Source: Rhodococcus sp. (in: high G+C Gram-positive bacteria)
Lineage (GTDB): Bacteria; Actinomycetota; Actinomycetes; Mycobacteriales; Mycobacteriaceae
Direction: 5' to 3'
DNA: 64,000 nucleotides
Assembly (NCBI GenBank): GCA_004211695.1
Contig: SEEV01000001.1
Span: forward strand, 1-64,000
Below, piece by piece: positions 1-64,000 of this stretch. The position numbers and the translations under genes are program-made. The notes under the pieces are model-generated. The model did not search any database and was not told the DNA's origin. It saw only the letters and a program-made list of their open reading frames with translations. Within the stretch, counting starts at the first letter, position 1. Each line of letters begins with the position of its first letter.

Positions 1-118
1 CAGCAGCACCCGAACCCCCGGCCGACACGCCCCAGGGGTGGGGAATTACGTGACGGCGGGGTGGGGAATTACGTGACGGACAAACCCCTCAACCTGGGGA
101 ATTACATGACCGCTGACA
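1..118. mobile_element. Terminal region of an IS21-like element
   Basis: Three direct copies of an 18-bp repeat, TGGGGAATTACGTGACGG, lie at 39-56, 62-79 and 95-112 (the last reads TGGGGAATTACATGACCG). Multiple short terminal repeats are typical of IS21-family ends. Read on the minus strand the segment ends with TGTCA (114-118), a plausible TG terminus, exactly where homology of the neighbouring dioxygenase fragment stops. No transposase gene lies inside the window, so the family assignment rests on end structure only. Confidence 0.55.
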
Positions 119-291
119 ATCTCTGTGTCTAGTGGGTCCTTCAAGGAAATTCCATCGACCTCAGCGCCGATTGTTGGTGTGCAGGGATGGATGGTGAATC
201 GCGTGTAGGGCCGGGTGTCAAAGCCCTCCGGGGTACGGCGCGCAATCCGTGGTCCGGTCAAAACGCCGGAACCTGACAGTAAGGTGACCAC
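119..291 (-). pseudogene. N-terminal fragment of a TauD/TfdA-type dioxygenase
   Basis: From a start at 291 the minus strand encodes about 57 residues ending in PTIGAEVDGISLKDPLDTE. This matches the conserved N-terminal motif of alpha-ketoglutarate/Fe(II) dioxygenases of the TauD family (hydroxylation of sulfonates, phenoxyacetates and similar compounds). The frame then runs into the IS21-like terminus, so the double-stranded beta-helix core and the HxD...H iron ligands are missing. It is best read as a gene broken by insertion; the rest may lie left of the window beyond the element. Confidence 0.6.
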
Positions 292-525
292 TTTTCGCTC
301 CCTTTCGTCGAAGAAGAGTGGGATGCAGACGACGGTAAAGCATTGGAGTTAATGTGTAAATAGTTTGAGTTAATTTCAACGACCGTGGAGTCGAACCGAG
401 AGTGGTGCGCAGGCTTGTGGCCCCCCGCTCGGATCGGGAGCGTGACCGCAGGCTGACCCTACGATTGCAGCTCAAAAGCAGAACGATTGAACGGCGACGA
501 GTCGGACGCGCCTGCGCGGCTCGTG
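292..525. other. AT-richer intergenic stretch upstream of the TauD fragment
   Basis: No gene is supported here. GAGTTAAT occurs twice, at 346-353 and 367-374, spaced 21 bp, close to two helical turns. This could be a tandem regulator site for the truncated dioxygenase gene; the function is inference only. Confidence 0.3.
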
Positions 526-1158
526 TCAGTGCTTGGTGGTGACCGGGGCGGTCAACATGCCATGAACGCCGTCGATGAGGTCTTCGAGCCAAACGTCGTC
601 ATCCGCAGGGCTGCGGACGATCCGAGAATGCTCTTGATCGGCAAGTGAGTGGACGACGGCATGGAGAAGCATCTGGAGGCGTAAAGAAACAACCGTTGGT
701 GGAAGGTCGGACAGGCACCGCTCCAGCCCGGTGCGCACCAACCGAATGCTCACGGCCGATTCCGAATCACGAAAATCTCGATATAGCGGATACGTGCCCA
801 GCTGGGCGAGGAACCGAGCGTAGTGACTTCCCGGCACCCTAATGCTCGCGGCGAGCGGGCGCACGAACGCTTCCAGCAGCGATCTTAGGTCGCTGCTACG
901 GCCCTCTGATTGCATCGCGGCAAGAATCTTCAAGCGCTCGACGTTGATCTTGTCCATCCGATACTCCATCGTCGCAAGGACGAGCGAGTCTTTATCTCCG
1001 AAGTGGTATTTGGCGGCAGAGGTATTGCGCTGCCCAGCGGCGGCGCCCACCTCGCGCAGGGATACTTCCCCGATTCCGCGTTCTGCGAAGAGGCGCTCCG
1101 CGGCCACGATCAGACTTTCACGCGTGCTGAGTGTCGCGGATGTTGTCACGCCGCTCAT
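526..1158 (-). CDS. TetR family transcriptional regulator
   Basis: The 210-residue protein has the TetR layout. An N-terminal helix-turn-helix (roughly residues 10-60) contains the signature LREVGAAAGQRNTSAAKYHF followed by GDKDSLV, and a C-terminal all-helical ligand domain follows. It should bind DNA as a dimer and release it on ligand binding. The ATG at 1158 follows a GGGGGA stretch. It is transcribed away from the MFS transporter gene at 1423, so the shared 264-bp gap is the obvious target and the transporter its likely regulated gene. The ligand is unknown. Confidence 0.9.
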   Translation of the reverse strand: MSGVTTSATLSTRESLIVAAERLFAERGIGEVSLREVGAAAGQRNTSAAKYHFGDKDSLVLATMEYRMDKINVERLKILAAMQSEGRSSDLRSLLEAFVRPLAASIRVPGSHYARFLAQLGTYPLYRDFRDSESAVSIRLVRTGLERCLSDLPPTVVSLRLQMLLHAVVHSLADQEHSRIVRSPADDDVWLEDLIDGVHGMLTAPVTTKH

Positions 1159-1422
1159 GCATCCCCCGTTCGATCGGTGCCGTTATTTTCGCGCAGACAC
1201 TTGTCATTTTAAACCATGCGCGTTACCTTCGCTTCTATCAGTCGAGGGACGTGGACCCGGAGCAGGACCTGCCTTCGACGATCGGACGGGCAGGTCGGGC
1301 GGGCACTCGGCACCGTACGCGTCGATCGCCGGGTATAGGGCCGTTGTGGCCGATCCAACGCCGCGTCGGCAGCACACTCACTGCACTGTCGAACCCATTG
1401 TCATCGACCCAAGGGACTCAAT
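1159..1422. promoter_or_regulatory. Divergent promoter region tetR / MFS transporter
   Basis: This gap separates two divergent genes and must carry both promoters. A short imperfect palindrome GACA-CT-TGTC at 1196-1205 lies just upstream of the TetR start and could be part of an operator. A ribosome binding site AAGGGA (about 1409-1414) precedes the MFS ATG at 1423. Confidence 0.4.
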
Positions 1423-2853
1423 ATGGAGACACCGACCAACAATTCAGTGCTGAGCACGAGACGCGCGTGGATCGTCGTGGCGATGCTGATTGCACTCATG
1501 ATGATCAACTTTATGGACAAAGCGGTGATGGGCCTTGCCGCAAAGTCGATTATCACTGATTTCGGACTCACCGATGATGAGTATGGCCTTGTGTCGAGCA
1601 TTTTCTTCGCTCTGTTCTTCCTGACGGCTCTCCTCGGCGGCTTCCTCTCCAACCGAGTGAGCAGTCGATGGCTACTATTCGGAATGGCGATAGTCTGGGC
1701 CGTGGCGCAACTTTCGGTTGTCTTTGCAGGCGGACTATTTGTTCTCGTTCTCTCCCGCATGCTCCTCGGGGCAAGTGAAGGTCCAACGTTTCCCATCGCG
1801 AACCACGCGTCCTACAAGTGGTTACGCGAAAGTGATCGCAGCTTGGCGAGCTCGCTCATCAGCGGTGGTGCCTCGTTCGGCGTTCTACTGGGAGCACCTG
1901 TCCTGACTATGTTGATCGTCGGATATGGTTGGCGCTCTGCTTTTTTGGCCAGCGCAATGGTCACCGTGGCATGGTCCATTGTCTGGCTGTTCGTCGGTCG
2001 GGAGGGGCCTGGGACCGAAAGGGTCCAGGCGGAATCTGTTGAACAAGTAGCGGCCGTCGCGGTGGAAGGTTTACGCACTTCCTACCTGCGGACTTTCCTG
2101 TCCGGCACTTTTCTTGCCAGCGCGCTGTCGGGGTTTGCCGTCTACTGGTCTGCTGCGCTCTGGCTGGCGTATGGCCCGCTCTACCTCGAGGACATCCTGG
2201 ACCTGTCTTTGCCGCAGATCGCAACCTTCCTGTCTATACGCGAGGTATTTGCGTGCCTGTTCGTGTATGTGGGTCTAGGATTTGTCGTCCGACGACTGAT
2301 CGCCAAAGGCGTATCAACCCGAATTGCTCGCGGGATCCTCGGCGGCGCATGCGTGTTGATCTCTGGCCTGGCCACTCTCGGATTTGTCCTGTTACCAGGT
2401 GGCGAACTGAAGCTGGTCATTAACGTTATCTCGGCTTTAGGTTTCGTCACGTTTGCGATCTCGCAGACCGTCTGTGCGGAGATAAGTCCAGTACGGCAAC
2501 GAGGCGGCGTTCTTGGCGCGTACGCAGCAATCTACGCACTCGCCGGTGTCGTCGCCCCCATCGTCACCGGGCGACTGTCTGCGGCGCTCGGACCCGTGGA
2601 GGGACTCAAAGCTAGTTGGTTGCTCATGGCAGGCTTGCTCATGGCCAGTGGAATCGCCGCGATTCTCTTTGTCCGGCCGGCCAGGGATGGACGCATGCTA
2701 GCCGAGCACGCACGGCGGCGAGGCGGGGACATTCAACGACCAGGCGCGAGCAAGCCGAACAGCGGACCCAGTGGTGAAAGAGTAGGAGCCGAGAACTCCG
2801 TCACACCGGGCGGAGTCACCAGCCCAATCGCCGGCACCGTTGGGGGGCAATAG
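1423..2853 (+). CDS. MFS transporter, anion:cation symporter-like
   Basis: This 476-residue integral membrane protein has about 12 hydrophobic segments and the MFS layout of the ACS-like family. The first helix contains INFMDKAVMG, and the region after helix 2 carries the loop GGFLSNRVSSRWLLFG, which resembles motif A. Members commonly import organic acids. The C-terminal ~50 residues are hydrophilic and low-complexity. The ATG has a well placed AAGGGA. It is paralogous in style to the MFS gene at 37483-38823, which shares the W/FMDKALxGL-like start and an LGAxEGP motif. The divergent TetR gene is the likely regulator. Substrate unknown. Confidence 0.88.
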   Translation: METPTNNSVLSTRRAWIVVAMLIALMMINFMDKAVMGLAAKSIITDFGLTDDEYGLVSSIFFALFFLTALLGGFLSNRVSSRWLLFGMAIVWAVAQLSVVFAGGLFVLVLSRMLLGASEGPTFPIANHASYKWLRESDRSLASSLISGGASFGVLLGAPVLTMLIVGYGWRSAFLASAMVTVAWSIVWLFVGREGPGTERVQAESVEQVAAVAVEGLRTSYLRTFLSGTFLASALSGFAVYWSAALWLAYGPLYLEDILDLSLPQIATFLSIREVFACLFVYVGLGFVVRRLIAKGVSTRIARGILGGACVLISGLATLGFVLLPGGELKLVINVISALGFVTFAISQTVCAEISPVRQRGGVLGAYAAIYALAGVVAPIVTGRLSAALGPVEGLKASWLLMAGLLMASGIAAILFVRPARDGRMLAEHARRRGGDIQRPGASKPNSGPSGERVGAENSVTPGGVTSPIAGTVGGQ

Positions 2854-3045
2854 CCGACGGCGAAGCTGGCCGGTTCGTCCCTGAGCGCGACCGCCTTGAC
2901 GAGGATCTGCTGAGGTGTGGGATCGATGGGCCGCTCAGCATGATGCCGTTAGTCGATCTTGGCAGCGAAGTCCGATCCCGCCGCCGTGGTGCGGTCCGGC
3001 CGAAGATAGTGCAGGTCGCCATCTCCGATCAGCACGTCCACAATC

Positions 3046-3170
3046 CTCACCGGCGCTTACCGACGAGGCGCGTGCGCAGGGCATCTACTATCCATCGACG
3101 GTGATCACAGGCCTCACCAACAACGCCGTACGGCCCGCGAGGAAATCTTCCGGGCGCTTGAAGGCGGTTC
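3046..3170 (+). pseudogene. Aldehyde dehydrogenase remnant
   Basis: One frame reads GIYYPSTVITGLTNNAVR and, after a one-base shift, REEIF. Together these match the ALDH segment that precedes the conserved REEIFGP motif. No complete gene surrounds it, and both sides fall into frames without recognisable homology. The rest of 2854-3452 shows no other supported feature. This is a decayed fragment; several intact ALDH genes in the window could be relatives. Confidence 0.5.
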
Positions 3171-3452
3171 AGGGTTCGACTGGAGAAGATCCACGGTATG
3201 CACGAAGCGTTCGCTACGAAGCGCCGGGCAACGTGGCGGCGAGGAACGGTGCCGTCGTACGAGGGACTGCGAGAGGTGCTGATCCAGCGCAACCCGTCCC
3301 CTAGTCGGTGGTCGGTTTGGCGAGTGTAATTGTGTTGTCGGTGGTGGTCCAGCATCCGTCGATACCGCTGTGGGGCACGGATTCGTGCCGACCAGACAAG
3401 GGCACGGCTTCGGGCCTGGGTCGAGTGACCGCGCACGGCGGCAGGAGGGGTG

Positions 3453-3968
3453 ATGAGCGAGCGTCAGGATGTCGGCGTGGGTGTATTGGCCCGAGCCGTC
3501 GAGATTCTCGACGCCGTCGAGGCCTAGCCGATGGGTGCCGGCGAGCTGGCGAATGTGCTCGGGTTGTCGCTGTCGCTGTCGCTGTCGCTGTCGACGGCGT
3601 ACCGGCTCGCCAGCGAGATGGTGAAGCACGGGCTGCTACGCAAGGACGACGACGGCCGATTCCATCTAGGGCAGCGGTTCGTCACAACAGCAATGGCGGA
3701 CCTCACGGTGCCCGCTCTGCGCCGTATCCGCGACAAGACTGGCGAGTCCGCACAGGTGTGATTGCGCGGCGACTTCCGCCTCTGTGCAGCGAGCGTCGAG
3801 TCGCAGCACGAACTGCGCGCCACCCTGCAGGTGGGGAGGCTGTTGCAGCTGCCGATCGGGTCGGCGGGGCATCCTCTCGCCGGTGATCTCGATAGGGACG
3901 CCGAGGCGCGGGGAGCGCCCTGGTGGGTGTCCGTCTACGACTCGCCGCCGGGCACTCAGCAGAATTGA
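3453..3968 (+). pseudogene. IclR family regulator pseudogene
   Basis: A single frame starting at ATG 3453 (AGGAGG just upstream) reads an IclR-type N-terminus, VLARAVEILDAVEA. It then hits a stop near 3526 and resumes through the winged helix (ANVLGLS...STAYRLASEMVKHGLL, then GRFHLGQRF). A second stop lies at 3759-3761, and the frame resumes again into the effector domain (RLCAASVESQHELRATLQVG, APWWVSVYD). The final third of a normal ~250-residue IclR protein is absent. Two in-frame stops plus the lost C-terminus make it non-functional. The recognition helix is also expanded by a hexanucleotide repeat. Confidence 0.75.
3565..3588 (+). repeat. TGTCGC hexanucleotide tandem repeat (4 copies)
   Basis: TGTCGC is repeated four times in tandem, followed by TGTCGA. 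In the IclR pseudogene frame it encodes alternating Leu-Ser, lengthening a segment that is normally a single LS-T turn in the recognition-helix region. Slipped-strand expansion in a decaying gene is the simple explanation. Confidence 0.85.
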
Positions 3969-4302
3969 AGACAGAGTTCCAGGATCCGACGGTCAGAGTA
4001 CGAGGCGTACGCACCTTGCGCAGCAGTGCAGCTTCGAGGTCGCCGAAATGCTGACCAGGGAGCGACCGCACCAGCTGCAGAACAGCTTCCGTGCGGCACG
4101 TCGAGCGCATAGCGTGTCCCTCGTACTAGCGAAGTAATGGAATGCTGTACAGCCCATTTTGGAACTTCCTAGGACAGTCGGTGGTCACCGAGTCAGGGAG
4201 TCGGCGCTCCTGTGAGCCGGTATGCGTTCCGTGCCGCCACGGGGGAGGGACGGTTCGTCTACCGGCTCACCCGGTGTGTGTTGCGAGCCACTCGTGTGGT
4301 CC
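3969..4302. other. Gene-free stretch after the IclR remnant
   Basis: No conserved protein is recognisable on either strand. The sequence is probably further decay of the IclR locus; short open frames here lack ribosome sites and motifs. Confidence 0.4.
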
Positions 4303-5061
4303 TTATCGCACCATGTTCTTGCCACCGTCGACCGAGAACGTCTGACCGGTCATGAAGCGAGATCCTTCTCCGGAGAGGAACGCGACAACTGGCACGAGGT
4401 CCTGCTGAATGTCGCCGAGTTTGCCACCGATCGGGATCATCGCCCGGATCTTCGCATCGTGCGCTGCGAGTTGTTCGGGAGACATCTCGCTGCGAGTCTT
4501 GTCGTACATCGACGTCCAGATCATCGGCGCCATCGCATTGGCGGTAATCCCGAAGGGGGCCCACTCAGTGGCGATCGAGCGAGTCCATGCCAAGACTGCT
4601 CCCTTCGCCGCAGCGTAAGCCGATTTGCCCGGGTACCCATTCATGCCGGCCGCGGAGGCGAAGTTGATGATCCGTCCACCGTTCTCCTTCAGGTGTGGGA
4701 AGGCGGCACGGTTGGTGAGGAAGGTTCCGGTGGCGTTGACTGCCAGGACCTGTTGCCACAGTTCCACATCGGTTTCGGCGGCAGGCGCGGCCGGAGCAAC
4801 GCCCGCTGCGTGGACGAGTACGTCGAGCCCGCCGAGGGTGGCGGTAGCGGCCGCGAAGGCTTCGTGAACCGATGTCTCGTCAGAGACGTCGCAGCTTTGG
4901 AAGGAGGCGCCGGCTTCGTCCGCGATCGCCGAACCCAGGGTGGTGTTCACGTCCAGTGATACGACAGCGGCACCCATTTTGGTGAATGCGCGGACGATGC
5001 CCTCGCCCATCCCGCTCGCTCCTCCGGTGACGATGATCCGTCGTCCCACAAGCTCACTCAT
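4303..5061 (-). CDS. SDR family NAD(P)-dependent oxidoreductase
   Basis: This 252-residue classical short-chain dehydrogenase has the nucleotide motif TGGASGMG near residue 12. HAAG stands at the NNAG position, a catalytic Ser lies in FASAAG, the YAAAK pair supplies Tyr and Lys, and SVDGG is the C-terminal signature. Such enzymes oxidise secondary alcohols or reduce 3-oxoacyl substrates in the cytosol. GGAG lies 7 nt before the ATG. It is divergent from the GntR gene at 5266 and two TGTCAACAG operator motifs lie between them, so GntR control is likely. Exact substrate not determinable. Confidence 0.9.
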   Translation of the reverse strand: MSELVGRRIIVTGGASGMGEGIVRAFTKMGAAVVSLDVNTTLGSAIADEAGASFQSCDVSDETSVHEAFAAATATLGGLDVLVHAAGVAPAAPAAETDVELWQQVLAVNATGTFLTNRAAFPHLKENGGRIINFASAAGMNGYPGKSAYAAAKGAVLAWTRSIATEWAPFGITANAMAPMIWTSMYDKTRSEMSPEQLAAHDAKIRAMIPIGGKLGDIQQDLVPVVAFLSGEGSRFMTGQTFSVDGGKNMVR

Positions 5062-5136
5062 TCATATGCTCCGTTCATTTTCGCACCGCAGCGGTGCCGG
5101 GGTTCTCTTTTAGCATCATTGGCCGGTGAAAGTCAT

Positions 5137-5226
5137 CTGTCAACAGTAGACTGATATCAGAAGCATTCGGGAAAGGGCGTAGTCGATATGTCGGCCGACG
5201 GCAATGTCGAAGTACACTGTCAACAG
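5137..5226. promoter_or_regulatory. Two CTGTCAACAG operator motifs between SDR and GntR-1
   Basis: The identical decamer CTGTCAACAG occurs at 5137-5146 and 5217-5226 in the divergent SDR/GntR-1 interval. The same element recurs near 9.4, 23.9, 30.3 and 39.15 kb, always near promoters of catabolic genes. FCD-type GntR proteins typically bind short inverted repeats of this size, so autoregulation by the adjacent GntR is the natural inference. Confidence 0.6.
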
Positions 5227-5265
5227 CGAAGTGATGACGGGCCTGTGCCCACGGAGGGAGAAGTG

Positions 5266-5958
5266 ATGGCGGCGAGTGGCTCGGCAGTTGCGGCATCGAC
5301 AGGGATGCTCGCGCGGGTTCCGTTACGTGACCAGGCGGTCGAGGTTCTGCGAGATCTGATCGTCCGGGGTGTACTCGTATCAGGAACGAGGATCAACGAG
5401 GTCGAACTGGCTGCCAGCCTGGGAATCAGCCGCGGCCCGCTTCGCGAAGCGATCCAGCGACTCAGCGCCGAGGGCCTGATCGACTCCCAGCAGAACCGCG
5501 GTGCCTTCATCAGGGAGATCACCCTCGAGGACGTCCGCCACATGTACGAACTGCGTCAGGTGCTCGAGGTCACCGCCGCGAAGTTCGCCGCAGCGCGCGC
5601 GACCGAGACCGACATCGCCGAGCTCGAGCAGCAGATCGAGGAGGTCGATCGCCTCCTCCAGGATGATTCCACCACGGCCTATCCGGCCGACTCCGACTTT
5701 CACCTCCGGGTGCTCCAGCTCGCGAAGAACCCGTACCTCGAGCGGTCCGGCGGCGAGCTCCAGGCCCAGTTGCGCATCGCCCGTCTGCGCGCGGGAGGAT
5801 CGCCCGAGCGTGCCCGGGACGCGCTCGATGAGCACCGGGCCATCCTCGCCGCCATCGCTGCTCGCGACGTCCGAGCCGCCGGTAAGGCGATGACTCTGCA
5901 CCTTCGCAATTCGCTCAGCCGATTCACCGCCCTCGCTGAGGACACCGACAAGTCCTGA
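5266..5958 (+). CDS. GntR family regulator, FCD subfamily (GntR-1)
   Basis: The 230-residue protein has an N-terminal winged HTH (VPLRDQAVEVLRDLI, then LAASLGISRGPLREAIQRLS) and a C-terminal all-helical FCD effector domain (VRHMYELRQVLEVTAAKFAA; FHLRVLQLAKNPYLE). FCD domains often bind a metal and an organic acid. The ATG at 5266 is preferred over an in-frame ATG at 5188 because GGAGGGAG lies 5 nt upstream and because the longer form would translate through an operator copy. It closely resembles GntR-2 (23123-23809), so the two may share operators. It probably represses the flanking SDR and other genes carrying the motif. Confidence 0.92.
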   Translation: MAASGSAVAASTGMLARVPLRDQAVEVLRDLIVRGVLVSGTRINEVELAASLGISRGPLREAIQRLSAEGLIDSQQNRGAFIREITLEDVRHMYELRQVLEVTAAKFAAARATETDIAELEQQIEEVDRLLQDDSTTAYPADSDFHLRVLQLAKNPYLERSGGELQAQLRIARLRAGGSPERARDALDEHRAILAAIAARDVRAAGKAMTLHLRNSLSRFTALAEDTDKS

Positions 5959-5993
5959 CCACCGCCTCGTCCCCTCAACCGGGTTTCGATGTT

Positions 5994-7466
5994 TCACGAC
6001 ATCAGTAGATGAGTTCCCGCATCGAGATTGATTGTCTTGAGTTCGAGGTAAGCCTCGATGCCCTCCTTGCCGGTGTCCCGACCGATGCCAGAGGCCTTCA
6101 CCCCGCCAAACGGCGCTTCCGTGTTGTAGGCGAACGCGTTGATGCTGAACGTTCCGGTCCGGACGGATCGGGCCACGTGGAGGGCTGTGGCGGGATCCCG
6201 CGTGAACACTGCTCCGTGCAACCCATAATCCGAGTCGTTCGCGATGGCGATAGCTTCTTCGAGCGTGCGATAGGGCACGACGGCGACGACCGGACCGAAA
6301 ATCTCTTCGCGGCAGATGCGCATCGAATTCTCGGCTCTACCGAAGATCGTCGGCTGTACGAACCAACCACGGTCACGGTCGGCGGGTCGGCGACCGCCGG
6401 TGAGGAGGTCGGCACCCCCCGCTATTCCAGCGGCGATGTAGTCCTCGACGATGTCACGTTGACGCCGGCTCACCAGGGGACCGGTCGTGGTGGCGGAATC
6501 GAACGGATCGCCGACCCGGAGCGTTTCCGTCGCAGCCACGAGAGCGTCCGTCACCTCGCAGTAGCGGTGCTCGGGGATCAGGATTCGGGTCAGCGCCGAG
6601 CAGATCTGCCCCGAGTTTCCGAACCCCCCGATCACCAGCTGTGGGATGGTCACGGAAAGATCCGCGTCCTCGAGGACGATTGCCGCGGACTTCCCCCCGA
6701 GTTCGAGTTGGACGCGGGTGAAGTTTCGTCCGCAGACCGCGCCGATCTCTCGACCGGCGGCGGTGGATCCGGTGAAGCTCACCTTGTCGACCTCGGGGTG
6801 GCCGACCATTGCCTTGCCGGTGTCGCGACCACCGGTCACCAAGTTGAACACCCCATCCGGTACGCCGGCCTCACACAGGGCCTCGGCGACGATGAAGGCG
6901 TCCAGGGGTGATTCGGGGGCAGGCTTGTAGACCACGCTGCACCCGGTGACCAACGCCGGAACGGTTTTCATCAGGATCGAGTTGAACGGGCCGTTCCACG
7001 GTGCGATCGCCGCGACCACGCCGACCGGTTCTTTCACGACCGCCGCGGTCACCCGTCCGGGCCGGATCTCCGTCCGCAGAAGGTTGCGTGCCTGCTCGAC
7101 GAACCATCTGCCTCTCGCGATCGAGCCAGGGGTCTGCTGTATCGCGGAGGAGAGCGGAAGACCCATCTCGCCGGTTACGGTGCGGGCGATCTCCTCGCCC
7201 CGGGAGTCGAGGAGATCGAATGCCCGTTCCAGCACTGCGGCGCGCTCATCCACGCTGAGGCGGCGCCAGTCCCCGCGGGTGAACGAGGCGCGGGCCGCTC
7301 TTACCGCCCGGTCGACATCCTCGGGTCCGGCCACCGCGACCTGCCCGACCAGCTCTTCGGTGGTGGGGGAGATGACCTGGATGCGCTCGGGTGAAGAGGG
7401 GCTGATCCATTCGCCGCCCACCAGGATTCGGTCATGGTTTGGCGCGAGGCGGTTCTCGGCTGTCAT
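5994..7466 (-). CDS. Aldehyde dehydrogenase family protein
   Basis: This 490-residue NAD(P)-dependent ALDH has full family length. It carries APWNGP (catalytic Asn region), VYKPAPESP (cofactor Lys), the SFTGST loop, Glu in LELGGKS, the nucleophile Cys289 in SGQICSA, and REEIFGPV. It oxidises an aldehyde to a carboxylic acid in the cytosol. Its ATG overlaps the stop of the upstream mycofactocin-type SDR (ATGA), so the two are translationally coupled: alcohol to aldehyde, then aldehyde to acid. It is the last gene of the minus-strand reductase-SDR-ALDH operon starting at 9302. Substrate unknown. Confidence 0.93.
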   Translation of the reverse strand: MTAENRLAPNHDRILVGGEWISPSSPERIQVISPTTEELVGQVAVAGPEDVDRAVRAARASFTRGDWRRLSVDERAAVLERAFDLLDSRGEEIARTVTGEMGLPLSSAIQQTPGSIARGRWFVEQARNLLRTEIRPGRVTAAVVKEPVGVVAAIAPWNGPFNSILMKTVPALVTGCSVVYKPAPESPLDAFIVAEALCEAGVPDGVFNLVTGGRDTGKAMVGHPEVDKVSFTGSTAAGREIGAVCGRNFTRVQLELGGKSAAIVLEDADLSVTIPQLVIGGFGNSGQICSALTRILIPEHRYCEVTDALVAATETLRVGDPFDSATTTGPLVSRRQRDIVEDYIAAGIAGGADLLTGGRRPADRDRGWFVQPTIFGRAENSMRICREEIFGPVVAVVPYRTLEEAIAIANDSDYGLHGAVFTRDPATALHVARSVRTGTFSINAFAYNTEAPFGGVKASGIGRDTGKEGIEAYLELKTINLDAGTHLLMS

Positions 7467-8287
7467 CGGTTCATGTAGCCGGCGTCGACGGACAGTGTCA
7501 CCCCGGTGATGTACCGGGCTTCGTCGGAGGCGAGGAAGACCATGGTGTTGCTGACGTTGACCGGATCCAGGGGCGGCTCGTGCATGGGGTTCTGGAACTT
7601 GGGACTGGCGCCGAGTTCGGGGAACTCCTCAACAAAGGTCCGGTACCCGTCATTGAGGATCATCGGGGTCGCGGTTCCGCCGGGATGGACGGTGTTCACC
7701 CGGATGTGATGCGGTGCGAGTTGCGAGGCATACAGTCGCATGAGGCCCACCACCCCATGTTTGGCGGCGCTGTACGCGGCCTGTCCCGGCAGCGTGTTCA
7801 GCCCGATGCTGCCGAGACCTGCCGCGGAACTGGTGATGAGAATCGAGCCACCCTTCCCACGCTCGATCATGCCGGGCAGTGCGACCTCCATCGTGTGCCA
7901 GACCCCGGTGAGCATGGTGTCGATCCCGTCGAACCACGCCTGTTGCTGTGCACCCTCGTTGATGACCGGCATGATGCCAGCGTTGGGCAGAATTGTGTCC
8001 ACGTAACCGAACTCGGCGATACCGGCTGCATAGACTGCTTCGAGCGCCTCCCGGTCGCGCACGTCGGCGACCCCGGCGACGATTCGACCGCCGACACCCT
8101 TGACCGAGGAGACCGTTTCGTCGAGGTCCTCCTTGGTGGCCATGGGGTAGAAAACGCTGGGGATCTGGTCGCAGATGTCGACCGCGATGATCGCCGCACC
8201 CTCCTGCGCCATCCGGATCGCGTGCGATCGGCCCTGTCCCCGGGCCGCGCCGGTGATGAACACAACCTTCTCGTCTAGACGTCCCAT
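7463..8287 (-). CDS. Mycofactocin-coupled SDR family oxidoreductase
   Basis: The 274-residue SDR starts with KVVFITGAARGQGRSHAIRM and continues EGAAIIAVDICDQ. This is the signature of the mycofactocin-coupled SDR subfamily (carveol dehydrogenase-like), whose NAD is bound non-exchangeably and which needs the redox peptide mycofactocin for turnover. The family insertion after beta-2 (YPMATKEDLDETV), the NAG motif, Ser in ITSSAAG and YSAAK are present. No mycofactocin biosynthesis gene is in the window, so that supply must come from elsewhere in the genome. It is coupled to the downstream ALDH by a 4-bp overlap. Function in alcohol oxidation is inferred from the family. Confidence 0.9.
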   Translation of the reverse strand: MGRLDEKVVFITGAARGQGRSHAIRMAQEGAAIIAVDICDQIPSVFYPMATKEDLDETVSSVKGVGGRIVAGVADVRDREALEAVYAAGIAEFGYVDTILPNAGIMPVINEGAQQQAWFDGIDTMLTGVWHTMEVALPGMIERGKGGSILITSSAAGLGSIGLNTLPGQAAYSAAKHGVVGLMRLYASQLAPHHIRVNTVHPGGTATPMILNDGYRTFVEEFPELGASPKFQNPMHEPPLDPVNVSNTMVFLASDEARYITGVTLSVDAGYMNR

Positions 8288-8336
8288 CGCTGTGTGTCCT
8301 TTGCCGTAGTAGTTTTCGTCGTCACGAATCTCGTAG

Positions 8337-9302
8337 TCAGATGCCGAGTACGAGGCGACCGCACAAGGCCCGCGAGACGCACACGTACATGCGGTCGTTC
8401 GCGGCCTGTTCGTCTGCTGTCATGATCGAGTCACGATGCGCGACTTCGCCGGCCACAACAGGGGTCTCGCACGTGCCGCATGTGCCGTCCTGGCAGGAGG
8501 AGTACACCTCGACGTCGGCGTCCTCGAGGACCTCGAGGACTGACTTGTCGGGGGGCACGACGAGGACTTTCCCGCTCTCGGCGAGTTCGATCTCGAATGA
8601 ATCTGCGCCCGCGTCGTCGTCGAACTCCTTTGGTTCGAATCGTTCCATGTGCACTGTCCCGGTGGGCCAGGCGGTGGTGTGATCCTCGATCGCCTGCAGC
8701 AGCGGACCAGGGCCGCAGCCGTAGACGAGGGTGTCGGTGCGAGGCGTGCGGAGGAGGGAGTCGAGATCGATGAGGCCGACTTCGTCCTGGGGATAGAGGG
8801 TCAGCCGGTTCCCGGCAATCGCGGTGAGTTCGTCGACGAAGCACATCGATCTCCGGTTGCGGCCGCCGTAGTGGAGTTCCCAGTCTGCGCCTGCGGCGTC
8901 TGCGGCTGTGATCATCGACAGGATGGGGGTCACTCCGATTCCACCTGCGATGAAAACGTAGCGGGGTGAGGGCTGCAGGGGGAAGTGGTTACGCGGACCG
9001 CGAGCGATCACCTCGGTTTCAGGGTGGAGGTTGTCGAATACGTAGACGGAACCGCCTCTGCTTTCCGGATCGCGAAGTATGCCAACGCGATAGCTGCTGC
9101 GGTCGGTCGGGTCGCCGCACAAGGAGTATTGACGCGTCAAGCCGTTGGGTAGGCACAGGTCGATATGGGCACCGGGTTCCCATCGAGGTAGGGGTGCCCC
9201 GGTGGGTTCTTCCAGTTCGAGAACCACGACGTCGTCCGCGCCGATGTCGCGTGTGCGGGCGCGCAGGTGAAGTTCGGCCTCGGCGTGGCCAGTATCTGCC
9301 AT
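8337..9302 (-). CDS. Phthalate-family (VanB-type) oxygenase reductase with C-terminal 2Fe-2S domain
   Basis: The 321-residue protein has the phthalate dioxygenase reductase order. A flavin-binding barrel (WEPGAHIDL; RQYSL) is followed by an NAD domain (FIAGGIGVTPILSM; YGCGPGPLL) and a plant-type 2Fe-2S domain with SSCQDGTCGTCETPV plus the distal Cys in YVCVSRAL. It carries electrons from NAD(P)H to an oxygenase. The ATG at 9302 follows AAGGAG; an upstream in-frame start at 9407 would run through the operator region. Its only oxygenase neighbour is the divergent P450 at 9531, so it is probably that P450's redox partner. Confidence 0.9.
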   Translation of the reverse strand: MADTGHAEAELHLRARTRDIGADDVVVLELEEPTGAPLPRWEPGAHIDLCLPNGLTRQYSLCGDPTDRSSYRVGILRDPESRGGSVYVFDNLHPETEVIARGPRNHFPLQPSPRYVFIAGGIGVTPILSMITAADAAGADWELHYGGRNRRSMCFVDELTAIAGNRLTLYPQDEVGLIDLDSLLRTPRTDTLVYGCGPGPLLQAIEDHTTAWPTGTVHMERFEPKEFDDDAGADSFEIELAESGKVLVVPPDKSVLEVLEDADVEVYSSCQDGTCGTCETPVVAGEVAHRDSIMTADEQAANDRMYVCVSRALCGRLVLGI

Positions 9303-9381
9303 CGGGAGCTCCTTGGGTTGGGGTCTGTGGAGAGCCCTCCGGCCCCTTCGAGGGCGGGGAAGGTTTCCATCAACGTATGAA

Positions 9382-9450
9382 GTTGACTGTAAAGTGTCAA
9401 CAGTCACATTTCAAGCCAGCAGTAGTCAGTCATCTGTTGACAATTGTCAG
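9382..9450. promoter_or_regulatory. Operator motifs in the divergent reductase/P450 promoter
   Basis: TGTCAACAGT lies at 9395-9404, with a related TTGACTGT at 9384-9390. Its complement CTGTTGACA lies at 9434-9442, followed by TTGTCAG. The cluster sits between two divergent operons (reductase-SDR-ALDH and P450-ALDH-SDR), so one regulator could control both. The same motif flanks both FCD-GntR genes. Confidence 0.6.
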
Positions 9451-9530
9451 ATCGGCTGCAACGCTCGACGTGCCGACGGTCACAGTCGACCGACCGGCGG
9501 GCCGCACGATACGCACATGAGGAGCGAGAC

Positions 9531-10751
9531 ATGGTGCAACAAGACCTCACGCAGAGCGAGACCACGGTCGACTGGGTGCCGGAGGAAGGCGACTTCCCCG
9601 GCGGAGTGCGCAGTCCGGAGTGGATCAACGAGCTGGCCCGGCTGCGACAGGGGTGCCCTGTCGCTCATTCGGACATGTTCGGTGGCTTCCATACCCTGAC
9701 CCGGTACGCGGATGTGTCCAAGGCTGCCCTCGATTTCAAGACCTATCGGGCCGGGCGCCCGTTCGTTCGCGTGCCCGGCATGAAGGGCCTCATCCCCAGT
9801 GGTCTGAACCCACCGGAGCACGGCATTTATCGTCGCGTGCTCAACAAGTACTTCACGCCGGAGCGGATGGACGCGATCCGACCACGGCTGCGCCAGTATG
9901 TGATCGAGGGACTCGAGCCGCTTCTGACGGCGGGCTCCGGTGACATCGTTCAGGAGCTGTGCCAGCCGTATCCTGCCCGTGCGCTGTCCGCCCTCATGAA
10001 CCTCGGGGAGGACGCCCACGTAAAGCTTCTTTCGCACTTCGCCCGGTTCGCGGAGGTAGGCTGGGATCCAGAGGCCATGAACGAACTCATGTTCAAGGTA
10101 TTCGCCGAGCACATCACCAACGTCGTCGCCGAGCGTCGTCAGCAGCCACTCGACCCCGAACAGGACATCCTCAGCGGAATCATGGCGATGGATGTCGGCG
10201 GCGAGCCGATCCGCGACGAAACCGTAGTCGCCGTCGGTGTCGCTCTCATCGGCGCCGGCCATGCCACCACCGCCGATGCTCTCAGTACCTCGATCTACCG
10301 GCTCGCGGTCGATCCCTATCTACAGGCTCGGCTACGCCGTGAGCCCGAACTCATTCCGCAGGCGGTCGAGGAGTTCCTCCGACTCGAGTCCCCACTGCCC
10401 GAGCGAGGTCGGTTCGCGAACACCGATATCGAGTTGCACGGCACCACCATTCCGGAGGGTTCGCTCGTCGCGCTCAACTTCGGTGCCGCGAACCTCGACC
10501 CCGAAGAGTTCGACCACCCAGAGGCCTGCATCATCAGCCGTAGCCCCAACCGGCACCTCGCCTTCGGTCACGGCGCGCACAAATGTGCAGGAGCACCGCT
10601 CGCCCGCGTGGAGTTGGCCGTCGCTCTCGCCGAACTCCTCGCGCGGACACAGAACTTCGAACTCGCCGGGCCCACCCAGAACGCGGAGGGTCTGATGCTC
10701 AACGGCATCTCGACGCTGCCCCTGCGGCTGACCCCCGCTAGGTTGCCGTAG
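9531..10751 (+). CDS. Cytochrome P450
   Basis: This soluble bacterial P450 has 406 residues. The heme loop FGHGAHKCAGAPLARVE carries the thiolate ligand Cys352. The I-helix oxygen-activation motif reads GAGHATT, with His where many P450s have Asp or Glu. The K-helix ExxR is EFLR. ATG 9531 has GAGG upstream; an earlier in-frame start at 9444 would overlap operator sequence. It heads an operon with ALDH and SDR genes (gap to ALDH 69 nt) and is divergent from a phthalate-family reductase. Hydroxylation of a small hydrophobic substrate followed by oxidation to the acid is the inferred route. Confidence 0.94.
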   Translation: MVQQDLTQSETTVDWVPEEGDFPGGVRSPEWINELARLRQGCPVAHSDMFGGFHTLTRYADVSKAALDFKTYRAGRPFVRVPGMKGLIPSGLNPPEHGIYRRVLNKYFTPERMDAIRPRLRQYVIEGLEPLLTAGSGDIVQELCQPYPARALSALMNLGEDAHVKLLSHFARFAEVGWDPEAMNELMFKVFAEHITNVVAERRQQPLDPEQDILSGIMAMDVGGEPIRDETVVAVGVALIGAGHATTADALSTSIYRLAVDPYLQARLRREPELIPQAVEEFLRLESPLPERGRFANTDIELHGTTIPEGSLVALNFGAANLDPEEFDHPEACIISRSPNRHLAFGHGAHKCAGAPLARVELAVALAELLARTQNFELAGPTQNAEGLMLNGISTLPLRLTPARLP

Positions 10752-10820
10752 CCACCGCCCCTGCATCCCACGACAGCACGCGATGCCGACCCGACCCATT
10801 CCATTCAGGAGAGAATGCAC

Positions 10821-12290
10821 ATGATCAGCCCCCTCTCGTCCCTCACGGTGCCCTGGTCGCAGGAGCTGCTCATCGATGGCGACTTGGTACGCGGTGAGGG
10901 CCCCGACCATCTTGTGGTCGGCGACCCGGCTACCGAGGAAACCTTGACGGAACTACGCGAGGCGTCTTCGGACCAGGTCGGCCAGGCCGTCGAAGCGGCC
11001 CGGCGTGCATTCGAATCCGACACCTGGAAAGACCGAGAGCTCCGGCGGCACGTCCTGCTCACCATGGCGAATATCCTTGAGGAGAACGCGGAACTCCTCA
11101 CCGCCGCCATCGTGCACGAGGTCGGTACCCCGGTCACCTTGGCGCGGTTGCTCCAGATCGGCGAACCCATCGCCCTGCTGCGCGCGTTCGCCGACTTGGC
11201 GCTGGTCAACCGTGACCGGTCGCTCGGGGTTGCCGACGGTCCGCCCCGCAGCGATGCCGTGATTGCCTATCAGCCCTCGGGTGTCGTCGCCGCCATAGCC
11301 GCCTACAACTACCCGTTGCTGTTTACGGCCACCAAGCTGGGCGGCGCACTTGCGGCCGGATGCACCGCCGTGCTCTTGCCCAGCCCCCAGGCTCCGCTCT
11401 CGATCCTGCTGTTCGCCCGCCTGCTACAGCAGGCGGACCTGCCGCGAGGCGTGGTGAACGTGATTGTCGGCGGTGCCGGGGTCGGACAGGCGCTCACCAC
11501 GCATTCCGATGTCGACAAGATCAGTTTCACCGGCTCCGTCGGCGTCGGCCGTCAGGTCATGGCGCAGGCCGCATCCGGTCTCAAACGTGTCGCGCTCGAA
11601 CTCGGCGGAAAGTCCCCGTCCCTGCTGCTTCCCGACGCCGACATCGATGCCATCACCGAACAGGTTCATGCACGCTACGTCCGCAATGCCGGACAGGGAT
11701 GCTCGTCGCCGACCCGGATCCTCGTCCACGAGAGCCGCTACGACGACTTCCTCGACCGAAGTCGGGACGCTTTCGCGTCGCTGAAGGTCGGCGATCCGTG
11801 GGATACCACCGTCGTAGCCGGCCCAGTGATCAGCGAACAGCACCGTGAGCGCATCGAGGGATACGTGGCGCGAGCGGTCGATGCCGGCGGAAAGGTGGTC
11901 GCCGGCGGTGGCCGCCCGGACATGCCCCGCGGTTGGTACCTGAACGGCGCCCTGGTCGGTGAGGTCACCAACAAATCCGAGATCGCCCGCGAGGAACTGT
12001 TCGGACCGGTAGGGGTGGTCCTGCCGTACCGTACCGTCGACGAGGCCCTCGCGATAGCGAACGACTCGGACTTCGGGCTCGCCGCCACAATCTACGGTGA
12101 CAGCGTCGCAGCCAGGGAACTCGCTCCCCGACTACGCGTCGGCACCGTCATGATCAACGGCTGGATCCCGCGGCAGGACAAGGCCGGCGGCGGATTCAAA
12201 ATGAGCGGGATGGGACGCGAAATCGGTGAGGAAGGTGTGCGCGAATTCCTCGAGACACAGTTCATCGCGTGGCCGGAACCCCAGGCATGA
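10821..12290 (+). CDS. Aldehyde dehydrogenase family protein
   Basis: A full-length ALDH of 489 residues. Visible elements are AAYNYPL in place of the usual PWNxP, the SFTGSVGVG nucleotide loop, LELGGKSPSLLL with the catalytic Glu, NAGQGCSSPTR with nucleophile Cys294, and REELFGPVGVV. ATG 10821 is chosen over 10815 because AGGAGA then lies at a normal 8-nt spacing. The stop overlaps the next SDR start (ATGA), so translation is coupled. In context it would oxidise an aldehyde made by the P450/SDR steps. Substrate unknown. Confidence 0.92.
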   Translation: MISPLSSLTVPWSQELLIDGDLVRGEGPDHLVVGDPATEETLTELREASSDQVGQAVEAARRAFESDTWKDRELRRHVLLTMANILEENAELLTAAIVHEVGTPVTLARLLQIGEPIALLRAFADLALVNRDRSLGVADGPPRSDAVIAYQPSGVVAAIAAYNYPLLFTATKLGGALAAGCTAVLLPSPQAPLSILLFARLLQQADLPRGVVNVIVGGAGVGQALTTHSDVDKISFTGSVGVGRQVMAQAASGLKRVALELGGKSPSLLLPDADIDAITEQVHARYVRNAGQGCSSPTRILVHESRYDDFLDRSRDAFASLKVGDPWDTTVVAGPVISEQHRERIEGYVARAVDAGGKVVAGGGRPDMPRGWYLNGALVGEVTNKSEIAREELFGPVGVVLPYRTVDEALAIANDSDFGLAATIYGDSVAARELAPRLRVGTVMINGWIPRQDKAGGGFKMSGMGREIGEEGVREFLETQFIAWPEPQA

Positions 12291-13081
12291 CCGGCACCGC
12301 ACCCCGCGGTGACCGGCTGACCGGCAAAGTCGTGCTGATCACCGGCACCGGGGGGTCGATCGGACGAGAAGCGGCCCGCCTCTTCGCCACGCACGGCGCC
12401 ACGGTGGTGGGCTGTGACCTTGACCCGGCGACGTCCGAGGAGACCGTGCGAATACTCGCCGAGCAAGGACTGGAACTGCATGCTTGTGCCCCGGTCGAGC
12501 TTCGGGACCGGCAGCAGGTCACCGACTGGGTCGATAAGGCGCTCGCCGCCCACGGGCGGATCGACGTCGTCTACAACAATGCTGTCCGCGCTCGAAAGTT
12601 GCCGTTCGGACACACCGGCGACGACGATCTCGACTTCACCTTCGGCAACCAGTTCCAGTTGGCGTGGAATCTCTGTCAGACGGTGTGGCCACATTTCGTC
12701 GACCAGGGCTCCGGCGTGATCGTCAACTCCTCGTCGGTGTCCGCGGTGCTGGGATCGAAAGGTTTGCCCTACGCCGCGCACGGCGCCGCCAACGCCGCGA
12801 TCTTGTCGTTGACCCGCCAACTCGCCGCGGAGGGCGGAACCCGCGGCATCCGGGCGAACAGTCTCACCATCGGGATCATCGATACACCCCCGGTGCAACA
12901 ATTGACCGCCCAGTTGGGGGAGAACTCCCCGTACGCAGGACTGATCGGTGCGACCGCCACGGGAACACCGGGTACACCGCTGGACGTGGCCTACGCTGCC
13001 CTGTACCTGGCCTCCGACGAGTCCCGATGGATCACCGGCACCAGCCTCGTGGTCGACGGCGGGGCCACGGTGCTGCTGTAA
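12287..13081 (+). CDS. SDR family protein with altered catalytic motif
   Basis: This 264-residue SDR-fold protein has the glycine-rich motif TGTGGSIG (about residues 17-24), NNAV at the NNAG site and Ser in NSSSVSAV. The active-site segment reads YAAHG where classical SDRs have YxxxK, so the catalytic Lys is replaced by Gly. The C-terminal VVDGG is present. It is the third gene of the P450-ALDH-SDR operon, overlapping the ALDH by 4 bp. It may be a non-classical SDR, a dehydratase-like or a binding protein; redox activity is doubtful without the Lys. Confidence 0.85.
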   Translation: MTGTAPRGDRLTGKVVLITGTGGSIGREAARLFATHGATVVGCDLDPATSEETVRILAEQGLELHACAPVELRDRQQVTDWVDKALAAHGRIDVVYNNAVRARKLPFGHTGDDDLDFTFGNQFQLAWNLCQTVWPHFVDQGSGVIVNSSSVSAVLGSKGLPYAAHGAANAAILSLTRQLAAEGGTRGIRANSLTIGIIDTPPVQQLTAQLGENSPYAGLIGATATGTPGTPLDVAYAALYLASDESRWITGTSLVVDGGATVLL

Positions 13082-13088
13082 TCACGAC

Positions 13089-13141
13089 GCCCTCATCGGT
13101 CCGGACGCCCTCGTCGGTGCGGACCCCTCATCGGCCCGAAC
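13089..13141. repeat. Three imperfect 17-18-bp tandem repeats
   Basis: GCCCTCATCGGTCCGGAC (13089-13106), GCCCTCGTCGGTGCGGAC (13107-13124) and CCCTCATCGGCCCGAAC (13125-13141) are tandem copies. They span the gap between convergent genes and the last codons of the LuxR gene. The stop of that gene lies in the third copy, so copy number changes would not alter its frame much. Confidence 0.7.
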
Positions 13142-15458
13142 GCGGCGCATGCACGTTTTCGAACCAGCTCGCCACCTGGGTGCGGGAAGTGAAACCGAGT
13201 TTGGCCAATATGTGATCGACGTGCGACTCGGCAGTACGCTGAGAGATCACCAATCGCAATCCGATTTCCTTGTTGGACAAACCCTCCGCGATCAACGACG
13301 CCACTTCACGCTCCCGGGGGGTGAGGGTATCGCGGGCCCCCCGCTCGGGCCTCTCCACGCGCACGGCCGGACGAGCCTCGTCCAGGGCGAACGCGATCGC
13401 GGAATCTTGATCGAACCCACCCCCGGTCTCGACCGCTGTGCGCATCTCATCGGCACGGAGCGTCTCACCCAGCACCTTCGCGCAGGAGTCAAGTCGGTGT
13501 CCCCGCCCGGGTAACGCGTTGGAGGGAAGCCCGATGGCGGCGTACGCGGCCCGGGCCGCTCCGACCAGGACCGCGGCACGATGCGGATTCGAAGCGGCAG
13601 TGACCACGGCAAGCGAGTCCAGACACATCGCAATTCCGAGCCGGTCGTCCAAGGCCAGCTTCAATTGGAGACTGTCCTGTACGTACCGAACTGCCCGTTT
13701 CAGGTCGCCACGATGGAAGGCGAGAAGCCCGGCATTCGTCAGTGAAAACGACCGGAAGTACACATCACCGGCCCGCTCCGAGATGTCCATGACTTCACGA
13801 TGACACTCGAGGCCCCGCTCGATGACCTCGGCCAACTCGCAGGCCACACCCAATGGGCACAGGGTCTGCAACAGGCCGTAATCGTCGCCGGCAGTGCGGA
13901 AACCCGCTGCCGCGTCGCCGAGGTGCGTGAGCGCTCCGTCGATGTCGCCGGAATACAACGCGTGGACTCCGCGGGCTTGCTTTACCAAATTTTGGGCGGT
14001 CTCCTCCAGTCCAGACGCAACTTCCGCGGCCTCGTCCAGCAGCCGGCTACCGGACTCGTGATGACCGCTGATCGAGTCCAACCACACGCCGACGTGGAGT
14101 GCCTCGAGCCGGACCGGCGTCGGATCCGCGGACGCCGCGAGGAAGCGTCCGAGCCACGCGCGGCCCTCGCCGATAAGACCGAAAGCTGACCACAGGGTCA
14201 GCAAATGCGTGGTCATCACCATGCCCACCTCGGTTCCGTCCCCGGAATCGATGCAAAATTGGAGGGCCGCCCGAAAGTTCGAGTGCTCGCGGTGCAGCCG
14301 CTGGAGCCAGCTGACCTGGTGTTCGCTCAGCCACTCCGCGTGGGCGCAGGCGGCCAGATCGGCATGGAACGTGCGATGCATCCCCTGGAGTGCGTCCCGC
14401 CGTCCCGAGTCGACCAGGCGGTGTTCTCCGTACTGCCGGATCACCTCGAGCATCCGGTATCGGACCTGGCCGGGAAGCTCTTCGCGGACGAGGATCGACT
14501 TCTCCACCAATGAGAGCAGGTCGTCGAGTAGATCGTCGCCGGCTCGGTCGGGATGGAGAGCGTAGACGGCGTCGAGTTCGAAACCGCCGGAGAAGACCGC
14601 AAGGTTCGCCCATAGTGCCTGTTCGTCCGGGGTGCACAGCTCGTAGCTCCAGTCGATGCAGTTCCGTAGCGTCCGTTGACGGTTCGGCACTCCCCGAGGG
14701 CCGGTTGTCAACAATTGGAACCGATCCCGCAGTCGCTGCGCGATCTGTGCCGGCGCCAATCCTCGCAAACGCACGGCGGCGAGCTCCACAGCGAGCGGGA
14801 TGCCTTCGAGATAGCGGCAGATCGTCACCACGTCACCGACATTGTCGTCGGTGAGCTCGAAGTCGGGTAGCACGGCGCGTGCTCGGTCGAGAAAGAGTGA
14901 CACGCTTTCCGTCAGCACCGAGGCTGCGACGGTGCCGGGCCCCTCGGGTACCGAGAGCGGCGGAACTGACAGGACGTGCTCGCCGGCGCAGCCGAGCGCT
15001 TGACGGCTCGTTGTGAGCACATGGAGATCTGAGCACACGCGCAGGAGTTGCGCGACCAGGTCAGCGCAGGCCTCGACGAGGTGCTCGCAATTGTCCAGAA
15101 TGAGGAGAGCCTTGCGCCGGGCCAGAAACTCGCCGAGGTCCGCGAGCGAGTCGTCGGAGCGGGGGCCGCGGAGCCCGAGGGCATTCGCAACCGTGCTTGC
15201 GAGCAGCGAGGGTTCCTCCAGTGGGGCCAGTTCGACGAACCACACCCCGTCCGGGAATCCGCGTCGGACTTCGCTCGCACCACGCAGCGCCAACCGAGTC
15301 TTACCCACCCCGCCGGGACCGCTCAACGTCACCAGACGCGCAGTCGTCAACGTGCGTTTCAGTGATGCGAGGATTTGCCGCCGGCCCACGAAACTCGTCA
15401 CATCGGACGGAAGGAGAGCACCCGATCGGCGGGGACCGGAATCAGTGGGCACGGGCAC
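13128..15458 (-). CDS. LuxR family regulator with N-terminal ATPase and TPR-like region
   Basis: The 776-residue protein starts with an NTPase domain: Walker A GPGGVGKT at residues 47-54 and Walker B ALLILDNCEHL with Asp122. A long helical, TPR-like middle region follows, and the C-terminal LuxR HTH contains LTPREREVASLIAEGLSNKE and RTAESHVDHILAKLG. This architecture (actinobacterial signal-transduction ATPases with LuxR output) couples ligand and ATP state to transcription. GTG 15458 is chosen because extension to 16163 would overlap the opposite-strand ALDH-like gene and shows no homology. It converges with the P450 operon; its target is not evident. Confidence 0.9.
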   Translation of the reverse strand: MPVPTDSGPRRSGALLPSDVTSFVGRRQILASLKRTLTTARLVTLSGPGGVGKTRLALRGASEVRRGFPDGVWFVELAPLEEPSLLASTVANALGLRGPRSDDSLADLGEFLARRKALLILDNCEHLVEACADLVAQLLRVCSDLHVLTTSRQALGCAGEHVLSVPPLSVPEGPGTVAASVLTESVSLFLDRARAVLPDFELTDDNVGDVVTICRYLEGIPLAVELAAVRLRGLAPAQIAQRLRDRFQLLTTGPRGVPNRQRTLRNCIDWSYELCTPDEQALWANLAVFSGGFELDAVYALHPDRAGDDLLDDLLSLVEKSILVREELPGQVRYRMLEVIRQYGEHRLVDSGRRDALQGMHRTFHADLAACAHAEWLSEHQVSWLQRLHREHSNFRAALQFCIDSGDGTEVGMVMTTHLLTLWSAFGLIGEGRAWLGRFLAASADPTPVRLEALHVGVWLDSISGHHESGSRLLDEAAEVASGLEETAQNLVKQARGVHALYSGDIDGALTHLGDAAAGFRTAGDDYGLLQTLCPLGVACELAEVIERGLECHREVMDISERAGDVYFRSFSLTNAGLLAFHRGDLKRAVRYVQDSLQLKLALDDRLGIAMCLDSLAVVTAASNPHRAAVLVGAARAAYAAIGLPSNALPGRGHRLDSCAKVLGETLRADEMRTAVETGGGFDQDSAIAFALDEARPAVRVERPERGARDTLTPREREVASLIAEGLSNKEIGLRLVISQRTAESHVDHILAKLGFTSRTQVASWFENVHAPRSGR

Positions 15459-15636
15459 ACCGTAGTTTACTGCTCCCGCCCGGCGGCCCGATCTGGGCGA
15501 TAGAGGCGGCGGCCGGTTCTGCAGAGGTAAGTGACCGAAGATACGTATACGTCTCCGTATTCTGCTGATGTCGGACTCCGCCGAAGAGAGTGCAATGTGA
15601 CTCGTACCATAAATCGCCAGCTCATCGGAGGATGCC

Positions 15637-16317
15637 ATGCACCGGATCACCCCCGAACACCGCGACCTCTTCATCGGGGGAAGGTGGGTCGCCACCTCGT
15701 CGAACGAGTGCATCGAGGTGTTACTACCTGACACGGGAAGCAATGCGATGGCAGACTTCCTTCTTCCGTCGGTCCTCGACGTCGATGACACGGTCGACAT
15801 CGCGCACCTCGCCTGCCACGGTGAGCCGTGGACCTCGATGACGTCACGTGAACGAGCAACGCTGGCAGAGCGGCTGCTCGCGACCTTCGATCGGCATCGT
15901 GACCGGTGGGCGATGTGTACCGAAGTGGTGATCGACGCGTCGGAACCTGACATGCAGGACCCGTATGCTCGTGTCCCCGGCGCGACACGCAACGAACGCG
16001 AGGCGATGGCGAAGCCGGGTGCGACTGCAGGCGTGGTGGTGATCATCGCATCGACCGACACCCCTGCGGTCACACTGGTAACTGAAATTGCCATGGCACT
16101 CGCCGACGGATCGGCGGTGATCGTGAACCTTCCCGCCGACGCCACCCGGACCGGGCGTCTCATCGGTGAATTGGTGCTCGAGGCGAATATTCCGGCCGGT
16201 GGAGTCAGCGTGCTGAGTGCATCCCGGCCGGTGAGCCGCTACCTGGCGACGCACCCCGATGTGGTCAGTGTGGTTGTCGCCGCGGACATGATGAGTCCGC
16301 ATGCCGTAGCTGCCTGA
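15637..16317 (+). CDS. Truncated, degenerate aldehyde dehydrogenase-like protein
   Basis: An intact 226-residue frame with a Shine-Dalgarno CGGAGGA matches only the N-terminal half of ALDHs (HRDLFIGGRWV at the start; IPAGGVSVLSA and LATHPDVVSVVV at the end). It stops just where the SFTGS loop and the catalytic Glu and Cys would follow. The Asn of WNxP is replaced (STDTP) and the cofactor Lys position reads Asn (VNLPADA). It therefore cannot be a normal dehydrogenase. It resembles the ALDH at 28678-30120 and may be a decaying copy or a repurposed fragment. It is divergent from the LuxR-ATPase gene. Confidence 0.7.
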   Translation: MHRITPEHRDLFIGGRWVATSSNECIEVLLPDTGSNAMADFLLPSVLDVDDTVDIAHLACHGEPWTSMTSRERATLAERLLATFDRHRDRWAMCTEVVIDASEPDMQDPYARVPGATRNEREAMAKPGATAGVVVIIASTDTPAVTLVTEIAMALADGSAVIVNLPADATRTGRLIGELVLEANIPAGGVSVLSASRPVSRYLATHPDVVSVVVAADMMSPHAVAA

Positions 16318-16494
16318 GTTCAGATACATACCGAGTATCTCCCGGCGCTGCACCAACGCCCCACCCCACTGGCCGGAACGGTGGTTCGATCCGCCAAACG
16401 GACGCAATACGGGTGAGACGCAGCCCGGGAAGTACTCAGTTCAAGTCAGGAATCGGGGCCGACCCTTCCCCGGAGCCCGGGCGATCGAACAAGT

Positions 16495-17310
16495 TCAGTG
16501 GGTGTGGGCGCTGGCATCCACCGTCGGACGCGGCGGATGCGTCTTCCAGCCGGACTCGCTTTTGCGTCCCAACGACCACATTTGGACTCCGCGCTCGAGT
16601 TCGACGGCGGCAGGCCACGTCGTGGCATGGGGACCGAGTTCCAGGTCGGCGCTCCGTTTCGCGCGGCGCGCCAGGTCGGGGTCGCGCGCTGCCAGTTTCA
16701 GCAAAGCCGCTGCCTCCGTGCGGATTGTGCTGTCGGGATATGTGTTCCACGCGAGACCGAGGCGGACCGCCTCGGTCCCGGACAGGGGGACGCCCAGGAC
16801 GCCGAGCACCATGGCCTGTTGCCGGTTGAGGGTACGGCCCAGCAGCGAGTAGTGACCCCCGCCGGGATGAATTCCCCGCGCGAGGAAGCCGGAATCCAGC
16901 ACGGCATCCGGGGTCACCAGCAACACGTCGGTGGCCAGGGCCAGATTCAGCCCGGCTCCCACCGCTCCACCGACGACGACCGAGACGGTGGGGACCGGAA
17001 GCGACCCGATCCGAACGAACGTGTCGTACACCGCGGAGGTGCGTCGGAGCGCTTCGGTGGACGCGGGATCGGAGGACGATGCGGCCAGGTCGCGGGTGTC
17101 CGCGCCACTACAGAAGTAGTCACCCACCGCGTCGATGACGACGCCCCCGATGGACTCATCGTCCTCGACCCGGACGCAGAATTCCTCGATGAGTCGTGCC
17201 ATGCCGAGTGAGATGGCGTTTTTTCGACCAGGGTTGTCGAGTGTCAGATGTGCAACTCCGTCGGTAACGGCCACCTGCACGGGTGCCTGAACGTCAGCAT
17301 GGGAGGTCAT
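16495..17310 (-). CDS. Enoyl-CoA hydratase/isomerase family protein
   Basis: A 271-residue crotonase-fold protein. The oxyanion-hole strands are FCSGADTRDL and GGAVGAGLNLALATD. The segment that usually carries the first catalytic Glu (PE-x6-PGAGG) reads GFLARGIHPGGGH, so that Glu is missing and ordinary hydration may not be its reaction; isomerase or C-C bond chemistry is possible. It is the last gene of the minus-strand operon downstream of the CaiB transferase (23-nt gap). The role is CoA-ester processing in that pathway. Confidence 0.88.
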   Translation of the reverse strand: MTSHADVQAPVQVAVTDGVAHLTLDNPGRKNAISLGMARLIEEFCVRVEDDESIGGVVIDAVGDYFCSGADTRDLAASSSDPASTEALRRTSAVYDTFVRIGSLPVPTVSVVVGGAVGAGLNLALATDVLLVTPDAVLDSGFLARGIHPGGGHYSLLGRTLNRQQAMVLGVLGVPLSGTEAVRLGLAWNTYPDSTIRTEAAALLKLAARDPDLARRAKRSADLELGPHATTWPAAVELERGVQMWSLGRKSESGWKTHPPRPTVDASAHTH

Positions 17311-17333
17311 AAGTGCTTCCTGTCGTCAGTGGG

Positions 17334-18605
17334 TCAGGAGATCGTGGCGACACGTGCGTCGCGTTTGTCCACGGGGCTCTCGTACGACGGATCCCCGGAG
17401 ATGGCCTCGCTGCCGAGCCCATCGGTATCGAGTAGGCCCAGGTCTCGGAGAATCGTGTCGGTGTCGGCGCCCTTGGCTGCCGGCGCTATCGGTTGCCGCG
17501 GCTTCGATCTGCTCAGCTTGATCGGGATGCCGACGCCGCGATACTCGCCGTCGTCGATGAACAGTTCACGGTGCAGGACCTGCTCGTCCGTGAGTGCCTC
17601 ACCGATCGTCTTGACGGGGCTCGAGGGGACGCCGGCCTTGTTCAGTTCGCGCGCGAGTTCGTCGAGATCCCGATTCGCGACCAGCGCGGCGATGAGTGTG
17701 CCGAGTTCGCCGACGTGGGCGATGCGGGCCGGGTTGGAGGAGAAGTTCGGATCGTCGGCGAGTTCGGGCCGGCCCAGCACGGTCATGAGGGAGCGGAACT
17801 GGCGATCGTTCCCCGTGCCGATGAAGAATTCGCCGGCCGGTGTGTCGAAGGTCTGGTAAGGCGCCACGGCGGGATGCGCGGCTCCGGTGCGCTGTGGTTG
17901 CATCCCGGTCATGGCCCAGTTCGCGGAATGCGGGACCAGAAGCGAGGTGACCGAGTCGAGCAAGGAGATGTCGACGAACTGGCCCAGGCCGGTCCGGTGC
18001 CGGTCCTGCAGGGCGAGGAGGATTCCGCTGAATGCGAGATTCGCCGCGACGATGTCCACGATCGGCACGCCCACCCGGAGGGGCCCGCGGTCGGGGTACC
18101 CGTTGATGCTCATCAGACCGCCGTAGGCCTGGAGCACCGCGTCGTAGCCGGGCATCCCGCCCATGACGCCGTCGGCACCGAATCCGCTGATCCGGCAGTA
18201 CACGAGTTCCGGTCTGCGGGGAGCCAGATCGTGCGCGTAGTCGAATCCCCACCGAGCCATCGTGCCGATCTTGAAGTTTTCGACCACGACATCCGCTTCG
18301 TCGAGTAACCGACGGAGCGCTTCCTTCCCCAACGGTGTGGTGAGATCGAGTTCGATGTTTCGCTTGCTGCGGTTGAGCCCGGAGTAGTAGCTGCTGGTGT
18401 TGCCGTCGTCCGACAATGTTCCCCATTGCCGGGTCTCGTCGCCCGCCGGCGCCTCTACCTTCAGTACGGATGCGCCGTGATCGGCCATCATCTGGGCGCA
18501 ATAGGGGCCGGCGAGAACGCGGCTGAGGTCGAGGACCTTGAGGCCACTGAGGACTCCGTCGGTGTGCTCGTCGACGGGCCACGCAGAAGATCGGTCCGGG
18601 CTCAT
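17334..18605 (-). CDS. CaiB/BaiF family CoA-transferase
   Basis: A 423-residue class III CoA-transferase. The N-terminus reads LKVLDLSRVLAGPYCAQMMA then DHGASVLKVEAP; NRSKRNIELDL and VENFKIGTMARWG follow. The catalytic Asp, which forms the acyl-anhydride, lies in MPGYDAVLQAYGG. The enzyme moves CoA between carboxylic acids, activating a substrate without ATP. ATG 18605 overlaps the stop of the acyl-CoA dehydrogenase gene (ATGA), so the genes are coupled. An in-frame start at 18656 is not preferred. It supplies CoA esters for the adjacent dehydrogenases and hydratase. Confidence 0.93.
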   Translation of the reverse strand: MSPDRSSAWPVDEHTDGVLSGLKVLDLSRVLAGPYCAQMMADHGASVLKVEAPAGDETRQWGTLSDDGNTSSYYSGLNRSKRNIELDLTTPLGKEALRRLLDEADVVVENFKIGTMARWGFDYAHDLAPRRPELVYCRISGFGADGVMGGMPGYDAVLQAYGGLMSINGYPDRGPLRVGVPIVDIVAANLAFSGILLALQDRHRTGLGQFVDISLLDSVTSLLVPHSANWAMTGMQPQRTGAAHPAVAPYQTFDTPAGEFFIGTGNDRQFRSLMTVLGRPELADDPNFSSNPARIAHVGELGTLIAALVANRDLDELARELNKAGVPSSPVKTIGEALTDEQVLHRELFIDDGEYRGVGIPIKLSRSKPRQPIAPAAKGADTDTILRDLGLLDTDGLGSEAISGDPSYESPVDKRDARVATIS

Positions 18606-19669
18606 GCGCGAGCCTCCGTTCGTATGTCGAGGACGAGGTCGGTGAGCAGCGCCCACACATCCTCATCGTTCATCGCCACGAGGTCGGCGATGCGGTGCTT
18701 CCAGATGGTCTCGTTGCCGAATTCTTCTCGCCACGACCACATCCGGGTCGTGCATGCACCGAGCCGGTGCTCGGTGGTGAACCCGATCGCTCCGTGTAAT
18801 TGGTGCGCAACGGCGGAAACACGGCGCGCCAGGACAGACGATTCGATCTTGGCGGCAGCAACCAAGAGCGGGGTCTGGGATGTCCGGTCACGTAAGGCGA
18901 TCACCGCGGCGTCGGCGGCGGTCTGCAGTGTCACCGCATCAGCGGCAAGTTGGGCGAGCTGGTGCTGAACACTCTGGAACCTGGCCAACGGGCGCCCGAA
19001 CTGGATCCGCTCGCAAGTGTGCCGGGCTGCGAGTGCCAGCGCCTCCGAAGCGGCGGCGGCGATCTGCGTCGCCCGTCCGGCGGCACCGTACTGCGCGACG
19101 AGGGTGGAATCCCACACCCGGGGAAGATCTGCGACGACAAGAGGGCGCACCTGCGTCAATAGCGCCTCGTCGCGGGGTTCCCCGGCAACGTTCGCCCCCG
19201 GAACTACGGTCAATCCCGGAGCGGTTGTCGCCACGACGGCCAGCCGAGTGGTCGAATCGCCCGTCAGGATCAGGACCAGGTGGTCGGCGTAGCGCAGCCA
19301 TGGCACACGGGCGATTCGTCCGGACAGTACACCGTCGCTTCCCTCGAGCGAGAGCTCAGGGGCCGGGGCAGCGGTCACCACACCCCCCGGCCATGACACC
19401 GCCGCACTGGCCAAGGCCGGTACTGCGAGGAAATTCGCTTCGGTCAAGGGAATTGCGGCGAGCGCGGCGGACCTGCAGGCGACGGCTGCGTCCCGGAGGT
19501 CTCCGTCGGAGCCGCCGAGCTCGCTCGGAAGAGCAAGCGTTGTGAAACCGAGCTGGTCGAGTTCCTGCCAGGCCCGTGTGTCGAACGGTACGTCGACGAA
19601 CGTGGGATCGTGTGATGTCGCCAGCGCGGCACGCACCGAGTCGTTGATTGCGTCGAAATGGTCCGACAT
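18602..19669 (-). CDS. Acyl-CoA dehydrogenase, small subunit-like
   Basis: A 355-residue member of the acyl-CoA dehydrogenase family (FADE-like). The C-terminal helical part is clear (ERIQFGRPLARFQSVQHQLA; VAHQLHGAIGFTTEHRL). The N-terminal half is short and poorly conserved, and the usual catalytic Glu motif at the C-terminus is not visible. It follows directly on a longer paralogue (stop and start share TGATG). Tandem pairs of this kind in actinobacteria form alpha2beta2 enzymes in which one subunit carries the active site; that pairing is inferred here. FAD-linked, cytosolic. Confidence 0.88.
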   Translation of the reverse strand: MSDHFDAINDSVRAALATSHDPTFVDVPFDTRAWQELDQLGFTTLALPSELGGSDGDLRDAAVACRSAALAAIPLTEANFLAVPALASAAVSWPGGVVTAAPAPELSLEGSDGVLSGRIARVPWLRYADHLVLILTGDSTTRLAVVATTAPGLTVVPGANVAGEPRDEALLTQVRPLVVADLPRVWDSTLVAQYGAAGRATQIAAAASEALALAARHTCERIQFGRPLARFQSVQHQLAQLAADAVTLQTAADAAVIALRDRTSQTPLLVAAAKIESSVLARRVSAVAHQLHGAIGFTTEHRLGACTTRMWSWREEFGNETIWKHRIADLVAMNDEDVWALLTDLVLDIRTEARA

Positions 19670-20808
19670 CACAGCACCGCCTTCGCAACTATCGATCGGA
19701 GAACCTCGTTCGTGCCGCCGCGCAGGGTGAATGCAGGGGTGTGCAAAATCGACTTCGCAAGCAACGACGAGAATTCGTCACCACCGGGATCGGGTTCGAC
19801 GTCGGCATGGGCACGGATGGCCTCGACCACATCCCCTTCGAAGACCGTGCCGAGATCCTTGACCATGGCGGCTTCCACGGTCGGATTCCGTCCCCCGGCG
19901 AGTTCCTGCGCCACTGACATGGAAAGTTGCCGCAGGACAGCCATACGGCTCACCAGAGCACCCAGGACCGCGCGTGCGGACGGATCCGTGCGCACCGTAT
20001 CGGTCCGGGCCCAGGCACGAAGGAGCGGAAGAGTGGACAGGATGCGTTCGGGTCCCGAGCGCTCGTTCCCGAGCTCCTGGGTGACCTGCCGCCAACCGTC
20101 ACCCCGCTTGCCGAGTAGTGCGGTGCCCGGCAGGAGCGCGTCATCGAAGACAACCTCATTGAAGTGATGGCCACCGTCGATGGTGATGATCGGCTTGATG
20201 TGGACGTCAGGATGGGGAAGATCGACCAGGAACTGCGAGAGCCCACCGTGCCGGTCGTCGGACGGGGCGGTGCGGGCGAGGAGCACCATGTTGGTCGCGA
20301 TGTGTGCACCGCTGGTCCACAATTTGGTTCCGGTGATGCGCCACCCGTCGGCGGTCTCCCTCGCGCGGGTACGGATGGCTGCCAGGTCGGAGCCGGCGTC
20401 GGGTTCGCTCATGCCGATCCCGAAATATCGTTCGCCCCGCGCGATTCCGGGAAGATAGGTGATCTTCTGCTCCTCGGTCCCGTTGCGCAGAATTCCGGGG
20501 CCCATTTGCCGGTCGGCGATCCAATGCGCCGCGACAGGGGCGCCGGCGGCGAGCAGTTCCTCGGTCACGACGTAGCGCTCGAGGTCCGACCGGCCGGCAC
20601 CACCATAGCGAGTGGGGATCGTCATCCCGACCCACCCCTGGTCGGCGAGCCTACGGCTGAAATCCAGGTCGATCCCCGAGAGCCATGCATCGGACTCGGG
20701 CACGAACCGCCCTTCTGCGACCTCGTGGTCGAGGAAAGCGCGCACCTCCGCGCGCAAGTCACTCAATTGTGGCGGAAGACTTTCCACCGCCGAGAGTGTC
20801 AGGCTCAT
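19669..20808 (-). CDS. Acyl-CoA dehydrogenase, large subunit-like
   Basis: A 379-residue acyl-CoA dehydrogenase. Seen: MSEPDAGSDLAAIRTRA (FAD-binding strand), GTKLWTSGAHIATNMVLLAR, NERSGPERIL (Glu near the LCAD/IVD-type catalytic position) and RGGTNEVLRSIVAKAVL at the end. ATG 20808 is chosen; an in-frame start at 20835 adds only nine unconserved residues. It is coupled to the smaller paralogue downstream. It would introduce a double bond into the CoA ester made by the CaiB transferase. Substrate chain type is not determinable. Confidence 0.92.
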   Translation of the reverse strand: MSLTLSAVESLPPQLSDLRAEVRAFLDHEVAEGRFVPESDAWLSGIDLDFSRRLADQGWVGMTIPTRYGGAGRSDLERYVVTEELLAAGAPVAAHWIADRQMGPGILRNGTEEQKITYLPGIARGERYFGIGMSEPDAGSDLAAIRTRARETADGWRITGTKLWTSGAHIATNMVLLARTAPSDDRHGGLSQFLVDLPHPDVHIKPIITIDGGHHFNEVVFDDALLPGTALLGKRGDGWRQVTQELGNERSGPERILSTLPLLRAWARTDTVRTDPSARAVLGALVSRMAVLRQLSMSVAQELAGGRNPTVEAAMVKDLGTVFEGDVVEAIRAHADVEPDPGGDEFSSLLAKSILHTPAFTLRGGTNEVLRSIVAKAVL

Positions 20809-20888
20809 CTCCACGCCCCCCGTTCCTGCGTGCACCTGAACTCGAATCCATGCATAGTCGTCCCATTCCTGTCTGCCGCTGGCGCGCT

Positions 20889-21797
20889 TTACCGGTTACT
20901 GACCGCGATCTCGTTCCGATTTGGCACCGCGTCCGTCGGTGTGGCGGTCTCGTAACGACGGCTCAAGTCGTCGAAAAAGGGCGCATGCACTGTCGCCTGC
21001 CGCTCAGCCCAGGTCGCGATCGCCGGACCAGTAGTGACATCGGCATCGGCCTTGAGGGTCTCCAGCACGCCGCGCACGGCGTGAATGCTGGCCAGCAACG
21101 GCAGGTTGGCGTAGAGAAGGATTGAGAAACCCAGTTCCTGAACGCGTTCCAGCGGCAGTGCAGGAGTCTTGCCTCCCTGCACGATATTGAGCACCTTGGG
21201 ACCCGGTACGTCGGCGGCGACAATCTCGATCTCGCGCTCGGACTGCGGTGCTTCGACGAAGGTGATGTCCGCGCCGGCGTCGCGATACAGGCGGGCGCGC
21301 CTGCAGGCTTCATCGAGACCGTGTTCGGCTCGCGCGTCGGTACGGGCGATGATCAGCAGATCCGGATCGGAGCGCGCCTCGACCGCGGCGCGCACTTTGT
21401 CGGCCATCTCCTCGGCGGGCACCGTGGACTTGCCGGAGAAATGACCGCAGCGTTTGGGGAACGTCTGATCCTCGAGTTGGATCGCGGCGGCGCCGGCCCG
21501 CTCGAGGGTCCGAACAGTGTGCCAGGTGTTGATCGCATTGCCGAAGCCCGTGTCGGCGTCGACGATCAAGGGCGTCTCGACCGCGCCGCCGATGGCCGCG
21601 ACGTGGGACGCGATCTCGGTCAACGACAGTAGCCCGATGTCCGGCACTCCGAGGTAGGTATTGGCGACCCCCGCGCCGGTGATGTAAGTCGCCGGAAAGC
21701 CGGCGTCCTCGATCAGACGCGCGGTCAGGGCATTGGCAGCGCCCGGGACCACGAGGGTGCGGCCCGATTCCACGGTGCGACGGAAACGGTTACGCAT
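20889..21797 (-). CDS. Isocitrate lyase/PEP mutase family lyase
   Basis: A 302-residue TIM-barrel protein of the ICL/PEPM family. The start VVPGAANALTARLIEDAGF, the metal-binding Asp region VDADTGFGN, the KRCGH loop (family signature K[KR]CGH) and IARTDARAE are visible. Family members cleave 2-hydroxy or methyl-branched dicarboxylic acids (methylisocitrate, dimethylmalate) or decarboxylate oxaloacetate. It overlaps the VOC gene by a few bases within the same operon. A second family member (44889-45761) has a clearer PrpB character. Likely a late carbon-carbon cleaving step. Confidence 0.88.
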   Translation of the reverse strand: MRNRFRRTVESGRTLVVPGAANALTARLIEDAGFPATYITGAGVANTYLGVPDIGLLSLTEIASHVAAIGGAVETPLIVDADTGFGNAINTWHTVRTLERAGAAAIQLEDQTFPKRCGHFSGKSTVPAEEMADKVRAAVEARSDPDLLIIARTDARAEHGLDEACRRARLYRDAGADITFVEAPQSEREIEIVAADVPGPKVLNIVQGGKTPALPLERVQELGFSILLYANLPLLASIHAVRGVLETLKADADVTTGPAIATWAERQATVHAPFFDDLSRRYETATPTDAVPNRNEIAVSNR

Positions 21798-22404
21798 CCG
21801 AACTCACTGGGGCCTCATTGGAGCGTGGGACGGCGGTGTTCGGCCACTTCTCCCAACCCGAAAGCCAGGCATTGAACTCGATCTGGATGCCGCTGGGATC
21901 AGTCACGTACACAGACGACATCAGCGCACCCTCCGTGTGCGGCCCGTACTCGTTGAACTTGTTCACCGCGCGCATGACGTGGGGGCGGTCAGGGTCGAAG
22001 TAACGGACGGCATGACGGAACGGGACATCCATCTCCGCCAGCCGGGTGCAGTATTCCTCGATCCTGTCGGCATCGACCCTCAGGTTCAGATGGAGCATCG
22101 AACCTACGGGTGCAGCACGGTGATTGGCCGGCTTCGCGGTCGGCTGGACAACCTCGTCGGGAAGGGTTTGGTATCCGTCCTTCCACCAGAACATGGCCAG
22201 GTGCGCTTCGGGATTGCTGGGATCACCGACCCCGAAAAACCAGTGCTGACCGACGAGTTCGTCGTCATCGTCGAAGTATTCCAGCGTGTGCAGGACCGGC
22301 ATGCCGAGCTTGCCGTGGTAGAAATCGACCGTTGCCGCCATGTCGTTGACGATCAGCGCGACGTGGTCGAGGCCCTTGAAGTCGAATCCGGTGTTGGTTT
22401 CCAC
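21790..22404 (-). CDS. VOC family (glyoxalase/extradiol dioxygenase fold) protein
   Basis: A 204-residue protein with paired VOC modules. GLDHVALIVNDM supplies a first His, SMLHLNLRV a second, and VTDPSGIQIEFNAW a C-terminal Glu. This H-H-E pattern can bind Fe(II) or another divalent metal as in extradiol dioxygenases. GTG 22404 is chosen because GGAGAA lies 4-5 nt upstream; a TTG at 22416 lies inside that site. It sits between the AhpD-like and ICL-family genes in a catabolic operon and could be a ring-cleavage or isomerising enzyme; the reaction is not clear. Confidence 0.85.
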   Translation of the reverse strand: METNTGFDFKGLDHVALIVNDMAATVDFYHGKLGMPVLHTLEYFDDDDELVGQHWFFGVGDPSNPEAHLAMFWWKDGYQTLPDEVVQPTAKPANHRAAPVGSMLHLNLRVDADRIEEYCTRLAEMDVPFRHAVRYFDPDRPHVMRAVNKFNEYGPHTEGALMSSVYVTDPSGIQIEFNAWLSGWEKWPNTAVPRSNEAPVSSDA

Positions 22405-22431
22405 TGTGTTCTCCAATCGTTGGCAGTGCTG

Positions 22432-23034
22432 TCAGGAAGCGGTCGGGTTCAGGTCGGCGACCGGGTCGGGTCGATCGTCGAATTCCAGGCGCAGGGCACG
22501 GCAAATCGTCGACGACTGAACGTAGGTGGTGACCATGAAGGTGAGCTCCAGGATCTGGACGTCGGAGAACTCGGCCCGGAGCGCGTCGAACAGGTGGTCG
22601 GGTACGCGTCCTCCGTGGGCGACCAGGCCGTCGGTGTAGGCGAGGACCAGCCGCTCGACGGGGGACCAACACGTTGCCCCGGACCAGGCCGGGATGACGC
22701 TGATCTTGTCGGCGTCGAAGCCGAGCCGACGCAGGAGCTTGCAGTGCTGCGAGAACACGAACGAGGAGCCGGCAACCCATCCGGTACGGGCCAGTGCCAG
22801 TTCCCGAAGTATGGGGTCGAGTTCGCGGTCGGTACTGAACTGCCAGGCGTGCCGGTCGAGCATCGAGGTGAACAGATCCTCGTCGAGGGCGAACACCGTC
22901 CACCAGTTTCCCGGGGTGCCCGACAATGTTCCGGGCTCCTTCACCGGGTCGCGGTCACCGAAGTGCTTCTGGTACGTCTCGAGCACACGCTCGGACACGA
23001 CGTCAGCCCGCGAGACCTCGTTGAGTCTGGGCAT
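22432..23034 (-). CDS. Carboxymuconolactone decarboxylase/AhpD-like protein
   Basis: A 200-residue all-helical protein of the CMD family (LRELALARTGWVAGSSFVFSQHCK; VERLVLAYTDGLVAHGGRVP). The CxxC pair typical of AhpD peroxidase partners is absent; a single Cys follows His in SQHC, so a lactonase/decarboxylase-like or unknown role is more likely. GAGGAA precedes the ATG by 6 nt. It is the first gene after GntR-2 in the minus-strand operon and is followed by the VOC gene at 27 nt. Confidence 0.85.
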   Translation of the reverse strand: MPRLNEVSRADVVSERVLETYQKHFGDRDPVKEPGTLSGTPGNWWTVFALDEDLFTSMLDRHAWQFSTDRELDPILRELALARTGWVAGSSFVFSQHCKLLRRLGFDADKISVIPAWSGATCWSPVERLVLAYTDGLVAHGGRVPDHLFDALRAEFSDVQILELTFMVTTYVQSSTICRALRLEFDDRPDPVADLNPTAS

Positions 23035-23122
23035 AGTGGTTCCTCTTTTCTCGGGAGCTCACGCTCGGATGTAGGTGTCGATGAAGTAGCCGGGAGATCG
23101 CCGGCACGCGGCGATGCCCGTG

Positions 23123-23809
23123 CTACTTCGGTTGATTTGCGAGGAGATGTTCGAGGGATGCGCGTAGGTGGACCCCCATGGCTTCGCCTGCGGTGCCGGG
23201 GTCTCCGTCCGCGATCGCCGAGATGATCCAATGGTGCTCGGCGAGGGCCTCACGTGCCCGGTCCGGCGAGCTCCCCGACGTCAGCCGCGACAGGCGCACC
23301 CGGGTGTGGAGTTCCATTCCGGCCCGATTCAACGAGGGGTTTGCGGCCAGATCGAACACCAGTTGGTGAACGTCGAGGTTGCTCGGGTACTCGCCACGCG
23401 CGCTGGTGAGCAGTGCCTCTTCGGTCTGTCCGATCAGCAGATTCAGGCGTGCAATGCCGTCGCCGGTGGCTCGTTCAGCGGCAAGGCGTGCCGCTGCAAC
23501 CTCCAAGATCTCGCGGACCTCGTACATGTGCCGTACGTCGTCGATGGTGACCGTGCGTACGAAGGCGCCGCGATTTCTGTGAAATTCGATGTACCCCTCT
23601 GCGCAGAGTCGTTGAATGGCCTCGCGGAGGGGGCCGCGGCTGATTCCCAACCGCATCGCGAGTTCGGCCTCGTTCAACCGAGCTCCCGGCGCCAGGGATC
23701 CATCGGCAATGAGATCTCGGACCACGGCAATCGCCTGATCGCGCAATGGTGTGCGGGTCAGCACGCCCGGTACTTCGCCGCTGCTCGCGGTCGCAGTGTC
23801 GATTGTCAT
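23123..23809 (-). CDS. GntR family regulator, FCD subfamily (GntR-2)
   Basis: A 228-residue FCD-GntR. The wHTH reads TPLRDQAIAVVRDLI, then LAMRLGISRGPLREAIQRLC, and the FCD core VRHMYEVREILEVAAARLAA. ATG 23809 is preferred because AAGGGG lies upstream and because the 34-residue extension to 23911 would be translated from the operator region. The DNA-recognition helix is nearly identical to that of GntR-1, so the two probably recognise the same TGTCAACAG-type sites. It leads the minus-strand CMD...ECH operon and is divergent from an FAD monooxygenase gene. Confidence 0.92.
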   Translation of the reverse strand: MTIDTATASSGEVPGVLTRTPLRDQAIAVVRDLIADGSLAPGARLNEAELAMRLGISRGPLREAIQRLCAEGYIEFHRNRGAFVRTVTIDDVRHMYEVREILEVAAARLAAERATGDGIARLNLLIGQTEEALLTSARGEYPSNLDVHQLVFDLAANPSLNRAGMELHTRVRLSRLTSGSSPDRAREALAEHHWIISAIADGDPGTAGEAMGVHLRASLEHLLANQPK

Positions 23810-23830
23810 GTCCACCACCCCTTCCATATC

Positions 23831-23932
23831 GTCAACTGTAAACAGACAGCATTTTTCTGTCAACGATCCGAGATCATTGCCTTCGAGCCGATTCACCATT
23901 ACCGTTGACATTCAACAGAAGGCTGTCGACAG
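23831..23932. promoter_or_regulatory. Operator cluster between GntR-2 and FAD monooxygenase
   Basis: Four copies of the element are seen: GTCAACTGT (23831-23839), CTGTCAACG (23857-23865), CGTTGACA (23903-23910) and the perfect palindrome CTGTCGACAG (23923-23932). They straddle the divergent start region of GntR-2 and the monooxygenase operon. The number and spacing suggest repression of both directions by an FCD-GntR protein. Confidence 0.6.
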
Positions 23933-23950
23933 TTTGGTGGAAGGGCGTAG

Positions 23951-25555
23951 ATGCACGAGACATCCGTACTGGTGATCGGAGCGGGACCAGTGGGCCTCTC
24001 GATGGCCCTCGAACTCGGACTGCGGGGTCAAGAGGTCCTCGTGCTCGAAGCAGGAGACGGTACGGTCGATCACCCCCGGGCCGGTGGGTTGTCGATCAGG
24101 ACCATGGAGTTCTGTCGAAGATGGGGAATCCTCGACGAGGTGCGCGGCTGCGGCTTCCCGGAGGACTACCCACTCGATATCGTCTTCAGCACGGGGCTGC
24201 AGGGATACGAACTGGTCCGCGAGCGCTATCCGGCGTTGGGGGAGATGCCGGTACCGCCGGAGAGCCCGGAACGCCGCCAGCGCTGCCCCCAGATGTGGTT
24301 CGATCCTATTCTGGCACGGGCAGTGTCGCACCAGGACTCCGTCACACTTCGTTATCACACCCGAGTCGACGAGGTCATCGAGAACTCGGACGGCGGGGTA
24401 GTAGTCCGCTGCACGGACACCCGCACGGGCGAGGAATCGCTGGTCCGAGCGCGGTTCGCCGTGGCGTGCGACGGGGCCACCAGCAGAGTGCGGAGCGCCC
24501 TCGGAATCGACATGAGCGGTGTACCGCTACTGAACTACTCCGTCGGGGTATTCTTCCGCTCCCCGGATCTTCTCGACGTCAGCGGCCAGGATCCGGCGGC
24601 GCGGTTCATCTTCGTCTCACCCGACGGCCCGGTGGGCAACCTGACCGTGGTCGACGGACGCGACCTGTGGCGCTTCACCTACATGGTGGGCGATAGCCGA
24701 CCGAACGTCAGCGAACTCGACGTCGAGGCGACCATGCGGCGCGTGCTGGGCGAGAAGGTCAAAATCGAAATCCTGTCGGTGGCTCCCTGGCGTCGATCGC
24801 AACTGGTGGCAGATCAGTACCGCAGCGGATCGGTCTTTCTCGTCGGCGACTCCGCACACACGATGTCACCCACCGGTGGTTTCGGCTCCAATACCGGAAT
24901 CGGCGAAGCCGTAGACCTCGGCTGGAAGCTCGATGCCGTCCTCCGGGGCTGGGGAGGCGACAACCTCCTCGACTCCTACGAGGTCGAGCGCCGTCCGATC
25001 GCCGTCCGAAACAGCTCCGCGGCCACCCGCAACTTCAAGGGTTGGTACAGCGACGCCGACCTGTCCGGGCTCCTCGATCCGGACGAGGCCGGCGCGCGTC
25101 TGCGCCGCGCGGTGGGCGAGGAATTGATCGAGGGAACGCGTGCGGAGTGGGAATCCAAGGGAGTCATCTTGGGCTACCGATACGAGAACTCGCCGATCTG
25201 CGTCCCGGACGATTCACCGGCACCGGCCGACGACTACCGCGTCTACGAGCCGACAAATCGAGCCGGGCACCGCGCCCCCCACGCCTGGCTCGGGGACGGT
25301 CGGTCGACACTCGACCTCTACGGCGACGGATTCGTTCTCTGCGATCTCGGTGCCGATGCGGATTCCGCGAAGGAAATCCTCGACCTGGCGACCGCACTGC
25401 ACATTCCGCTGCAACGGGCGGCGCTCCCGTCGTCTGTCGAGGATCTCTATCAGACCCGCTACACCCTGGTTCGCCCCGACGGTCATGTCGCCTGGCGCGG
25501 AGACACGCTGCCGGATCAACCTGCAACCCTGTTGCGGACCGTAACCGGACACTGA
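23951..25555 (+). CDS. FAD-dependent aromatic hydroxylase-type monooxygenase
   Basis: A 534-residue class A flavoprotein monooxygenase of the PheA/TfdB type. Seen: dinucleotide motif VIGAGPVGLSMALELGLRG, conserved DGATSRVRSALG, and the GD motif GDSAHTMSPTGGFGSNTG that binds the FAD ribityl chain. A C-terminal thioredoxin-like region ends in VRPDGHVAWRGD. It uses NAD(P)H and O2 to hydroxylate a phenolic or related ring. It begins a plus operon with the isochorismatase-fold and NTF2-like genes, under the operator cluster. A close paralogue is at 49902-51536. Confidence 0.93.
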   Translation: MHETSVLVIGAGPVGLSMALELGLRGQEVLVLEAGDGTVDHPRAGGLSIRTMEFCRRWGILDEVRGCGFPEDYPLDIVFSTGLQGYELVRERYPALGEMPVPPESPERRQRCPQMWFDPILARAVSHQDSVTLRYHTRVDEVIENSDGGVVVRCTDTRTGEESLVRARFAVACDGATSRVRSALGIDMSGVPLLNYSVGVFFRSPDLLDVSGQDPAARFIFVSPDGPVGNLTVVDGRDLWRFTYMVGDSRPNVSELDVEATMRRVLGEKVKIEILSVAPWRRSQLVADQYRSGSVFLVGDSAHTMSPTGGFGSNTGIGEAVDLGWKLDAVLRGWGGDNLLDSYEVERRPIAVRNSSAATRNFKGWYSDADLSGLLDPDEAGARLRRAVGEELIEGTRAEWESKGVILGYRYENSPICVPDDSPAPADDYRVYEPTNRAGHRAPHAWLGDGRSTLDLYGDGFVLCDLGADADSAKEILDLATALHIPLQRAALPSSVEDLYQTRYTLVRPDGHVAWRGDTLPDQPATLLRTVTGH

Positions 25556-25623
25556 CCACACCGAAGACCCGCGTCCGGCACCGTGCCGGACATCGAACAG
25601 CAACCAAAGGAAGCCGAAAAGCC

Positions 25624-26223
25624 ATGGCACTCAATCTTGATCCCACCAAGACCGCCCTGCTGGTGATGGACTACCAGCCCTCGATCCTGGGCTTTCTCGA
25701 CGATCCGATCCCGTTCGTCTCGTCAGCCACCGAGACCGTCGATGCGGTCCGGAAGAGCGGTGGACACGTGGGATTCGTGCGCGTGGGGTTCACCGACTCC
25801 GACTACGCAGGATTCCCCGAGGGTCACATCATGGGAGACCGCGTCAAGGGCAACCGCCCCAACATGGATGCCGAGTCGGCAACCACCGCCCTGCACCAGG
25901 GACTCGTTGTCCACGACGACGACATCGTCGTGCGCAAGACTCGGGTAGGCGCCTTCTCTACCACCGACCTTCACGAGCAGCTGACCAATGCCGGCATCAC
26001 GACCCTGGTCCTCGCGGGGGTACACACCAGTGGTGTTGTCCTCACGACGGTGCGCGAGGCACACGACCTCGACTACCGCGTGATCGTGTTGTCCGATGCG
26101 TGTGCCGATCCGGACGAAGCCGTGCACTCGTTCCTCATCGAGAAGATCTTCCCGAAACAGGCCGAGGTGACCACCGGCGCCGAACTGCTCTCCACGCTGC
26201 CTGCCGGCGCGGCCGCACAATGA
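25624..26223 (+). CDS. Isochorismatase-fold hydrolase lacking the catalytic Cys
   Basis: A 199-residue isochorismatase-like protein. The triad Asp lies in TALLVMDYQPS and the Lys in VVRKTRVGAF. The strand that normally carries the nucleophile (TxxCVxxT) reads GVHTSGVVLTTVRE, with Val at the Cys position. Cys-dependent amidase activity is therefore unlikely; Cys-less relatives such as EntB-type isochorismatases act on vinyl ethers. ATG 25624 follows AAAGGAAG. The stop overlaps the NTF2-like start (ATGA). It could act on a ring product of the preceding monooxygenase. Confidence 0.85.
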   Translation: MALNLDPTKTALLVMDYQPSILGFLDDPIPFVSSATETVDAVRKSGGHVGFVRVGFTDSDYAGFPEGHIMGDRVKGNRPNMDAESATTALHQGLVVHDDDIVVRKTRVGAFSTTDLHEQLTNAGITTLVLAGVHTSGVVLTTVREAHDLDYRVIVLSDACADPDEAVHSFLIEKIFPKQAEVTTGAELLSTLPAGAAAQ

Positions 26224-26651
26224 GCGATCAGAGCGGTGGGCCTGATGCACTCGATCCCGCCGACGAGGCAGCAATTTTCCGGCTCTACCAGCAGTACAAC
26301 CACACCATCGATCGTGGTGACGCCGAGTCGTGGGCGTCGATGTGGGCGGAGGACGGTGTCTTCGAGCACCCCGCCCGCACCTATCGAGGTCATGAGGAAC
26401 TCACCGCCTTCGTCCGAACACGTGCTGCGGCGTCACGATCACAGCCGATGACCGACCAGCAGCATTGGAACTCCGATATCCGGTTCGCCAAGGACGAGAA
26501 ACAAGTTGCGGGCAGGTGCCGATTGCTGGTGTCCGCTCGCGACCGCGAATCGGGAACCGCGGTCGTGGTCACGACGGGCTCATACTCCGACGTTGTGACG
26601 CGCGTGCAGGACCGGTGGCGATTTGCTCGAAGGTCACTCACGGTCGACTGA
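26220..26651 (+). CDS. NTF2-like/SnoaL-type small protein
   Basis: A 143-residue alpha+beta-cone protein. YNHTIDRGDAESWASMWAED is followed by GVFEH, GHEELTAFV and a C-terminal strand DRWRFARRSLTVD, the pattern of SnoaL-like polyketide cyclase/ketosteroid isomerase domains that also occur as small subunits or isomerases in catabolic operons. Translationally coupled (ATGA) to the isochorismatase-fold gene. The precise reaction is unknown. Confidence 0.82.
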   Translation: MSDQSGGPDALDPADEAAIFRLYQQYNHTIDRGDAESWASMWAEDGVFEHPARTYRGHEELTAFVRTRAAASRSQPMTDQQHWNSDIRFAKDEKQVAGRCRLLVSARDRESGTAVVVTTGSYSDVVTRVQDRWRFARRSLTVD

Positions 26652-26663
26652 CCGGGATCCGGT

Positions 26664-26692
26664 ACTTCGGACGAGCCCCGCTCGTCCGAAGT
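26664..26692. terminator. Hairpin after the NTF2-like gene
   Basis: Perfect 13-bp stem ACTTCGGACGAGC / GCTCGTCCGAAGT with a 3-nt loop, 12 nt past the stop codon at 26651. No U-tract follows, as is common in actinobacteria. Confidence 0.7.
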
Positions 26693-26747
26693 GCCGATCA
26701 CGAGCAATAGGCTCGCGATTGTCTGGCGAAGCCTCAAAACGAATCCC

Positions 26748-26792
26748 AGGGCGGCATTGCTCGACAACTTCGTTGCCGAGCAATGCCGCCCT
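26748..26792. terminator. Long hairpin between convergent genes
   Basis: Perfect 16-bp stem AGGGCGGCATTGCTCG / CGAGCAATGCCGCCCT. The 13-nt loop contains a further CAAC-TTC-GTTG mini-stem. It is suited to bidirectional termination between the convergent NTF2-like and ALDH genes. Confidence 0.7.
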
Positions 26793-26938
26793 CGTCGGAT
26801 CAGTATCGCGACCTCCTGATACCTCGTCGAAGATGCGAGGTGAACCACATGTTTCGCCCGGTGCCGGACGCGGCCACAGCTGCCACAGCGCCGCACTCTG
26901 TCGGCCTGGAAGGTTAGCGACAGGTCCTGACGGAAGCC

Positions 26939-26982
26939 GGGGTGTTCCTCCGTACCGCAGTACGTTCACCGAGGAACACCCC
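26939..26982. terminator. Third hairpin, near the ALDH 3' end
   Basis: Stem GGGGTGTTCCTC (26939-26950) / GAGGAACACCCC (26971-26982) with an internal hairpin CGTAC-CGCA-GTACG. It lies just past the stop of the minus-strand ALDH at 27002 and probably ends that transcript. Confidence 0.65.
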
Positions 26983-27001
26983 GAACTCCGATTTGTCCGA
27001 A

Positions 27002-28498
27002 TCAGGGTGTGGTGGGGACCTCGAGGACTCCGTTGACCCGCCGCGAGACCGAATACGGGTTGTTCCGTCGGGCGGCTGGGGGAAGCCACTCGTCATCTAT
27101 GCCCTGAAACGTGATCGGACGCACGAAGCGCCCGAGGGCGGCGGCACCGATCGACGTGACCGCAGGATTCGACGTGGACGGCCACGGGCCGCCGTGCTGC
27201 TGGGCCCAGCTGTGCGGTGCACCCGTGGTCCAACCGTTGACGACAACACGACCCACCTTGTGTTCGAGTTCGGTCAACACCACGGGGACATCCGGATCGG
27301 AGGTCCCCGTGAACACAGCGGCGACCAAGGACCCCTGCAGGCCGGCGAGGGCGGCGGTGAGGTCATCGACGGATGCGTACTCGCACACGACGGCAACCGG
27401 CCCGAAGCACTCCTCGACAAACCTGCTCCCCGGACGCAGTGCGCCGATGTCCACCGAGAGCACCGCCGCCGGAGCTGAGAAGCCGACCTCGGTGTCGGCG
27501 ATCTCCGCGACCACCCGCGCGCCTGCGTTCCTCAATTCGTCGAGGCCCTCTCGGACCGAGTCCGCGATCGCACGAGTCAACATGATCGGCGATGGCGAGC
27601 TCGTGCGAAGCGCATCGGCCACACGCTCTGCGGCGTTCCAGCCTGCCGGTGCAAACATCAGACCCGGTTTCGTGCAGTACTGTCCACCATTCTGGGTGAA
27701 CGTCGCGACGAATCCTTTCGCGACATCGTCGAACACCTCCTCGGCGGTCCGAGTGACCACGATCGGATTGACGGTCCCCATCTCGGCATATACCGGAATC
27801 GGTACTTGTCGCTCGTTCGCCGCCTGCCAGAGCGCCAGGCCTCCGGACTGGGATCCGGTAAATGCCACTGCGCTCGTCTCCGGCGCACCGACCAGGGCGG
27901 TACCCGCACCCCGGCCCACGACGATGTCGAAGACGCCCACCGGTGCACCGGCGTGAATGAGCGCGTCGCGTGCGATCTCTGCCAACCGCAGGCTCAGTCC
28001 GATGTGGGCGGTGTGTGCCTTGACGATGACCGGGCATCCTGCCGCGATCGCCGCGGCCGTGTCGTGGCCGAGAACGCCCAGAACGAACGGAAAGTTGCTC
28101 GCGCCGAACACCGCTACGGTTCCGAGCGGACGATTGATGCGGACAAGGGACTGATTGCCCCCATCGGCGTCGTCGATGGCAACTCCGAGGTAGGAACCTT
28201 CCACCGCGATGTCACCGTAAAACCGGGTCTGATCCACGAGTTTGTCGAACTCACCGTTGAGACGCGTGACGCCGAGTGCCGTTTCTCTGTCGGCCAGCGC
28301 CACCAACTCCTGCCGGGCGCCTTGGAGGGCATCAGCCAGTGCCGTCAACCACTGCCGTCTTTCGGAGGGGGAGGTGTCGCGCATCATTTTCGCCGCGCGC
28401 ACGGATCGACCAGTGATGTCGGACAGTTCCTCTGGCGTCGTCATCGGAACAGATTCGACTGGCTCACCCGTCCGCGGTGCGTACGAGGTAATGGACAT
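27002..28498 (-). CDS. NADP-type aldehyde dehydrogenase (ketoglutarate-semialdehyde DH-like)
   Basis: A 498-residue ALDH of the divergent branch that includes alpha-ketoglutarate semialdehyde dehydrogenase. FGASNFPFVLGVLGHDT replaces the usual PWNxP region; also seen are VIVKAHTAH (Lys), AFTGSQSGG, Glu in YAEMGTVNP, nucleophile Cys275 in GGQYCTKPG, and EECFGPVAVV. ATG 28498 is used since GAGGAG lies 7 nt upstream; a TTG immediately before it is the alternative. It converges on the FAD-monooxygenase operon and follows the ALDH at 28678 in the same direction. Substrate unknown. Confidence 0.91.
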   Translation of the reverse strand: MSITSYAPRTGEPVESVPMTTPEELSDITGRSVRAAKMMRDTSPSERRQWLTALADALQGARQELVALADRETALGVTRLNGEFDKLVDQTRFYGDIAVEGSYLGVAIDDADGGNQSLVRINRPLGTVAVFGASNFPFVLGVLGHDTAAAIAAGCPVIVKAHTAHIGLSLRLAEIARDALIHAGAPVGVFDIVVGRGAGTALVGAPETSAVAFTGSQSGGLALWQAANERQVPIPVYAEMGTVNPIVVTRTAEEVFDDVAKGFVATFTQNGGQYCTKPGLMFAPAGWNAAERVADALRTSSPSPIMLTRAIADSVREGLDELRNAGARVVAEIADTEVGFSAPAAVLSVDIGALRPGSRFVEECFGPVAVVCEYASVDDLTAALAGLQGSLVAAVFTGTSDPDVPVVLTELEHKVGRVVVNGWTTGAPHSWAQQHGGPWPSTSNPAVTSIGAAALGRFVRPITFQGIDDEWLPPAARRNNPYSVSRRVNGVLEVPTTP

Positions 28499-28677
28499 CA
28501 AGATGCTCCTCTATCTGGTATTTCCACTCAATCGGCGTGGGACTCGGATCCGACGCCGATGAGGGAGGGGACGTGCCGACGATGCGCTTGTGGTCCTTGC
28601 AGCGACCACCGAAAACAGGGGCGGGACCGAGGGCGTGTTTCCGGCCCGCCGTGGCAGACTGCGTGACCCGGACGTGT

Positions 28678-30120
28678 TCAGGCGATCTTGATGCTCTTGG
28701 TCTGTTGGAATTCGCGAATTCCCTCGAGATCGTTCTCACGGCCGAACCCCGATTCCTTGTACCCCCCGAACGGGGCGTACAGCGACGGGCCGATGGTATT
28801 GATCGCGACAGATCCGGAGCGGATCCGGTCCGCGACGGATCGCGCGAGACTTTCGTCGGCGGCGTACACGGTCCCAGCGAGACCGAACGGGGTCGAGTTG
28901 GCGATCTCCACGGCGTCGTCGATGTCCTCGTAGGTCATGATCGAGAGCACCGGTCCGAAAATCTCCTCCCGCGCGATCCGCATCGTGGGCTTCACGTCGG
29001 TGAAAACGGTGGGTTCGACGAAGAACCCGTGATCGAGGCCGGCCGGGCGGCCGCCACCACAGACAAGTGTGGCACCCTCCTCCTTACCGGATTCGATGAA
29101 GCTGAGGACCTTTTCGTACTGTGCCTTGGTTCCGAGTGGGCCGATGACCGATGCGGGGTTCTCGGGTGATCCGACGTGGACCTGGGAAAGTCCGGCGACG
29201 ACCGCTGCGACGATCTCGTCGTGTCGATGTTTCGGAATGATCAATCGCGTCAGGGCCACGCAGATCTGACCGGCGTTCATGAAGAAGGCGGGCAGGAGGG
29301 TGGGCAGGACCTTGTCGAGGGGGATGTCATCGGCGATGATCGCCGGCGACTTGCCACCAAGTTCCAGCGTGAGCGGTGTCAGATTATTAGCGCAGGCGGC
29401 CATCACACTCTTGCCCGCAGTGACGCTTCCGGTGAGGCTGACCTTGTCGACTTCAGGGTGGGAAACCAAGTGCGCGCTGACATCCGTCGGCGCGGCGAGG
29501 ACGCTGAGCACTCCGGCGGGAATGCCTGCCTCGTCGGCGAGTTCACCGATGATCCGTGCTGTGAGTTGGGATTCGACGGCGGTCTTGACGATCACCGAGC
29601 ATCCGGCGAGGAGAGCAGGTACCACCTTGGACACCAAGTACAGGGCAGGCCCGTTCCAGGTGGTGATAGTCACCGCCACTCCGTAGGGTTCGGAGACGAT
29701 GTCCACCTTTCCGTCCGGATAGGTGCGTCGTTCGACCAGTGGAGTTCGTTTCGCCGTTTCGACGATGTCTCGCCAGATGCCGATCACGATGTCGTTGAGG
29801 AAGTCGGAGTGGGTGCGGGTCGGCCCGCTCTCCGAGACCCATGCTGCCGTCCAATCCGCGCGGCGCTCCTCGAACAGGTCGCAGAATCTTCCGATCACGT
29901 CGGCGCGGTGTTCCATCGGTGCACCGGACCAGTCGCCTCGTTCGAATGCCTCACGTGCCGCGTTCACGGCGACGTCGGCGTCTTCGATCGAAGGGAGCGC
30001 CACGGTGGCGACGACGTTTTCGGTTGCGGGTGAGACCACCTCGAAGCGGTGATTCGCCATCGAGGGCACCCATTTGCCGCCGATGAAAAGGTCGTGATAC
30101 TCGGGAAGCATTTTCGTCAT
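28678..30120 (-). CDS. Aldehyde dehydrogenase family protein
   Basis: A 480-residue classical ALDH. TTWNGPALYLVSKVVPALLA and SVIVKTAVES (cofactor Lys) lead to SLTGSVTAG, LELGGKSPAII (Glu), NAGQICVALTR (nucleophile Cys287) and REEIFGPVLSI. ATG 30120 follows GAGGAA; an in-frame start at 30165 is not supported. It is divergent from the FMO-type monooxygenase with a TGTCAACAG-type operator cluster between. The truncated ALDH-like gene at 15637 resembles its N-terminal half, including the HRDLFIGG/YHDLFIGG start. Confidence 0.93.
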   Translation of the reverse strand: MTKMLPEYHDLFIGGKWVPSMANHRFEVVSPATENVVATVALPSIEDADVAVNAAREAFERGDWSGAPMEHRADVIGRFCDLFEERRADWTAAWVSESGPTRTHSDFLNDIVIGIWRDIVETAKRTPLVERRTYPDGKVDIVSEPYGVAVTITTWNGPALYLVSKVVPALLAGCSVIVKTAVESQLTARIIGELADEAGIPAGVLSVLAAPTDVSAHLVSHPEVDKVSLTGSVTAGKSVMAACANNLTPLTLELGGKSPAIIADDIPLDKVLPTLLPAFFMNAGQICVALTRLIIPKHRHDEIVAAVVAGLSQVHVGSPENPASVIGPLGTKAQYEKVLSFIESGKEEGATLVCGGGRPAGLDHGFFVEPTVFTDVKPTMRIAREEIFGPVLSIMTYEDIDDAVEIANSTPFGLAGTVYAADESLARSVADRIRSGSVAINTIGPSLYAPFGGYKESGFGRENDLEGIREFQQTKSIKIA

Positions 30121-30267
30121 GTTCCGTTCCTCGTGAAGTGTTTGGCACCCGTACGTGAAATACATCGGTATCCGGGCCTGAGGGCGACAGCCAGGCAGCG
30201 AGCGGGAGGATCGGGTTGCACTTGTCCCGGCGTGGCTTGAGTCACATTGTCAGCCGTAGATAGCTAA

Positions 30268-30354
30268 CTGTCAACTGACAACTACCCAGTTTTGTGGCAC
30301 GCGGGAAACTTCAAGTACATAGTCAACTGGCAATAGTAGTCTGTTGACAGTTGG
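30268..30354. promoter_or_regulatory. Operator cluster between ALDH and FMO-type monooxygenase
   Basis: CTGTCAACTGACA (30268-30280), AGTCAACTGG (30321-30330) and CTGTTGACAGTTGG (30341-30354) lie in the 323-bp divergent interval 30121-30443. They match the element found at both GntR genes. No other feature was seen in this interval. Confidence 0.6.
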
Positions 30355-30443
30355 CTGAAGGAGTGATTCGATCCAGTAGAGGCCGGAGTGGTGAATCCGA
30401 GCACGTTTCGTGGGTGAACTCATTGGTAAGGAGCTGTGACAAC

Positions 30444-32252
30444 GTGGATCAGTCGACGGTAGTGAACCGAGCGATCAAGTGGATGAACGAGTTCGAGCGG
30501 GTGGTCGCCGCACAGGACCGAAACGGTTTCGGTGCACTTCTGAGTGACCCGTGCTACTGGCGCGATCTTGTGGCGTTGACGTGGGACACCCAGCAGCTCT
30601 ACGGCGAGGATGCCATTGCGGACGGATTGCTGGCAGCGGCACAGGATCGTCAGATCCGGTCGATCCGGCTCGATCCCAATCGGCCCGCGCCGAAGGCACT
30701 CGAGAGCGGGGGAGCCGCGGAGTTCTTCCTCACCTTCGAGACGCGGATCGGTCGTTGTCGGGCATTCGTGTCCGGGCTCCTCGACGACGCCTCCGCAACT
30801 GGCTTTCGTGCGAAGTTGATCTCGACCGACTTGGTGGAGATGTTCCTCGAAACACCTCCTCAAAGCCAGAAAATGGAGCGCTACGGCTATGACCCGGCAC
30901 ACCCGGGCGAGACCTGGGCTCAGGCGCGCGAGCGACTCTCCGCGACCATGACCGATCCAGAGGTCCTGGTGGTCGGCTGCGGGGAGTGGGGCGCGAGTAT
31001 CGCCGCCGAACTCGATCGCGTCGGTGTGCCCAATCTCGTCATCGACGCCGGCCAGCGCGGCGGCGGAAGTTGGCGGAACCGATACGATTCCCTCGCCCTG
31101 CATACCCCACTCGTCCGCAACAACCTGCCGATTCTGCACTTCCCCGAGACCTTTCCCGCGTACCTGTCGAAGGACCAGTGGGCGGACTGGATCGAGCTGT
31201 ACATCAAGGCGATGGATATCAACGTTTGGTTCGAAACCCGCCTGAGCAACGCGGTCTACGACCAGGAGACACAGCTGTGGGAGGCGCGCCTCGCGATGCC
31301 GGACGGCTCCGAACGCGTGATCAAGGCGCGTCACATAGTCCTCGCTGTGGGCATCGGCGGCTCGGCCCGTATCCCGAATCTCCCTGGACTGGCCGACTTC
31401 GCCGGCCCGATCGTTCACTCGAGCGAGTTCAAGAACGGGGCGTCCTATCGGGACAAGAAAGTCCTCGTCGTCGGCGTCTCGACCAGCGGACACGACATTG
31501 CCCTGGATCTATACCACCACGGCGCCCAGGTGAGCATGGGACAGCGCAGTCCGGCCACCGTCTGCGATATCGCGACTGCTCAGGTTGCGTTCAACTCGAC
31601 CTCGACGGTGCCTTTGGACGAGGCCGATCAGCGGAGTCTGGCGAACCTGACGCGTCCCATCATCGAAGAGTTCCTGCGGGAGTACACGAAGAAGACAGAT
31701 GAACTCGATCGCGAACTCCACGAGGGGCTGCGCAGGGCGGGCATGCGCGTCGACGCCGGCGAGAACGAGTATGGCTGGTTGTACAAAACCTACACTCAGC
31801 TGGCAGGGTACTACCTCAACGTCGGTTGCTCCGAAGTCATCGTCGAGGGCGGCATCACCGTCATGCAGATGGCCGAATTCGAGAAGTTCGTCCCCCAGGG
31901 TGTTCGGCTGCACAACGGTGAGATCGCCGAGTTCGATGCGATCATCATGGCCACCGGATTCGAAAGCCACTCGACGGTCATCGAGACTCTGATGGGTGCC
32001 GAGGTCGCGGAGAATGTCGGGAAGGTCGGTGGATTCGGGGACGACGGCGAAACCCGAAACCTGTGCCGACCCACCGGGCAGGAACACCTGTGGATCGGGT
32101 TCGGAGGCATCATCGACGCCCGAAAGTACGCCAAAGTGCTTGCCTTCCAGATCAAGGCCGAAATCACCGGCTTGGCACCGACATTGATCCGACTGCCGGA
32201 CGGCACTCTGGATACGGCGCGCGACAACGCATCCGAGCTGGTTCGCACCTAG
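30444..32252 (+). CDS. FMO-type flavin monooxygenase with N-terminal NTF2-like extension
   Basis: A 602-residue protein. The first ~150 residues look like an NTF2-like domain (IKWMNEFERVVAAQDRNGFG; YWRDLVALTWD). An FMO follows, with FAD motif VLVVGCGEWGASIAAEL, NADP motif VLVVGVSTSGHDIALDL and the class B fingerprint FAGPIVHSSEFKNG (FxGxxxHxxxF). ATG/AFES motifs near the end read IMATGFES. Class B enzymes perform Baeyer-Villiger or heteroatom oxygenation. GTG 30444 has AAGGAG 10 nt upstream; upstream in-frame starts abut the operator. The downstream alpha/beta hydrolase could open an ester product. Confidence 0.9.
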   Translation: MDQSTVVNRAIKWMNEFERVVAAQDRNGFGALLSDPCYWRDLVALTWDTQQLYGEDAIADGLLAAAQDRQIRSIRLDPNRPAPKALESGGAAEFFLTFETRIGRCRAFVSGLLDDASATGFRAKLISTDLVEMFLETPPQSQKMERYGYDPAHPGETWAQARERLSATMTDPEVLVVGCGEWGASIAAELDRVGVPNLVIDAGQRGGGSWRNRYDSLALHTPLVRNNLPILHFPETFPAYLSKDQWADWIELYIKAMDINVWFETRLSNAVYDQETQLWEARLAMPDGSERVIKARHIVLAVGIGGSARIPNLPGLADFAGPIVHSSEFKNGASYRDKKVLVVGVSTSGHDIALDLYHHGAQVSMGQRSPATVCDIATAQVAFNSTSTVPLDEADQRSLANLTRPIIEEFLREYTKKTDELDRELHEGLRRAGMRVDAGENEYGWLYKTYTQLAGYYLNVGCSEVIVEGGITVMQMAEFEKFVPQGVRLHNGEIAEFDAIIMATGFESHSTVIETLMGAEVAENVGKVGGFGDDGETRNLCRPTGQEHLWIGFGGIIDARKYAKVLAFQIKAEITGLAPTLIRLPDGTLDTARDNASELVRT

Positions 32253-32320
32253 TCCTCGAACCGTCCCGATGCGGGACGCTCAGCGTCCGCCAACTTCGAC
32301 CACGCCGACGAGGATGTTTC

Positions 32321-33193
32321 ATGCCGTACCTGCACGCAAGAGGCCAGAAATTGTGGTATACCGATTCCGAATGGGGTGCGGTGCCACTCCTCTTTCTCCA
32401 CGGCTTCCTGATGGACGGCACGATGTTCGATCGGCAGGTGGACGCGCTGGAGAAGCACTACCGCTGCATCACGCTCGATGCGCGGTGCCACGGAAAGACC
32501 AAGGAATCCGGCGACGACTTCACCTTGTGGGACCTCGCTGACGACGTGATCTCCGTCCTGGACCACCTGGGCATCGAGAGCGCGGTCGTCGTCGGCATGT
32601 CACAGGGCGGTATGGTCGCGCAGCGGCTCGCGCTCGCGCATCCCGAACGGGTTCGCGCACTTGTCCTCATCAGCACCGAGGCGCGTGACATGACCGACGC
32701 CGATCGGCAGTTCCGGCTCGACCGTGACGCGGCATGGGTCGCCGAGGGCCCCCACGACTACGCGCCCGCCGTCGCGGAGCGGGTCTTCGGAGATCCCGTG
32801 CTCGAGTCCGAGTGGACGGCGAAATGGATGACTTGGGACACGGCGCGGCTGCCGCAGGCGTCGCGCGCGTTGTCTTTCCGCGAATCCCTTGTCGACCGGT
32901 TGGGCGAAATCCGGGTCCCGGTCCTTCAGATTCACGGAACGGACGACACGGCCATCGCACTGAAGTGGGCCTTTCAGCTCCGGGACGGTCTGGCCGATGT
33001 CACGGTGGTCATCGTCGACGGCGCCCACCACTCGCCGAACATGACGCATTCCGCCCAGGTGAACGGGTCGATCCACCGCTTTTTGCAATCGAAGCTGCGT
33101 GATGTCGGAGAAGTCCCGGGTCATCGACCTCTCGGGGACGGATCTGCGTCCGCAGCATGCACAAAGACAGGAGGAGTGACCGGATGCGGGTGA
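32321..33193 (+). CDS. Alpha/beta-fold hydrolase
   Basis: A 290-residue alpha/beta hydrolase. The oxyanion-hole HGFLMDGTMF, nucleophile elbow GMSQGG (Ser), acidic IHGTDDTAIALKWA (Asp) and VIVDGAHHSP (His) form a complete triad. ATG 32321 follows GAGGA at 7 nt. It is 68 nt downstream of the FMO-type monooxygenase, and a Baeyer-Villiger ester followed by hydrolysis is an attractive but unproven pairing. The C-terminal tail beyond about residue 270 is poorly conserved and overlaps the next small gene by 10 nt. Confidence 0.9.
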   Translation: MPYLHARGQKLWYTDSEWGAVPLLFLHGFLMDGTMFDRQVDALEKHYRCITLDARCHGKTKESGDDFTLWDLADDVISVLDHLGIESAVVVGMSQGGMVAQRLALAHPERVRALVLISTEARDMTDADRQFRLDRDAAWVAEGPHDYAPAVAERVFGDPVLESEWTAKWMTWDTARLPQASRALSFRESLVDRLGEIRVPVLQIHGTDDTAIALKWAFQLRDGLADVTVVIVDGAHHSPNMTHSAQVNGSIHRFLQSKLRDVGEVPGHRPLGDGSASAACTKTGGVTGCG

Positions 33194-33426
33194 CGAAGAA
33201 CAGGATGTGTCGGCATCCACGAGCAACGCGCGAGGCCGAAGAGATCCTGCGACTCGCCGTGGCATGGGCGCCATATGACGGCGTCCCGGAGGACGAGGTG
33301 TTCTGTCGGTTCGGAATCGATCGGAAGAAGTTCTGCGGCCTGGTGTGGAAGACAGTTCGAAAGTATGGCTGTGACAGCGGAACGGCGGCGCTCCTCGGGA
33401 GGGTCTACCCAAGAACCACGCCGTGA
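33184..33426 (+). CDS. Small conserved-type protein, DUF3263-like
   Basis: An 80-residue protein with an excellent ribosome site (AGGAGGAG, 7 nt before ATG) overlapping the hydrolase stop. It reads EEILRLAVAWAPYDGVPEDE followed by VFCRFGIDRKKF. This resembles small actinobacterial DUF3263-type proteins that combine a short helix with an FG-x-box reminiscent of HTH turns. It could be a small DNA-binding or accessory protein. Function unknown. Confidence 0.7.
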   Translation: MRVTKNRMCRHPRATREAEEILRLAVAWAPYDGVPEDEVFCRFGIDRKKFCGLVWKTVRKYGCDSGTAALLGRVYPRTTP

Positions 33427-33439
33427 CGCGATTTCTGGG

Positions 33440-33457
33440 TACATCCCAAGGGATGTA
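33440..33457. promoter_or_regulatory. Short palindrome TACATCCC/GGGATGTA
   Basis: TACATCCC (33440-33447) and GGGATGTA (33450-33457) are separated by AA, 13 nt after the stop of the small protein gene. It is either a weak terminator or a protein binding site; no downstream gene starts nearby except IS sequence. Confidence 0.4.
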
Positions 33458-33610
33458 TCTGCCACCTTCAGAGCTCGTTCCATGCGGGTAGCTTGCTGAA
33501 GCATGCGAGGGCGGCGGGCGGCGGGCGACTGTCGTGAGTATTTGCCCCGGAAATGTCGACCATCGGGATTACGTTCAAATCGGACGGGACACGAAACTAT
33601 CCCTTCTAGC

Positions 33611-34580
33611 TGTACTCAGCCATCAGGTTGGTTGCAGACGGCTGATCGGTGCGCTGCCTCCGAGTGCGCTGTGGCGACGTCGAGTGTTGTAGTAGTCGAG
33701 CCATTGAAGGGTCCGGTTGAGTCGTTCGACTTTCCCGTTCTGCGAAGGGCAATGGGGGTTGATGAACTTCTGGGTGATCCCGAGCTCGGCGCAGAGTTCA
33801 CACAGCGAGTACTTGTAGGCCCAGGCGTTGTCAGTCATCAACCGTTCGACACGGTCGATCCCGTGCGCTCGAAAGAAGTCCACCGCGCGGACGAGGAACC
33901 CGGCGCACGTGGGCCCCTTCTCGTCGCCCAGGACTTCCGAATACGCCACCGGGAGTGGTCATCGACCAGGGAGTGGACGTAGTCGAACCCCAGGCGTGTG
34001 GTGCGGTTGCGGACGGTGTCAGCGCGTCCGTGGGCACGCCACCCGCCACCATCTTCGAATCCGCCCGAGCTTCTTGACGTCCATGTGCACCAGTTCGCCG
34101 GGCCGGTCGCGTTCGTAGCGAATTGCAGTGGTCTTCGAGGCCTTGATGACCTCCCCGGTCATCGGATCGCACTCGGACAGGTATGGCATCTCGTGACGAC
34201 GCATGATCCGACTGACAGTGCGGGCAGCGAGGCCGAGTTCGGGACCGATCCAGTCCTGACCGCGTCGTTCGACCCTTCGAAGTTCGACCACCTTCTGCTC
34301 GGTCTCGGCGCTGGTTCGGGCCGGCATCGAATGTGGGCGTGAGGACCGGTCATGCAACCCGGCGTCGCCGTCGGTCTCGTATCGGCAGATCCACCTGCTC
34401 ACGCACTTGCGGGAAATGCCCATCGCCGCCGCGATGTGGGCCTTCGGCCAGCCTTCGCGGTACCGATCGACGATCAGCACCCTGCCGTGAAACGTGGTTC
34501 GGGCATTACTGTGGGGCACGAGAACCTCCGGTTGGTCGTGGGCCATAGACAAGCCACACCTCAACCGGAGGTTCTCTTCA
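33611..34580 (-). mobile_element. IS481-family element, copy 1 (decayed)
   Basis: The outer ends read TGTACTCAGCC at 33611 and, on the minus strand, TGAAGAGAACC at 34580. The transposase end carries a subterminal inverted pair GAGAACCTCCGGTTG (34520-34534) / CAACCGGAGGTTCTC (34562-34576). The same structure is found at copy 2 (43167-44094), in the opposite orientation. No convincing target duplication was seen. Confidence 0.75.
33623..34564 (-). pseudogene. IS481-type transposase pseudogene (copy 1)
   Basis: The start is intact (RTTFHGRVLIVDRYREGWPK; HIAAAMGISRKCVSRWI, an HTH; then GPELGLAARTVSRIMRRHEM), as is VHMDVKKLGRI with a catalytic-core Asp. The frame is then broken near 34050 and again near 33950, before MAYSEVLGDEKGP continues in another frame. 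The stretch between KVERLNRTLQ and WLDYYNTRRRHSALGG lacks about 30 residues usually present. It ends PISRLQPT. Frameshifts and deletion make it inactive. Confidence 0.8.
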
Positions 34581-34741
34581 GTTCAAGCCGACACGCCTGC
34601 TACCAACGTCCTGGCCGGGTACATCTAGCCTCGATCGACTGGGCTGGCACAACCGCGTTTTGCCCGGCCGCCGGCCACGTTCCGAGAGTCGCCCCCGCCC
34701 TGTGCCGCCAATCGACGGGCTGGGGAGGGTGAGCCTGGACG

Positions 34742-35617
34742 CTACTCTGCCGAGAGATCACCCAGCCACGACGCAATTGCGGTTGCGATCTCGGCCGGCG
34801 CATCCTCTTGCACAAAGTGGCGGCCTACGATCGTGACCTCTTCCTGATTATTCCAGCCGCGGATGAAGGTCCGGGTGTCGTCATCGACGATGTAACCGGG
34901 TTCGGCGTTGATAAACAGTTTCGGAATTTCCGTGCGCCTGAGCCACTCCGAATAAGAGGTGACGATGTCGTGAACGTCGGCCGGCTCGCCGTCGTAGGGA
35001 ATCTCACGGGGCCAGGTAAGGGTGGGCCGCCGGCTCTCCCCGGCCTCGAGGAACGGCCGACGGTACTCGTTCATCTCCTCCGGCGAAAGCGTGCGGATGA
35101 TCCCATCGGCCACAGTGTGCTCGACGAATACGTTCTGTTCCAGAATGAGGTGGTCGCCAGCCGCCGAACGCAACGCAAGGAAGCTCTCTTCGAGCTCGTC
35201 GGTCATGGGGAAGCGATTCCGGCCCCATGGGCGGACGATCGACTCGGTATGCACGATCCCCTTGACCCGGTCACGGTTGCGATTGGCCCAGTCGAAGCCC
35301 AGTGCGGATCCCCAGTCCTGGCCAACGACGACGACGTCGTCACCGATATCGAGAGAGGCGAGCAGCTCGTCGAGATACTCGCGGTGCTCGACGAAGCGGT
35401 ATGAGTCCGGGCCGGAGGAGTCCAGCTTTCCGGAGTCGCCCATACCGAGCAGGTCGGGCGCGAGGCACCGTCCTCGGTCGCGCAGACCGGCTATGACATT
35501 GCGCCAAATATAGGATGACGACGGATTACCGTGCAGGAGGAGGATAGTGTCACCGGCGCCCTCGTCGAGATATGCCATGTCAATCTCGCGGATCTTCTGC
35601 ATTTTCTTCTGATACAT
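34742..35617 (-). CDS. Haloalkane dehalogenase (HLD-II, LinB/DhaA-like)
   Basis: A 291-residue alpha/beta hydrolase. Nucleophile Asp101 and halide-binding Trp102 lie in GQDWGSALGFDWA. Halide-binding Asn31 is in HGNPSSSYIWRN, the catalytic acid Glu125 in VHTESI and His267 in GRHFVQED. The Asp-Glu-His triad plus the Asn-Trp halide pair marks subfamily HLD-II. LFINAEPG and MGDSGKLD are as in LinB-type enzymes. Known members hydrolyse haloalkanes to alcohol plus halide. His before the nucleophile, usual in LinB (HDWGS), is Gln here. AGGAG lies 5 nt before ATG 35617. It lies just inside an IS481-bounded segment. Confidence 0.92.
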   Translation of the reverse strand: MYQKKMQKIREIDMAYLDEGAGDTILLLHGNPSSSYIWRNVIAGLRDRGRCLAPDLLGMGDSGKLDSSGPDSYRFVEHREYLDELLASLDIGDDVVVVGQDWGSALGFDWANRNRDRVKGIVHTESIVRPWGRNRFPMTDELEESFLALRSAAGDHLILEQNVFVEHTVADGIIRTLSPEEMNEYRRPFLEAGESRRPTLTWPREIPYDGEPADVHDIVTSYSEWLRRTEIPKLFINAEPGYIVDDDTRTFIRGWNNQEEVTIVGRHFVQEDAPAEIATAIASWLGDLSAE

Positions 35618-35668
35618 CATTTCTCCTTCTCGGGCGGACCGATCGGTGTGGCCCGGCGGCGCAGTGGG

Positions 35669-37093
35669 TCAGCTGTTTTTGCTTTGTCTGATGAGGAGGC
35701 ACATCAACGCCCCCAAACCGCTGACGACGGCAGCGAACGTGAACAGGATTGCGTAGGTCGTACTCGTGACCACCCGCTGGTCGGTGAGCGCGACACTGGT
35801 GAGGAACGTCGTGGCGACCGGTGTGCCCGACGCTTGACCCACGGTGCGGATCATGGTGTTGATCCCGAGCGCTGTTGCGATTCTCCCGGTAGGTACCAGA
35901 GTGGGCACGAATTGGGAGCAGCAGCTGAAGCCGATCCCGATTCCACTGCCGACGGCGACATAGGACCACATGATCGGCCAGACGGAATCATGTCCGCAAG
36001 CCATGCCCACGGCCCCGATGAACAGGCATATCATCGCGAGAACCGCGGTAGCACGGTCGCCGTACTTGCGGACGAGTGTCGCAGCGATTCGCCCTCCCGC
36101 AAATACGGCGACAGCGTTCGGGACCATGTACAGCGTGGCTTCGATCACCGGAATGTCCATGCCACCGCCCGTTTGCCGCGAGCCGAGCATGATCGCAGGG
36201 ACGACGATATAAAACAGGAAGGAAACGAACCCGAGCAGGAAGGCCAAGGCGTTGACTACGCCCAGATTTCCGAGGACCAGGATACGTATGTCCAGGAGAG
36301 GGTTCGGGAGCTTCAGTTCGACGAGGACCAATGCCGTCATTCCGGCCGCCGCAACAAGGAAGGTGATGGCGGTCTGCCACGACGACCAACCGAACGTCGA
36401 TCCTTGAGAGATTCCTAGCAGCAACGACGACAGTGCCAACACGAAGAGGGCGGTCCCGGCCCAATCGATGGGATCCGTCTTCCGGTTCCACTCGGCCGTG
36501 TCCGGCACGAAGAGGATGCTGGCAACTAGTGCAAGTAGCCCCGCCACCGCCATGGTGCCGAACAGGCCTCGCCACCCGAACACGTCGGCAATTAATCCGC
36601 CCGAGATGAGTGCGACGGCTGAACCGAGCCCGAGTACGCCGGACAACCAGCCGACGGCCGATCTCTGTGATTCGCCGGAGAAATTGAACTGCACGATCGT
36701 CAGCGCCAGGGGAAATGTTCCGGTACCTACCGCTTGGATTGCGCGGGCCACCAAGAGGGCGATGAGGTTGGGAGACAGCGCAGCCAGTACCGACGCCATT
36801 GTCATCACGGTGAGGGCAAGGAGGAGAACGCGCCGGTGTCCGAAGCGATCACCGAGTAGACCCATGATCGGAACGAGCACGGCACCAAATAACAGATTGG
36901 TGGTGACGATCCACCCCAGCGCTGTCGGGCTCACCGACAGCGACTCACCCAATTTCGGCAAGACCGGTATTACCAGGGTCTGGGTGAGTAGAAAGCTCAG
37001 GACGGCGAGGCACAGCGCGGGAAGCGTTGCACGGCTGCGCCGCCCCGACCGAGATGATCGGGGTGCGCGGATACGCGTGAGGGGCAGGGTCAT
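35669..37093 (-). CDS. MFS transporter, DHA2 (EmrB/QacA) type
   Basis: A 474-residue protein with about 14 hydrophobic segments and the DHA2 layout. Helix 1 contains LTQTLVIPVLPKLGESL, motif A reads GLLGDRFGHRRVLLL, and the helix-4/5 region reads RAIQAVGTGTFPLALTIV. These are proton-driven drug or solute exporters. ATG 37093 is used; extension to 37933 would cover the upstream gene-free region and lacks membrane character. It lies 51 nt downstream of nothing in its own strand but directly before the dehalogenase, so it might share a transcript and export a substrate or product. Confidence 0.9.
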   Translation of the reverse strand: MTLPLTRIRAPRSSRSGRRSRATLPALCLAVLSFLLTQTLVIPVLPKLGESLSVSPTALGWIVTTNLLFGAVLVPIMGLLGDRFGHRRVLLLALTVMTMASVLAALSPNLIALLVARAIQAVGTGTFPLALTIVQFNFSGESQRSAVGWLSGVLGLGSAVALISGGLIADVFGWRGLFGTMAVAGLLALVASILFVPDTAEWNRKTDPIDWAGTALFVLALSSLLLGISQGSTFGWSSWQTAITFLVAAAGMTALVLVELKLPNPLLDIRILVLGNLGVVNALAFLLGFVSFLFYIVVPAIMLGSRQTGGGMDIPVIEATLYMVPNAVAVFAGGRIAATLVRKYGDRATAVLAMICLFIGAVGMACGHDSVWPIMWSYVAVGSGIGIGFSCCSQFVPTLVPTGRIATALGINTMIRTVGQASGTPVATTFLTSVALTDQRVVTSTTYAILFTFAAVVSGLGALMCLLIRQSKNS

Positions 37094-37482
37094 CGTGCGG
37101 TCACGGTTCGAAGGGTCGACCGGAGGCACACCTGATGCGTGGCTTGCCCCGGCCCGAGGCTGGCCGCAAATGCGATAGGCGACTTGTCCTGAAACATGAA
37201 GGGTGTCCAATCGACAAAGGACTTCTGGGGAGGCCGGGAATGGGACTCGCCCTCGTGCTACCGGATGGCCACCGGCACCAACGTGGGTATTGATGGTAGC
37301 AGTCTGCCAACTGTTAACACAGTGGGTGAAGATCCTATCGGGAGGAGAGGACGTCAGCCCCGCCAATGACGGGCGGGTCGCCGCGTGAGATCGCAACGGG
37401 GATGGAGAACAGACGGAGCTGCTATGTAGGTGCCTGCCGGGACTCCTTGCGGCCGCGCCCGAAGGGTCTCGATGGGCATCTG
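37094..37482. promoter_or_regulatory. Gene-free stretch with a weak operator-like site
   Basis: The interval upstream of the DHA2 transporter has no supported gene. CCAACTGTTAACACAG at 37307-37322 is a variant of the TGTCAACAG-type element (CTGTTAACA against CTGTTGACA). It is weaker than the other copies and may be chance. Confidence 0.35.
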
Positions 37483-38823
37483 TCAGTGTCGCGCGGGCAT
37501 AGGCGCGATGCGTGCGGCGTCTCGTTCCGGGTGCATGAGAAACGCCACGGCAAGACCGGCGATCATCGCAGCAATTCCGATGATTTGAAATGCGAGGGCA
37601 TACCCGGCGCCGGGGGTTTCCGCTGAATCGACAATCATCCCGGTGAGCGCCGGTGCGACCAGTCCGGCCACGCTGTAAAAGGCGACGAATACGCCGAGTG
37701 CCCCGGCTTGCTGCGTGACGGGGGCGATTTGCGAAATCGAGGCGAAGAGCAGCGGAATTGACACCGCGACCGTGCCATAGCCGCAGGACAACAGCACGAC
37801 CGGCCATAGTTGGCCGCCCACAAGTGGCAGCGCTGCAAGTAGGAGTCCGCCCACGCTTAGTGCTCCCGCCGCGACGAGCGCACGCATCCCCCGCGACGTT
37901 GCCCCCCGTGCGAGCTGACGATCGGTGAACCAACTGACCGCGATCATTGCGACCATGCTGAAGATGCTCGGCAGTCCGAACATTGCGCCGGACTGTACGC
38001 GGCTATACCCGAGTCCAACCTCGAAATATGATGGTAGCCAGGTCAACACCACTGACGTCATGGCGTACATGGCGAAGGCGCCGATCGACGCGCCGATGAA
38101 AGTGCCGCTGGACGCAATTGTGCGGAAGGGGACGCGATGCGCCGGCGCAGAGTCGGGAGCGGCCTCGTATCCGACAGGTAGGTGGTTTCGCGTAGCGTAG
38201 GGCCCCTCCTTGCTGATCAGCAGCCACGCGACACACCACACCAGTCCGAGGGCCGCGAGAGTGAGGAAGGCCGATCGCCATCCGTACGCGGCGATAAGCA
38301 GCACCAGCAAAGGTGCCACGAGGATCTTCGCGATCGATCCGCCCGAAGTCAGCCACGCAGACGGCAGCGCCCGCTTCTCCTTCGGGAACCATTGAAAAGC
38401 GCCCACGTTGGCCATTGCCGACGCTGGCCCTTCGGCGGCACCGAGGGCGATCCGGTTGAACAACAATGTCGCCACGGATGCCGAGACCAGCACCGGCAGC
38501 TGCGCCACCGACCACAAGGCGGCCAAGGTGAACAGCACCCATTTCACCTTCACGCGGTCCGCAATGAAGCCTACGGTCAGTCCGGTGATACTGAAGAGGA
38601 AGAAGAATGCACTGCCGATCATCCCGACTTGCGTGGAGCTGAGGCCGAGTTCCTCGGCCACCGGCTGAGCAATTAGGCCGAATAGGGCCTTGTCTGCCCA
38701 ATTGATCGCAATGAATATCACCAACATGCCGGTGATGACCCAGGCCATGGCGGGCCGGTAGCTGGGTGGCGATATGTCTGCAGTGGATTCTGTGACGCTT
38801 TCGGTGATATCTGAACTGGACAT
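37483..38823 (-). CDS. MFS transporter, anion:cation symporter-like
   Basis: A 446-residue 12-helix MFS protein. INWADKALFGLIAQPVAEEL at helix 1, VGFIADRVKVKWVLF (motif A-like) and LGAAEGPASAMANVGAFQWF match the ACS-type fold of the transporter at 1423-2853. ATG 38823 has AGGGGAAGA upstream; an earlier in-frame start at 38937 adds non-membrane sequence. It is divergent from the zinc alcohol dehydrogenase with an operator motif in the shared interval. Probably imports an organic acid for the pathway. Confidence 0.9.
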   Translation of the reverse strand: MSSSDITESVTESTADISPPSYRPAMAWVITGMLVIFIAINWADKALFGLIAQPVAEELGLSSTQVGMIGSAFFFLFSITGLTVGFIADRVKVKWVLFTLAALWSVAQLPVLVSASVATLLFNRIALGAAEGPASAMANVGAFQWFPKEKRALPSAWLTSGGSIAKILVAPLLVLLIAAYGWRSAFLTLAALGLVWCVAWLLISKEGPYATRNHLPVGYEAAPDSAPAHRVPFRTIASSGTFIGASIGAFAMYAMTSVVLTWLPSYFEVGLGYSRVQSGAMFGLPSIFSMVAMIAVSWFTDRQLARGATSRGMRALVAAGALSVGGLLLAALPLVGGQLWPVVLLSCGYGTVAVSIPLLFASISQIAPVTQQAGALGVFVAFYSVAGLVAPALTGMIVDSAETPGAGYALAFQIIGIAAMIAGLAVAFLMHPERDAARIAPMPARH

Positions 38824-39280
38824 TCTTCCCCTAAATTTTGGCGAGGGCGGAGGCGTCCCGTGCAACTGCGGCCACTTCGAGGCTGCGTCCGTGTGATGCT
38901 GACGACTGGTTGGGCTCACCGACATGGGCGGCCGCATCCCCTACGGCCGGGACATTCGGAGCGATTAGGTGGATGAACGAGCGTCGACGACGCATTGCCC
39001 CAGGTTTCGCGACTAGCAATCGGCAACCAAGGGGCGACTCGACGCCCCGCGCGGTGACTGAATCGGCCCCAAAATACCGGAACCAGGCATTCTCTTGATG
39101 GTCACTTCGCGGATCGAAGTTATAGCTGACGGTAGCTCGCAGTCAACTGTTGACATTTTGCGGCGACCGTGTGATTCTCCCTGTGTGTGCTCGGTCACAC
39201 GCCTACCGGTGATTGTCGGCCGGGCCGTGCGAACAGGACCGTCACCGAGATTCCCACGTGATGTCAGAGAACGGAAACTG
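38824..39280. promoter_or_regulatory. Divergent promoter MFS / alcohol dehydrogenase with operator
   Basis: GTCAACTGTTGACA (39142-39155) is one of the cleanest copies of the regulon element, with GTCAA and TTGAC arms around CTG. It lies 126 nt before the alcohol dehydrogenase start. The rest of the interval shows no supported gene. Confidence 0.55.
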
Positions 39281-40390
39281 ATGAAGACAACAGCAGCAGC
39301 CCTCACCGGTGGTAAGCCGGACTGGGAGGTAATGGAATTCGACCTGGACGAACCGGGGGTCGGTGAGGTCCAGGTGCGGATGAAGGTGGCCGGCCTGTGC
39401 CACTCCGATGAGCATCTCCAGCACCTAGGTCTGCCCACGACACTCATCGGTGGTCACGAGGGCGCCGGCATCATCGAAGCAGTCGGCCCAGGCGTGACCG
39501 GCCTCGAGATCGGTGACCATGTTGCGTGCTCATGGATCCCCAGCTGCGGGGTCTGTCGATTCTGCGTACGCGGTCAGGGCAACCTGTGCGACCTCGGTGC
39601 CAACATGATGACCGGAGAACTCGCGAACGGCGGCTACCGGTTCCACCACAATGGGGAAGACGTCGGTGCGATCGCCGCAACGGGAACCTTCGCCCGCCAT
39701 GCCGTGCTCGACCAGCGATCGATTGTCAAGGTCGACAAGAGCATCCCCTGGGAATGGATATCTCTCGTCACATGTGGTGTGGCGACCGGATGGGGCGCGG
39801 TAGTGAACGCAGGTAAGGTCATCGCCGGCGACACGGTCGCGATATACGGTTGCGGCGGTATCGGAGCCAACGCGGTCAGCGCCGCGGTACAAGCCAACGC
39901 AGACATCGTCGCCGTGATCGATCCCGTCGACTCCAAGCGCACATTCGCCGAGAAACTCGGCGCCGACGCCGTGTACGCCACCGCCGAGCTAGCCCAGGTC
40001 GACATGTGGGAGCGTACCCACGGTGTCGGGGTCGACGTTGCCGTCGTCACCGTTGGCGTGATCACCAGCGACATCATCCGAAGCGCCTTCAATCTGACTC
40101 GCAAAGGCGGCTCAGTGGTGCTGGTCGGTGTCGCCGACGACGCGACCGAGGAGACACTCCAACTCTCGAGTTCCATGCTGACCCTGTACGGCAAACGAGT
40201 GATCGGCACTCTCTACGGTGACTGCAACCCACGCGCCGACATCCCACAACTCCTCCGGATGGCCAACCACGGAAAGCTCGATCTCGACTCCCTCATCACC
40301 CGCCGCTACACCCTCGATCAGATCAACGACGGATTCCGAGACATGCTCTCCGGAGAAAACATTCGCGGTCTCATCATCCACGACGACTGA
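39281..40390 (+). CDS. NDMA-dependent zinc alcohol dehydrogenase
   Basis: A 369-residue zinc-dependent medium-chain dehydrogenase. Catalytic zinc site GLCHSDEHLQHLG with the GGHEGAGI His-Glu; structural zinc Cys in CGVCRFCVRGQGNLCD; Rossmann motif IYGCGGIGANAVSAAVQANA. The sequence style (TLYGDCNPRADIPQLLRM; ALTGGKPDWEVMEFDLDEP) matches NDMA-dependent methanol/alcohol dehydrogenases of actinobacteria, a group tied to mycofactocin and a tightly bound nicotinamide. It is followed by an MHS-type transporter (47 nt) and controlled through the shared operator interval. Substrate alcohol not known. Confidence 0.93.
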   Translation: MKTTAAALTGGKPDWEVMEFDLDEPGVGEVQVRMKVAGLCHSDEHLQHLGLPTTLIGGHEGAGIIEAVGPGVTGLEIGDHVACSWIPSCGVCRFCVRGQGNLCDLGANMMTGELANGGYRFHHNGEDVGAIAATGTFARHAVLDQRSIVKVDKSIPWEWISLVTCGVATGWGAVVNAGKVIAGDTVAIYGCGGIGANAVSAAVQANADIVAVIDPVDSKRTFAEKLGADAVYATAELAQVDMWERTHGVGVDVAVVTVGVITSDIIRSAFNLTRKGGSVVLVGVADDATEETLQLSSSMLTLYGKRVIGTLYGDCNPRADIPQLLRMANHGKLDLDSLITRRYTLDQINDGFRDMLSGENIRGLIIHDD

Positions 40391-40437
40391 CATCGGCCCG
40401 CCGTCAGCGCCGTTAGACCACCTCACCAGGAGAGAGA

Positions 40438-41796
40438 ATGAGCAGCTACTCCGTCGAACACACCGACGTGCCTGCGACGCCAACGAGAGCGCGCCGCAAG
40501 GCCGCCGTGGCGGCGATGCTGGGCACCATGATCGATTCGTCCGATCTGGTCCTGTACGCCTATCTGACCGCATATACCGCACCGCTGTTCTTCCCCAACG
40601 AAAGCCCGATCGTCTCGGTGTTGGCCACCCTCGGTATCTACGCGGTTGGATTTGTCGCCCGGCCACTCGGAGGCATCGTGTTCGGACGCATGGGTGACGT
40701 CCGAGGTCGCCGAGTCACCCTCGTCGCCACGATCATGCTCATGGGTTGCGCGACTCTTGTGCTGGGTCTCGTCCCGACCTACGAGACGATTGGTATCTTC
40801 GCACCGGCCCTGGTTCTGCTTGCGCGGATCGCACAGGGCATTGCCGCGGGAGGTGAAGTTATCGGCGCTGCCACCTACGCCCTGGAATCGAGCACACCCG
40901 GTCGTCGAGGGTTGTACAGCTCGATGACCCCTCTGGGCTCGATTCTCGGTCTGGTCGTGGCGCCGGTCGTGATCGGATTGACCACCCTCGCCGTAGGTTC
41001 GGAGAACATGGCAATCTGGGGTTGGCGAATCCCGTTCTTCGTGGCCTTCATCCTCACCATTGGTGTACTTGCATTCCGGATGCGTATCGAGGACTCTGTC
41101 GAATTCCAGGAGTTGGAGAAAGCCGGCGCAATCTCGAAAACCCCACTGCGGGAGGCGTGGCGCGACCACAAGGCCACAATCCTTCTCACCGTGCTGATGG
41201 GTGCCGGAACCCTGTACATCGTTTACGCAATTCCGGTGTACTTGCCAGTCTATTTCACGACCGCCACTGAACTTTCCCGCGGATCGGTGCCATGGATCAC
41301 GGCGGCGGTCATGCTTGCATCGGCGCCCATGGTCGTAATCGGCGGCCTCTGTGCGGACCGATTCGGGCGCGCACGCTTCCTCGTAATCATGCTGGTGGTG
41401 CTCGGTGCGATCGGCTATCCACTGTTCGCGGTATTGAGCAGTGGTTCGGTCGGCGTCATCGAGGTCGCGCTCGTCTACCTCGGTGCGATGGTCCTGAGCA
41501 ACCTCGCACTCGCCGCCACCTACCAGGCGTTCTCGGACGTATTCCCGCCCCGTATCCGCTTCACCGCCGCAGCAATCGGCTACAACGTGGGCAACATGAT
41601 CGGAGCAGGCTTCGGCCCGCTCATGTCGACCGCTCTGATCGAATCGACCGGTAACGTCCGGGCACCTGGATTTCTCTTCGTCGGAGGCGCGGTCCTGGGT
41701 ATCGTCGGACTCCTCGCGGTCACCCGCCTACACCGACCACAGGTTGCAGCCTCCTCCGAGGACCGCGTCACCGCCGGACAAATGAAGAGGCCCTAG
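40438..41796 (+). CDS. MFS transporter, metabolite:H+ symporter (MHS) type
   Basis: A 452-residue 12-helix protein of the MHS family. The N-terminal helix SDLVLYAYLTAY, motif GFVARPLGGIVFGRMGDVRG and RIAQGIAAGGEVIGAATY match MHS transporters, which carry mono- and dicarboxylates or betaines with protons. AGGAGAG precedes the ATG. It follows the alcohol dehydrogenase in the same direction and probably imports a pathway substrate. Confidence 0.92.
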   Translation: MSSYSVEHTDVPATPTRARRKAAVAAMLGTMIDSSDLVLYAYLTAYTAPLFFPNESPIVSVLATLGIYAVGFVARPLGGIVFGRMGDVRGRRVTLVATIMLMGCATLVLGLVPTYETIGIFAPALVLLARIAQGIAAGGEVIGAATYALESSTPGRRGLYSSMTPLGSILGLVVAPVVIGLTTLAVGSENMAIWGWRIPFFVAFILTIGVLAFRMRIEDSVEFQELEKAGAISKTPLREAWRDHKATILLTVLMGAGTLYIVYAIPVYLPVYFTTATELSRGSVPWITAAVMLASAPMVVIGGLCADRFGRARFLVIMLVVLGAIGYPLFAVLSSGSVGVIEVALVYLGAMVLSNLALAATYQAFSDVFPPRIRFTAAAIGYNVGNMIGAGFGPLMSTALIESTGNVRAPGFLFVGGAVLGIVGLLAVTRLHRPQVAASSEDRVTAGQMKRP

Positions 41797-41845
41797 ATGG
41801 ATTTAGTCCAGAAGACCACTCGCCCTTCAACGACGCGCCCGGACG

Positions 41846-41892
41846 CCCCGCGAGATGCTCGTCAGCCCGGACGAAACGGACGTCTCGCGGGG
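41846..41892. terminator. Hairpin after the MHS transporter
   Basis: Stem CCCCGCGAGA (41846-41855) / TCTCGCGGGG (41883-41892) with a 27-nt loop, 50 nt past the transporter stop. No U-tract. The rest of 41797-42056 shows nothing more. Confidence 0.45.
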
Positions 41893-42056
41893 GAGTAGGC
41901 CACGACCAGCATTCGGCGTTCTCGCAGAATGTCCCACACCGCGGACGACAACCGTATCCAGACCCAAGGTGTCGCCCCCCTCGGTGGATCGAAAATTCGA
42001 GCGCTCGTCGACAGAACCGTCCCCTTCAATCTGAGAACACTCAAGGAGTCACCACC

Positions 42057-42521
42057 ATGGCCAACACTGCGTCCACAGTTTTCGATACCACAGGATTGTC
42101 CGAGGACGAGGTAGAACTCGTCGAAATCGAAAAAAGGATGGCCCTCGCGCAGAATGTCGAAGGGATCACCGGTGGCTGGGATGATCAAGCGGTATATTTC
42201 GATTTCGGGCCGGAACGCTTCCAGGACAAGGCGGAAGCAACGGCCGAGATCGCACGTCAATTCGAGAACGTGACAAATCTACGCACTCGAATCCTTGAGC
42301 TCGATGTGCGGGCCGAGGGGGCTATCGGCTACGCGTTCAGTAGGCAAAACTTCATCGCCGACAGCGCTGGAGGAGGTCCAGAGCTCAATTTTGTCTTCCG
42401 AGAGACCGATATCTTCCTCAAGAAGGACGGGCAGTGGAGGCTGATCCACCAGCACCTTTCGGTCCCGACCGACCTGACCTCGGGTTCTGTCGTGTTCTAC
42501 TCGGAAGTTTCGGAAATCTAA
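42057..42521 (+). CDS. NTF2-like (SnoaL-type) protein
   Basis: A 154-residue protein with ketosteroid isomerase-like cone character: VELVEIEKRMALAQNVEG, WDDQAVYFDFGPERFQD and the final strands FVFRETDIFLKKDGQWRLIH. AAGGAG lies 8 nt before ATG. It is less strongly GC-biased than its neighbours. It forms a pair with the NTF2-like gene downstream (55-nt gap), between a transporter and a decayed IS481 copy. Such proteins act as isomerases, dehydratases or small subunits; role here unknown. Confidence 0.82.
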   Translation: MANTASTVFDTTGLSEDEVELVEIEKRMALAQNVEGITGGWDDQAVYFDFGPERFQDKAEATAEIARQFENVTNLRTRILELDVRAEGAIGYAFSRQNFIADSAGGGPELNFVFRETDIFLKKDGQWRLIHQHLSVPTDLTSGSVVFYSEVSEI

Positions 42522-42576
42522 TCAAACCTAGAGAGGGGCGCGGAGCATAGTCAATTCACTAAACTAGGAATTGTTC

Positions 42577-43029
42577 ATGACATTAGAAGTCAACAAGGGA
42601 ATCGCCCGACGATATATCGCAGCTTACAGTGACCTCACAGGAGCGGCATCGGCGGCGTTGCTCGGTGACGACGCAAGAATCCAGCTAATGATGAGGTCGC
42701 GCGGTCTTCCGCTCAAGACCGAAATGACTAAGACGGAATACCTCGGCCTCTTCCCTGCGATGGCCGCTCTCCTACCCAATGGTATCCGTCACGACGTTGT
42801 TTCGATGATCGCCGAAGGCGATTGGGTCGCGGTCGAAACCGAATGCTTTGCGGAGTTGCAGCTCGGCGGTTCGTACAACAATCTCTTCCATTTCTTGCTG
42901 AAGATCTGTGACCAGAAGGTGGTGGTCGTGCACGAGTACACAGACTTCCTTCACACTAAAGAAGCGCTCTTCGACCGACCAACGGAACTCCCCACACCGG
43001 TGAAGGCCGCACATGCAGTAGATCTGTGA
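42577..43029 (+). CDS. NTF2-like (SnoaL-type) protein
   Basis: A 150-residue protein with RRYIAAYSDLTGAASAALLG, GDWVAVETECFAELQLGGSY and CDQKVVVVHEYTDF, the strand pattern of SnoaL/limonene-epoxide-hydrolase-like domains. ATG 42577 with AGGAA 7 nt upstream is used; a TTG at 42571 is the alternative. Paired with the preceding NTF2-like gene, with which it shares fold but little sequence. Function unknown. Confidence 0.8.
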   Translation: MTLEVNKGIARRYIAAYSDLTGAASAALLGDDARIQLMMRSRGLPLKTEMTKTEYLGLFPAMAALLPNGIRHDVVSMIAEGDWVAVETECFAELQLGGSYNNLFHFLLKICDQKVVVVHEYTDFLHTKEALFDRPTELPTPVKAAHAVDL

Positions 43030-43166
43030 CAGATCTACAGCTTCGGTTAATCATCTGGGAGACAACGGATCATCGGTGAGCGCCCGCGACTGGGGTGCAA
43101 TCATCTTGCCGCGCGAAAACCCCGGGCGTAGTGCTGGTGCTGCGCCCAGCCATGTCGGCGTGAATT

Positions 43167-44094
43167 TGACGAGAACCTCCGGTTGTGTTGTGGCTTGTCT
43201 AAGGCCCACAAACAGCCGGAGGTTCTCGTGCAAACATAATGATGCCCTCTACCACATTCCAGGCAGAGTGCTGATCGTCGAGCGGTAACCCCGAGGGCTG
43301 GTCAAGGCCACGTCGCGGTGGCCATGGGCATTCGCGCAACGCCGGCTCGCGTCAGAGCCGAGACGGAAGAAGGTCATCGAACTACGAAGGGTCGAGCGGC
43401 GCGTCAGGACTGGAGCGGTCCCGAACTCGGCCTCGCTGCCCGCACCGTCAACCGGATCCTGCGTCGACACCGGGTGCCGTACCGGCCCGAGTGTGACCGA
43501 TCAAGGCCTCGAAGGTCACTGTGGTGCGCTACGAATGCGACCGGCCCGGCGGACTGGTCCACATGGACAATCGTGAAGCTGGGCCGGGTCACCGCCGGCG
43601 GCGGGTGGCGTGCTCACAGACGCACCGGCACCGTCCGTGACCGCGCTATATGCCTCGGGTTCGACTACGTTCACTCCCTGGTCGGTGGCCACTCCCGGCT
43701 GGCGTACTCGGAAGTCCCCGGCGACGAGAAGGGGTCTGCGTGCGCCGGGTTCCTCGCCCACGCGGCCGATTTCGTCCGGGCACGCGGGATCGACCTGGCC
43801 GAACGGTTCATGACCCGCATCGCTTGGCCCACAAGTACTCGTTGCGCGAACTCTGCGCGGAGCTCCGAATCACGCAGAAGTTCATCAGCCCCTTGCCCCT
43901 GGCAGATCGGGAAGGTCGAACGACTCACCCAGACTCTGCAATCCGAGTGGCCGATCGGCAGGTGTTCGCCACGATCGACGAGCGGGCCGTCCTTACCCAT
44001 GGCTCGACCATTACAACACTCGACGTCGCCACACAGCGCATTCGAAGGCTTCGCACCGATCAGCCGACTGCAACCAACCTGATGGCTGAGTGCA
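43167..44094 (+). mobile_element. IS481-family element, copy 2 (decayed)
   Basis: It starts TGACGAGAACC and ends GGCTGAGTGCA, matching the ends of copy 1 (33611-34580) in the opposite orientation. The subterminal inverted pair GAGAACCTCCGGTTG / CAGCCGGAGGTTCTC is also shared. The right end lies 1-2 nt from the stop codon of the enoyl-CoA hydratase gene. No target duplication was recognised. Confidence 0.75.
43222..44082 (+). pseudogene. IS481-type transposase pseudogene (copy 2)
   Basis: Pieces of the copy-1 transposase recur: GRVLIVER near the start, SGPELGLAARTVNRILRRHR, LGFDYVHSLVGGHSRLAYSE, GDEKGSACAGFL, KVERLTQTLQSEWPIG and the end ISRLQPT. In-frame stops near the start and frameshifts between pieces (for example after ECDRS and after AERFMTR) leave no complete frame. 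It is inactive. Confidence 0.75.
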
Positions 44095-44095
44095 A

Positions 44096-44869
44096 TTAGA
44101 CGCCGGTCCACACGGGAGGCCGTTTCTCGATGAAGGATCGACTTCCTTCGGCGGCGTCAGCGGTGCCGAGAAGCTGGGCCTGCACGGCGTCGGCGTGGGC
44201 GTAGTACCCCGCGGGGACGACCGATTTCAGGGTGTTGAGCAGCTTCAGAGTCGCCTGCACAGCGAGCGGTGCATTGGCGATGATCTGCTCGGCGAAGCTT
44301 CGCGCGCTCTTGAGAGCGTCGTCCGCGACGGTGTTGACGAGTCCCAGAGTCAGGGCTTCCTGCGCGGTCAGCTGACGCCCGGTCAGCGCGAGTTCCGCGG
44401 CCATCGCGTGCGGGATCCGCGCGGCGAGGAAGGGGAGGCAGTCACCGGCGCCGATCAGGCCTCGTTTGACTTCTGGTAGCGAGAAGTGCGCGTTGGGCGC
44501 TGCGACCACGAGGTCGCAGGCCATCGCGATCTCGAATCCCCCGCCGACTGCATAACCGTTGACGGCGGCGATGAACGGTTTGGTGCGAGGCTTCCGGACG
44601 AAGCCTGCGAATCCGAAGGGCTCGATAGAGGCGCGGGGCTCACCTCGCTCTCGCGCACGAAGGTCAGCTCCTGCGCAGAAAACATTGCCGTCGCCGCCCG
44701 TGATGATGGAAACCAGTGTGTCCTTGGACTGTTCGATGTCGTCGACGGCTGCCATCAGAGACCGCGCGGCGGCGAGATCGAACGCGTTGCGCACAGAGGG
44801 GCGGTCGATGGTGATTGTCGCGATCGGACCGTCGTGCGTAATGATGATCCCGGTATCGGAAGTGGACAA
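44096..44869 (-). CDS. Enoyl-CoA hydratase/isomerase family protein
   Basis: A 257-residue crotonase-fold enzyme with VFCAGADLRARERGE and NGYAVGGGFEIAMACDLVVA (oxyanion hole). The catalytic-Glu segment is FSLPEVKRGLIGAGDCLPFL, with Glu in PEV. It resembles crotonobetainyl-CoA hydratase-like enzymes. A TTG start at 44869 is inferred because CAGGAG lies 6-7 nt upstream; an ATG further up lacks a site. The last residues EKRPPVWTG are typical of complete ECHs, and the stop lies at the edge of the IS481 copy. It follows the PrpB-like gene (19 nt gap). Confidence 0.9.
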   Translation of the reverse strand: MSTSDTGIIITHDGPIATITIDRPSVRNAFDLAAARSLMAAVDDIEQSKDTLVSIITGGDGNVFCAGADLRARERGEPRASIEPFGFAGFVRKPRTKPFIAAVNGYAVGGGFEIAMACDLVVAAPNAHFSLPEVKRGLIGAGDCLPFLAARIPHAMAAELALTGRQLTAQEALTLGLVNTVADDALKSARSFAEQIIANAPLAVQATLKLLNTLKSVVPAGYYAHADAVQAQLLGTADAAEGSRSFIEKRPPVWTGV

Positions 44870-44888
44870 GAGTATCTCCTGACTGTGT

Positions 44889-45761
44889 TTACGGAGTGAA
44901 GGCGTTGTACTGGTCATAGCCGAGTACTTCGTAGAGTCGGGCGCGGGTCTGCATGTCGTCGACGACGCTGGCCTGCGTCCCCTCGTCACGAAGTGCGCGC
45001 AGGCCTCGTTCGATCGCGCCCATCGCCAGTCGCTGCAGCGTCACGGGATAGATGACGGCGTTGTATCCCAGGCGTTGCAGCGTGTCGGCATCGAGCAGCT
45101 GCGACTTCCCGAACTCGGTCATATTGGCCAGAAGGGGGACGTCGAGCTCCCTGCGGAAGCGTTCGAACTCCTGCTCATCGGCAAGCGCCTCCGGGAAGAT
45201 CATGTCGGCGCCCGCCTCGACGTAGGCCTTCGCGCGGCGAATGGCGGCCTCGAGACCCTCGACTGCGCGCGCGTCCGTCCGTGCGATCAAGACGAAGCTC
45301 GGATCGCGTCGGGCGTGCACCGTGGCGCGGATCCGCGAGACCATCTCTTCGGTATCGACGAGCGTCTTGCCGTCGAGATGTCCGCAGCGTTTCGGGCTTG
45401 CTTGATCTTCGATGTGACAGGCCGACAGCCCGAGGTCTTCTAGCTGGTGGATCGTGCGGGCGGCATTGAGTGGTCCGCCAAATCCGGTGTCGATGTCGAC
45501 GATCGTAGGGAGATCGACGACGCGAGCGATCTGATGGGCGCGCATAGCGACTTCGGTCTGCGTCGTGAGGGCGATATCTGGCAAGGAGAGGTCGTTAGCG
45601 AGCACGCCACCGGAGACGTAGACACCCTCGAATCCGTACTGCTGGATCAGCGTCGCGGCCATGGGGGTTGTCGCGCCCGGAAAACGCAGAAGCTTCCCGG
45701 AGTCCAGGCCTTGCCGTAGCGCGGTGCGGCGCTCCTGTACCGGTACTGATGCGTGGAGCAA
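44889..45761 (-). CDS. Methylisocitrate lyase (PrpB)-like
   Basis: A 290-residue ICL/PEPM-family lyase. LRFPGATTPMAATLIQQYGF, VDIDTGFGGPLNAARTI, SPKRCGHLDGKTLV and IARTDARAVEGL follow the PrpB pattern, and KSQLLDADTLQRLGYNAVIYP the C-terminal part. PrpB cleaves 2-methylisocitrate to pyruvate and succinate. A TTG start at 45761 is favoured because GGAAGGA lies 8 nt upstream; TTG 45821 is possible but falls in the divergent promoter. Close to a PrpF-like gene (48734), but no methylcitrate synthase or AcnD is in the window, so the substrate may be another methyl-branched acid. Confidence 0.88.
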   Translation of the reverse strand: MLHASVPVQERRTALRQGLDSGKLLRFPGATTPMAATLIQQYGFEGVYVSGGVLANDLSLPDIALTTQTEVAMRAHQIARVVDLPTIVDIDTGFGGPLNAARTIHQLEDLGLSACHIEDQASPKRCGHLDGKTLVDTEEMVSRIRATVHARRDPSFVLIARTDARAVEGLEAAIRRAKAYVEAGADMIFPEALADEQEFERFRRELDVPLLANMTEFGKSQLLDADTLQRLGYNAVIYPVTLQRLAMGAIERGLRALRDEGTQASVVDDMQTRARLYEVLGYDQYNAFTP

Positions 45762-45787
45762 GGTTTCGGTCCTTCCGACTGTGTGGC

Positions 45788-45817
45788 TTGACGCCTGAGT
45801 GAGAACGTTCTTAGAGT
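45788..45817 (+). promoter_or_regulatory. Promoter-like sequence upstream of the cupin gene
   Basis: TTGACG (45788-45793) and TAGAGT (45812-45817) are spaced 18 bp. Between them the palindrome AGAACGTTCT (45802-45811) could be an operator. The spacing and position, about 60 nt before the cupin ATG, fit a sigma-70-like promoter. Confidence 0.45.
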
Positions 45818-45875
45818 ACAAACTGTCCGCACAACGGTCAATGAAATCCAGAGAATGGACGGATAGGGAGGTGGC

Positions 45876-46850
45876 ATGGTGTCAACGAAGGCGGAGGTCG
45901 CTGAAGGCGAGCTCGAACGCATCAATGACGAAATCAGTGGGTTGAGCCTGCTCGCGGGCTGGACCGACCGGCCCGGCGGGCCGTCGATGTGGTCCGAACC
46001 GCGGGGTGTGTTCGAGCCGGGAGCGTGGCGGTATGCGCAGGCGCGTGAACTCCTCGAACGATCCGCGCCGCTGCTGACGATGGAACAGACCGAGAGGCGC
46101 AACCTCATCTTGGTCAATCCCTCTGCGGCAAGTAACTACGCCACGGTTCGGACTCAGGTTCTGGCGTACCAGATGATTCTCCCTGGTGAGCACGCTCGGA
46201 CACATCGTCATTCCCCGCATGCCGGCCGATTGGTTCTCGATGTCGACCCCGGCGCTTACACCGTGGTCAATGGGATGAAGATCCCGATGACGTCAGGCGA
46301 TGTGGTGTTGACCCCGAGCTGGCACTGGCACGGCCACGGGCACGACGGGAACGAGGCGGCCTTTTGGATCGACTTCCTCGACGTTCCCCTGGTGCAGCTG
46401 CTGGATCCGATGTTCTTCGAGCCCTACCCGGACGGGTTCCAGGCTCCCTCGTCGACGGCCGGCGACCCCGAGTCGTTGATCTTCCGGTGGGTCGATACCG
46501 TGGCCCGACTGGACGCTGCCGCGCCCGATCCGGACGGAATCTACGGGCGCCGGATCGAGTTGGGCTCGCCAGCTCTTCCGACGATCGGATTGTCGATGCA
46601 GCGCCTCGAGTCCGGATTCGTGTCCACACCGTTCAGATCCACTGCCAGCCACCAATACTGTGTGGTCGAAGGTTCGGGCGTCACCGTCGTCGACGGCCGC
46701 GAGGTCGAGTGGGCCCGCGGTGACGTCATCGCCGTCCCGAGCTGGACAACTCACTCCCACAGAGCGCACTCCGAGGCGACTCTTTTTGCCATAAATGACG
46801 AACCCCTGCAACGCTATTGCGGGTACATGAGATCGGAGATTGTTCGATGA
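45876..46850 (+). CDS. Gentisate 1,2-dioxygenase-like bicupin
   Basis: A 324-residue double-cupin protein. The first cupin holds the metal-site His residues in GEHARTHRHSPHAGRLVLD (about residues 105-123). GDVVLTPSWHWHGHGHDGNE is the second cupin motif. A C-terminal cupin (YCVVEGSGVTVVDGREVEWA; VPSWTTHSHRA) follows. The arrangement matches Fe(II) ring-cleavage dioxygenases for gentisate, 1-hydroxy-2-naphthoate or salicylate. ATGA coupling to the next FAH-family gene strongly suggests a gentisate-type route. It is divergent from the PrpB-like gene. Confidence 0.9.
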   Translation: MVSTKAEVAEGELERINDEISGLSLLAGWTDRPGGPSMWSEPRGVFEPGAWRYAQARELLERSAPLLTMEQTERRNLILVNPSAASNYATVRTQVLAYQMILPGEHARTHRHSPHAGRLVLDVDPGAYTVVNGMKIPMTSGDVVLTPSWHWHGHGHDGNEAAFWIDFLDVPLVQLLDPMFFEPYPDGFQAPSSTAGDPESLIFRWVDTVARLDAAAPDPDGIYGRRIELGSPALPTIGLSMQRLESGFVSTPFRSTASHQYCVVEGSGVTVVDGREVEWARGDVIAVPSWTTHSHRAHSEATLFAINDEPLQRYCGYMRSEIVR

Positions 46851-47728
46851 AGCTTGCCAGTTTCAACCATGGGCGGGTGGGTGTGGTCGAGGGTGATGGC
46901 ATCGTTGATGTCACCGACCTCGTGCCCGGGGGACTCGGTCCCTCATGGCCATCGACGGCGATGCCCCGAGCTCTCGCCGACCTCGACGCTCTCCTGCAAG
47001 AATTTGCCGGCAAGAGGGACCAGCTCCCGCGGCTGTCACTGAGCGAGGTTGCGTTACAGGCTCCGGTTCCACGGCCCGGACAGTTGATCGCACTGCCTGC
47101 AAACTATGACGATCACATCACCGAGATGACCTCGCCGAACCGGGCCGACCGGAACGGATTCTTTGCTCTGGCGCCGTCCTCGATCAGCGGGCCGGCCGAT
47201 CCCATTGTCTTGCCAGACCTGCCCGGCTACACGATCGACCATGAATGCGAGCTCGCAGTCATCATCGGGAAGCCGGCTCGACATGTGCGACCGGAAGACG
47301 CGTTCGACCACATTGCCGGTTATGCCTGCTTGGTCGATGTCACTGTCCGCGGACCGCAGGAACGAGCAATGAGAAAGTCGTTCCCCAGTTTCACGCCGCT
47401 CGGCCCTTACCTCGTGACATCCGACGAGGTAGGCAACCCCGACGAACTCGGATTGAGCCTGTCAGTGAATGGAGAAATGCGGCACGACGGAAACACGCGC
47501 GACCTGATCGTCGGTATTGCCGACGGTATCGCGATGATTTCATCGGTGATCCCGCTCGAACCGGGCGACGTCATCGCGACCGGTACCCCCGCGGGCGTGG
47601 GCCCGCTGGCCCCGGGCGACGAGGTGAAGATCGCGGTCGAGCGCGTCGGCGACATGACGCTTCAGGTCGTGGCCGGAACCGGGGGCTACAACATCGCTTA
47701 CCAAAATCGCAAGGTCAGCACCGGCTAG
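46847..47728 (+). CDS. Fumarylacetoacetate hydrolase family protein
   Basis: A 293-residue FAH-superfamily hydrolase. Metal ligands lie in IDHECELAVIIGK (HxExE) and the Asp in CLVDVTVRGPQE. KSFPSFTPLGPYLVTSDEVG and VIATGTPAGVGPLAPGDEV are the usual C-terminal motifs. Family members hydrolyse fumarylpyruvate or maleylpyruvate made by gentisate dioxygenase. Its ATG overlaps the cupin stop, so coupling to ring cleavage is nearly certain. A strong terminator follows at 47735. Confidence 0.94.
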   Translation: MKLASFNHGRVGVVEGDGIVDVTDLVPGGLGPSWPSTAMPRALADLDALLQEFAGKRDQLPRLSLSEVALQAPVPRPGQLIALPANYDDHITEMTSPNRADRNGFFALAPSSISGPADPIVLPDLPGYTIDHECELAVIIGKPARHVRPEDAFDHIAGYACLVDVTVRGPQERAMRKSFPSFTPLGPYLVTSDEVGNPDELGLSLSVNGEMRHDGNTRDLIVGIADGIAMISSVIPLEPGDVIATGTPAGVGPLAPGDEVKIAVERVGDMTLQVVAGTGGYNIAYQNRKVSTG

Positions 47729-47734
47729 CGCCCC

Positions 47735-47775
47735 GTCAGCGGGGCGCGTGAACGACACATCAGCGCCCCGCTGAC
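47735..47775. terminator. Terminator after the FAH gene
   Basis: Perfect 13-bp stem GTCAGCGGGGCGC (47735-47747) / GCGCCCCGCTGAC (47763-47775) with a 15-nt loop, 6 nt after the FAH stop codon. It lies between convergent genes (FAH and IclR), so it may work both ways. Confidence 0.8.
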
Positions 47776-47810
47776 CGTCGTGCCGGGACTTAGGTCGACC
47801 GGCCCGATTC

Positions 47811-48602
47811 TCAGCTGCCGAGCCACGGAGAATTGGCGAACCCATCCTCCTCCAGCTGCGCGGCGACTGCTGCTAATCCCTGGTGGTAGTCCGAGATGCG
47901 CTCGTCCACGAAACGGGTGGTGGGACCGGCCAAGGAGATGCTCGCGATCACGGCATGGGCGTGATTGCGGACGGGAACAGCAATGACCGATAAGCCATCC
48001 TCGCGTTCACCATGCGTGAGCGCGTACCCGAGGTCCTCGGCCTCGTCACGCCACTTGGCCAAGGTCTCCGCGCCATCGTCCAGGCCCTTTGCTCGGGCGG
48101 CCACCCGCCGCAACAGGCTCGGCGACGCCCCGGAGAGCAGCACCCGCGCCGGAGCCCCGGCCCATAGCGGCTGCTCGCTACCGACTCGCGCGACGTGCCG
48201 CAACGCCTGGGTGCCCTGTTCGGCGGCGATGCACACCCGGTGGATGTCATGGCGCACATAGATACTCACCGTCTCGCCGGACTTGTCCGCCAGCTCACGC
48301 ATCGCCTGGCGTGTAGTGATCGGAATCTGCCACGCGTTGTTCGCCATCGCTCCCCACCGCAAGAGGGAGGGACCGGCGATGTACCGGTTGTTCTCCGTGG
48401 CCCAGAGCAAACCTGCCCCCTCGAGCGTGTCGAGCAACCGCAGCACCGTGGTTCGCGGCAGACCGGTTTGCTCGACCGCCTCTTTCGTGGTCAGCGAGGG
48501 ACTGCACTCACTGAGCAACGACACGATCTCCAGGGCGCGGCGGGCGCTGCGGACACCCCCGCTGCCCTCGGTTGCCTCATCGGGGGCGGACTTGGCGTTC
48601 AT
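47811..48602 (-). CDS. IclR family transcriptional regulator
   Basis: A 263-residue IclR protein. The winged helix reads RRALEIVSLLSECSPSLTTK then TTVLRLLDTLEGAGLL. The effector domain shows VCIAAEQGTQALRHVARVGS, PLWAGAPARVLLSG and GERE-DGLSVIAVPVR. ATG 48602 follows GAGGAC; an in-frame start at 48653 is less likely. It is divergent from the PrpF-like gene, and two inverted repeats in the shared interval are natural targets. The ligand is probably an aromatic or dicarboxylic acid of the downstream pathway. Confidence 0.93.
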   Translation of the reverse strand: MNAKSAPDEATEGSGGVRSARRALEIVSLLSECSPSLTTKEAVEQTGLPRTTVLRLLDTLEGAGLLWATENNRYIAGPSLLRWGAMANNAWQIPITTRQAMRELADKSGETVSIYVRHDIHRVCIAAEQGTQALRHVARVGSEQPLWAGAPARVLLSGASPSLLRRVAARAKGLDDGAETLAKWRDEAEDLGYALTHGEREDGLSVIAVPVRNHAHAVIASISLAGPTTRFVDERISDYHQGLAAVAAQLEEDGFANSPWLGS

Positions 48603-48681
48603 CTGCGTCCTCTTCTCCTGCACGTCGCGAACAACTCCGTCGAATCTTGACACACACGCGAGCCGAATCTACGCTCAGCCC

Positions 48682-48717
48682 ATCCATACAGTGGATATCA
48701 TAGTCCGTTAGACGGAC
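48682..48717. promoter_or_regulatory. Two inverted repeats between IclR and PrpF-like gene
   Basis: ATCCA-N5-TGGAT (48682-48696) and the perfect palindrome GTCCGT-TAG-ACGGAC (48703-48717) lie in the divergent interval, the second ending 4 nt before the AGGAGG of the PrpF-like gene. Either could be the IclR operator. Confidence 0.55.
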
Positions 48718-48733
48718 ATCAGGAGGTTGTCGG

Positions 48734-49867
48734 GTGTCTCTCGGTCAGATTCAGGTCACCTTGATGCGTGGCGGTACCAGCAAGGGTGTCTTCATCGACA
48801 GCCGCACCCTTCCTTCCCCGGGTCCGGACCGTGACGCGGTGTTGCTCGACCTGATGGGGAGCCCTGACCCTATGCAACTGGACGGACTCGGCGGAACGCA
48901 TTCGAGCACCAGCAAGGTCGTCGAGTTGGCGCCCTCGCCTCGCGATGACGCGGACGTCGAGTATCGCTTCGCCCAGATAGGGATCGCCGCGGCCACGGTC
49001 GATCGCCGCGGCAATTGTGGAAACCTCACCGCGGCTGTCGGGCCGTACGCAATCGACGCCGGCTGGGTTCGCCCGGCCGAGCCCACCACCACCGTCCGCA
49101 TGCACAACCTCAACACGGACTCGATCATCATCGCCGAGGTTCCCGTCCAGGATGGGCGGGCCGCCGCAGCAGGGCAGCAGATGATCGCCGGCGTACCCAC
49201 TCCGGGTCCGAGGATCGTCAACAGCTACGTCGCTCCCGCAGGACGGGTCCTCGGCGCCGCACTGCCGACCGGACTGCCGATAGACAAGATCGACATCCAC
49301 GGCTCGCAGATCGAGGTATCTCTCGTCGACGTCGCGCACCCGATCGCCTTCGTGCTGGCCACCGACCTTCGGATCGACCCGGGCCAGACCCCGGAGGAGA
49401 TCAACGGTAGTCCGGAGACACTCGCCCGCATCGCGCACGTCCGTTCGGCCTGCGCGGTACGACTCGGACTCGTCACGCGGCCCGAACTGGCGTCCCTCGA
49501 ATCACCGACCACACCCCGCGTCGTCCTGATCCGCGATGCAGCCGACGCCACCGATGTTCACCTGCGAGTACTCGGCGAATCCGCCGGCCGGATCCATCAC
49601 GCACTGCCCGTCACCAGCACGCTGTGCACAGCCGCCGCGACACTTCTACCCGGAACGCTGCCGCACCGACACGGACGACAATTGTCCGCCGGGGCCGAAG
49701 ACGCGGAGCCGACGAGACGCCGTCAGGTTCGGCTCGAACATCCCAAGGGCATCGTCGAGACCACCGTCGAACTCGGACCCGACTCCACCATTATCTCTGC
49801 CGGCATGGTGCGCACCGCGCGTCGCCTCCTCGACGGAATCGTCTACCTGCGGCGTTCCGCCACCTAA
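48734..49867 (+). CDS. PrpF-family isomerase/tautomerase
   Basis: A 377-residue PrpF-like protein with LMRGGTSKGVFID, DGLGGTHSSTSKV and RRGNCGNLTAAVGPYAID, the three signatures of the family, which has a diaminopimelate-epimerase fold. PrpF members isomerise 2-methylaconitate; relatives are 4-oxalomesaconate tautomerases in gallate/protocatechuate routes. GTG 48734 has AGGAGG 7 nt upstream. It heads a seven-gene plus-strand series and follows the IclR divergent promoter. Confidence 0.9.
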   Translation: MSLGQIQVTLMRGGTSKGVFIDSRTLPSPGPDRDAVLLDLMGSPDPMQLDGLGGTHSSTSKVVELAPSPRDDADVEYRFAQIGIAAATVDRRGNCGNLTAAVGPYAIDAGWVRPAEPTTTVRMHNLNTDSIIIAEVPVQDGRAAAAGQQMIAGVPTPGPRIVNSYVAPAGRVLGAALPTGLPIDKIDIHGSQIEVSLVDVAHPIAFVLATDLRIDPGQTPEEINGSPETLARIAHVRSACAVRLGLVTRPELASLESPTTPRVVLIRDAADATDVHLRVLGESAGRIHHALPVTSTLCTAAATLLPGTLPHRHGRQLSAGAEDAEPTRRRQVRLEHPKGIVETTVELGPDSTIISAGMVRTARRLLDGIVYLRRSAT

Positions 49868-49901
49868 CACCGCCAAACCCACCCACAGAGAAGAGCTTGC
49901 A

Positions 49902-51536
49902 ATGACAGAAATCCCAAGCGCTGTACCGGTTCTCATCATCGGCGGGGGACCGGTCGGTCTGGCCTTGGCTGGCGACCTCGGCTGGCGGGGAGTCTCCTGC
50001 CTGCTGGTCGAAAAGTCCGACGGCGTCATCACCCAGCCGCGGATGGACGGTGTCGGCGTCCGAACGATGGAGTTCTGTCGCCGATGGGGAATCGACAAAT
50101 GGGTGGAAGAAGCTCCCTACCCGCGGGATCATCCCCAAGACAATGTCTATGTCACGTCGATGGCGGGCTACGAACTCGAACGTGAGCCCGTCCCCGCACC
50201 CGAAGCTGATCGCGGACCCCGGCAGAGCCCACAGCGCCGGGAACGCTGCCCTCAGGACATGTTCGACCCGATTCTCAAACGCTTCGCGACGAGTCTCCCG
50301 CATGTACGACTCAGCTACCACACCGAGTTGCTCGAACTGGCAGAGGACGAGTCGGGTGTCACCGCCCGGATCCTCGATCACACCTCGGGTACCGAACACA
50401 CCGTCCGGGCGGACTACGTCGTCGGCTGCGATGGCGCCGGCAGCACCGTCCGCGGGATGCAGGACATTCCGATGACCGGGCCCGACGTGCTGACCTACAG
50501 CACCAACGTCATCTTCCGATGCGACGACCTCGCCGCCGTGTACGACAAGCCCCGCGGGTACCGCTTCATCTGCATCGGCCCCGAGGGCACCTACGCGACG
50601 GTGGTGGCAATCAATGGACGGGATCGCTGGCGACTGTCGATCATTGGTGACGGCTCCCGGCAAGAAGTGACCCCCGAGTTCGTCGAACAGACCATCCGTC
50701 GCGCGGTCGGCGCCGACTTCGAGTTCGAAGTCCTCTCCACCGTGTCCTGGGCACGCCGGGAAGCCATCGCCGATAGCTACGGCAGCGGCCGCATCTATCT
50801 TGCGGGCGACGCGGCACACGTCATGAGCCCCACGGGTGGGCTGGGAATGAATTCGGGCATCGGCGACGCCGTGGACCTGGGCTGGAAGCTCGACGCCATG
50901 CTGGCCGGGTGGGGCGGCAGCGAGCTCCTCGCCTCATACGAGGTCGAACGCCGACCCGTCGGACAACGCAACGCTTCCGAATCGAGTGAAAATCTCCGTC
51001 GACTTCTCCTGCCCCGCGAGGAGACACCGCCGGCGGCCGTGTTCGAACCAGGTGGCACGCAAGAGCGAGCACAGTACGGAAAATGGTTCCGCGACCTCGT
51101 CCATCGCGAGTGGTTCAGCCTCGGGCTGCACCTGGGATACGAGTATCCCAACTCGCCGATTTGCCTCACTGAACCGAACCACGAACCCGTCTGGGAAGTC
51201 ACGCGCTACGAGCCGACAGCCGCCCCCGGTGCCCGTGCACCGCACGTCTGGCTGGACGAGAAGACCTCGACGCTGGACCTGTTCGGCCGCGGCTTCGTCC
51301 TGCTCCGCATCGGCGCCGACTCGCCCAACGCCCAGGAATTCGTGGACGCCGCCGCCCACCAGAAGGTGCCGCTCGCGGTGCACGCACTCGACCACCCCGA
51401 CGTTTCCACCGCCTACCAGGCGGCCCTCGTCCTGGTTCGGCCCGACGGCTTCGTCGCCTGGCGCGGTGACTCCGTACCGCACGATCCCGAAACGATCCTC
51501 GCGATCGTGCGTGGCGCCCAGGCACAGCCATGCTGA
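49902..51536 (+). CDS. FAD-dependent aromatic hydroxylase-type monooxygenase
   Basis: A 544-residue class A flavoprotein monooxygenase, paralogous to 23951-25555. VLIIGGGPVGLALAGDLGWR, QPRMDGVGVRTMEFCRRWGI, DGAGSTVRGM and GDAAHVMSPTGGLGMNSG are visible; the C-terminus ends VLVRPDGFVAWRGD. It would hydroxylate an aromatic acid or phenol with NAD(P)H and O2. ATG 49902 is used; an in-frame extension to 49536 overlaps the PrpF-like gene. The next gene (SMP-30) starts inside its last codons. Confidence 0.93.
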   Translation: MTEIPSAVPVLIIGGGPVGLALAGDLGWRGVSCLLVEKSDGVITQPRMDGVGVRTMEFCRRWGIDKWVEEAPYPRDHPQDNVYVTSMAGYELEREPVPAPEADRGPRQSPQRRERCPQDMFDPILKRFATSLPHVRLSYHTELLELAEDESGVTARILDHTSGTEHTVRADYVVGCDGAGSTVRGMQDIPMTGPDVLTYSTNVIFRCDDLAAVYDKPRGYRFICIGPEGTYATVVAINGRDRWRLSIIGDGSRQEVTPEFVEQTIRRAVGADFEFEVLSTVSWARREAIADSYGSGRIYLAGDAAHVMSPTGGLGMNSGIGDAVDLGWKLDAMLAGWGGSELLASYEVERRPVGQRNASESSENLRRLLLPREETPPAAVFEPGGTQERAQYGKWFRDLVHREWFSLGLHLGYEYPNSPICLTEPNHEPVWEVTRYEPTAAPGARAPHVWLDEKTSTLDLFGRGFVLLRIGADSPNAQEFVDAAAHQKVPLAVHALDHPDVSTAYQAALVLVRPDGFVAWRGDSVPHDPETILAIVRGAQAQPC

Positions 51537-52372
51537 CCCCGGAGATATTCGCCGACGACACCGGGTTCATCGAGGGGCCGGTCTGGACCGGATCCACCCT
51601 GCACTTCGTCTCGATCAGCCGAAGTCTGGTGTACGAACTCGACGGTAAAACCGGTGATGTCGTCGGCGAAGTACGCGTTGGCGGCGGCCCGAACGGCCTG
51701 ACCCTCGGACAGGACGGACTCTACGTCGCGCAGAACGGCGGCATCTTCGGTGCACCGGAGAACGCCCGGCCCGGCCTGCAGCGCGTCGACGAACAAGGTG
51801 TCTCCTACGTCGGTGACGCCGCCTTCGTGGCACCCAATGATCTCTGTTTCGGGCCCGACGGGCGTCTGTATGTCAGCGATCCGATCGCAGAACGCGGTCT
51901 GCACGAACTGCTTCCCGGCAACGTCTACAGCGTCGATCCGAAGACCGGACACACAGCTGTCGCGCTCGCGGACCTACCCTTTCCCAACGGCCTCGCCGTG
52001 GACGCCACCGGCCAATATCTTTATCTTGCATTATCTTTCGCGCAGACCATCGAACGATATCGATTCACCGAATCAGGTCTGGCGCACGACGGTACTGCGT
52101 GCACAATCTCGGCAGGGCGTCCCGATGGATTCGCGCTCGATACCGATGGAAACCTGTGGATTTGCGTACCGGGCAGTGGGGGAGTGGAGGTGTACTCGCC
52201 CGACGGCGAACGGCTGGATCGGATCGACTGCGGGGACGGTGCTCTGACCACGAACTGCTGCTTCGGTGGGGCCGACATGTCCACCCTCTTCATTACTGCC
52301 GCCGGCCGCGGCGCTGTTCTCGCGGTCGACACCGGTGCCATCGGGCTTCCGTTGTTGCCGTTCCGGGGCTGA
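51530..52372 (+). CDS. SMP-30/gluconolactonase-like protein
   Basis: A 280-residue six-bladed beta-propeller of the SMP-30/gluconolaconase/LRE family. FIEGPVWTG, GGGPNGLTLGQDG, APNDLCFGPDGRLYVSD, PFPNGLAVDATGQYLYLALS and GRPDGFALDTDGNLW carry the metal-ligand Glu, Asn and Asp positions of the family. It would hydrolyse a lactone, here possibly a product after ring hydroxylation. Start overlaps the monooxygenase stop by 7 nt. A decayed copy of its 3' half lies at 59405. Confidence 0.9.
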   Translation: MLTPEIFADDTGFIEGPVWTGSTLHFVSISRSLVYELDGKTGDVVGEVRVGGGPNGLTLGQDGLYVAQNGGIFGAPENARPGLQRVDEQGVSYVGDAAFVAPNDLCFGPDGRLYVSDPIAERGLHELLPGNVYSVDPKTGHTAVALADLPFPNGLAVDATGQYLYLALSFAQTIERYRFTESGLAHDGTACTISAGRPDGFALDTDGNLWICVPGSGGVEVYSPDGERLDRIDCGDGALTTNCCFGGADMSTLFITAAGRGAVLAVDTGAIGLPLLPFRG

Positions 52373-52395
52373 AGAACGTCGAAAGGACTGGAGAA

Positions 52396-52704
52396 ATGAC
52401 CGGTTTGGTAATCGTCGAAATGCAGGTAGTCGATCCGGAGAAGATGGCGGCCTACCGCGAGCTGGCCGTTGCCGCCATCGAGAAGTACCGTGGCCGATTC
52501 CTGGTCCGCGGTGGACCCGCGGAGTGCGTGGAAGGCGAACGGCCCCACAATGAGTCGGTCGTGGTCCTCGCGTTCCCGGATATGGGCACGGCACGGGACT
52601 GGTACGCCTCACCTGAGTACTCGAAGGCCCTGGCAGTGAGCTCACAGGCTATGACCCGCCGGGTCACCCTCGTCGAGGGTGTACCCGCACCAGAAGTGGC
52701 CTGA
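52396..52704 (+). CDS. DUF1330 family protein
   Basis: A 102-residue ferredoxin-like-fold protein: LVIVEMQVVDPEKMAAYREL, GRFLVRGG, NESVVVLAFPDMGTARDWY and YSKALAVSSQAMTRRVTLVEG match DUF1330. Members are small and possibly bind or process aromatic compounds; function is unknown. GGAGAA precedes the ATG. It follows SMP-30 by 23 nt. A copy with an internal deletion lies at about 59685. Confidence 0.88.
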   Translation: MTGLVIVEMQVVDPEKMAAYRELAVAAIEKYRGRFLVRGGPAECVEGERPHNESVVVLAFPDMGTARDWYASPEYSKALAVSSQAMTRRVTLVEGVPAPEVA

Positions 52705-52732
52705 ATCATCTTCCCTGCGGGGGTTGACGTGG

Positions 52733-52770
52733 ATCACACTCTACGGCACTATTCAAATGGTAGGACCTTG
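52733..52770 (+). promoter_or_regulatory. Promoter with ATGGTAGGACC operator half (copy 1)
   Basis: TTGACG followed by a near TATTCA element lies upstream of ATGGTAGGACC (52757-52767). The whole block is repeated at 59773-59816 and the core matches the perfect palindrome at 61451-61471. Probable promoter and operator for the downstream remnant and acyl-CoA dehydrogenase. Confidence 0.55.
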
Positions 52771-52805
52771 GTCCCACCCGCCCGGGTCCTGGAAGACTTC
52801 CGGCG

Positions 52806-53060
52806 GTGAACTTCTTCCGGTCTGAACTTCAGGTAGGAAACGGAGTGACCCATGGTCGCGGTGACGAACGACGTGAGCAAGCACGGGTCATCACCGGATC
52901 CGCAACCTCGGCAAAGGTCTCGATCTCGTTCGGCGGTGTTGAACCGAACTTCGGTGCCGGCGAGTCGGCCGACAAAGCTCCCGCCCTTCGAGCGCGGCTA
53001 CTTCGACCCACGCTTGACCATTCCGACGCAGTGTTTCTCGACGTGGCCCAGAACTACTAG
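52806..53060 (+). pseudogene. Decayed gene X (copy 1)
   Basis: Open reading starts NFFRSELQVGNGVTHGRGDE as in copy 2 (59826 onward), then diverges into another frame. DNA similarity to copy 2 continues to the shared end QNYY near 53060. Neither copy is intact, so the parent protein is not recognisable. The rest of 52705-53322 holds the promoter block and no further gene. Confidence 0.6.
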
Positions 53061-53322
53061 AGCTCGGACAGGGGCACACCCTCCTCGATTTCTCGATGAG
53101 TTCGGCAAAGCGTTCGTCCTGGTCAGTTTCGGTGGTTCTGCCGGCGCCGATCGCACGGTGACCGATCGGCCGCGATCGATCACCAGATATCGGATCTACC
53201 GACAATCCACAGCCCGCGACGACACGACAACCCACAGTCCGCAAGACAAGGAGCCAAATTGTGAGAAGGACGATCTGGCGACTGAGCAACGAGTGCGCTC
53301 ACGTCGCAGAAGGACCGAACAC

Positions 53323-54480
53323 ATGAAGCGCAATATCCTGACTCCCGAGCATGAAGAATTTCGGGCGTCCGTGCGCGAATTCATCGCCAAGGAGGTCGAA
53401 CCCCAATATCGTGACTGGGAACTGCGAGGGCACCCGCCCCGGGACTTCTACCGTCGCCTCGGAGAAGTCGGCATCCTTGGCATGTGGGTGCCGGAGGAGT
53501 ATGGCGGTGGCGGAGCCACGAGCTACAGCTACGCAGCGGTACTGATGGAGGAAATAGCGGCAGCTGGCGTGGGATTCGGCTGTGCAATACCGCATTCCAC
53601 GCTGATCCTGGCCTACCTGACCGCATTCGCCACTGAGGACCAGAAAGCACGGTGGCTTCCCGGCGTCGCCTCCGGCGACATCGTCCTGGCAATCGCGATG
53701 ACCGAGCCGGGCACCGGCTCCGATCTCGCGAACGTCTCCACCTCCGCCCGACTCGCGGATGATGGCTCGCACTATGTTCTCGACGGTGCCAAGACGTTCA
53801 TCAGCGGCGGCAGCGTCGCCGATCTTGTACTGGTCGTGTGCCGCACGGCTCCCCGCGATCCGGACAACCGGCGAGCGGGACTGTCCATTCTCGCTGTCGA
53901 GACGTCGTCGACAGGTTTCTCGGTCGGTCGCCGTCTGGAGAAGATCGGACTGCACGCCAACGATCTAGTCGAGCTCACATTCGACGATGTCGTGGTTCCC
54001 GCCGCGAACCGACTCGGCGACGAGGGGCGCGCGTTCGAATACCTCAGCCACAACCTGGCGCAAGAACGATTGTCGATCGCACTGACGGCGAGCGCTGCTG
54101 CTCAAGCCGCGATTCGGCACACGGCCGAATACGTCACGGACCGCACAGTGTTCGGGAATCCGCTGTCAAGCTTTCAAAACACCAAGTTCTCTTTGGCAGG
54201 CAGCGCAGCCGTGACGCAGGCGATGGTGACCATGACCGACCGCGCTCTCGAACTGTACGATGCGAAGGAACTGACGCCGGCCGACGCAGCGATGACCAAA
54301 TTATTCTGCACCGAACAAGCGGGATCCGTCATCGACGCATGTTTACAACTGCACGGCGGATACGGCTACATCATCGAATACCCGATCGCTCGGCTGTACG
54401 CCGATATCCGGGTCGCGCGTATATACGGCGGAACGAGTGAGGTGATGAAACTGATCATCGCCAAGTCGCTGGGCTTGTGA
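53323..54480 (+). CDS. Acyl-CoA dehydrogenase
   Basis: A 385-residue acyl-CoA dehydrogenase. ILTPEHEEFRASVREFIAKE, AMTEPGTGSDLANVSTSARL (FAD site), QERLSIALTA with Glu at the position used as base in LCAD and isovaleryl-CoA dehydrogenases, and IYGGTSEVMKLIIAKSLGL at the end. An in-frame start at 52852 is rejected since it runs through the decayed gene X; AAGGA precedes ATG 53323. It lies downstream of the monooxygenase/SMP-30 series and would act on a CoA ester of the product acid. Confidence 0.93.
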   Translation: MKRNILTPEHEEFRASVREFIAKEVEPQYRDWELRGHPPRDFYRRLGEVGILGMWVPEEYGGGGATSYSYAAVLMEEIAAAGVGFGCAIPHSTLILAYLTAFATEDQKARWLPGVASGDIVLAIAMTEPGTGSDLANVSTSARLADDGSHYVLDGAKTFISGGSVADLVLVVCRTAPRDPDNRRAGLSILAVETSSTGFSVGRRLEKIGLHANDLVELTFDDVVVPAANRLGDEGRAFEYLSHNLAQERLSIALTASAAAQAAIRHTAEYVTDRTVFGNPLSSFQNTKFSLAGSAAVTQAMVTMTDRALELYDAKELTPADAAMTKLFCTEQAGSVIDACLQLHGGYGYIIEYPIARLYADIRVARIYGGTSEVMKLIIAKSLGL

Positions 54481-54811
54481 CACAGCAAGTACTACCCGGA
54501 AGATATTCTGAGGAAAGAAGCGTCGTGCCGCATCATGCAAACCCCCCGCGCCGAGATACCTAGACATAGCGCGACGCCATAAACCGTTCTGTCCAATTAC
54601 CGGGTGTCCGTTCGCGCCAATCGCATATCTACCGACCAGGCTGTTCGAAGTGAAGAATGCGCCGCCTTTCTTCGGTTTCGCTCCATCGGACCGCGGCCCT
54701 GGCGCAACCTATCAGCGAAAACCTGCTCGATGCTGGTCCTCGTAGCAAAACAGCGAAAGTGCAGACTAGGAAAATGCTCTCCTGCGATCAGAATGTAAGG
54801 ATACAAGTGTC
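54481..54811. other. Gene-free stretch before the MFS gene
   Basis: No supported gene; a short open frame here has no motif and no ribosome site. It presumably carries the promoter for the transporter. Confidence 0.4.
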
Positions 54812-56137
54812 ATGCCTGAAAACGTAAAGCTTCATCCTGGCCGGCAACTTTCGGCTGGCTCGGTTGGTCATTTTGTCGAATTGTTCGATTTCCTCACGTA
54901 TTCGTTTCTTGCCATCTACTTCGCCGACCAGTTTTTCCCGTCGTCCGACGAGTCCAGCCTGGTCCCACTCCTGAGTGCCTTCGGCGTGTTCGCGATCGGA
55001 TTCCTGATCCGCCCGATCGCAGGGTTGCTAATTGGGTTGTTTGCTGACCGTTATGGTCGGCGAACAGCTATGACGTGGAGCATTTGGCTCATGGGCCTGG
55101 GCACAGCGCTAATTGCAATCGCGCCAACATATGCGCAAATCGGGGTCGCGGCGCCGATGTTACTCATTTTTGCGCGAATCCTTCAGGGCGTGTCGATGGG
55201 AGGGGAGTTTACAACGGCGGCGGCTTTTCTCGTGGAATCAGCACCGGCGAATCGCCGAGGGTTCTTCGGGAGTTTTCTCTTCGTCAGTTCGAGTCTCGGA
55301 AAATTGGTTGCACTCGGTCTTATTGCAGGGCTGACCGCCATTCTGACCGAGGACCAGATGCGAGAATTTGGCTGGCGGGTCCCCTTCGCTATTGGCGCAT
55401 TGCTCACTTTGGTTGCATGGTGGATCCGCCGGAAGTCTGCCGAAACGCTGGAAGTTGGGTCGCGAACTCCGGGGGAGGGTGTACAACCACCGCCAGGTGT
55501 GTTCGAGGCGGTGCGGAAGTACCCCAAACAGAGTATCCAGGTAGCCGGACTCGCTGTCGGCATCGGAGGACTTCAATACTTCTGGGGGACGTATTTCCCA
55601 GCTTATGCGACTATTGTCACCGGTCTGAATCCGACGCTTCCCATGATTGCAGGATTTATCGGAATCACCGTTTATCTCGTTGTGGGACCGTTCATCGGAA
55701 TTCTGGGAGACCGATTCGGGACCATAAAACTACTCTATTTCTTCGGTATCGCCACGACGATTTCAATGGTGCCGCTTCTCGGTCTCCTCGACCACGGCTT
55801 CATCGGTTTGGTTGCAACGGCAACAATCGGGATGATCCTACTGGCGTTCGGCACCTCGGTTCTCGCGGTGGCGCTTGTTGACCTATTTCCCCAGCGCGTT
55901 CGTGCATCGGGTCTGGGTTTCCCGTGGTCGATCGCGATTGCCCTTGTCGGTGGCACCGTGTCCGTGATCGGGACCGCCTTTGAAAGTTCGGGCCACGGAG
56001 TCATGTTCGCATATTACTTGGCCGCACTATCGGCAGTGACGCTAGTCACAACGATATCGATCCACCGCAGCAATTATAAAATCGTGGAAGTCGCCGGGAG
56101 TCCGGATCGGAGCCGCAGTTCGCTGCCTCAAAGTTGA
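54812..56137 (+). CDS. MFS transporter, MHS/alpha-ketoglutarate permease-like
   Basis: A 441-residue 12-helix MFS protein. HFVELFDFLTYSFLAIYFAD, GFLIRPIAGLLIGLFADRYG and RILQGVSMGGEFTTAAAFLV match the MHS family of carboxylate:H+ symporters. Its codons are less GC-biased than its neighbours, suggesting separate acquisition. It precedes a CaiB-type transferase and follows an acyl-CoA dehydrogenase, so it may import the pathway acid. Confidence 0.92.
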   Translation: MPENVKLHPGRQLSAGSVGHFVELFDFLTYSFLAIYFADQFFPSSDESSLVPLLSAFGVFAIGFLIRPIAGLLIGLFADRYGRRTAMTWSIWLMGLGTALIAIAPTYAQIGVAAPMLLIFARILQGVSMGGEFTTAAAFLVESAPANRRGFFGSFLFVSSSLGKLVALGLIAGLTAILTEDQMREFGWRVPFAIGALLTLVAWWIRRKSAETLEVGSRTPGEGVQPPPGVFEAVRKYPKQSIQVAGLAVGIGGLQYFWGTYFPAYATIVTGLNPTLPMIAGFIGITVYLVVGPFIGILGDRFGTIKLLYFFGIATTISMVPLLGLLDHGFIGLVATATIGMILLAFGTSVLAVALVDLFPQRVRASGLGFPWSIAIALVGGTVSVIGTAFESSGHGVMFAYYLAALSAVTLVTTISIHRSNYKIVEVAGSPDRSRSSLPQS

Positions 56138-56254
56138 CAATAGCCGGGATCCGCCCGACAACGGCTGTCCTTGACGAAGCGACCGATTTCCTGCCCGCCA
56201 CACCGACGTTGCCCCGGACGGGCACGCTCACCGTTTTGCGATTTTAGGAGAGTC

Positions 56255-57451
56255 ATGACCACACAGCGTGCGTTGATTGGCACACGCGTACTCGATCTGT
56301 CACAGTGGGAATCTGGATCGATGGCTGCGTTGGCCCTGGCATCCATGGGCGCCGATGTGATCAAAATCGAGAGCCCCACTGGGGACTCGTCGCGCGTTGT
56401 CGCGGCCGACACACCGGATGCAGACTCGATCTTCTTCCTCGTCCTCAACACCAACAAGAGGTCGGTCGCCCTCGATCTCAAGTGCGCAGCGGGACGCAGC
56501 ACCCTCGAGCGACTGATCGAGCGGAGCGACGTGCTCATCGAGAACTTCGGTCCCGGCACCATGGAGCGGCTCGGGTTCAGCTACGAGCGGATCCGCGAGC
56601 TCAATCCGAGGATGGTGTTCGCTTCCATCAAGGGATTCGGCCCGGAGAGCGAATACCGTGATTCATTGTGTTTCGATGCGATCGCCCAGTCCATGGGCGG
56701 CTCGGTAGCTTTCACCGGGGACCCAGCTGGGCCACCGATAAAGCCCGGACCGACTTTCGCGGACACGGGCTCCGGTCTCCATCTCGCCATCGCGATCTGC
56801 GGCGCGCTCCTCCAACGACACACCACAGGGGAAGGCCAGCGGGTTGACGTAGCAATGCAGGAGGCGCTGCTGAACTTCTGCCGTGTCTCGATCGCACGCC
56901 ACCAGGTCGAGGGACGACCCGCTCCGCGAGTCGGTAACGGGTCACCGACCGGGTCGGCTGCACCGGTCGGCATGTATCGCTGCAAGGGCGGTGGTCCCAA
57001 TGACTATCTGACGATGTTCACTCCGCGTGATCCCGTAAGTGGAAACCGCCAATGGAAAGCGCTGCTCGATCTGATGGGCCGGAGCGATCTTGTAGACGAT
57101 CCACGATTCGCCACGCCGTTGTCGCGATATAGGCACTGCGCCGAGGTGGATGCAATCGTGTCGGAATGGACTGTGGAACACGACAAGCGGACGGCGTCAG
57201 ACATGCTCAACGAAATCGGCGTGCCGGCGGGCCCGGTGCTCGACACTGGGGACCTGCTCGCTGAGCCGTCGATGTTCAACGGCGGCTTTCTCACCCGGGT
57301 CGAACATCCGACACGGGGAGAGGTCATACTGCCCGGCTGGCCAGTGAGGATGAGCGCATCCCCGAGAGTAGACGTCATGGCACCGCCGTTGCTCGGTCAG
57401 CACACCGACGAAGTCTTGCAGGAGGTGTTGGGGGCCCGGGGCTCTGGGTAA
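56255..57451 (+). CDS. CaiB/BaiF family CoA-transferase
   Basis: A 398-residue class III CoA-transferase: VLDLSQWESGSMAALALASM, GADVIKIESPTGDSSR, NKRSVALDLK and the catalytic Asp in LCFDAIAQSMGG. TTTAGGAGAG precedes ATG 56255. It is closely related to the truncated CaiB gene at 63781 (shared QWE-GSMAA and DSPDADSLFFLV-type stretches) and less so to 17334-18605. It would supply CoA esters to the acyl-CoA dehydrogenase and hydratase of this region. Confidence 0.93.
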   Translation: MTTQRALIGTRVLDLSQWESGSMAALALASMGADVIKIESPTGDSSRVVAADTPDADSIFFLVLNTNKRSVALDLKCAAGRSTLERLIERSDVLIENFGPGTMERLGFSYERIRELNPRMVFASIKGFGPESEYRDSLCFDAIAQSMGGSVAFTGDPAGPPIKPGPTFADTGSGLHLAIAICGALLQRHTTGEGQRVDVAMQEALLNFCRVSIARHQVEGRPAPRVGNGSPTGSAAPVGMYRCKGGGPNDYLTMFTPRDPVSGNRQWKALLDLMGRSDLVDDPRFATPLSRYRHCAEVDAIVSEWTVEHDKRTASDMLNEIGVPAGPVLDTGDLLAEPSMFNGGFLTRVEHPTRGEVILPGWPVRMSASPRVDVMAPPLLGQHTDEVLQEVLGARGSG

Positions 57452-58015
57452 AAGATTTACTCATTGACCGGGGCGAGCACGACGCTTCGTATTGAGTTGA
57501 TCTGGGGCGATTGCTGATGGCATCGCATGCGCCGCGAACGGCAGTCGGTCGCCGGCTCCGATGACCGCCGCCTTAACCCGCAGGGGGTACGAACGAGGAG
57601 ATACTGCGATCTCGACACCGCCGAAACCCAAGGGCTCGAGAACCACCCAGGGTTCCCCGCGCTACCAGGACATCGAGGTCCTCTCCGGCGGTCACGCGAC
57701 CGATCCGCTGCTGGCCCCCACCAGATGCCCGGAGCGTCCTGAGCCTTGTCGGCGGTGGCGACCGTCGGATGTGCGGGCTGCGTGATCGAGAGCGTTCGCG
57801 CAGTTCTGTGGGTCAATCGTGATTGTCGCGCCAGGGCTCTCGGGAGCCGGACAGCGGTCTCTATGGGCAGCCGATGGCGGTTAGGAGGAATTTGTGCGGA
57901 AGAGGGCTAATGGTTCTGGACCAGTGCGTGAAGGGGTGGGCCCCTCAGGGATAACGGAACCAACGCTACGAAGATTACTGATCTGTCGAAGGTAGGACGA
58001 AAAGGAGTGAAGTGC
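57452..58015. other. Interval holding the ECH remnant and promoter of the FAD dehydrogenase
   Basis: Apart from the decayed ECH at 57495-57700, no gene is supported. GGTAGGACG (about 57991-57999) resembles the ATGGTAGGACC core near the downstream start, but it lacks a second arm. Confidence 0.35.
57495..57700 (-). pseudogene. Decayed enoyl-CoA hydratase
   Basis: On the minus strand LEPLGFGGVEIAVSPRS is followed by VKAAVIGAGDRLPFAAHAMP. These correspond to the ECH at 44096-44869 (IEPFGFAGF...; KRGLIGAGDCLPFLAARIP) with the intervening part deleted. No complete frame exists, so the gene is a remnant. It sits opposite to the CaiB gene direction. Confidence 0.55.
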
Positions 58016-59323
58016 GTGGACCTCGAGAGAACTGATTCATTGCGCCACGTCGACGTGGTTGTGCTCGGTGCGGGCATGGCCGGTATGTGTGCGGCGGCGG
58101 CGACTGCAGCAGCAGGAGCTATAACTTTGGTCGTGGAGTCAGCGACGACGATCGGCGGATCGGCCGCGCTATCTCACGGCACAGTGTGGACGGTTCGGGA
58201 CACCGACGTGCTGGCACAGGAGGATCCGGGCAAGTACCAGAAGCACGGCAATTCCGTTGTAGTAGGGTTCGATTCTGCTGTCGCGGAACTCTCCGGTTTT
58301 GGTACCGCGTTGGGTGAGCCTGTCGAATCACGAAGGCGCCGAGCGCAACGTTTCGATCTACCCCTGACGTTTTTGCGTATTGCTCAGAAGGTGCACAGTT
58401 CGGGAGGTGGGATACGTACAGCGTGTGTCGTGGACCAGGTTGCCCCCGGCGAGACCGGATACCGCGTTCGGCTACGCGGCAGTCGCGATGAAATCGAGAC
58501 GTCATCGATCATTGTGGCGACAGGTGGACGTCAAGCAGATCCCTCGGTGCGAGCTGAACTGGCTGGACCTGCGAGCGTGTTGCGGTCCAATGAGCATTCC
58601 GATGGTGGTGGCATTGATCTGGCTTGCTCGCTGGGTGCTGGCATCAACTCTGCCAATCGCGGCTTTTACGGCCATCTCTTCCCCCACGGTGTCGCGCCGT
58701 TGTCCGGGTTCGACTACCGCGCTTTGGCGCTGTACCACAGCACCTACGGCGTGCTCGTCGATCGAAATGGACAAAGGTTCACGGACGAGTCAGCGGGCGA
58801 TCCTCGAAACACGATCGCGCTTGCGGCCCACGGTGGTGACGGTGTGCTGTTGTGGTCACAGGCAACTCAAGAACGCGCCGCCACCGACCCGGGGCCGATT
58901 GACCTCGTGATCGACCGGTGGAGTTATGCGCGCGACCGCGGCGGCCAGGTTGCCCGCGCAGAGTCTCTCGACGAGGCTGCGCGGATCGTACGCGCGTGGG
59001 GCTTTGCCGACCCTGCTGGAGCGTTGACTACATCCAGACTCACGGGCAGCACCGTTTTTCTCGCGCGTGTAGTCCCTGGTGTCACCTATACATACGGCGG
59101 CCTTAACGCCACGTACCAGGGGGAGGTCCTGGATGGGAACGGTGACGTGATTCCGGGTCTGTTCACGGCGGGCGCCGACATGTCAGACATCTATCACGAA
59201 GGATACTGCGGGGGGCTTAGTGCGGCCGCTGTGACCGGAATGACCGCAGGGCGAGCGGCGGCGACATGGGCCCTTGGTGATACCGAACCCGCGGCCAGAT
59301 CGACCATAAAGACCGTGCCATAG
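58016..59323 (+). CDS. FAD-binding dehydrogenase (fumarate reductase/KstD/TcuA-type)
   Basis: A 435-residue flavoprotein with DVVVLGAGMAGMCAAAATAA (dinucleotide motif), VESATTIGGSAALSHG, IIVATGGRQADPS and the C-terminal FAD motif GYCGGLSAAAVTGMTAGRAA. The family includes tricarballylate dehydrogenase, fumarate reductase flavoprotein subunits and ketosteroid dehydrogenases. It is shorter than typical KstD proteins. GTG 58016 is chosen, with AAGGAG 8 nt upstream; GTG 58007 overlaps the ribosome site. It stands alone between the decayed ECH and the duplicated remnant. Substrate unknown. Confidence 0.88.
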   Translation: MDLERTDSLRHVDVVVLGAGMAGMCAAAATAAAGAITLVVESATTIGGSAALSHGTVWTVRDTDVLAQEDPGKYQKHGNSVVVGFDSAVAELSGFGTALGEPVESRRRRAQRFDLPLTFLRIAQKVHSSGGGIRTACVVDQVAPGETGYRVRLRGSRDEIETSSIIVATGGRQADPSVRAELAGPASVLRSNEHSDGGGIDLACSLGAGINSANRGFYGHLFPHGVAPLSGFDYRALALYHSTYGVLVDRNGQRFTDESAGDPRNTIALAAHGGDGVLLWSQATQERAATDPGPIDLVIDRWSYARDRGGQVARAESLDEAARIVRAWGFADPAGALTTSRLTGSTVFLARVVPGVTYTYGGLNATYQGEVLDGNGDVIPGLFTAGADMSDIYHEGYCGGLSAAAVTGMTAGRAAATWALGDTEPAARSTIKTVP

Positions 59324-59404
59324 ACATGGTCGCGGTGGATCGGGCAGTCGTCATGCCAGTCAGAATGCGTCGCGGATCTTCGTGTCCGGTATCGCCCGCA
59401 CAGC

Positions 59405-60120
59405 TCCCGGAATCTGGCCTCGCGCACGACGGTACTACGTGCACCCTCTTGGCGGGGTGCCAGGTGCGCGCGGGATATCGACGAAACCCTCTGGATGTGC
59501 GTACCCGGCAGTGGGAGTGGAGGTGTACTCGCCCAATGCGACCGGCTGGATCGGTTCGACTGTGGGCGGTGCCCTTCGGTGGGGCAGTCATATCTACCCT
59601 CTTCATTACACCGTGGCCGGCCGCGGCGCTGTTCCCGCGGTCGACACCGGCGCCACCGGGTTTCCGTCCGGAAAGGACTGGAGAAATGACCGGCTCTAAC
59701 AGTCGTCGGGACGCAGGGTGTCGATCCGGAGAAAACGGCGTGCCTGGTGCCTGGATCCTCTTCCGCACACGGGTTGACGTGGATCACACTCTACGGCACT
59801 ATCAAATGGTAGGACCTTGGCCCCAACCCATTGGAAGACTTCCGACAGTGAACTTCAACTTCTTCCGGTCTGAACTTCAGGTAGGAAATGGAGTGACACA
59901 TGGTCGTGGCGACGAACGACGTGAGCACGCACGGGTCATCGCCGAGCGGATCCGCAACCTCGGCACCGATCTCGATTTCGATCAGCGGCATTGGACGGAC
60001 CTCCGGCACCAGCCACTCGGCCGACAAAGATCCGCCCTTTCGAATGAAGCTATTTCGACCCCATACTGACCCTTCCGACGCAGTTCGTCGACGTGGCCCA
60101 GAACTACTACCGCGAAGTTG
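59405..60120 (+). pseudogene. Decayed duplicate of SMP-30/DUF1330/gene X
   Basis: About 700 bp here align with 52075-53060. First the 3' half of SMP-30 (GLAHDGTTCT; then frames broken by indels), then the start of DUF1330 (GAAATGACCGG context) with about 235 bp deleted. The TTGACG...ATGGTAGGACC promoter block and the start of gene X follow. Frameshifts and deletions leave no function for the protein parts; the promoter block may still work for the downstream ferredoxin reductase. Confidence 0.75.
59773..59816 (+). promoter_or_regulatory. Promoter with ATGGTAGGACC operator half (copy 2)
   Basis: TTGACGTGGATCACACTC continues to the operator core ATGGTAGGACC (59806-59816), nearly identical to 52733-52767. 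It could drive the ferredoxin reductase operon across the decayed gene X. Confidence 0.5.
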
Positions 60121-60223
60121 GCGGAGTCCTGCAATACGAACGACGGTGGCGGTCGACTAGGTCTACGACCCGAGATTCGCCGAAGCGGTACCGACACCCA
60201 TTCCGTGAAAGGAACAAGACACC

Positions 60224-61414
60224 ATGATTGATGGCGTCGTCATCATTGGCGCCTCCGTTGCGGGAGTTGGACTGGCAGACGAGCTGAGGGCACTCGGCTA
60301 CTCGAAGTCGATCACCCTCCTCGACGCGCAGGATCAGCTTCCCTATGACCGTCCCCCCCTGTCCAAGGGTGCCCTGACCGGTGAGTCGAGTATGGAGGAC
60401 ATCACCTTTCATCCGGCCGATCACTACGTTGACGCGGACATAGATCTTCGACTGGGCACCCGCGCAGTTCGCCTCGATGCCCGGCAGCGGACCGTCGTAC
60501 TCGAAACCGGCGAGGAAATCCGCGCCGAGGCGGTCGTTGTCGCCACCGGCGCTCGTGCCCGGAGGTGGCCGCAAACGCGCACCGCATGCCATGTCGTGCG
60601 TGAGTTTCAGGACGCCCTCGACCTGCGTGATGCCCTCGACACCGCCCGTCGCGTAGCCGTGGTGGGCGGGGGTTTCATCGGGGCCGAGGTGGCATCGAGC
60701 GCAACGACCCTTGGCCTCGAGGTGGTGGTCGTCGAGGCCGCCCCCCGGCCGTTCGAGAACCGAGTCGGCGCCGAAGTAGCGGAGCTGCTTCTCGATCTGC
60801 ACAACAATGCAGGCGTGAAAGTCATTGCAGGAGTTGCCGTCGAGGAGATCGACGGCGGGGTTCTAAGACTGGCTGACGGCCATTCTCGCATCGACGCGGA
60901 TGTCGTGGTGGTCGGACTGGGAGCGGTCCCTGTCGATGAGTGGCTCGACGACTCCGGGCTGACCGTCGCGGGCGGAGTAGTGTGCGACGATCGCGGTCGC
61001 ACCGGTCACCCTGGTGTGTACGCAGCTGGGGACGTGGCGGCTTGGCCTGACCCGCACACCGGGAAGGTGCGCCGGCACGAGCACTGGACCAGCGCACGAG
61101 AGCAGGCCCGTATCGTCGCGAGCGATATCGCGGGCGCGGAGGACGGCCCGAAGTGGTCCGATGCAGTCGATTACGTGTGGTCCGACCAGTACGGCGGACG
61201 CATCCAGCTCCTTGGCTCTCCGCACTTGTCCGATGATGTCCGCATCCTCGATCACGACCCGTCCACCGGGCGTTTCCTTGCCCTCTATGGTGCGCGAGGA
61301 CGTCTCGTCGGCGCGGTCGGGTGCCAGGCGGCGGTGAAGGTGTTAAGGCAGCGCAAGGGGATTTCCCAGGCGATCTCCCTCGACGAGGCCGTTGCGGCCG
61401 CTCAACCAAAGTAG
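60224..61414 (+). CDS. FAD-dependent ferredoxin reductase (putidaredoxin reductase-type)
   Basis: A 396-residue NAD(P)H:ferredoxin oxidoreductase. FAD motif VVIIGASVAGVGLADELRAL, LPYDRPPLSKGAL, NAD motif VAVVGGGFIGAEVASSA and GVYAAGDVAAWPDP. It passes electrons from NAD(P)H to a small ferredoxin and on to a P450. AAAGGAAC precedes ATG 60224. With the SDR, P450 and ferredoxin genes that follow, it makes a three-component class I P450 system. Confidence 0.94.
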   Translation: MIDGVVIIGASVAGVGLADELRALGYSKSITLLDAQDQLPYDRPPLSKGALTGESSMEDITFHPADHYVDADIDLRLGTRAVRLDARQRTVVLETGEEIRAEAVVVATGARARRWPQTRTACHVVREFQDALDLRDALDTARRVAVVGGGFIGAEVASSATTLGLEVVVVEAAPRPFENRVGAEVAELLLDLHNNAGVKVIAGVAVEEIDGGVLRLADGHSRIDADVVVVGLGAVPVDEWLDDSGLTVAGGVVCDDRGRTGHPGVYAAGDVAAWPDPHTGKVRRHEHWTSAREQARIVASDIAGAEDGPKWSDAVDYVWSDQYGGRIQLLGSPHLSDDVRILDHDPSTGRFLALYGARGRLVGAVGCQAAVKVLRQRKGISQAISLDEAVAAAQPK

Positions 61415-61430
61415 CTTCCTGAGTGTTGAC

Positions 61431-61471
61431 GGAACTGGGAGCAAGCGGCTTAGAATGGTAGGACCATTCTA
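61431..61471 (+). promoter_or_regulatory. Promoter with perfect 9-bp inverted-repeat operator
   Basis: TTGACG lies at the start. The arms TAGAATGGT (61451-61459) and ACCATTCTA (61463-61471) are perfect complements around AGG. The -10-like TAGAAT (spacer 18-19 bp) is inside the left arm, so a bound regulator would block the promoter of the SDR-P450-ferredoxin genes. The core matches copies at 52757 and 59806. Confidence 0.7.
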
Positions 61472-61488
61472 CGTATTAAGGAGATAGG

Positions 61489-62301
61489 GTGGCTAAGCAG
61501 TTCAGCCTTACGGGCCGCTCAGTGCTCGTGACAGGCGGAGGAAGCGGAATCGGCGCCGCCATCGCCGAGCGCGCCGCTCACGAGGGTGCGCGCGTGGCGA
61601 TCGCCGACCGTGACGGGGACGCGGCCTCGCGCGTTTCCGCACGACTCCCCGGCCAGGGGCATCTCGGTTTCGATCTCGATGTCACCGACGCCGATGCAGT
61701 CGACGCCGTAGTTGACGAAATTCAAACGCGATTCGGCCAGATCGATACCGTGTTCTCCAACGCGGGGGTCAACCGCGGACGCGGAATCGGTGACGTTGCC
61801 GATTGGACCGCCTCTTTCGGGGTGCATGTACTCGCGCATATCTATCTGGCCCAGAAGCTGATCCCGGAGATGGCGTCCCACGAGGGCGGATACTTCGTCA
61901 TCACGGCGTCGGCGGCAGGGCTTCTCAGCAATCTCGAATCAGCTCCCTACACCGCGACCAAACACGCCGCGGTGGCACTGGCGGAGTGGCTCGCCATTAC
62001 CTACGGCGATCACGGCGTGCACGTCGCGTGCGTATGCCCCCAAGGTGTCCGCACGGGAATGACGAGGGGGAGGGAGTCGGCTCCCACGGGTTCATCGCAC
62101 GCTCTCGAACCCGAGAAAGTCGTGGACACCATCTGGGACTCCCTTGGACGCAACGAGTTCCTCGTTCTTCCCCATCCCGAGGTCGCAGCATACGAGCGGC
62201 GGCGAACAGAGGACCGCGAGCGGTGGCTGGCCGGCATGCGACGCATGCGAGAACGAATGACCCGCAATCTCAATGAAGACGTAGTGAAGGAGGCATTGTG
62301 A
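61489..62301 (+). CDS. SDR family oxidoreductase
   Basis: A 270-residue classical SDR: VLVTGGGSGIGAAIAERAA, NAGVNRGRG, Ser in ITASAAG and YTATKHA supplying Tyr and Lys. GTG 61489 follows AAGGAGA. The stop overlaps the next P450 start (GTGA). It would oxidise the alcohol made by the P450. Unlike the SDR at 12287 its catalytic motifs are intact. Confidence 0.93.
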   Translation: MAKQFSLTGRSVLVTGGGSGIGAAIAERAAHEGARVAIADRDGDAASRVSARLPGQGHLGFDLDVTDADAVDAVVDEIQTRFGQIDTVFSNAGVNRGRGIGDVADWTASFGVHVLAHIYLAQKLIPEMASHEGGYFVITASAAGLLSNLESAPYTATKHAAVALAEWLAITYGDHGVHVACVCPQGVRTGMTRGRESAPTGSSHALEPEKVVDTIWDSLGRNEFLVLPHPEVAAYERRRTEDRERWLAGMRRMRERMTRNLNEDVVKEAL

Positions 62302-63536
62302 GCGAAACAGTGACGGACGGCTGCCCTTGGGAACAAGCGGAGAAGCCCGAGCTGACCTACCCGATGGCGCGCACGTGCCCATTCGATCCACCGCCCGAGT
62401 ACGCGAGGCTGCGGTCCGAGGCACCGTTCACGCGCGTGCGCCTGTGGGACGGGACGCAGCCGTGGCTGCTCACCCGCTACGACGACATGCGAGTGGTGCT
62501 GTCCAATCCGGACTTCAGTGCCGAGCCCAATCGCGAAGGATATCCACACGTCTTCGAAGGGCGCATGGTCGCCGACAAGGCCGATCAGTCCTTCCTCCGG
62601 CTCGACAACCCCGAACACGACCGCCTTCGGCGGATGGTCACCGCCGAGTTCACGGTCAAGCGGGTCCAAGCGCTGCGCCCCCAGATTCAACAGATCGTGG
62701 ACCGGCTCACCGACAATCTGCTGGCCGGGCCTCGCCCGGTGGACTTCGTCGAACACTTCTCCTCGCCCCTGCCGACCGAGGTCATCACACAACTCCTCGG
62801 TATCCCGTTCTCGGACCACGATTTCTTCCATCGCGCGACGCAGATCCAATTCGGTTCGAAGTCCGACCCCGCCGAGGTACGGACGTCCCTGGCGGAACTC
62901 TTCGAATATCTCGACGAGCTGATCTCACGGAAGGAGCGCGAACCCGAAGACGACATCGTCAGCCGGCTCGTGGCCTCCCAGCTCCAGCCCGGACACGTCA
63001 CCCGGCAGCAACTGATCAACATCACACGCTTGCTGCTGAGCGCCGGACATCAAACGACCCAGAACATGACCGCCCTCGGCGTGCTGACCCTGCTGCAAAA
63101 TCCCGATCAGCTCAAGGCAATCCAAGAGGACCATTCCCTGATTCGCGGTGCCGTCGAAGAACTTCTGCGGTACTCGAGCATTCTGCATACCGGCGCACGG
63201 CGTGTCGCTCTCCGCGACATCGATGTCAACGGGCACCTGGTCAAGAAGGGGGAGGGAGTGATCTGCGCGATCCCGTCGGCCAACCGCGACGAGTCACTCT
63301 TCCCGAACCCCGATGTCGTCGACATCCGCCGAGACACCGCTGCCGCCCACGTGGCATTCGGTTACGGCATGCACCAGTGTCTCGGCCAAGTGCTGGCGCG
63401 CACCGAGTTGCAGATCGTCTTTGCGACGCTGTTCGACCGGATCCCCGACCTCCGGCTCGCCGTTCCGGTGGAACAACTGAATTTCCGTCACGACATGTTC
63501 GTCTACGGGGTCCATGAACTCCCGGTCACCTGGTAA
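62298..63536 (+). CDS. Cytochrome P450
   Basis: A 412-residue soluble P450. Heme loop FGYGMHQCLGQVLARTELQ with thiolate Cys361; I-helix LSAGHQTTQNM, again with His in place of Asp/Glu; ExxR in EELLRYS. Coupled to the SDR upstream by a GTGA overlap and to a ferredoxin gene 33 nt downstream. It is distinct from the P450 at 9531, which uses a phthalate-family reductase. Substrate unknown. Confidence 0.95.
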   Translation: MSETVTDGCPWEQAEKPELTYPMARTCPFDPPPEYARLRSEAPFTRVRLWDGTQPWLLTRYDDMRVVLSNPDFSAEPNREGYPHVFEGRMVADKADQSFLRLDNPEHDRLRRMVTAEFTVKRVQALRPQIQQIVDRLTDNLLAGPRPVDFVEHFSSPLPTEVITQLLGIPFSDHDFFHRATQIQFGSKSDPAEVRTSLAELFEYLDELISRKEREPEDDIVSRLVASQLQPGHVTRQQLINITRLLLSAGHQTTQNMTALGVLTLLQNPDQLKAIQEDHSLIRGAVEELLRYSSILHTGARRVALRDIDVNGHLVKKGEGVICAIPSANRDESLFPNPDVVDIRRDTAAAHVAFGYGMHQCLGQVLARTELQIVFATLFDRIPDLRLAVPVEQLNFRHDMFVYGVHELPVTW

Positions 63537-63569
63537 CGCATCTACAAGTTTGGAAAACGAGGTACAGCC

Positions 63570-63767
63570 ATGCACGTCACCATCGAACAAAACCGCTGCA
63601 TCGGGGCGGGTCAGTGCGTTCTCAATGCCCCCGAGGTGTTCGATCAGCGCGAGGACGACGGCATCGTCGAACTCCTCGACGAAACGCCCGCCGAAGACCT
63701 GCACAAAGATACTCGACTCGCCGCGCGCCTGTGCCCGGCCGACGCAATCTTCGTCCACGAAAAGTAA
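63570..63767 (+). CDS. P450 redox ferredoxin, 3Fe-4S type
   Basis: A 65-residue ferredoxin. Cys10 and Cys16 lie in RCIGAGQC, and the last Cys55 in LCPADAIF; the missing fourth Cys is as in 3Fe-4S (or 4Fe-4S with one other ligand) P450 ferredoxins of actinobacteria. It is acidic and soluble. It would carry electrons from the reductase at 60224 to the P450 at 62298. Confidence 0.94.
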   Translation: MHVTIEQNRCIGAGQCVLNAPEVFDQREDDGIVELLDETPAEDLHKDTRLAARLCPADAIFVHEK

Positions 63768-63780
63768 CTGGGAGTACTCC

Positions 63781-64000
63781 GTGACCACCACACCGAACAG
63801 TGCTCCACCACTGCAACCGCACGCCCTCACCGGCATCAAGGTTCTCGACCTCACCCAGTGGGAAGCCGGCTCCATGGCAGCTACCTCATTGGCTTTCCTG
63901 GGCGCCGACGTGTACAAGGTCGAGCACCCCACCCGAGGCGACTCCGCGCGCATCGCGTCCGCGGACAGCCCCGATGCGGACTCGCTCTTCTTCCTCGTGC
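63781..64000 (+). CDS. CaiB/BaiF family CoA-transferase, 5' part
   Basis: The first 73 residues of a CoA-transferase: GIKVLDLTQWEAGSMAATSL and FLGADVYKVEHPTRGDSARI. It closely matches the N-terminus of the transferase at 56255. GTG 63781 has GGAG 6 nt upstream. The gene runs out of the window, so the catalytic Asp is not visible. Confidence 0.9.
   Translation, partial: MTTTPNSAPPLQPHALTGIKVLDLTQWEAGSMAATSLAFLGADVYKVEHPTRGDSARIASADSPDADSLFFLV

Follow-up and report, generated by a model that had tools for sequence, protein, structure and literature searches.

Which protein, if any, recognizes the palindrome in front of a cytochrome P450 operon of Rhodococcus sp.? The palindrome lies near the end of the window (the whole stretch of 64,000 nucleotides analyzed here) and covers a predicted promoter. 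The initial annotation had described a perfect inverted repeat with 9-bp arms, TAGAATGGT and ACCATTCTA, around AGG at 61451-61471, and exactly this was found. Its core is AATGGT-N3-ACCATT, with TGGT-AGG-ACCA at 61456-61466, and the site is called operator 1 below. The proposal, made from the sequence, that a regulatory protein would bind over the SDR-P450-ferredoxin promoter is well supported: the site recurs, it is conserved in relatives, and a regulator that fits it was found.

The probable operator 1 and its copies in the gene cluster

Operator 1 (61451..61471, no strand assigned) lies over the predicted -10 region of an SDR-P450-ferredoxin-CoA-transferase operon. The promoter-like pair on the + strand (61426..61456) consists of TTGACG at 61426-61431 and TAGAAT at 61451-61456. 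The latter is located inside the left arm, as had been claimed, and agrees with TATAAT at five of six positions, with a long spacing of 19 bp from TTGACG. The pair was not listed by a consensus promoter scan in which spacings of 16-18 bp were allowed; one weak site on the opposite strand was listed instead.

Operator 1 is preceded by a ferredoxin reductase gene (Pyr_redox_2, Reductase_C; 60224..61414, + strand) and followed on the same strand by the genes for an SDR oxidoreductase (61489..62301), a cytochrome P450 (62298..63536), a ferredoxin (Fer4_15; 63570..63767) and a CoA-transferase of family III (CaiB type), the first part of which lies at 63781..64000 and which continues beyond the window to contig position 65037. 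An acyl-CoA dehydrogenase gene is found further upstream (53323..54480, +; the start at 53323 was chosen within a longer mechanical ORF, 52852-54480), as are genes for an MFS transporter (54812-56137, +), a second CoA-transferase (56255-57451, +; start taken as 56255) and a FAD_binding_2 oxidoreductase (58007-59323, +), the last three on one strand over 54812..59323. The two CoA-transferase family III paralogues of the cluster are 65% identical. Another part of the window (45876-47728 / 47811-48653(-)) encodes a cupin protein with two matched stretches and, after it, a fumarylacetoacetate-hydrolase-type protein; an IclR regulator is encoded on the opposite strand. We take this arrangement to resemble a gentisate-type branch. 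Among the titles and abstract starts of the literature matches listed, no description of an SDR-P450-ferredoxin-CoA-transferase cluster was found. A match to the P450 occurs in 80 of 394 genomes of the class and in 152 plasmid records, all of the latter below 60% identity, and among 396 genomes of the phylum matches at E 1e-40 or better were found in the own genome only.

No further match to TAGAATGGT-AGG-ACCATTCTA with up to three mismatches was found elsewhere in the window, and none arose in 100 shuffles. The sequence AATGGTNNNACCATT has a single occurrence in the assembly, which is operator 1. The 67.7-kb contig has six perfect repeats of this geometry (9-bp arms, 3-nt spacer), compared with 0.55 expected per 64 kb from 20 Markov sequences. 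Because there are six such repeats, symmetry by itself is weak to modest evidence, and significance from symmetry alone was rejected.

The word ATGGTAGGACC recurs at 52757 and 59806, as had been noted; its third occurrence, at 61455, is operator 1. With one mismatch allowed, 0.74 matches were expected, and three were reached in one of 100 shuffles. All three occurrences are thus present, but the copies at 52757 and 59806 are dependent since both are inside one duplicated segment; three independent recurrences were therefore rejected, two of them representing one duplication. Both places had been described as promoter-like; the -10 hexamers proposed for operators 2 and 3 match at three of six positions. 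Operator 2 (AATGGTAGGACCTT, 52752..52774, no strand assigned) lies behind TTGACG-17-CACTAT, with 0.55 kb between it and the acyl-CoA dehydrogenase gene downstream. Operator 3 (59801..59823, no strand assigned) belongs to the duplicated promoter block, and the ferredoxin reductase gene follows it at a distance of 0.40 kb.

The duplication is partial and decayed (59326-60223 compared with 51900-53060). In the copy at 59.3-60.2 kb the DUF1330 gene is mostly missing and an SMP-30 fragment contains frame-breaking gaps. The promoter-operator blocks of operators 3 and 2, the ends of which were picked after viewing the alignment, are equal at 53 of 54 aligned bases, whereas the flanking duplicated DNA matches less well (219/252 and 230/262 bases). 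Because of this difference, we read the copied promoter as having been kept to drive the ferredoxin reductase gene at 60224.

A genome scan for matching sites, which the initial annotation had recommended, covered 8,466,826 bases (8.47 Mb) on 1043 contigs of an assembly that is 74% complete, so that sites elsewhere may be missed. Exact AATGGTAGGACC was found at four places only, all on the own contig (C824) and within 12.3 kb, starting at 52756, 59805, 61454 and 65041(-). With one mismatch allowed, the word was no more frequent in the assembly (16 matches) than its reversed control (15), so that the information lies in the exact, clustered copies alone. The raw count of TGGTNNNACCA, 73 per assembly strand, was below the 141 of the reversed control and is uninformative. 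For AATGGTNNNACC, 24 matches were found at 23 assembly places, compared with two in the reversed control. AGG is carried at four of these places, all on the operator contig, and at none of the 19 others. The excess over the control points to a half-site shared by several FCD/GntR regulators of the genome, with different centres in their sites.

A GntR regulator beyond the window

The statement that no regulator gene lies beside the three sites is true inside the window; on the contig, however, a GntR gene starts 1,089 bp past the window end. The apparent lack of a regulator arose because the window was cut at 64000 while the contig runs to 67732. The gene (contig 65089-65865) encodes 258 aa and is located 3.6 kb downstream of operator 1. 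It is preceded by operator 4 (contig 65034-65056), which adjoins the stop of the CoA-transferase gene; the fourth AATGGTAGGACC copy (65041-65052(-)), about 1 kb past the window end, ends 36 bp before the GntR gene start. Operators 2-4 are imperfect palindromes in which the core is kept.

The protein has an N-terminal GntR winged helix (PF00392, 68.4 bits; cut-off 27) and a C-terminal FCD domain (PF07729, 49.2 bits; cut-off 24.3). A structure model (pLDDT 80.7, pTM 0.62) contains seven C-terminal helices within residues 92-242 and a short one at 245-250. Seven is the number described for the FadR group, and six that for the VanR group (PMC7797058). The nearest solved relatives by sequence are LldR, PdhR and NanR, and the best structural match is LldR (CGL2915, Corynebacterium glutamicum, PDB 2di3; E 7.5e-9, TM 0.52 and 0.58, rmsd 7.2, 26% identity), which is also the best PDB sequence match and has the same combination of GntR and FCD domains. 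LldR differs in that it acts on lactate genes and carries FH where the Rhodococcus protein has FY. Assignment as an LldR equivalog is not given, with 76.8 bits for NF007741 and a cut-off of 311, and the protein also stayed under the cut-offs of the curated NanR, PdhR and FadR models.

In an alignment of the GntR protein with 17 relatives, Arg49, Arg59, Arg63 and Gly80, 83 and 84 are invariant. Arg45, Arg49 and Gly66 are named for FadR and Atu1419 (PMC7797058), and from the aligned motif we read the invariant Arg and Gly residues as probable counterparts of DNA-contacting residues of FadR. The three metal-coordinating histidines that are common in FCD proteins were not found: FY replaces FH, and an invariant Arg209 characterizes the subfamily of the protein where, as judged by eye, metal-type FCD proteins carry a histidine. 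Since Escherichia coli FadR is also described without these histidines (PMC7674646), they do not define FCD proteins.

In operators of the FadR subfamily a TKGT box and an ACMA box are reported, with GT and AC typically separated by 3 nt (PMC4494728). Operator 1 has both boxes at this spacing. The motif given for LldR is TGGTNNNACCA (PMC9600882), and TNGTNNNACNA is quoted in PMC2230225. E. coli FadR itself belongs to the same subfamily, with GT and AC 3 nt apart (PMC4494728), but is 18% identical, responds to acyl-CoA and regulates fatty acid genes. Atu1419 of Agrobacterium fabrum is likewise an FCD repressor of a catabolic cluster that is autoregulated and has its palindrome over the -10 (PMC7797058), features which on the Rhodococcus side are predicted. 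It differs in belonging to the VanR group, with six helices, a 10-bp palindrome ATGTATACAT and bound zinc (PMC7797058), whereas the Rhodococcus protein has seven modelled helices and the N3 spacing of its operators.

Closer members of the subfamily are a paralogue of the same genome (C73:1890-2585) and regulators at three Nocardia loci (L049, L051, L053), which have AGTCAATGGTTGAACCA upstream of the gene; the site of the paralogue is AATGGTTGAACC. The centres of these sites are TTG or, on the other strand, TCA instead of AGG, and SDR-P450-ferredoxin genes were not found beside the Nocardia regulators or in the 1.5-kb flanks of the paralogue.

Conservation of the site in relatives of the regulator

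In public genomes 32 loci were found, of which L039-L055 are close relatives with 37-50% identity. The footprint set combined the public loci with relatives from further genomes and with 3 of the 20 plasmid records that contained a regulator match. After removal of 12 near-duplicate loci, 24 close (≥110 bits) and 36 distant (<104 bits) relatives were counted, the close group including several same-locus copies (L040, L041) and the own-genome paralogue. TGGT-N3-ACCA occurs exactly upstream of 6/24 close and 3/36 distant relatives. Within one mismatch it was found upstream of 19/24 close and 6/36 distant relatives, indicating conservation of the site, and was absent upstream of the remaining 5 of the 24. 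CAATGGT occurs upstream of 16/24 close compared with 1/36 distant relatives. Among 2,816 palindromes tested, TGGT-N3 was joint first for exact matches together with GGTT-N1, the latter being largely these very sites in their TGGTTGAACCA form. Two GC-rich palindromes also reached 19/24 within one mismatch, but are more frequent in the distant set, with 17/36 and 9/36.

A symmetric matrix with the consensus TCAATGGTnnnACCATTGA was constructed from 20 author-chosen sites before relatives outside the contig. Seven of these were exact, among them L074, which nearly duplicates L049, and the other 13 had one mismatch. The second site of L046, both sites of L055, the L048 site (identical to that of L047) and all matches below 110 bits were omitted. 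The sites were picked by the TGGT-N3-ACCA core, so that independent evidence comes from the flanks alone. The top score on the contig, 19.57, was obtained at 61450-61472, which is operator 1, and operators 2, 3 and 4 ranked third, fourth and fifth with 13.75, 13.61 and 13.25. The second rank (43994-44016, score 16.52) was rejected as an operator; it falls within an ORF that gave no Pfam match. When 100 Markov sequences as long as the contig were scored, the best score averaged 13.47 and reached 21.47 at maximum, above the 19.57 of operator 1. No single matrix score is therefore proof, and operators 2-4 are singly unremarkable, as on average 0.47 Markov positions reach 13.61. The weight of the scan lies rather in the four predicted operators being among the top five positions of the contig.

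An exact TGGTNNNACCA at 61178-61188 was also rejected as an operator; it lies inside the ferredoxin reductase gene, and similar flanks are found in other such genes. The sequence TGGTCNGACCA arises there by coding for Trp-Ser-Asp-Gln, in the window (61178-61188) as well as in L046, L050, L104, L105 and L108-L112. In a comparison of 29 P450 loci outside the own genome (L102-L130; identity up to 52%, flanks up to 1.5 kb), exact TGGTNNNACCA was absent from 21 within these flanks, was present at seven together with ferredoxin reductase coding flanks and occurred once at L129. This coding match is a false-positive trap for scans of FadR-type sites.

A counterpart of the arrangement was found in two near-identical loci that count as one case, L047 of Roseomonas populi and L048 of Pararoseomonas indoligenes. 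The SDR, P450, ferredoxin and CoA-transferase of this operon are 54, 74, 66 and 62% identical to those of the window, and a ferredoxin reductase and an SMP-30 protein are 49 and 51% identical. The operon (L047 2341-7876, and L048) also has an enoyl-CoA hydratase gene. It is divergent from a GntR gene with 42% identity, and the AGG-centred site GTTCATTGGTAGGACCATTAGTC / ATTGGTAGGACCATTA lies between the two, a placement that depends on starting the SDR gene at a GTG chosen behind GGAGGA; if its longest mechanical ORF were taken, the site would fall inside the gene. Read towards the SDR gene, TTGACC is found 17 bp before TAATGG (two of six -10 matches) inside the site, and the operator therefore again lies over the predicted -10 region. 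The similarity suggests that the operon may have been transferred between the phyla of the actinobacterium and the alphaproteobacterial Roseomonas and Pararoseomonas.

In the Actinomadura loci L039, L040 and L041, two GntR genes of the subfamily lie side by side. Sites such as TCTCAATGGTAGGACCAAGGAGG (L039) or TAACAATGGTCCAACCAAAGGAG are found there kilobases from these genes, and TCTCAATGGTAGGACCAAGGAGG lies directly before a CoA-transferase gene.

Proposed mechanism and alternative explanations

Taken together, the inverted repeat is very probably an operator of the FadR-type (FCD) GntR regulator encoded at contig 65089-65865, and this regulator is likely a repressor. A GntR dimer would bind both halves of AATGGT-N3-ACCATT and, sitting over the -10 region, would deny RNA polymerase access to the SDR-P450-ferredoxin-CoA-transferase operon. 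Binding of a pathway metabolite, probably an organic acid or a CoA thioester, to the FCD domain would release the protein. Such an effector is plausible because two CoA-transferases and an acyl-CoA dehydrogenase are encoded in the cluster. At operators 2, 3 and 4 the same regulator would act on the acyl-CoA dehydrogenase gene, the ferredoxin reductase gene and its own gene, the last by self-repression (autoregulation).

Blocking is proposed from the site positions, since TAGAAT lies within operator 1 and the weakly predicted CACTAT precedes operators 2 and 3. The same protein could instead be an activator or a dual regulator, as positions of GntR1/2 sites fit activator function for ptsG (PMC2230225) and CitO is reported to induce its target genes (PMC4746285); with the three site positions fitting a block, however, this is improbable. 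Another FCD/GntR protein of the genome might also bind, for instance the 40%-identical C73 paralogue, or several might, with the neighbouring regulator as one of them. The assembly contains 72 GntR-domain matches and AATGGTNNNACC at 19 further places, and cross-binding is possible because the paralogue has a similar site, AGTCAATGGTTGAACCAGACAGC, upstream with the same half-sites and another centre. The exact AGG-centred word, however, was found before no other gene cluster in the 74%-complete assembly, and in Roseomonas an AGG site again lies between a GntR relative and the same operon, which makes binding by such other proteins quite unlikely. The FCD/GntR genes at 5188 and 23123 in the window were rejected as binders, as neither has TGGTNNNACCA in the 300 bp upstream.

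That the repeat arose by chance, or is a functionless remnant of duplication, would agree with the six perfect repeats of the same geometry on the contig, with two of the other copies being duplicates of each other and with a best Markov score above that of operator 1. With a copy of the word before the GntR gene, the exact word confined to the cluster, the site conserved in a second phylum and the first matrix rank, however, this explanation is highly improbable. The perfect arms near the SDR start codon would also suit an RNA hairpin, either a terminator or a translational control element in the SDR leader. Such a function is hardly credible, as no terminator-like site was found in 61300-61600, operators 2-4 show the core without the full symmetry, and the Roseomonas site, although near the SDR gene start, is also upstream of the divergent GntR gene.

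Beyond the assignment of operator 1 to the FadR-type regulator, a broader reading can be offered tentatively and is itself rather unlikely to hold in full. Regulator, AGG-centred operator and SDR-P450-ferredoxin-CoA-transferase operon might together constitute a portable unit, common to the actinobacterium and Roseomonas, that serves an oxidative catabolic pathway not yet described. The central triplet (AGG versus TTG) might keep the regulator distinct from close paralogues that share the cell with it, and its FCD domain might sense a CoA thioester without metal. In the cluster, the promoter-operator block might have been copied and then retained as the genes copied with it decayed, which would have brought the ferredoxin reductase under this switch.

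As predicted here, the four operators and their local FadR-type regulator of the GntR family would add a new member to a well-known class of switches. Its footprint across phyla is clear, and the general understanding of GntR regulation is unchanged by it. An orphan palindrome has become a defined, predicted regulator-operator set of four sites. The effector would provide a handle on the P450/CoA-transferase catabolic pathway, and Roseomonas offers a ready cross-phylum comparison.
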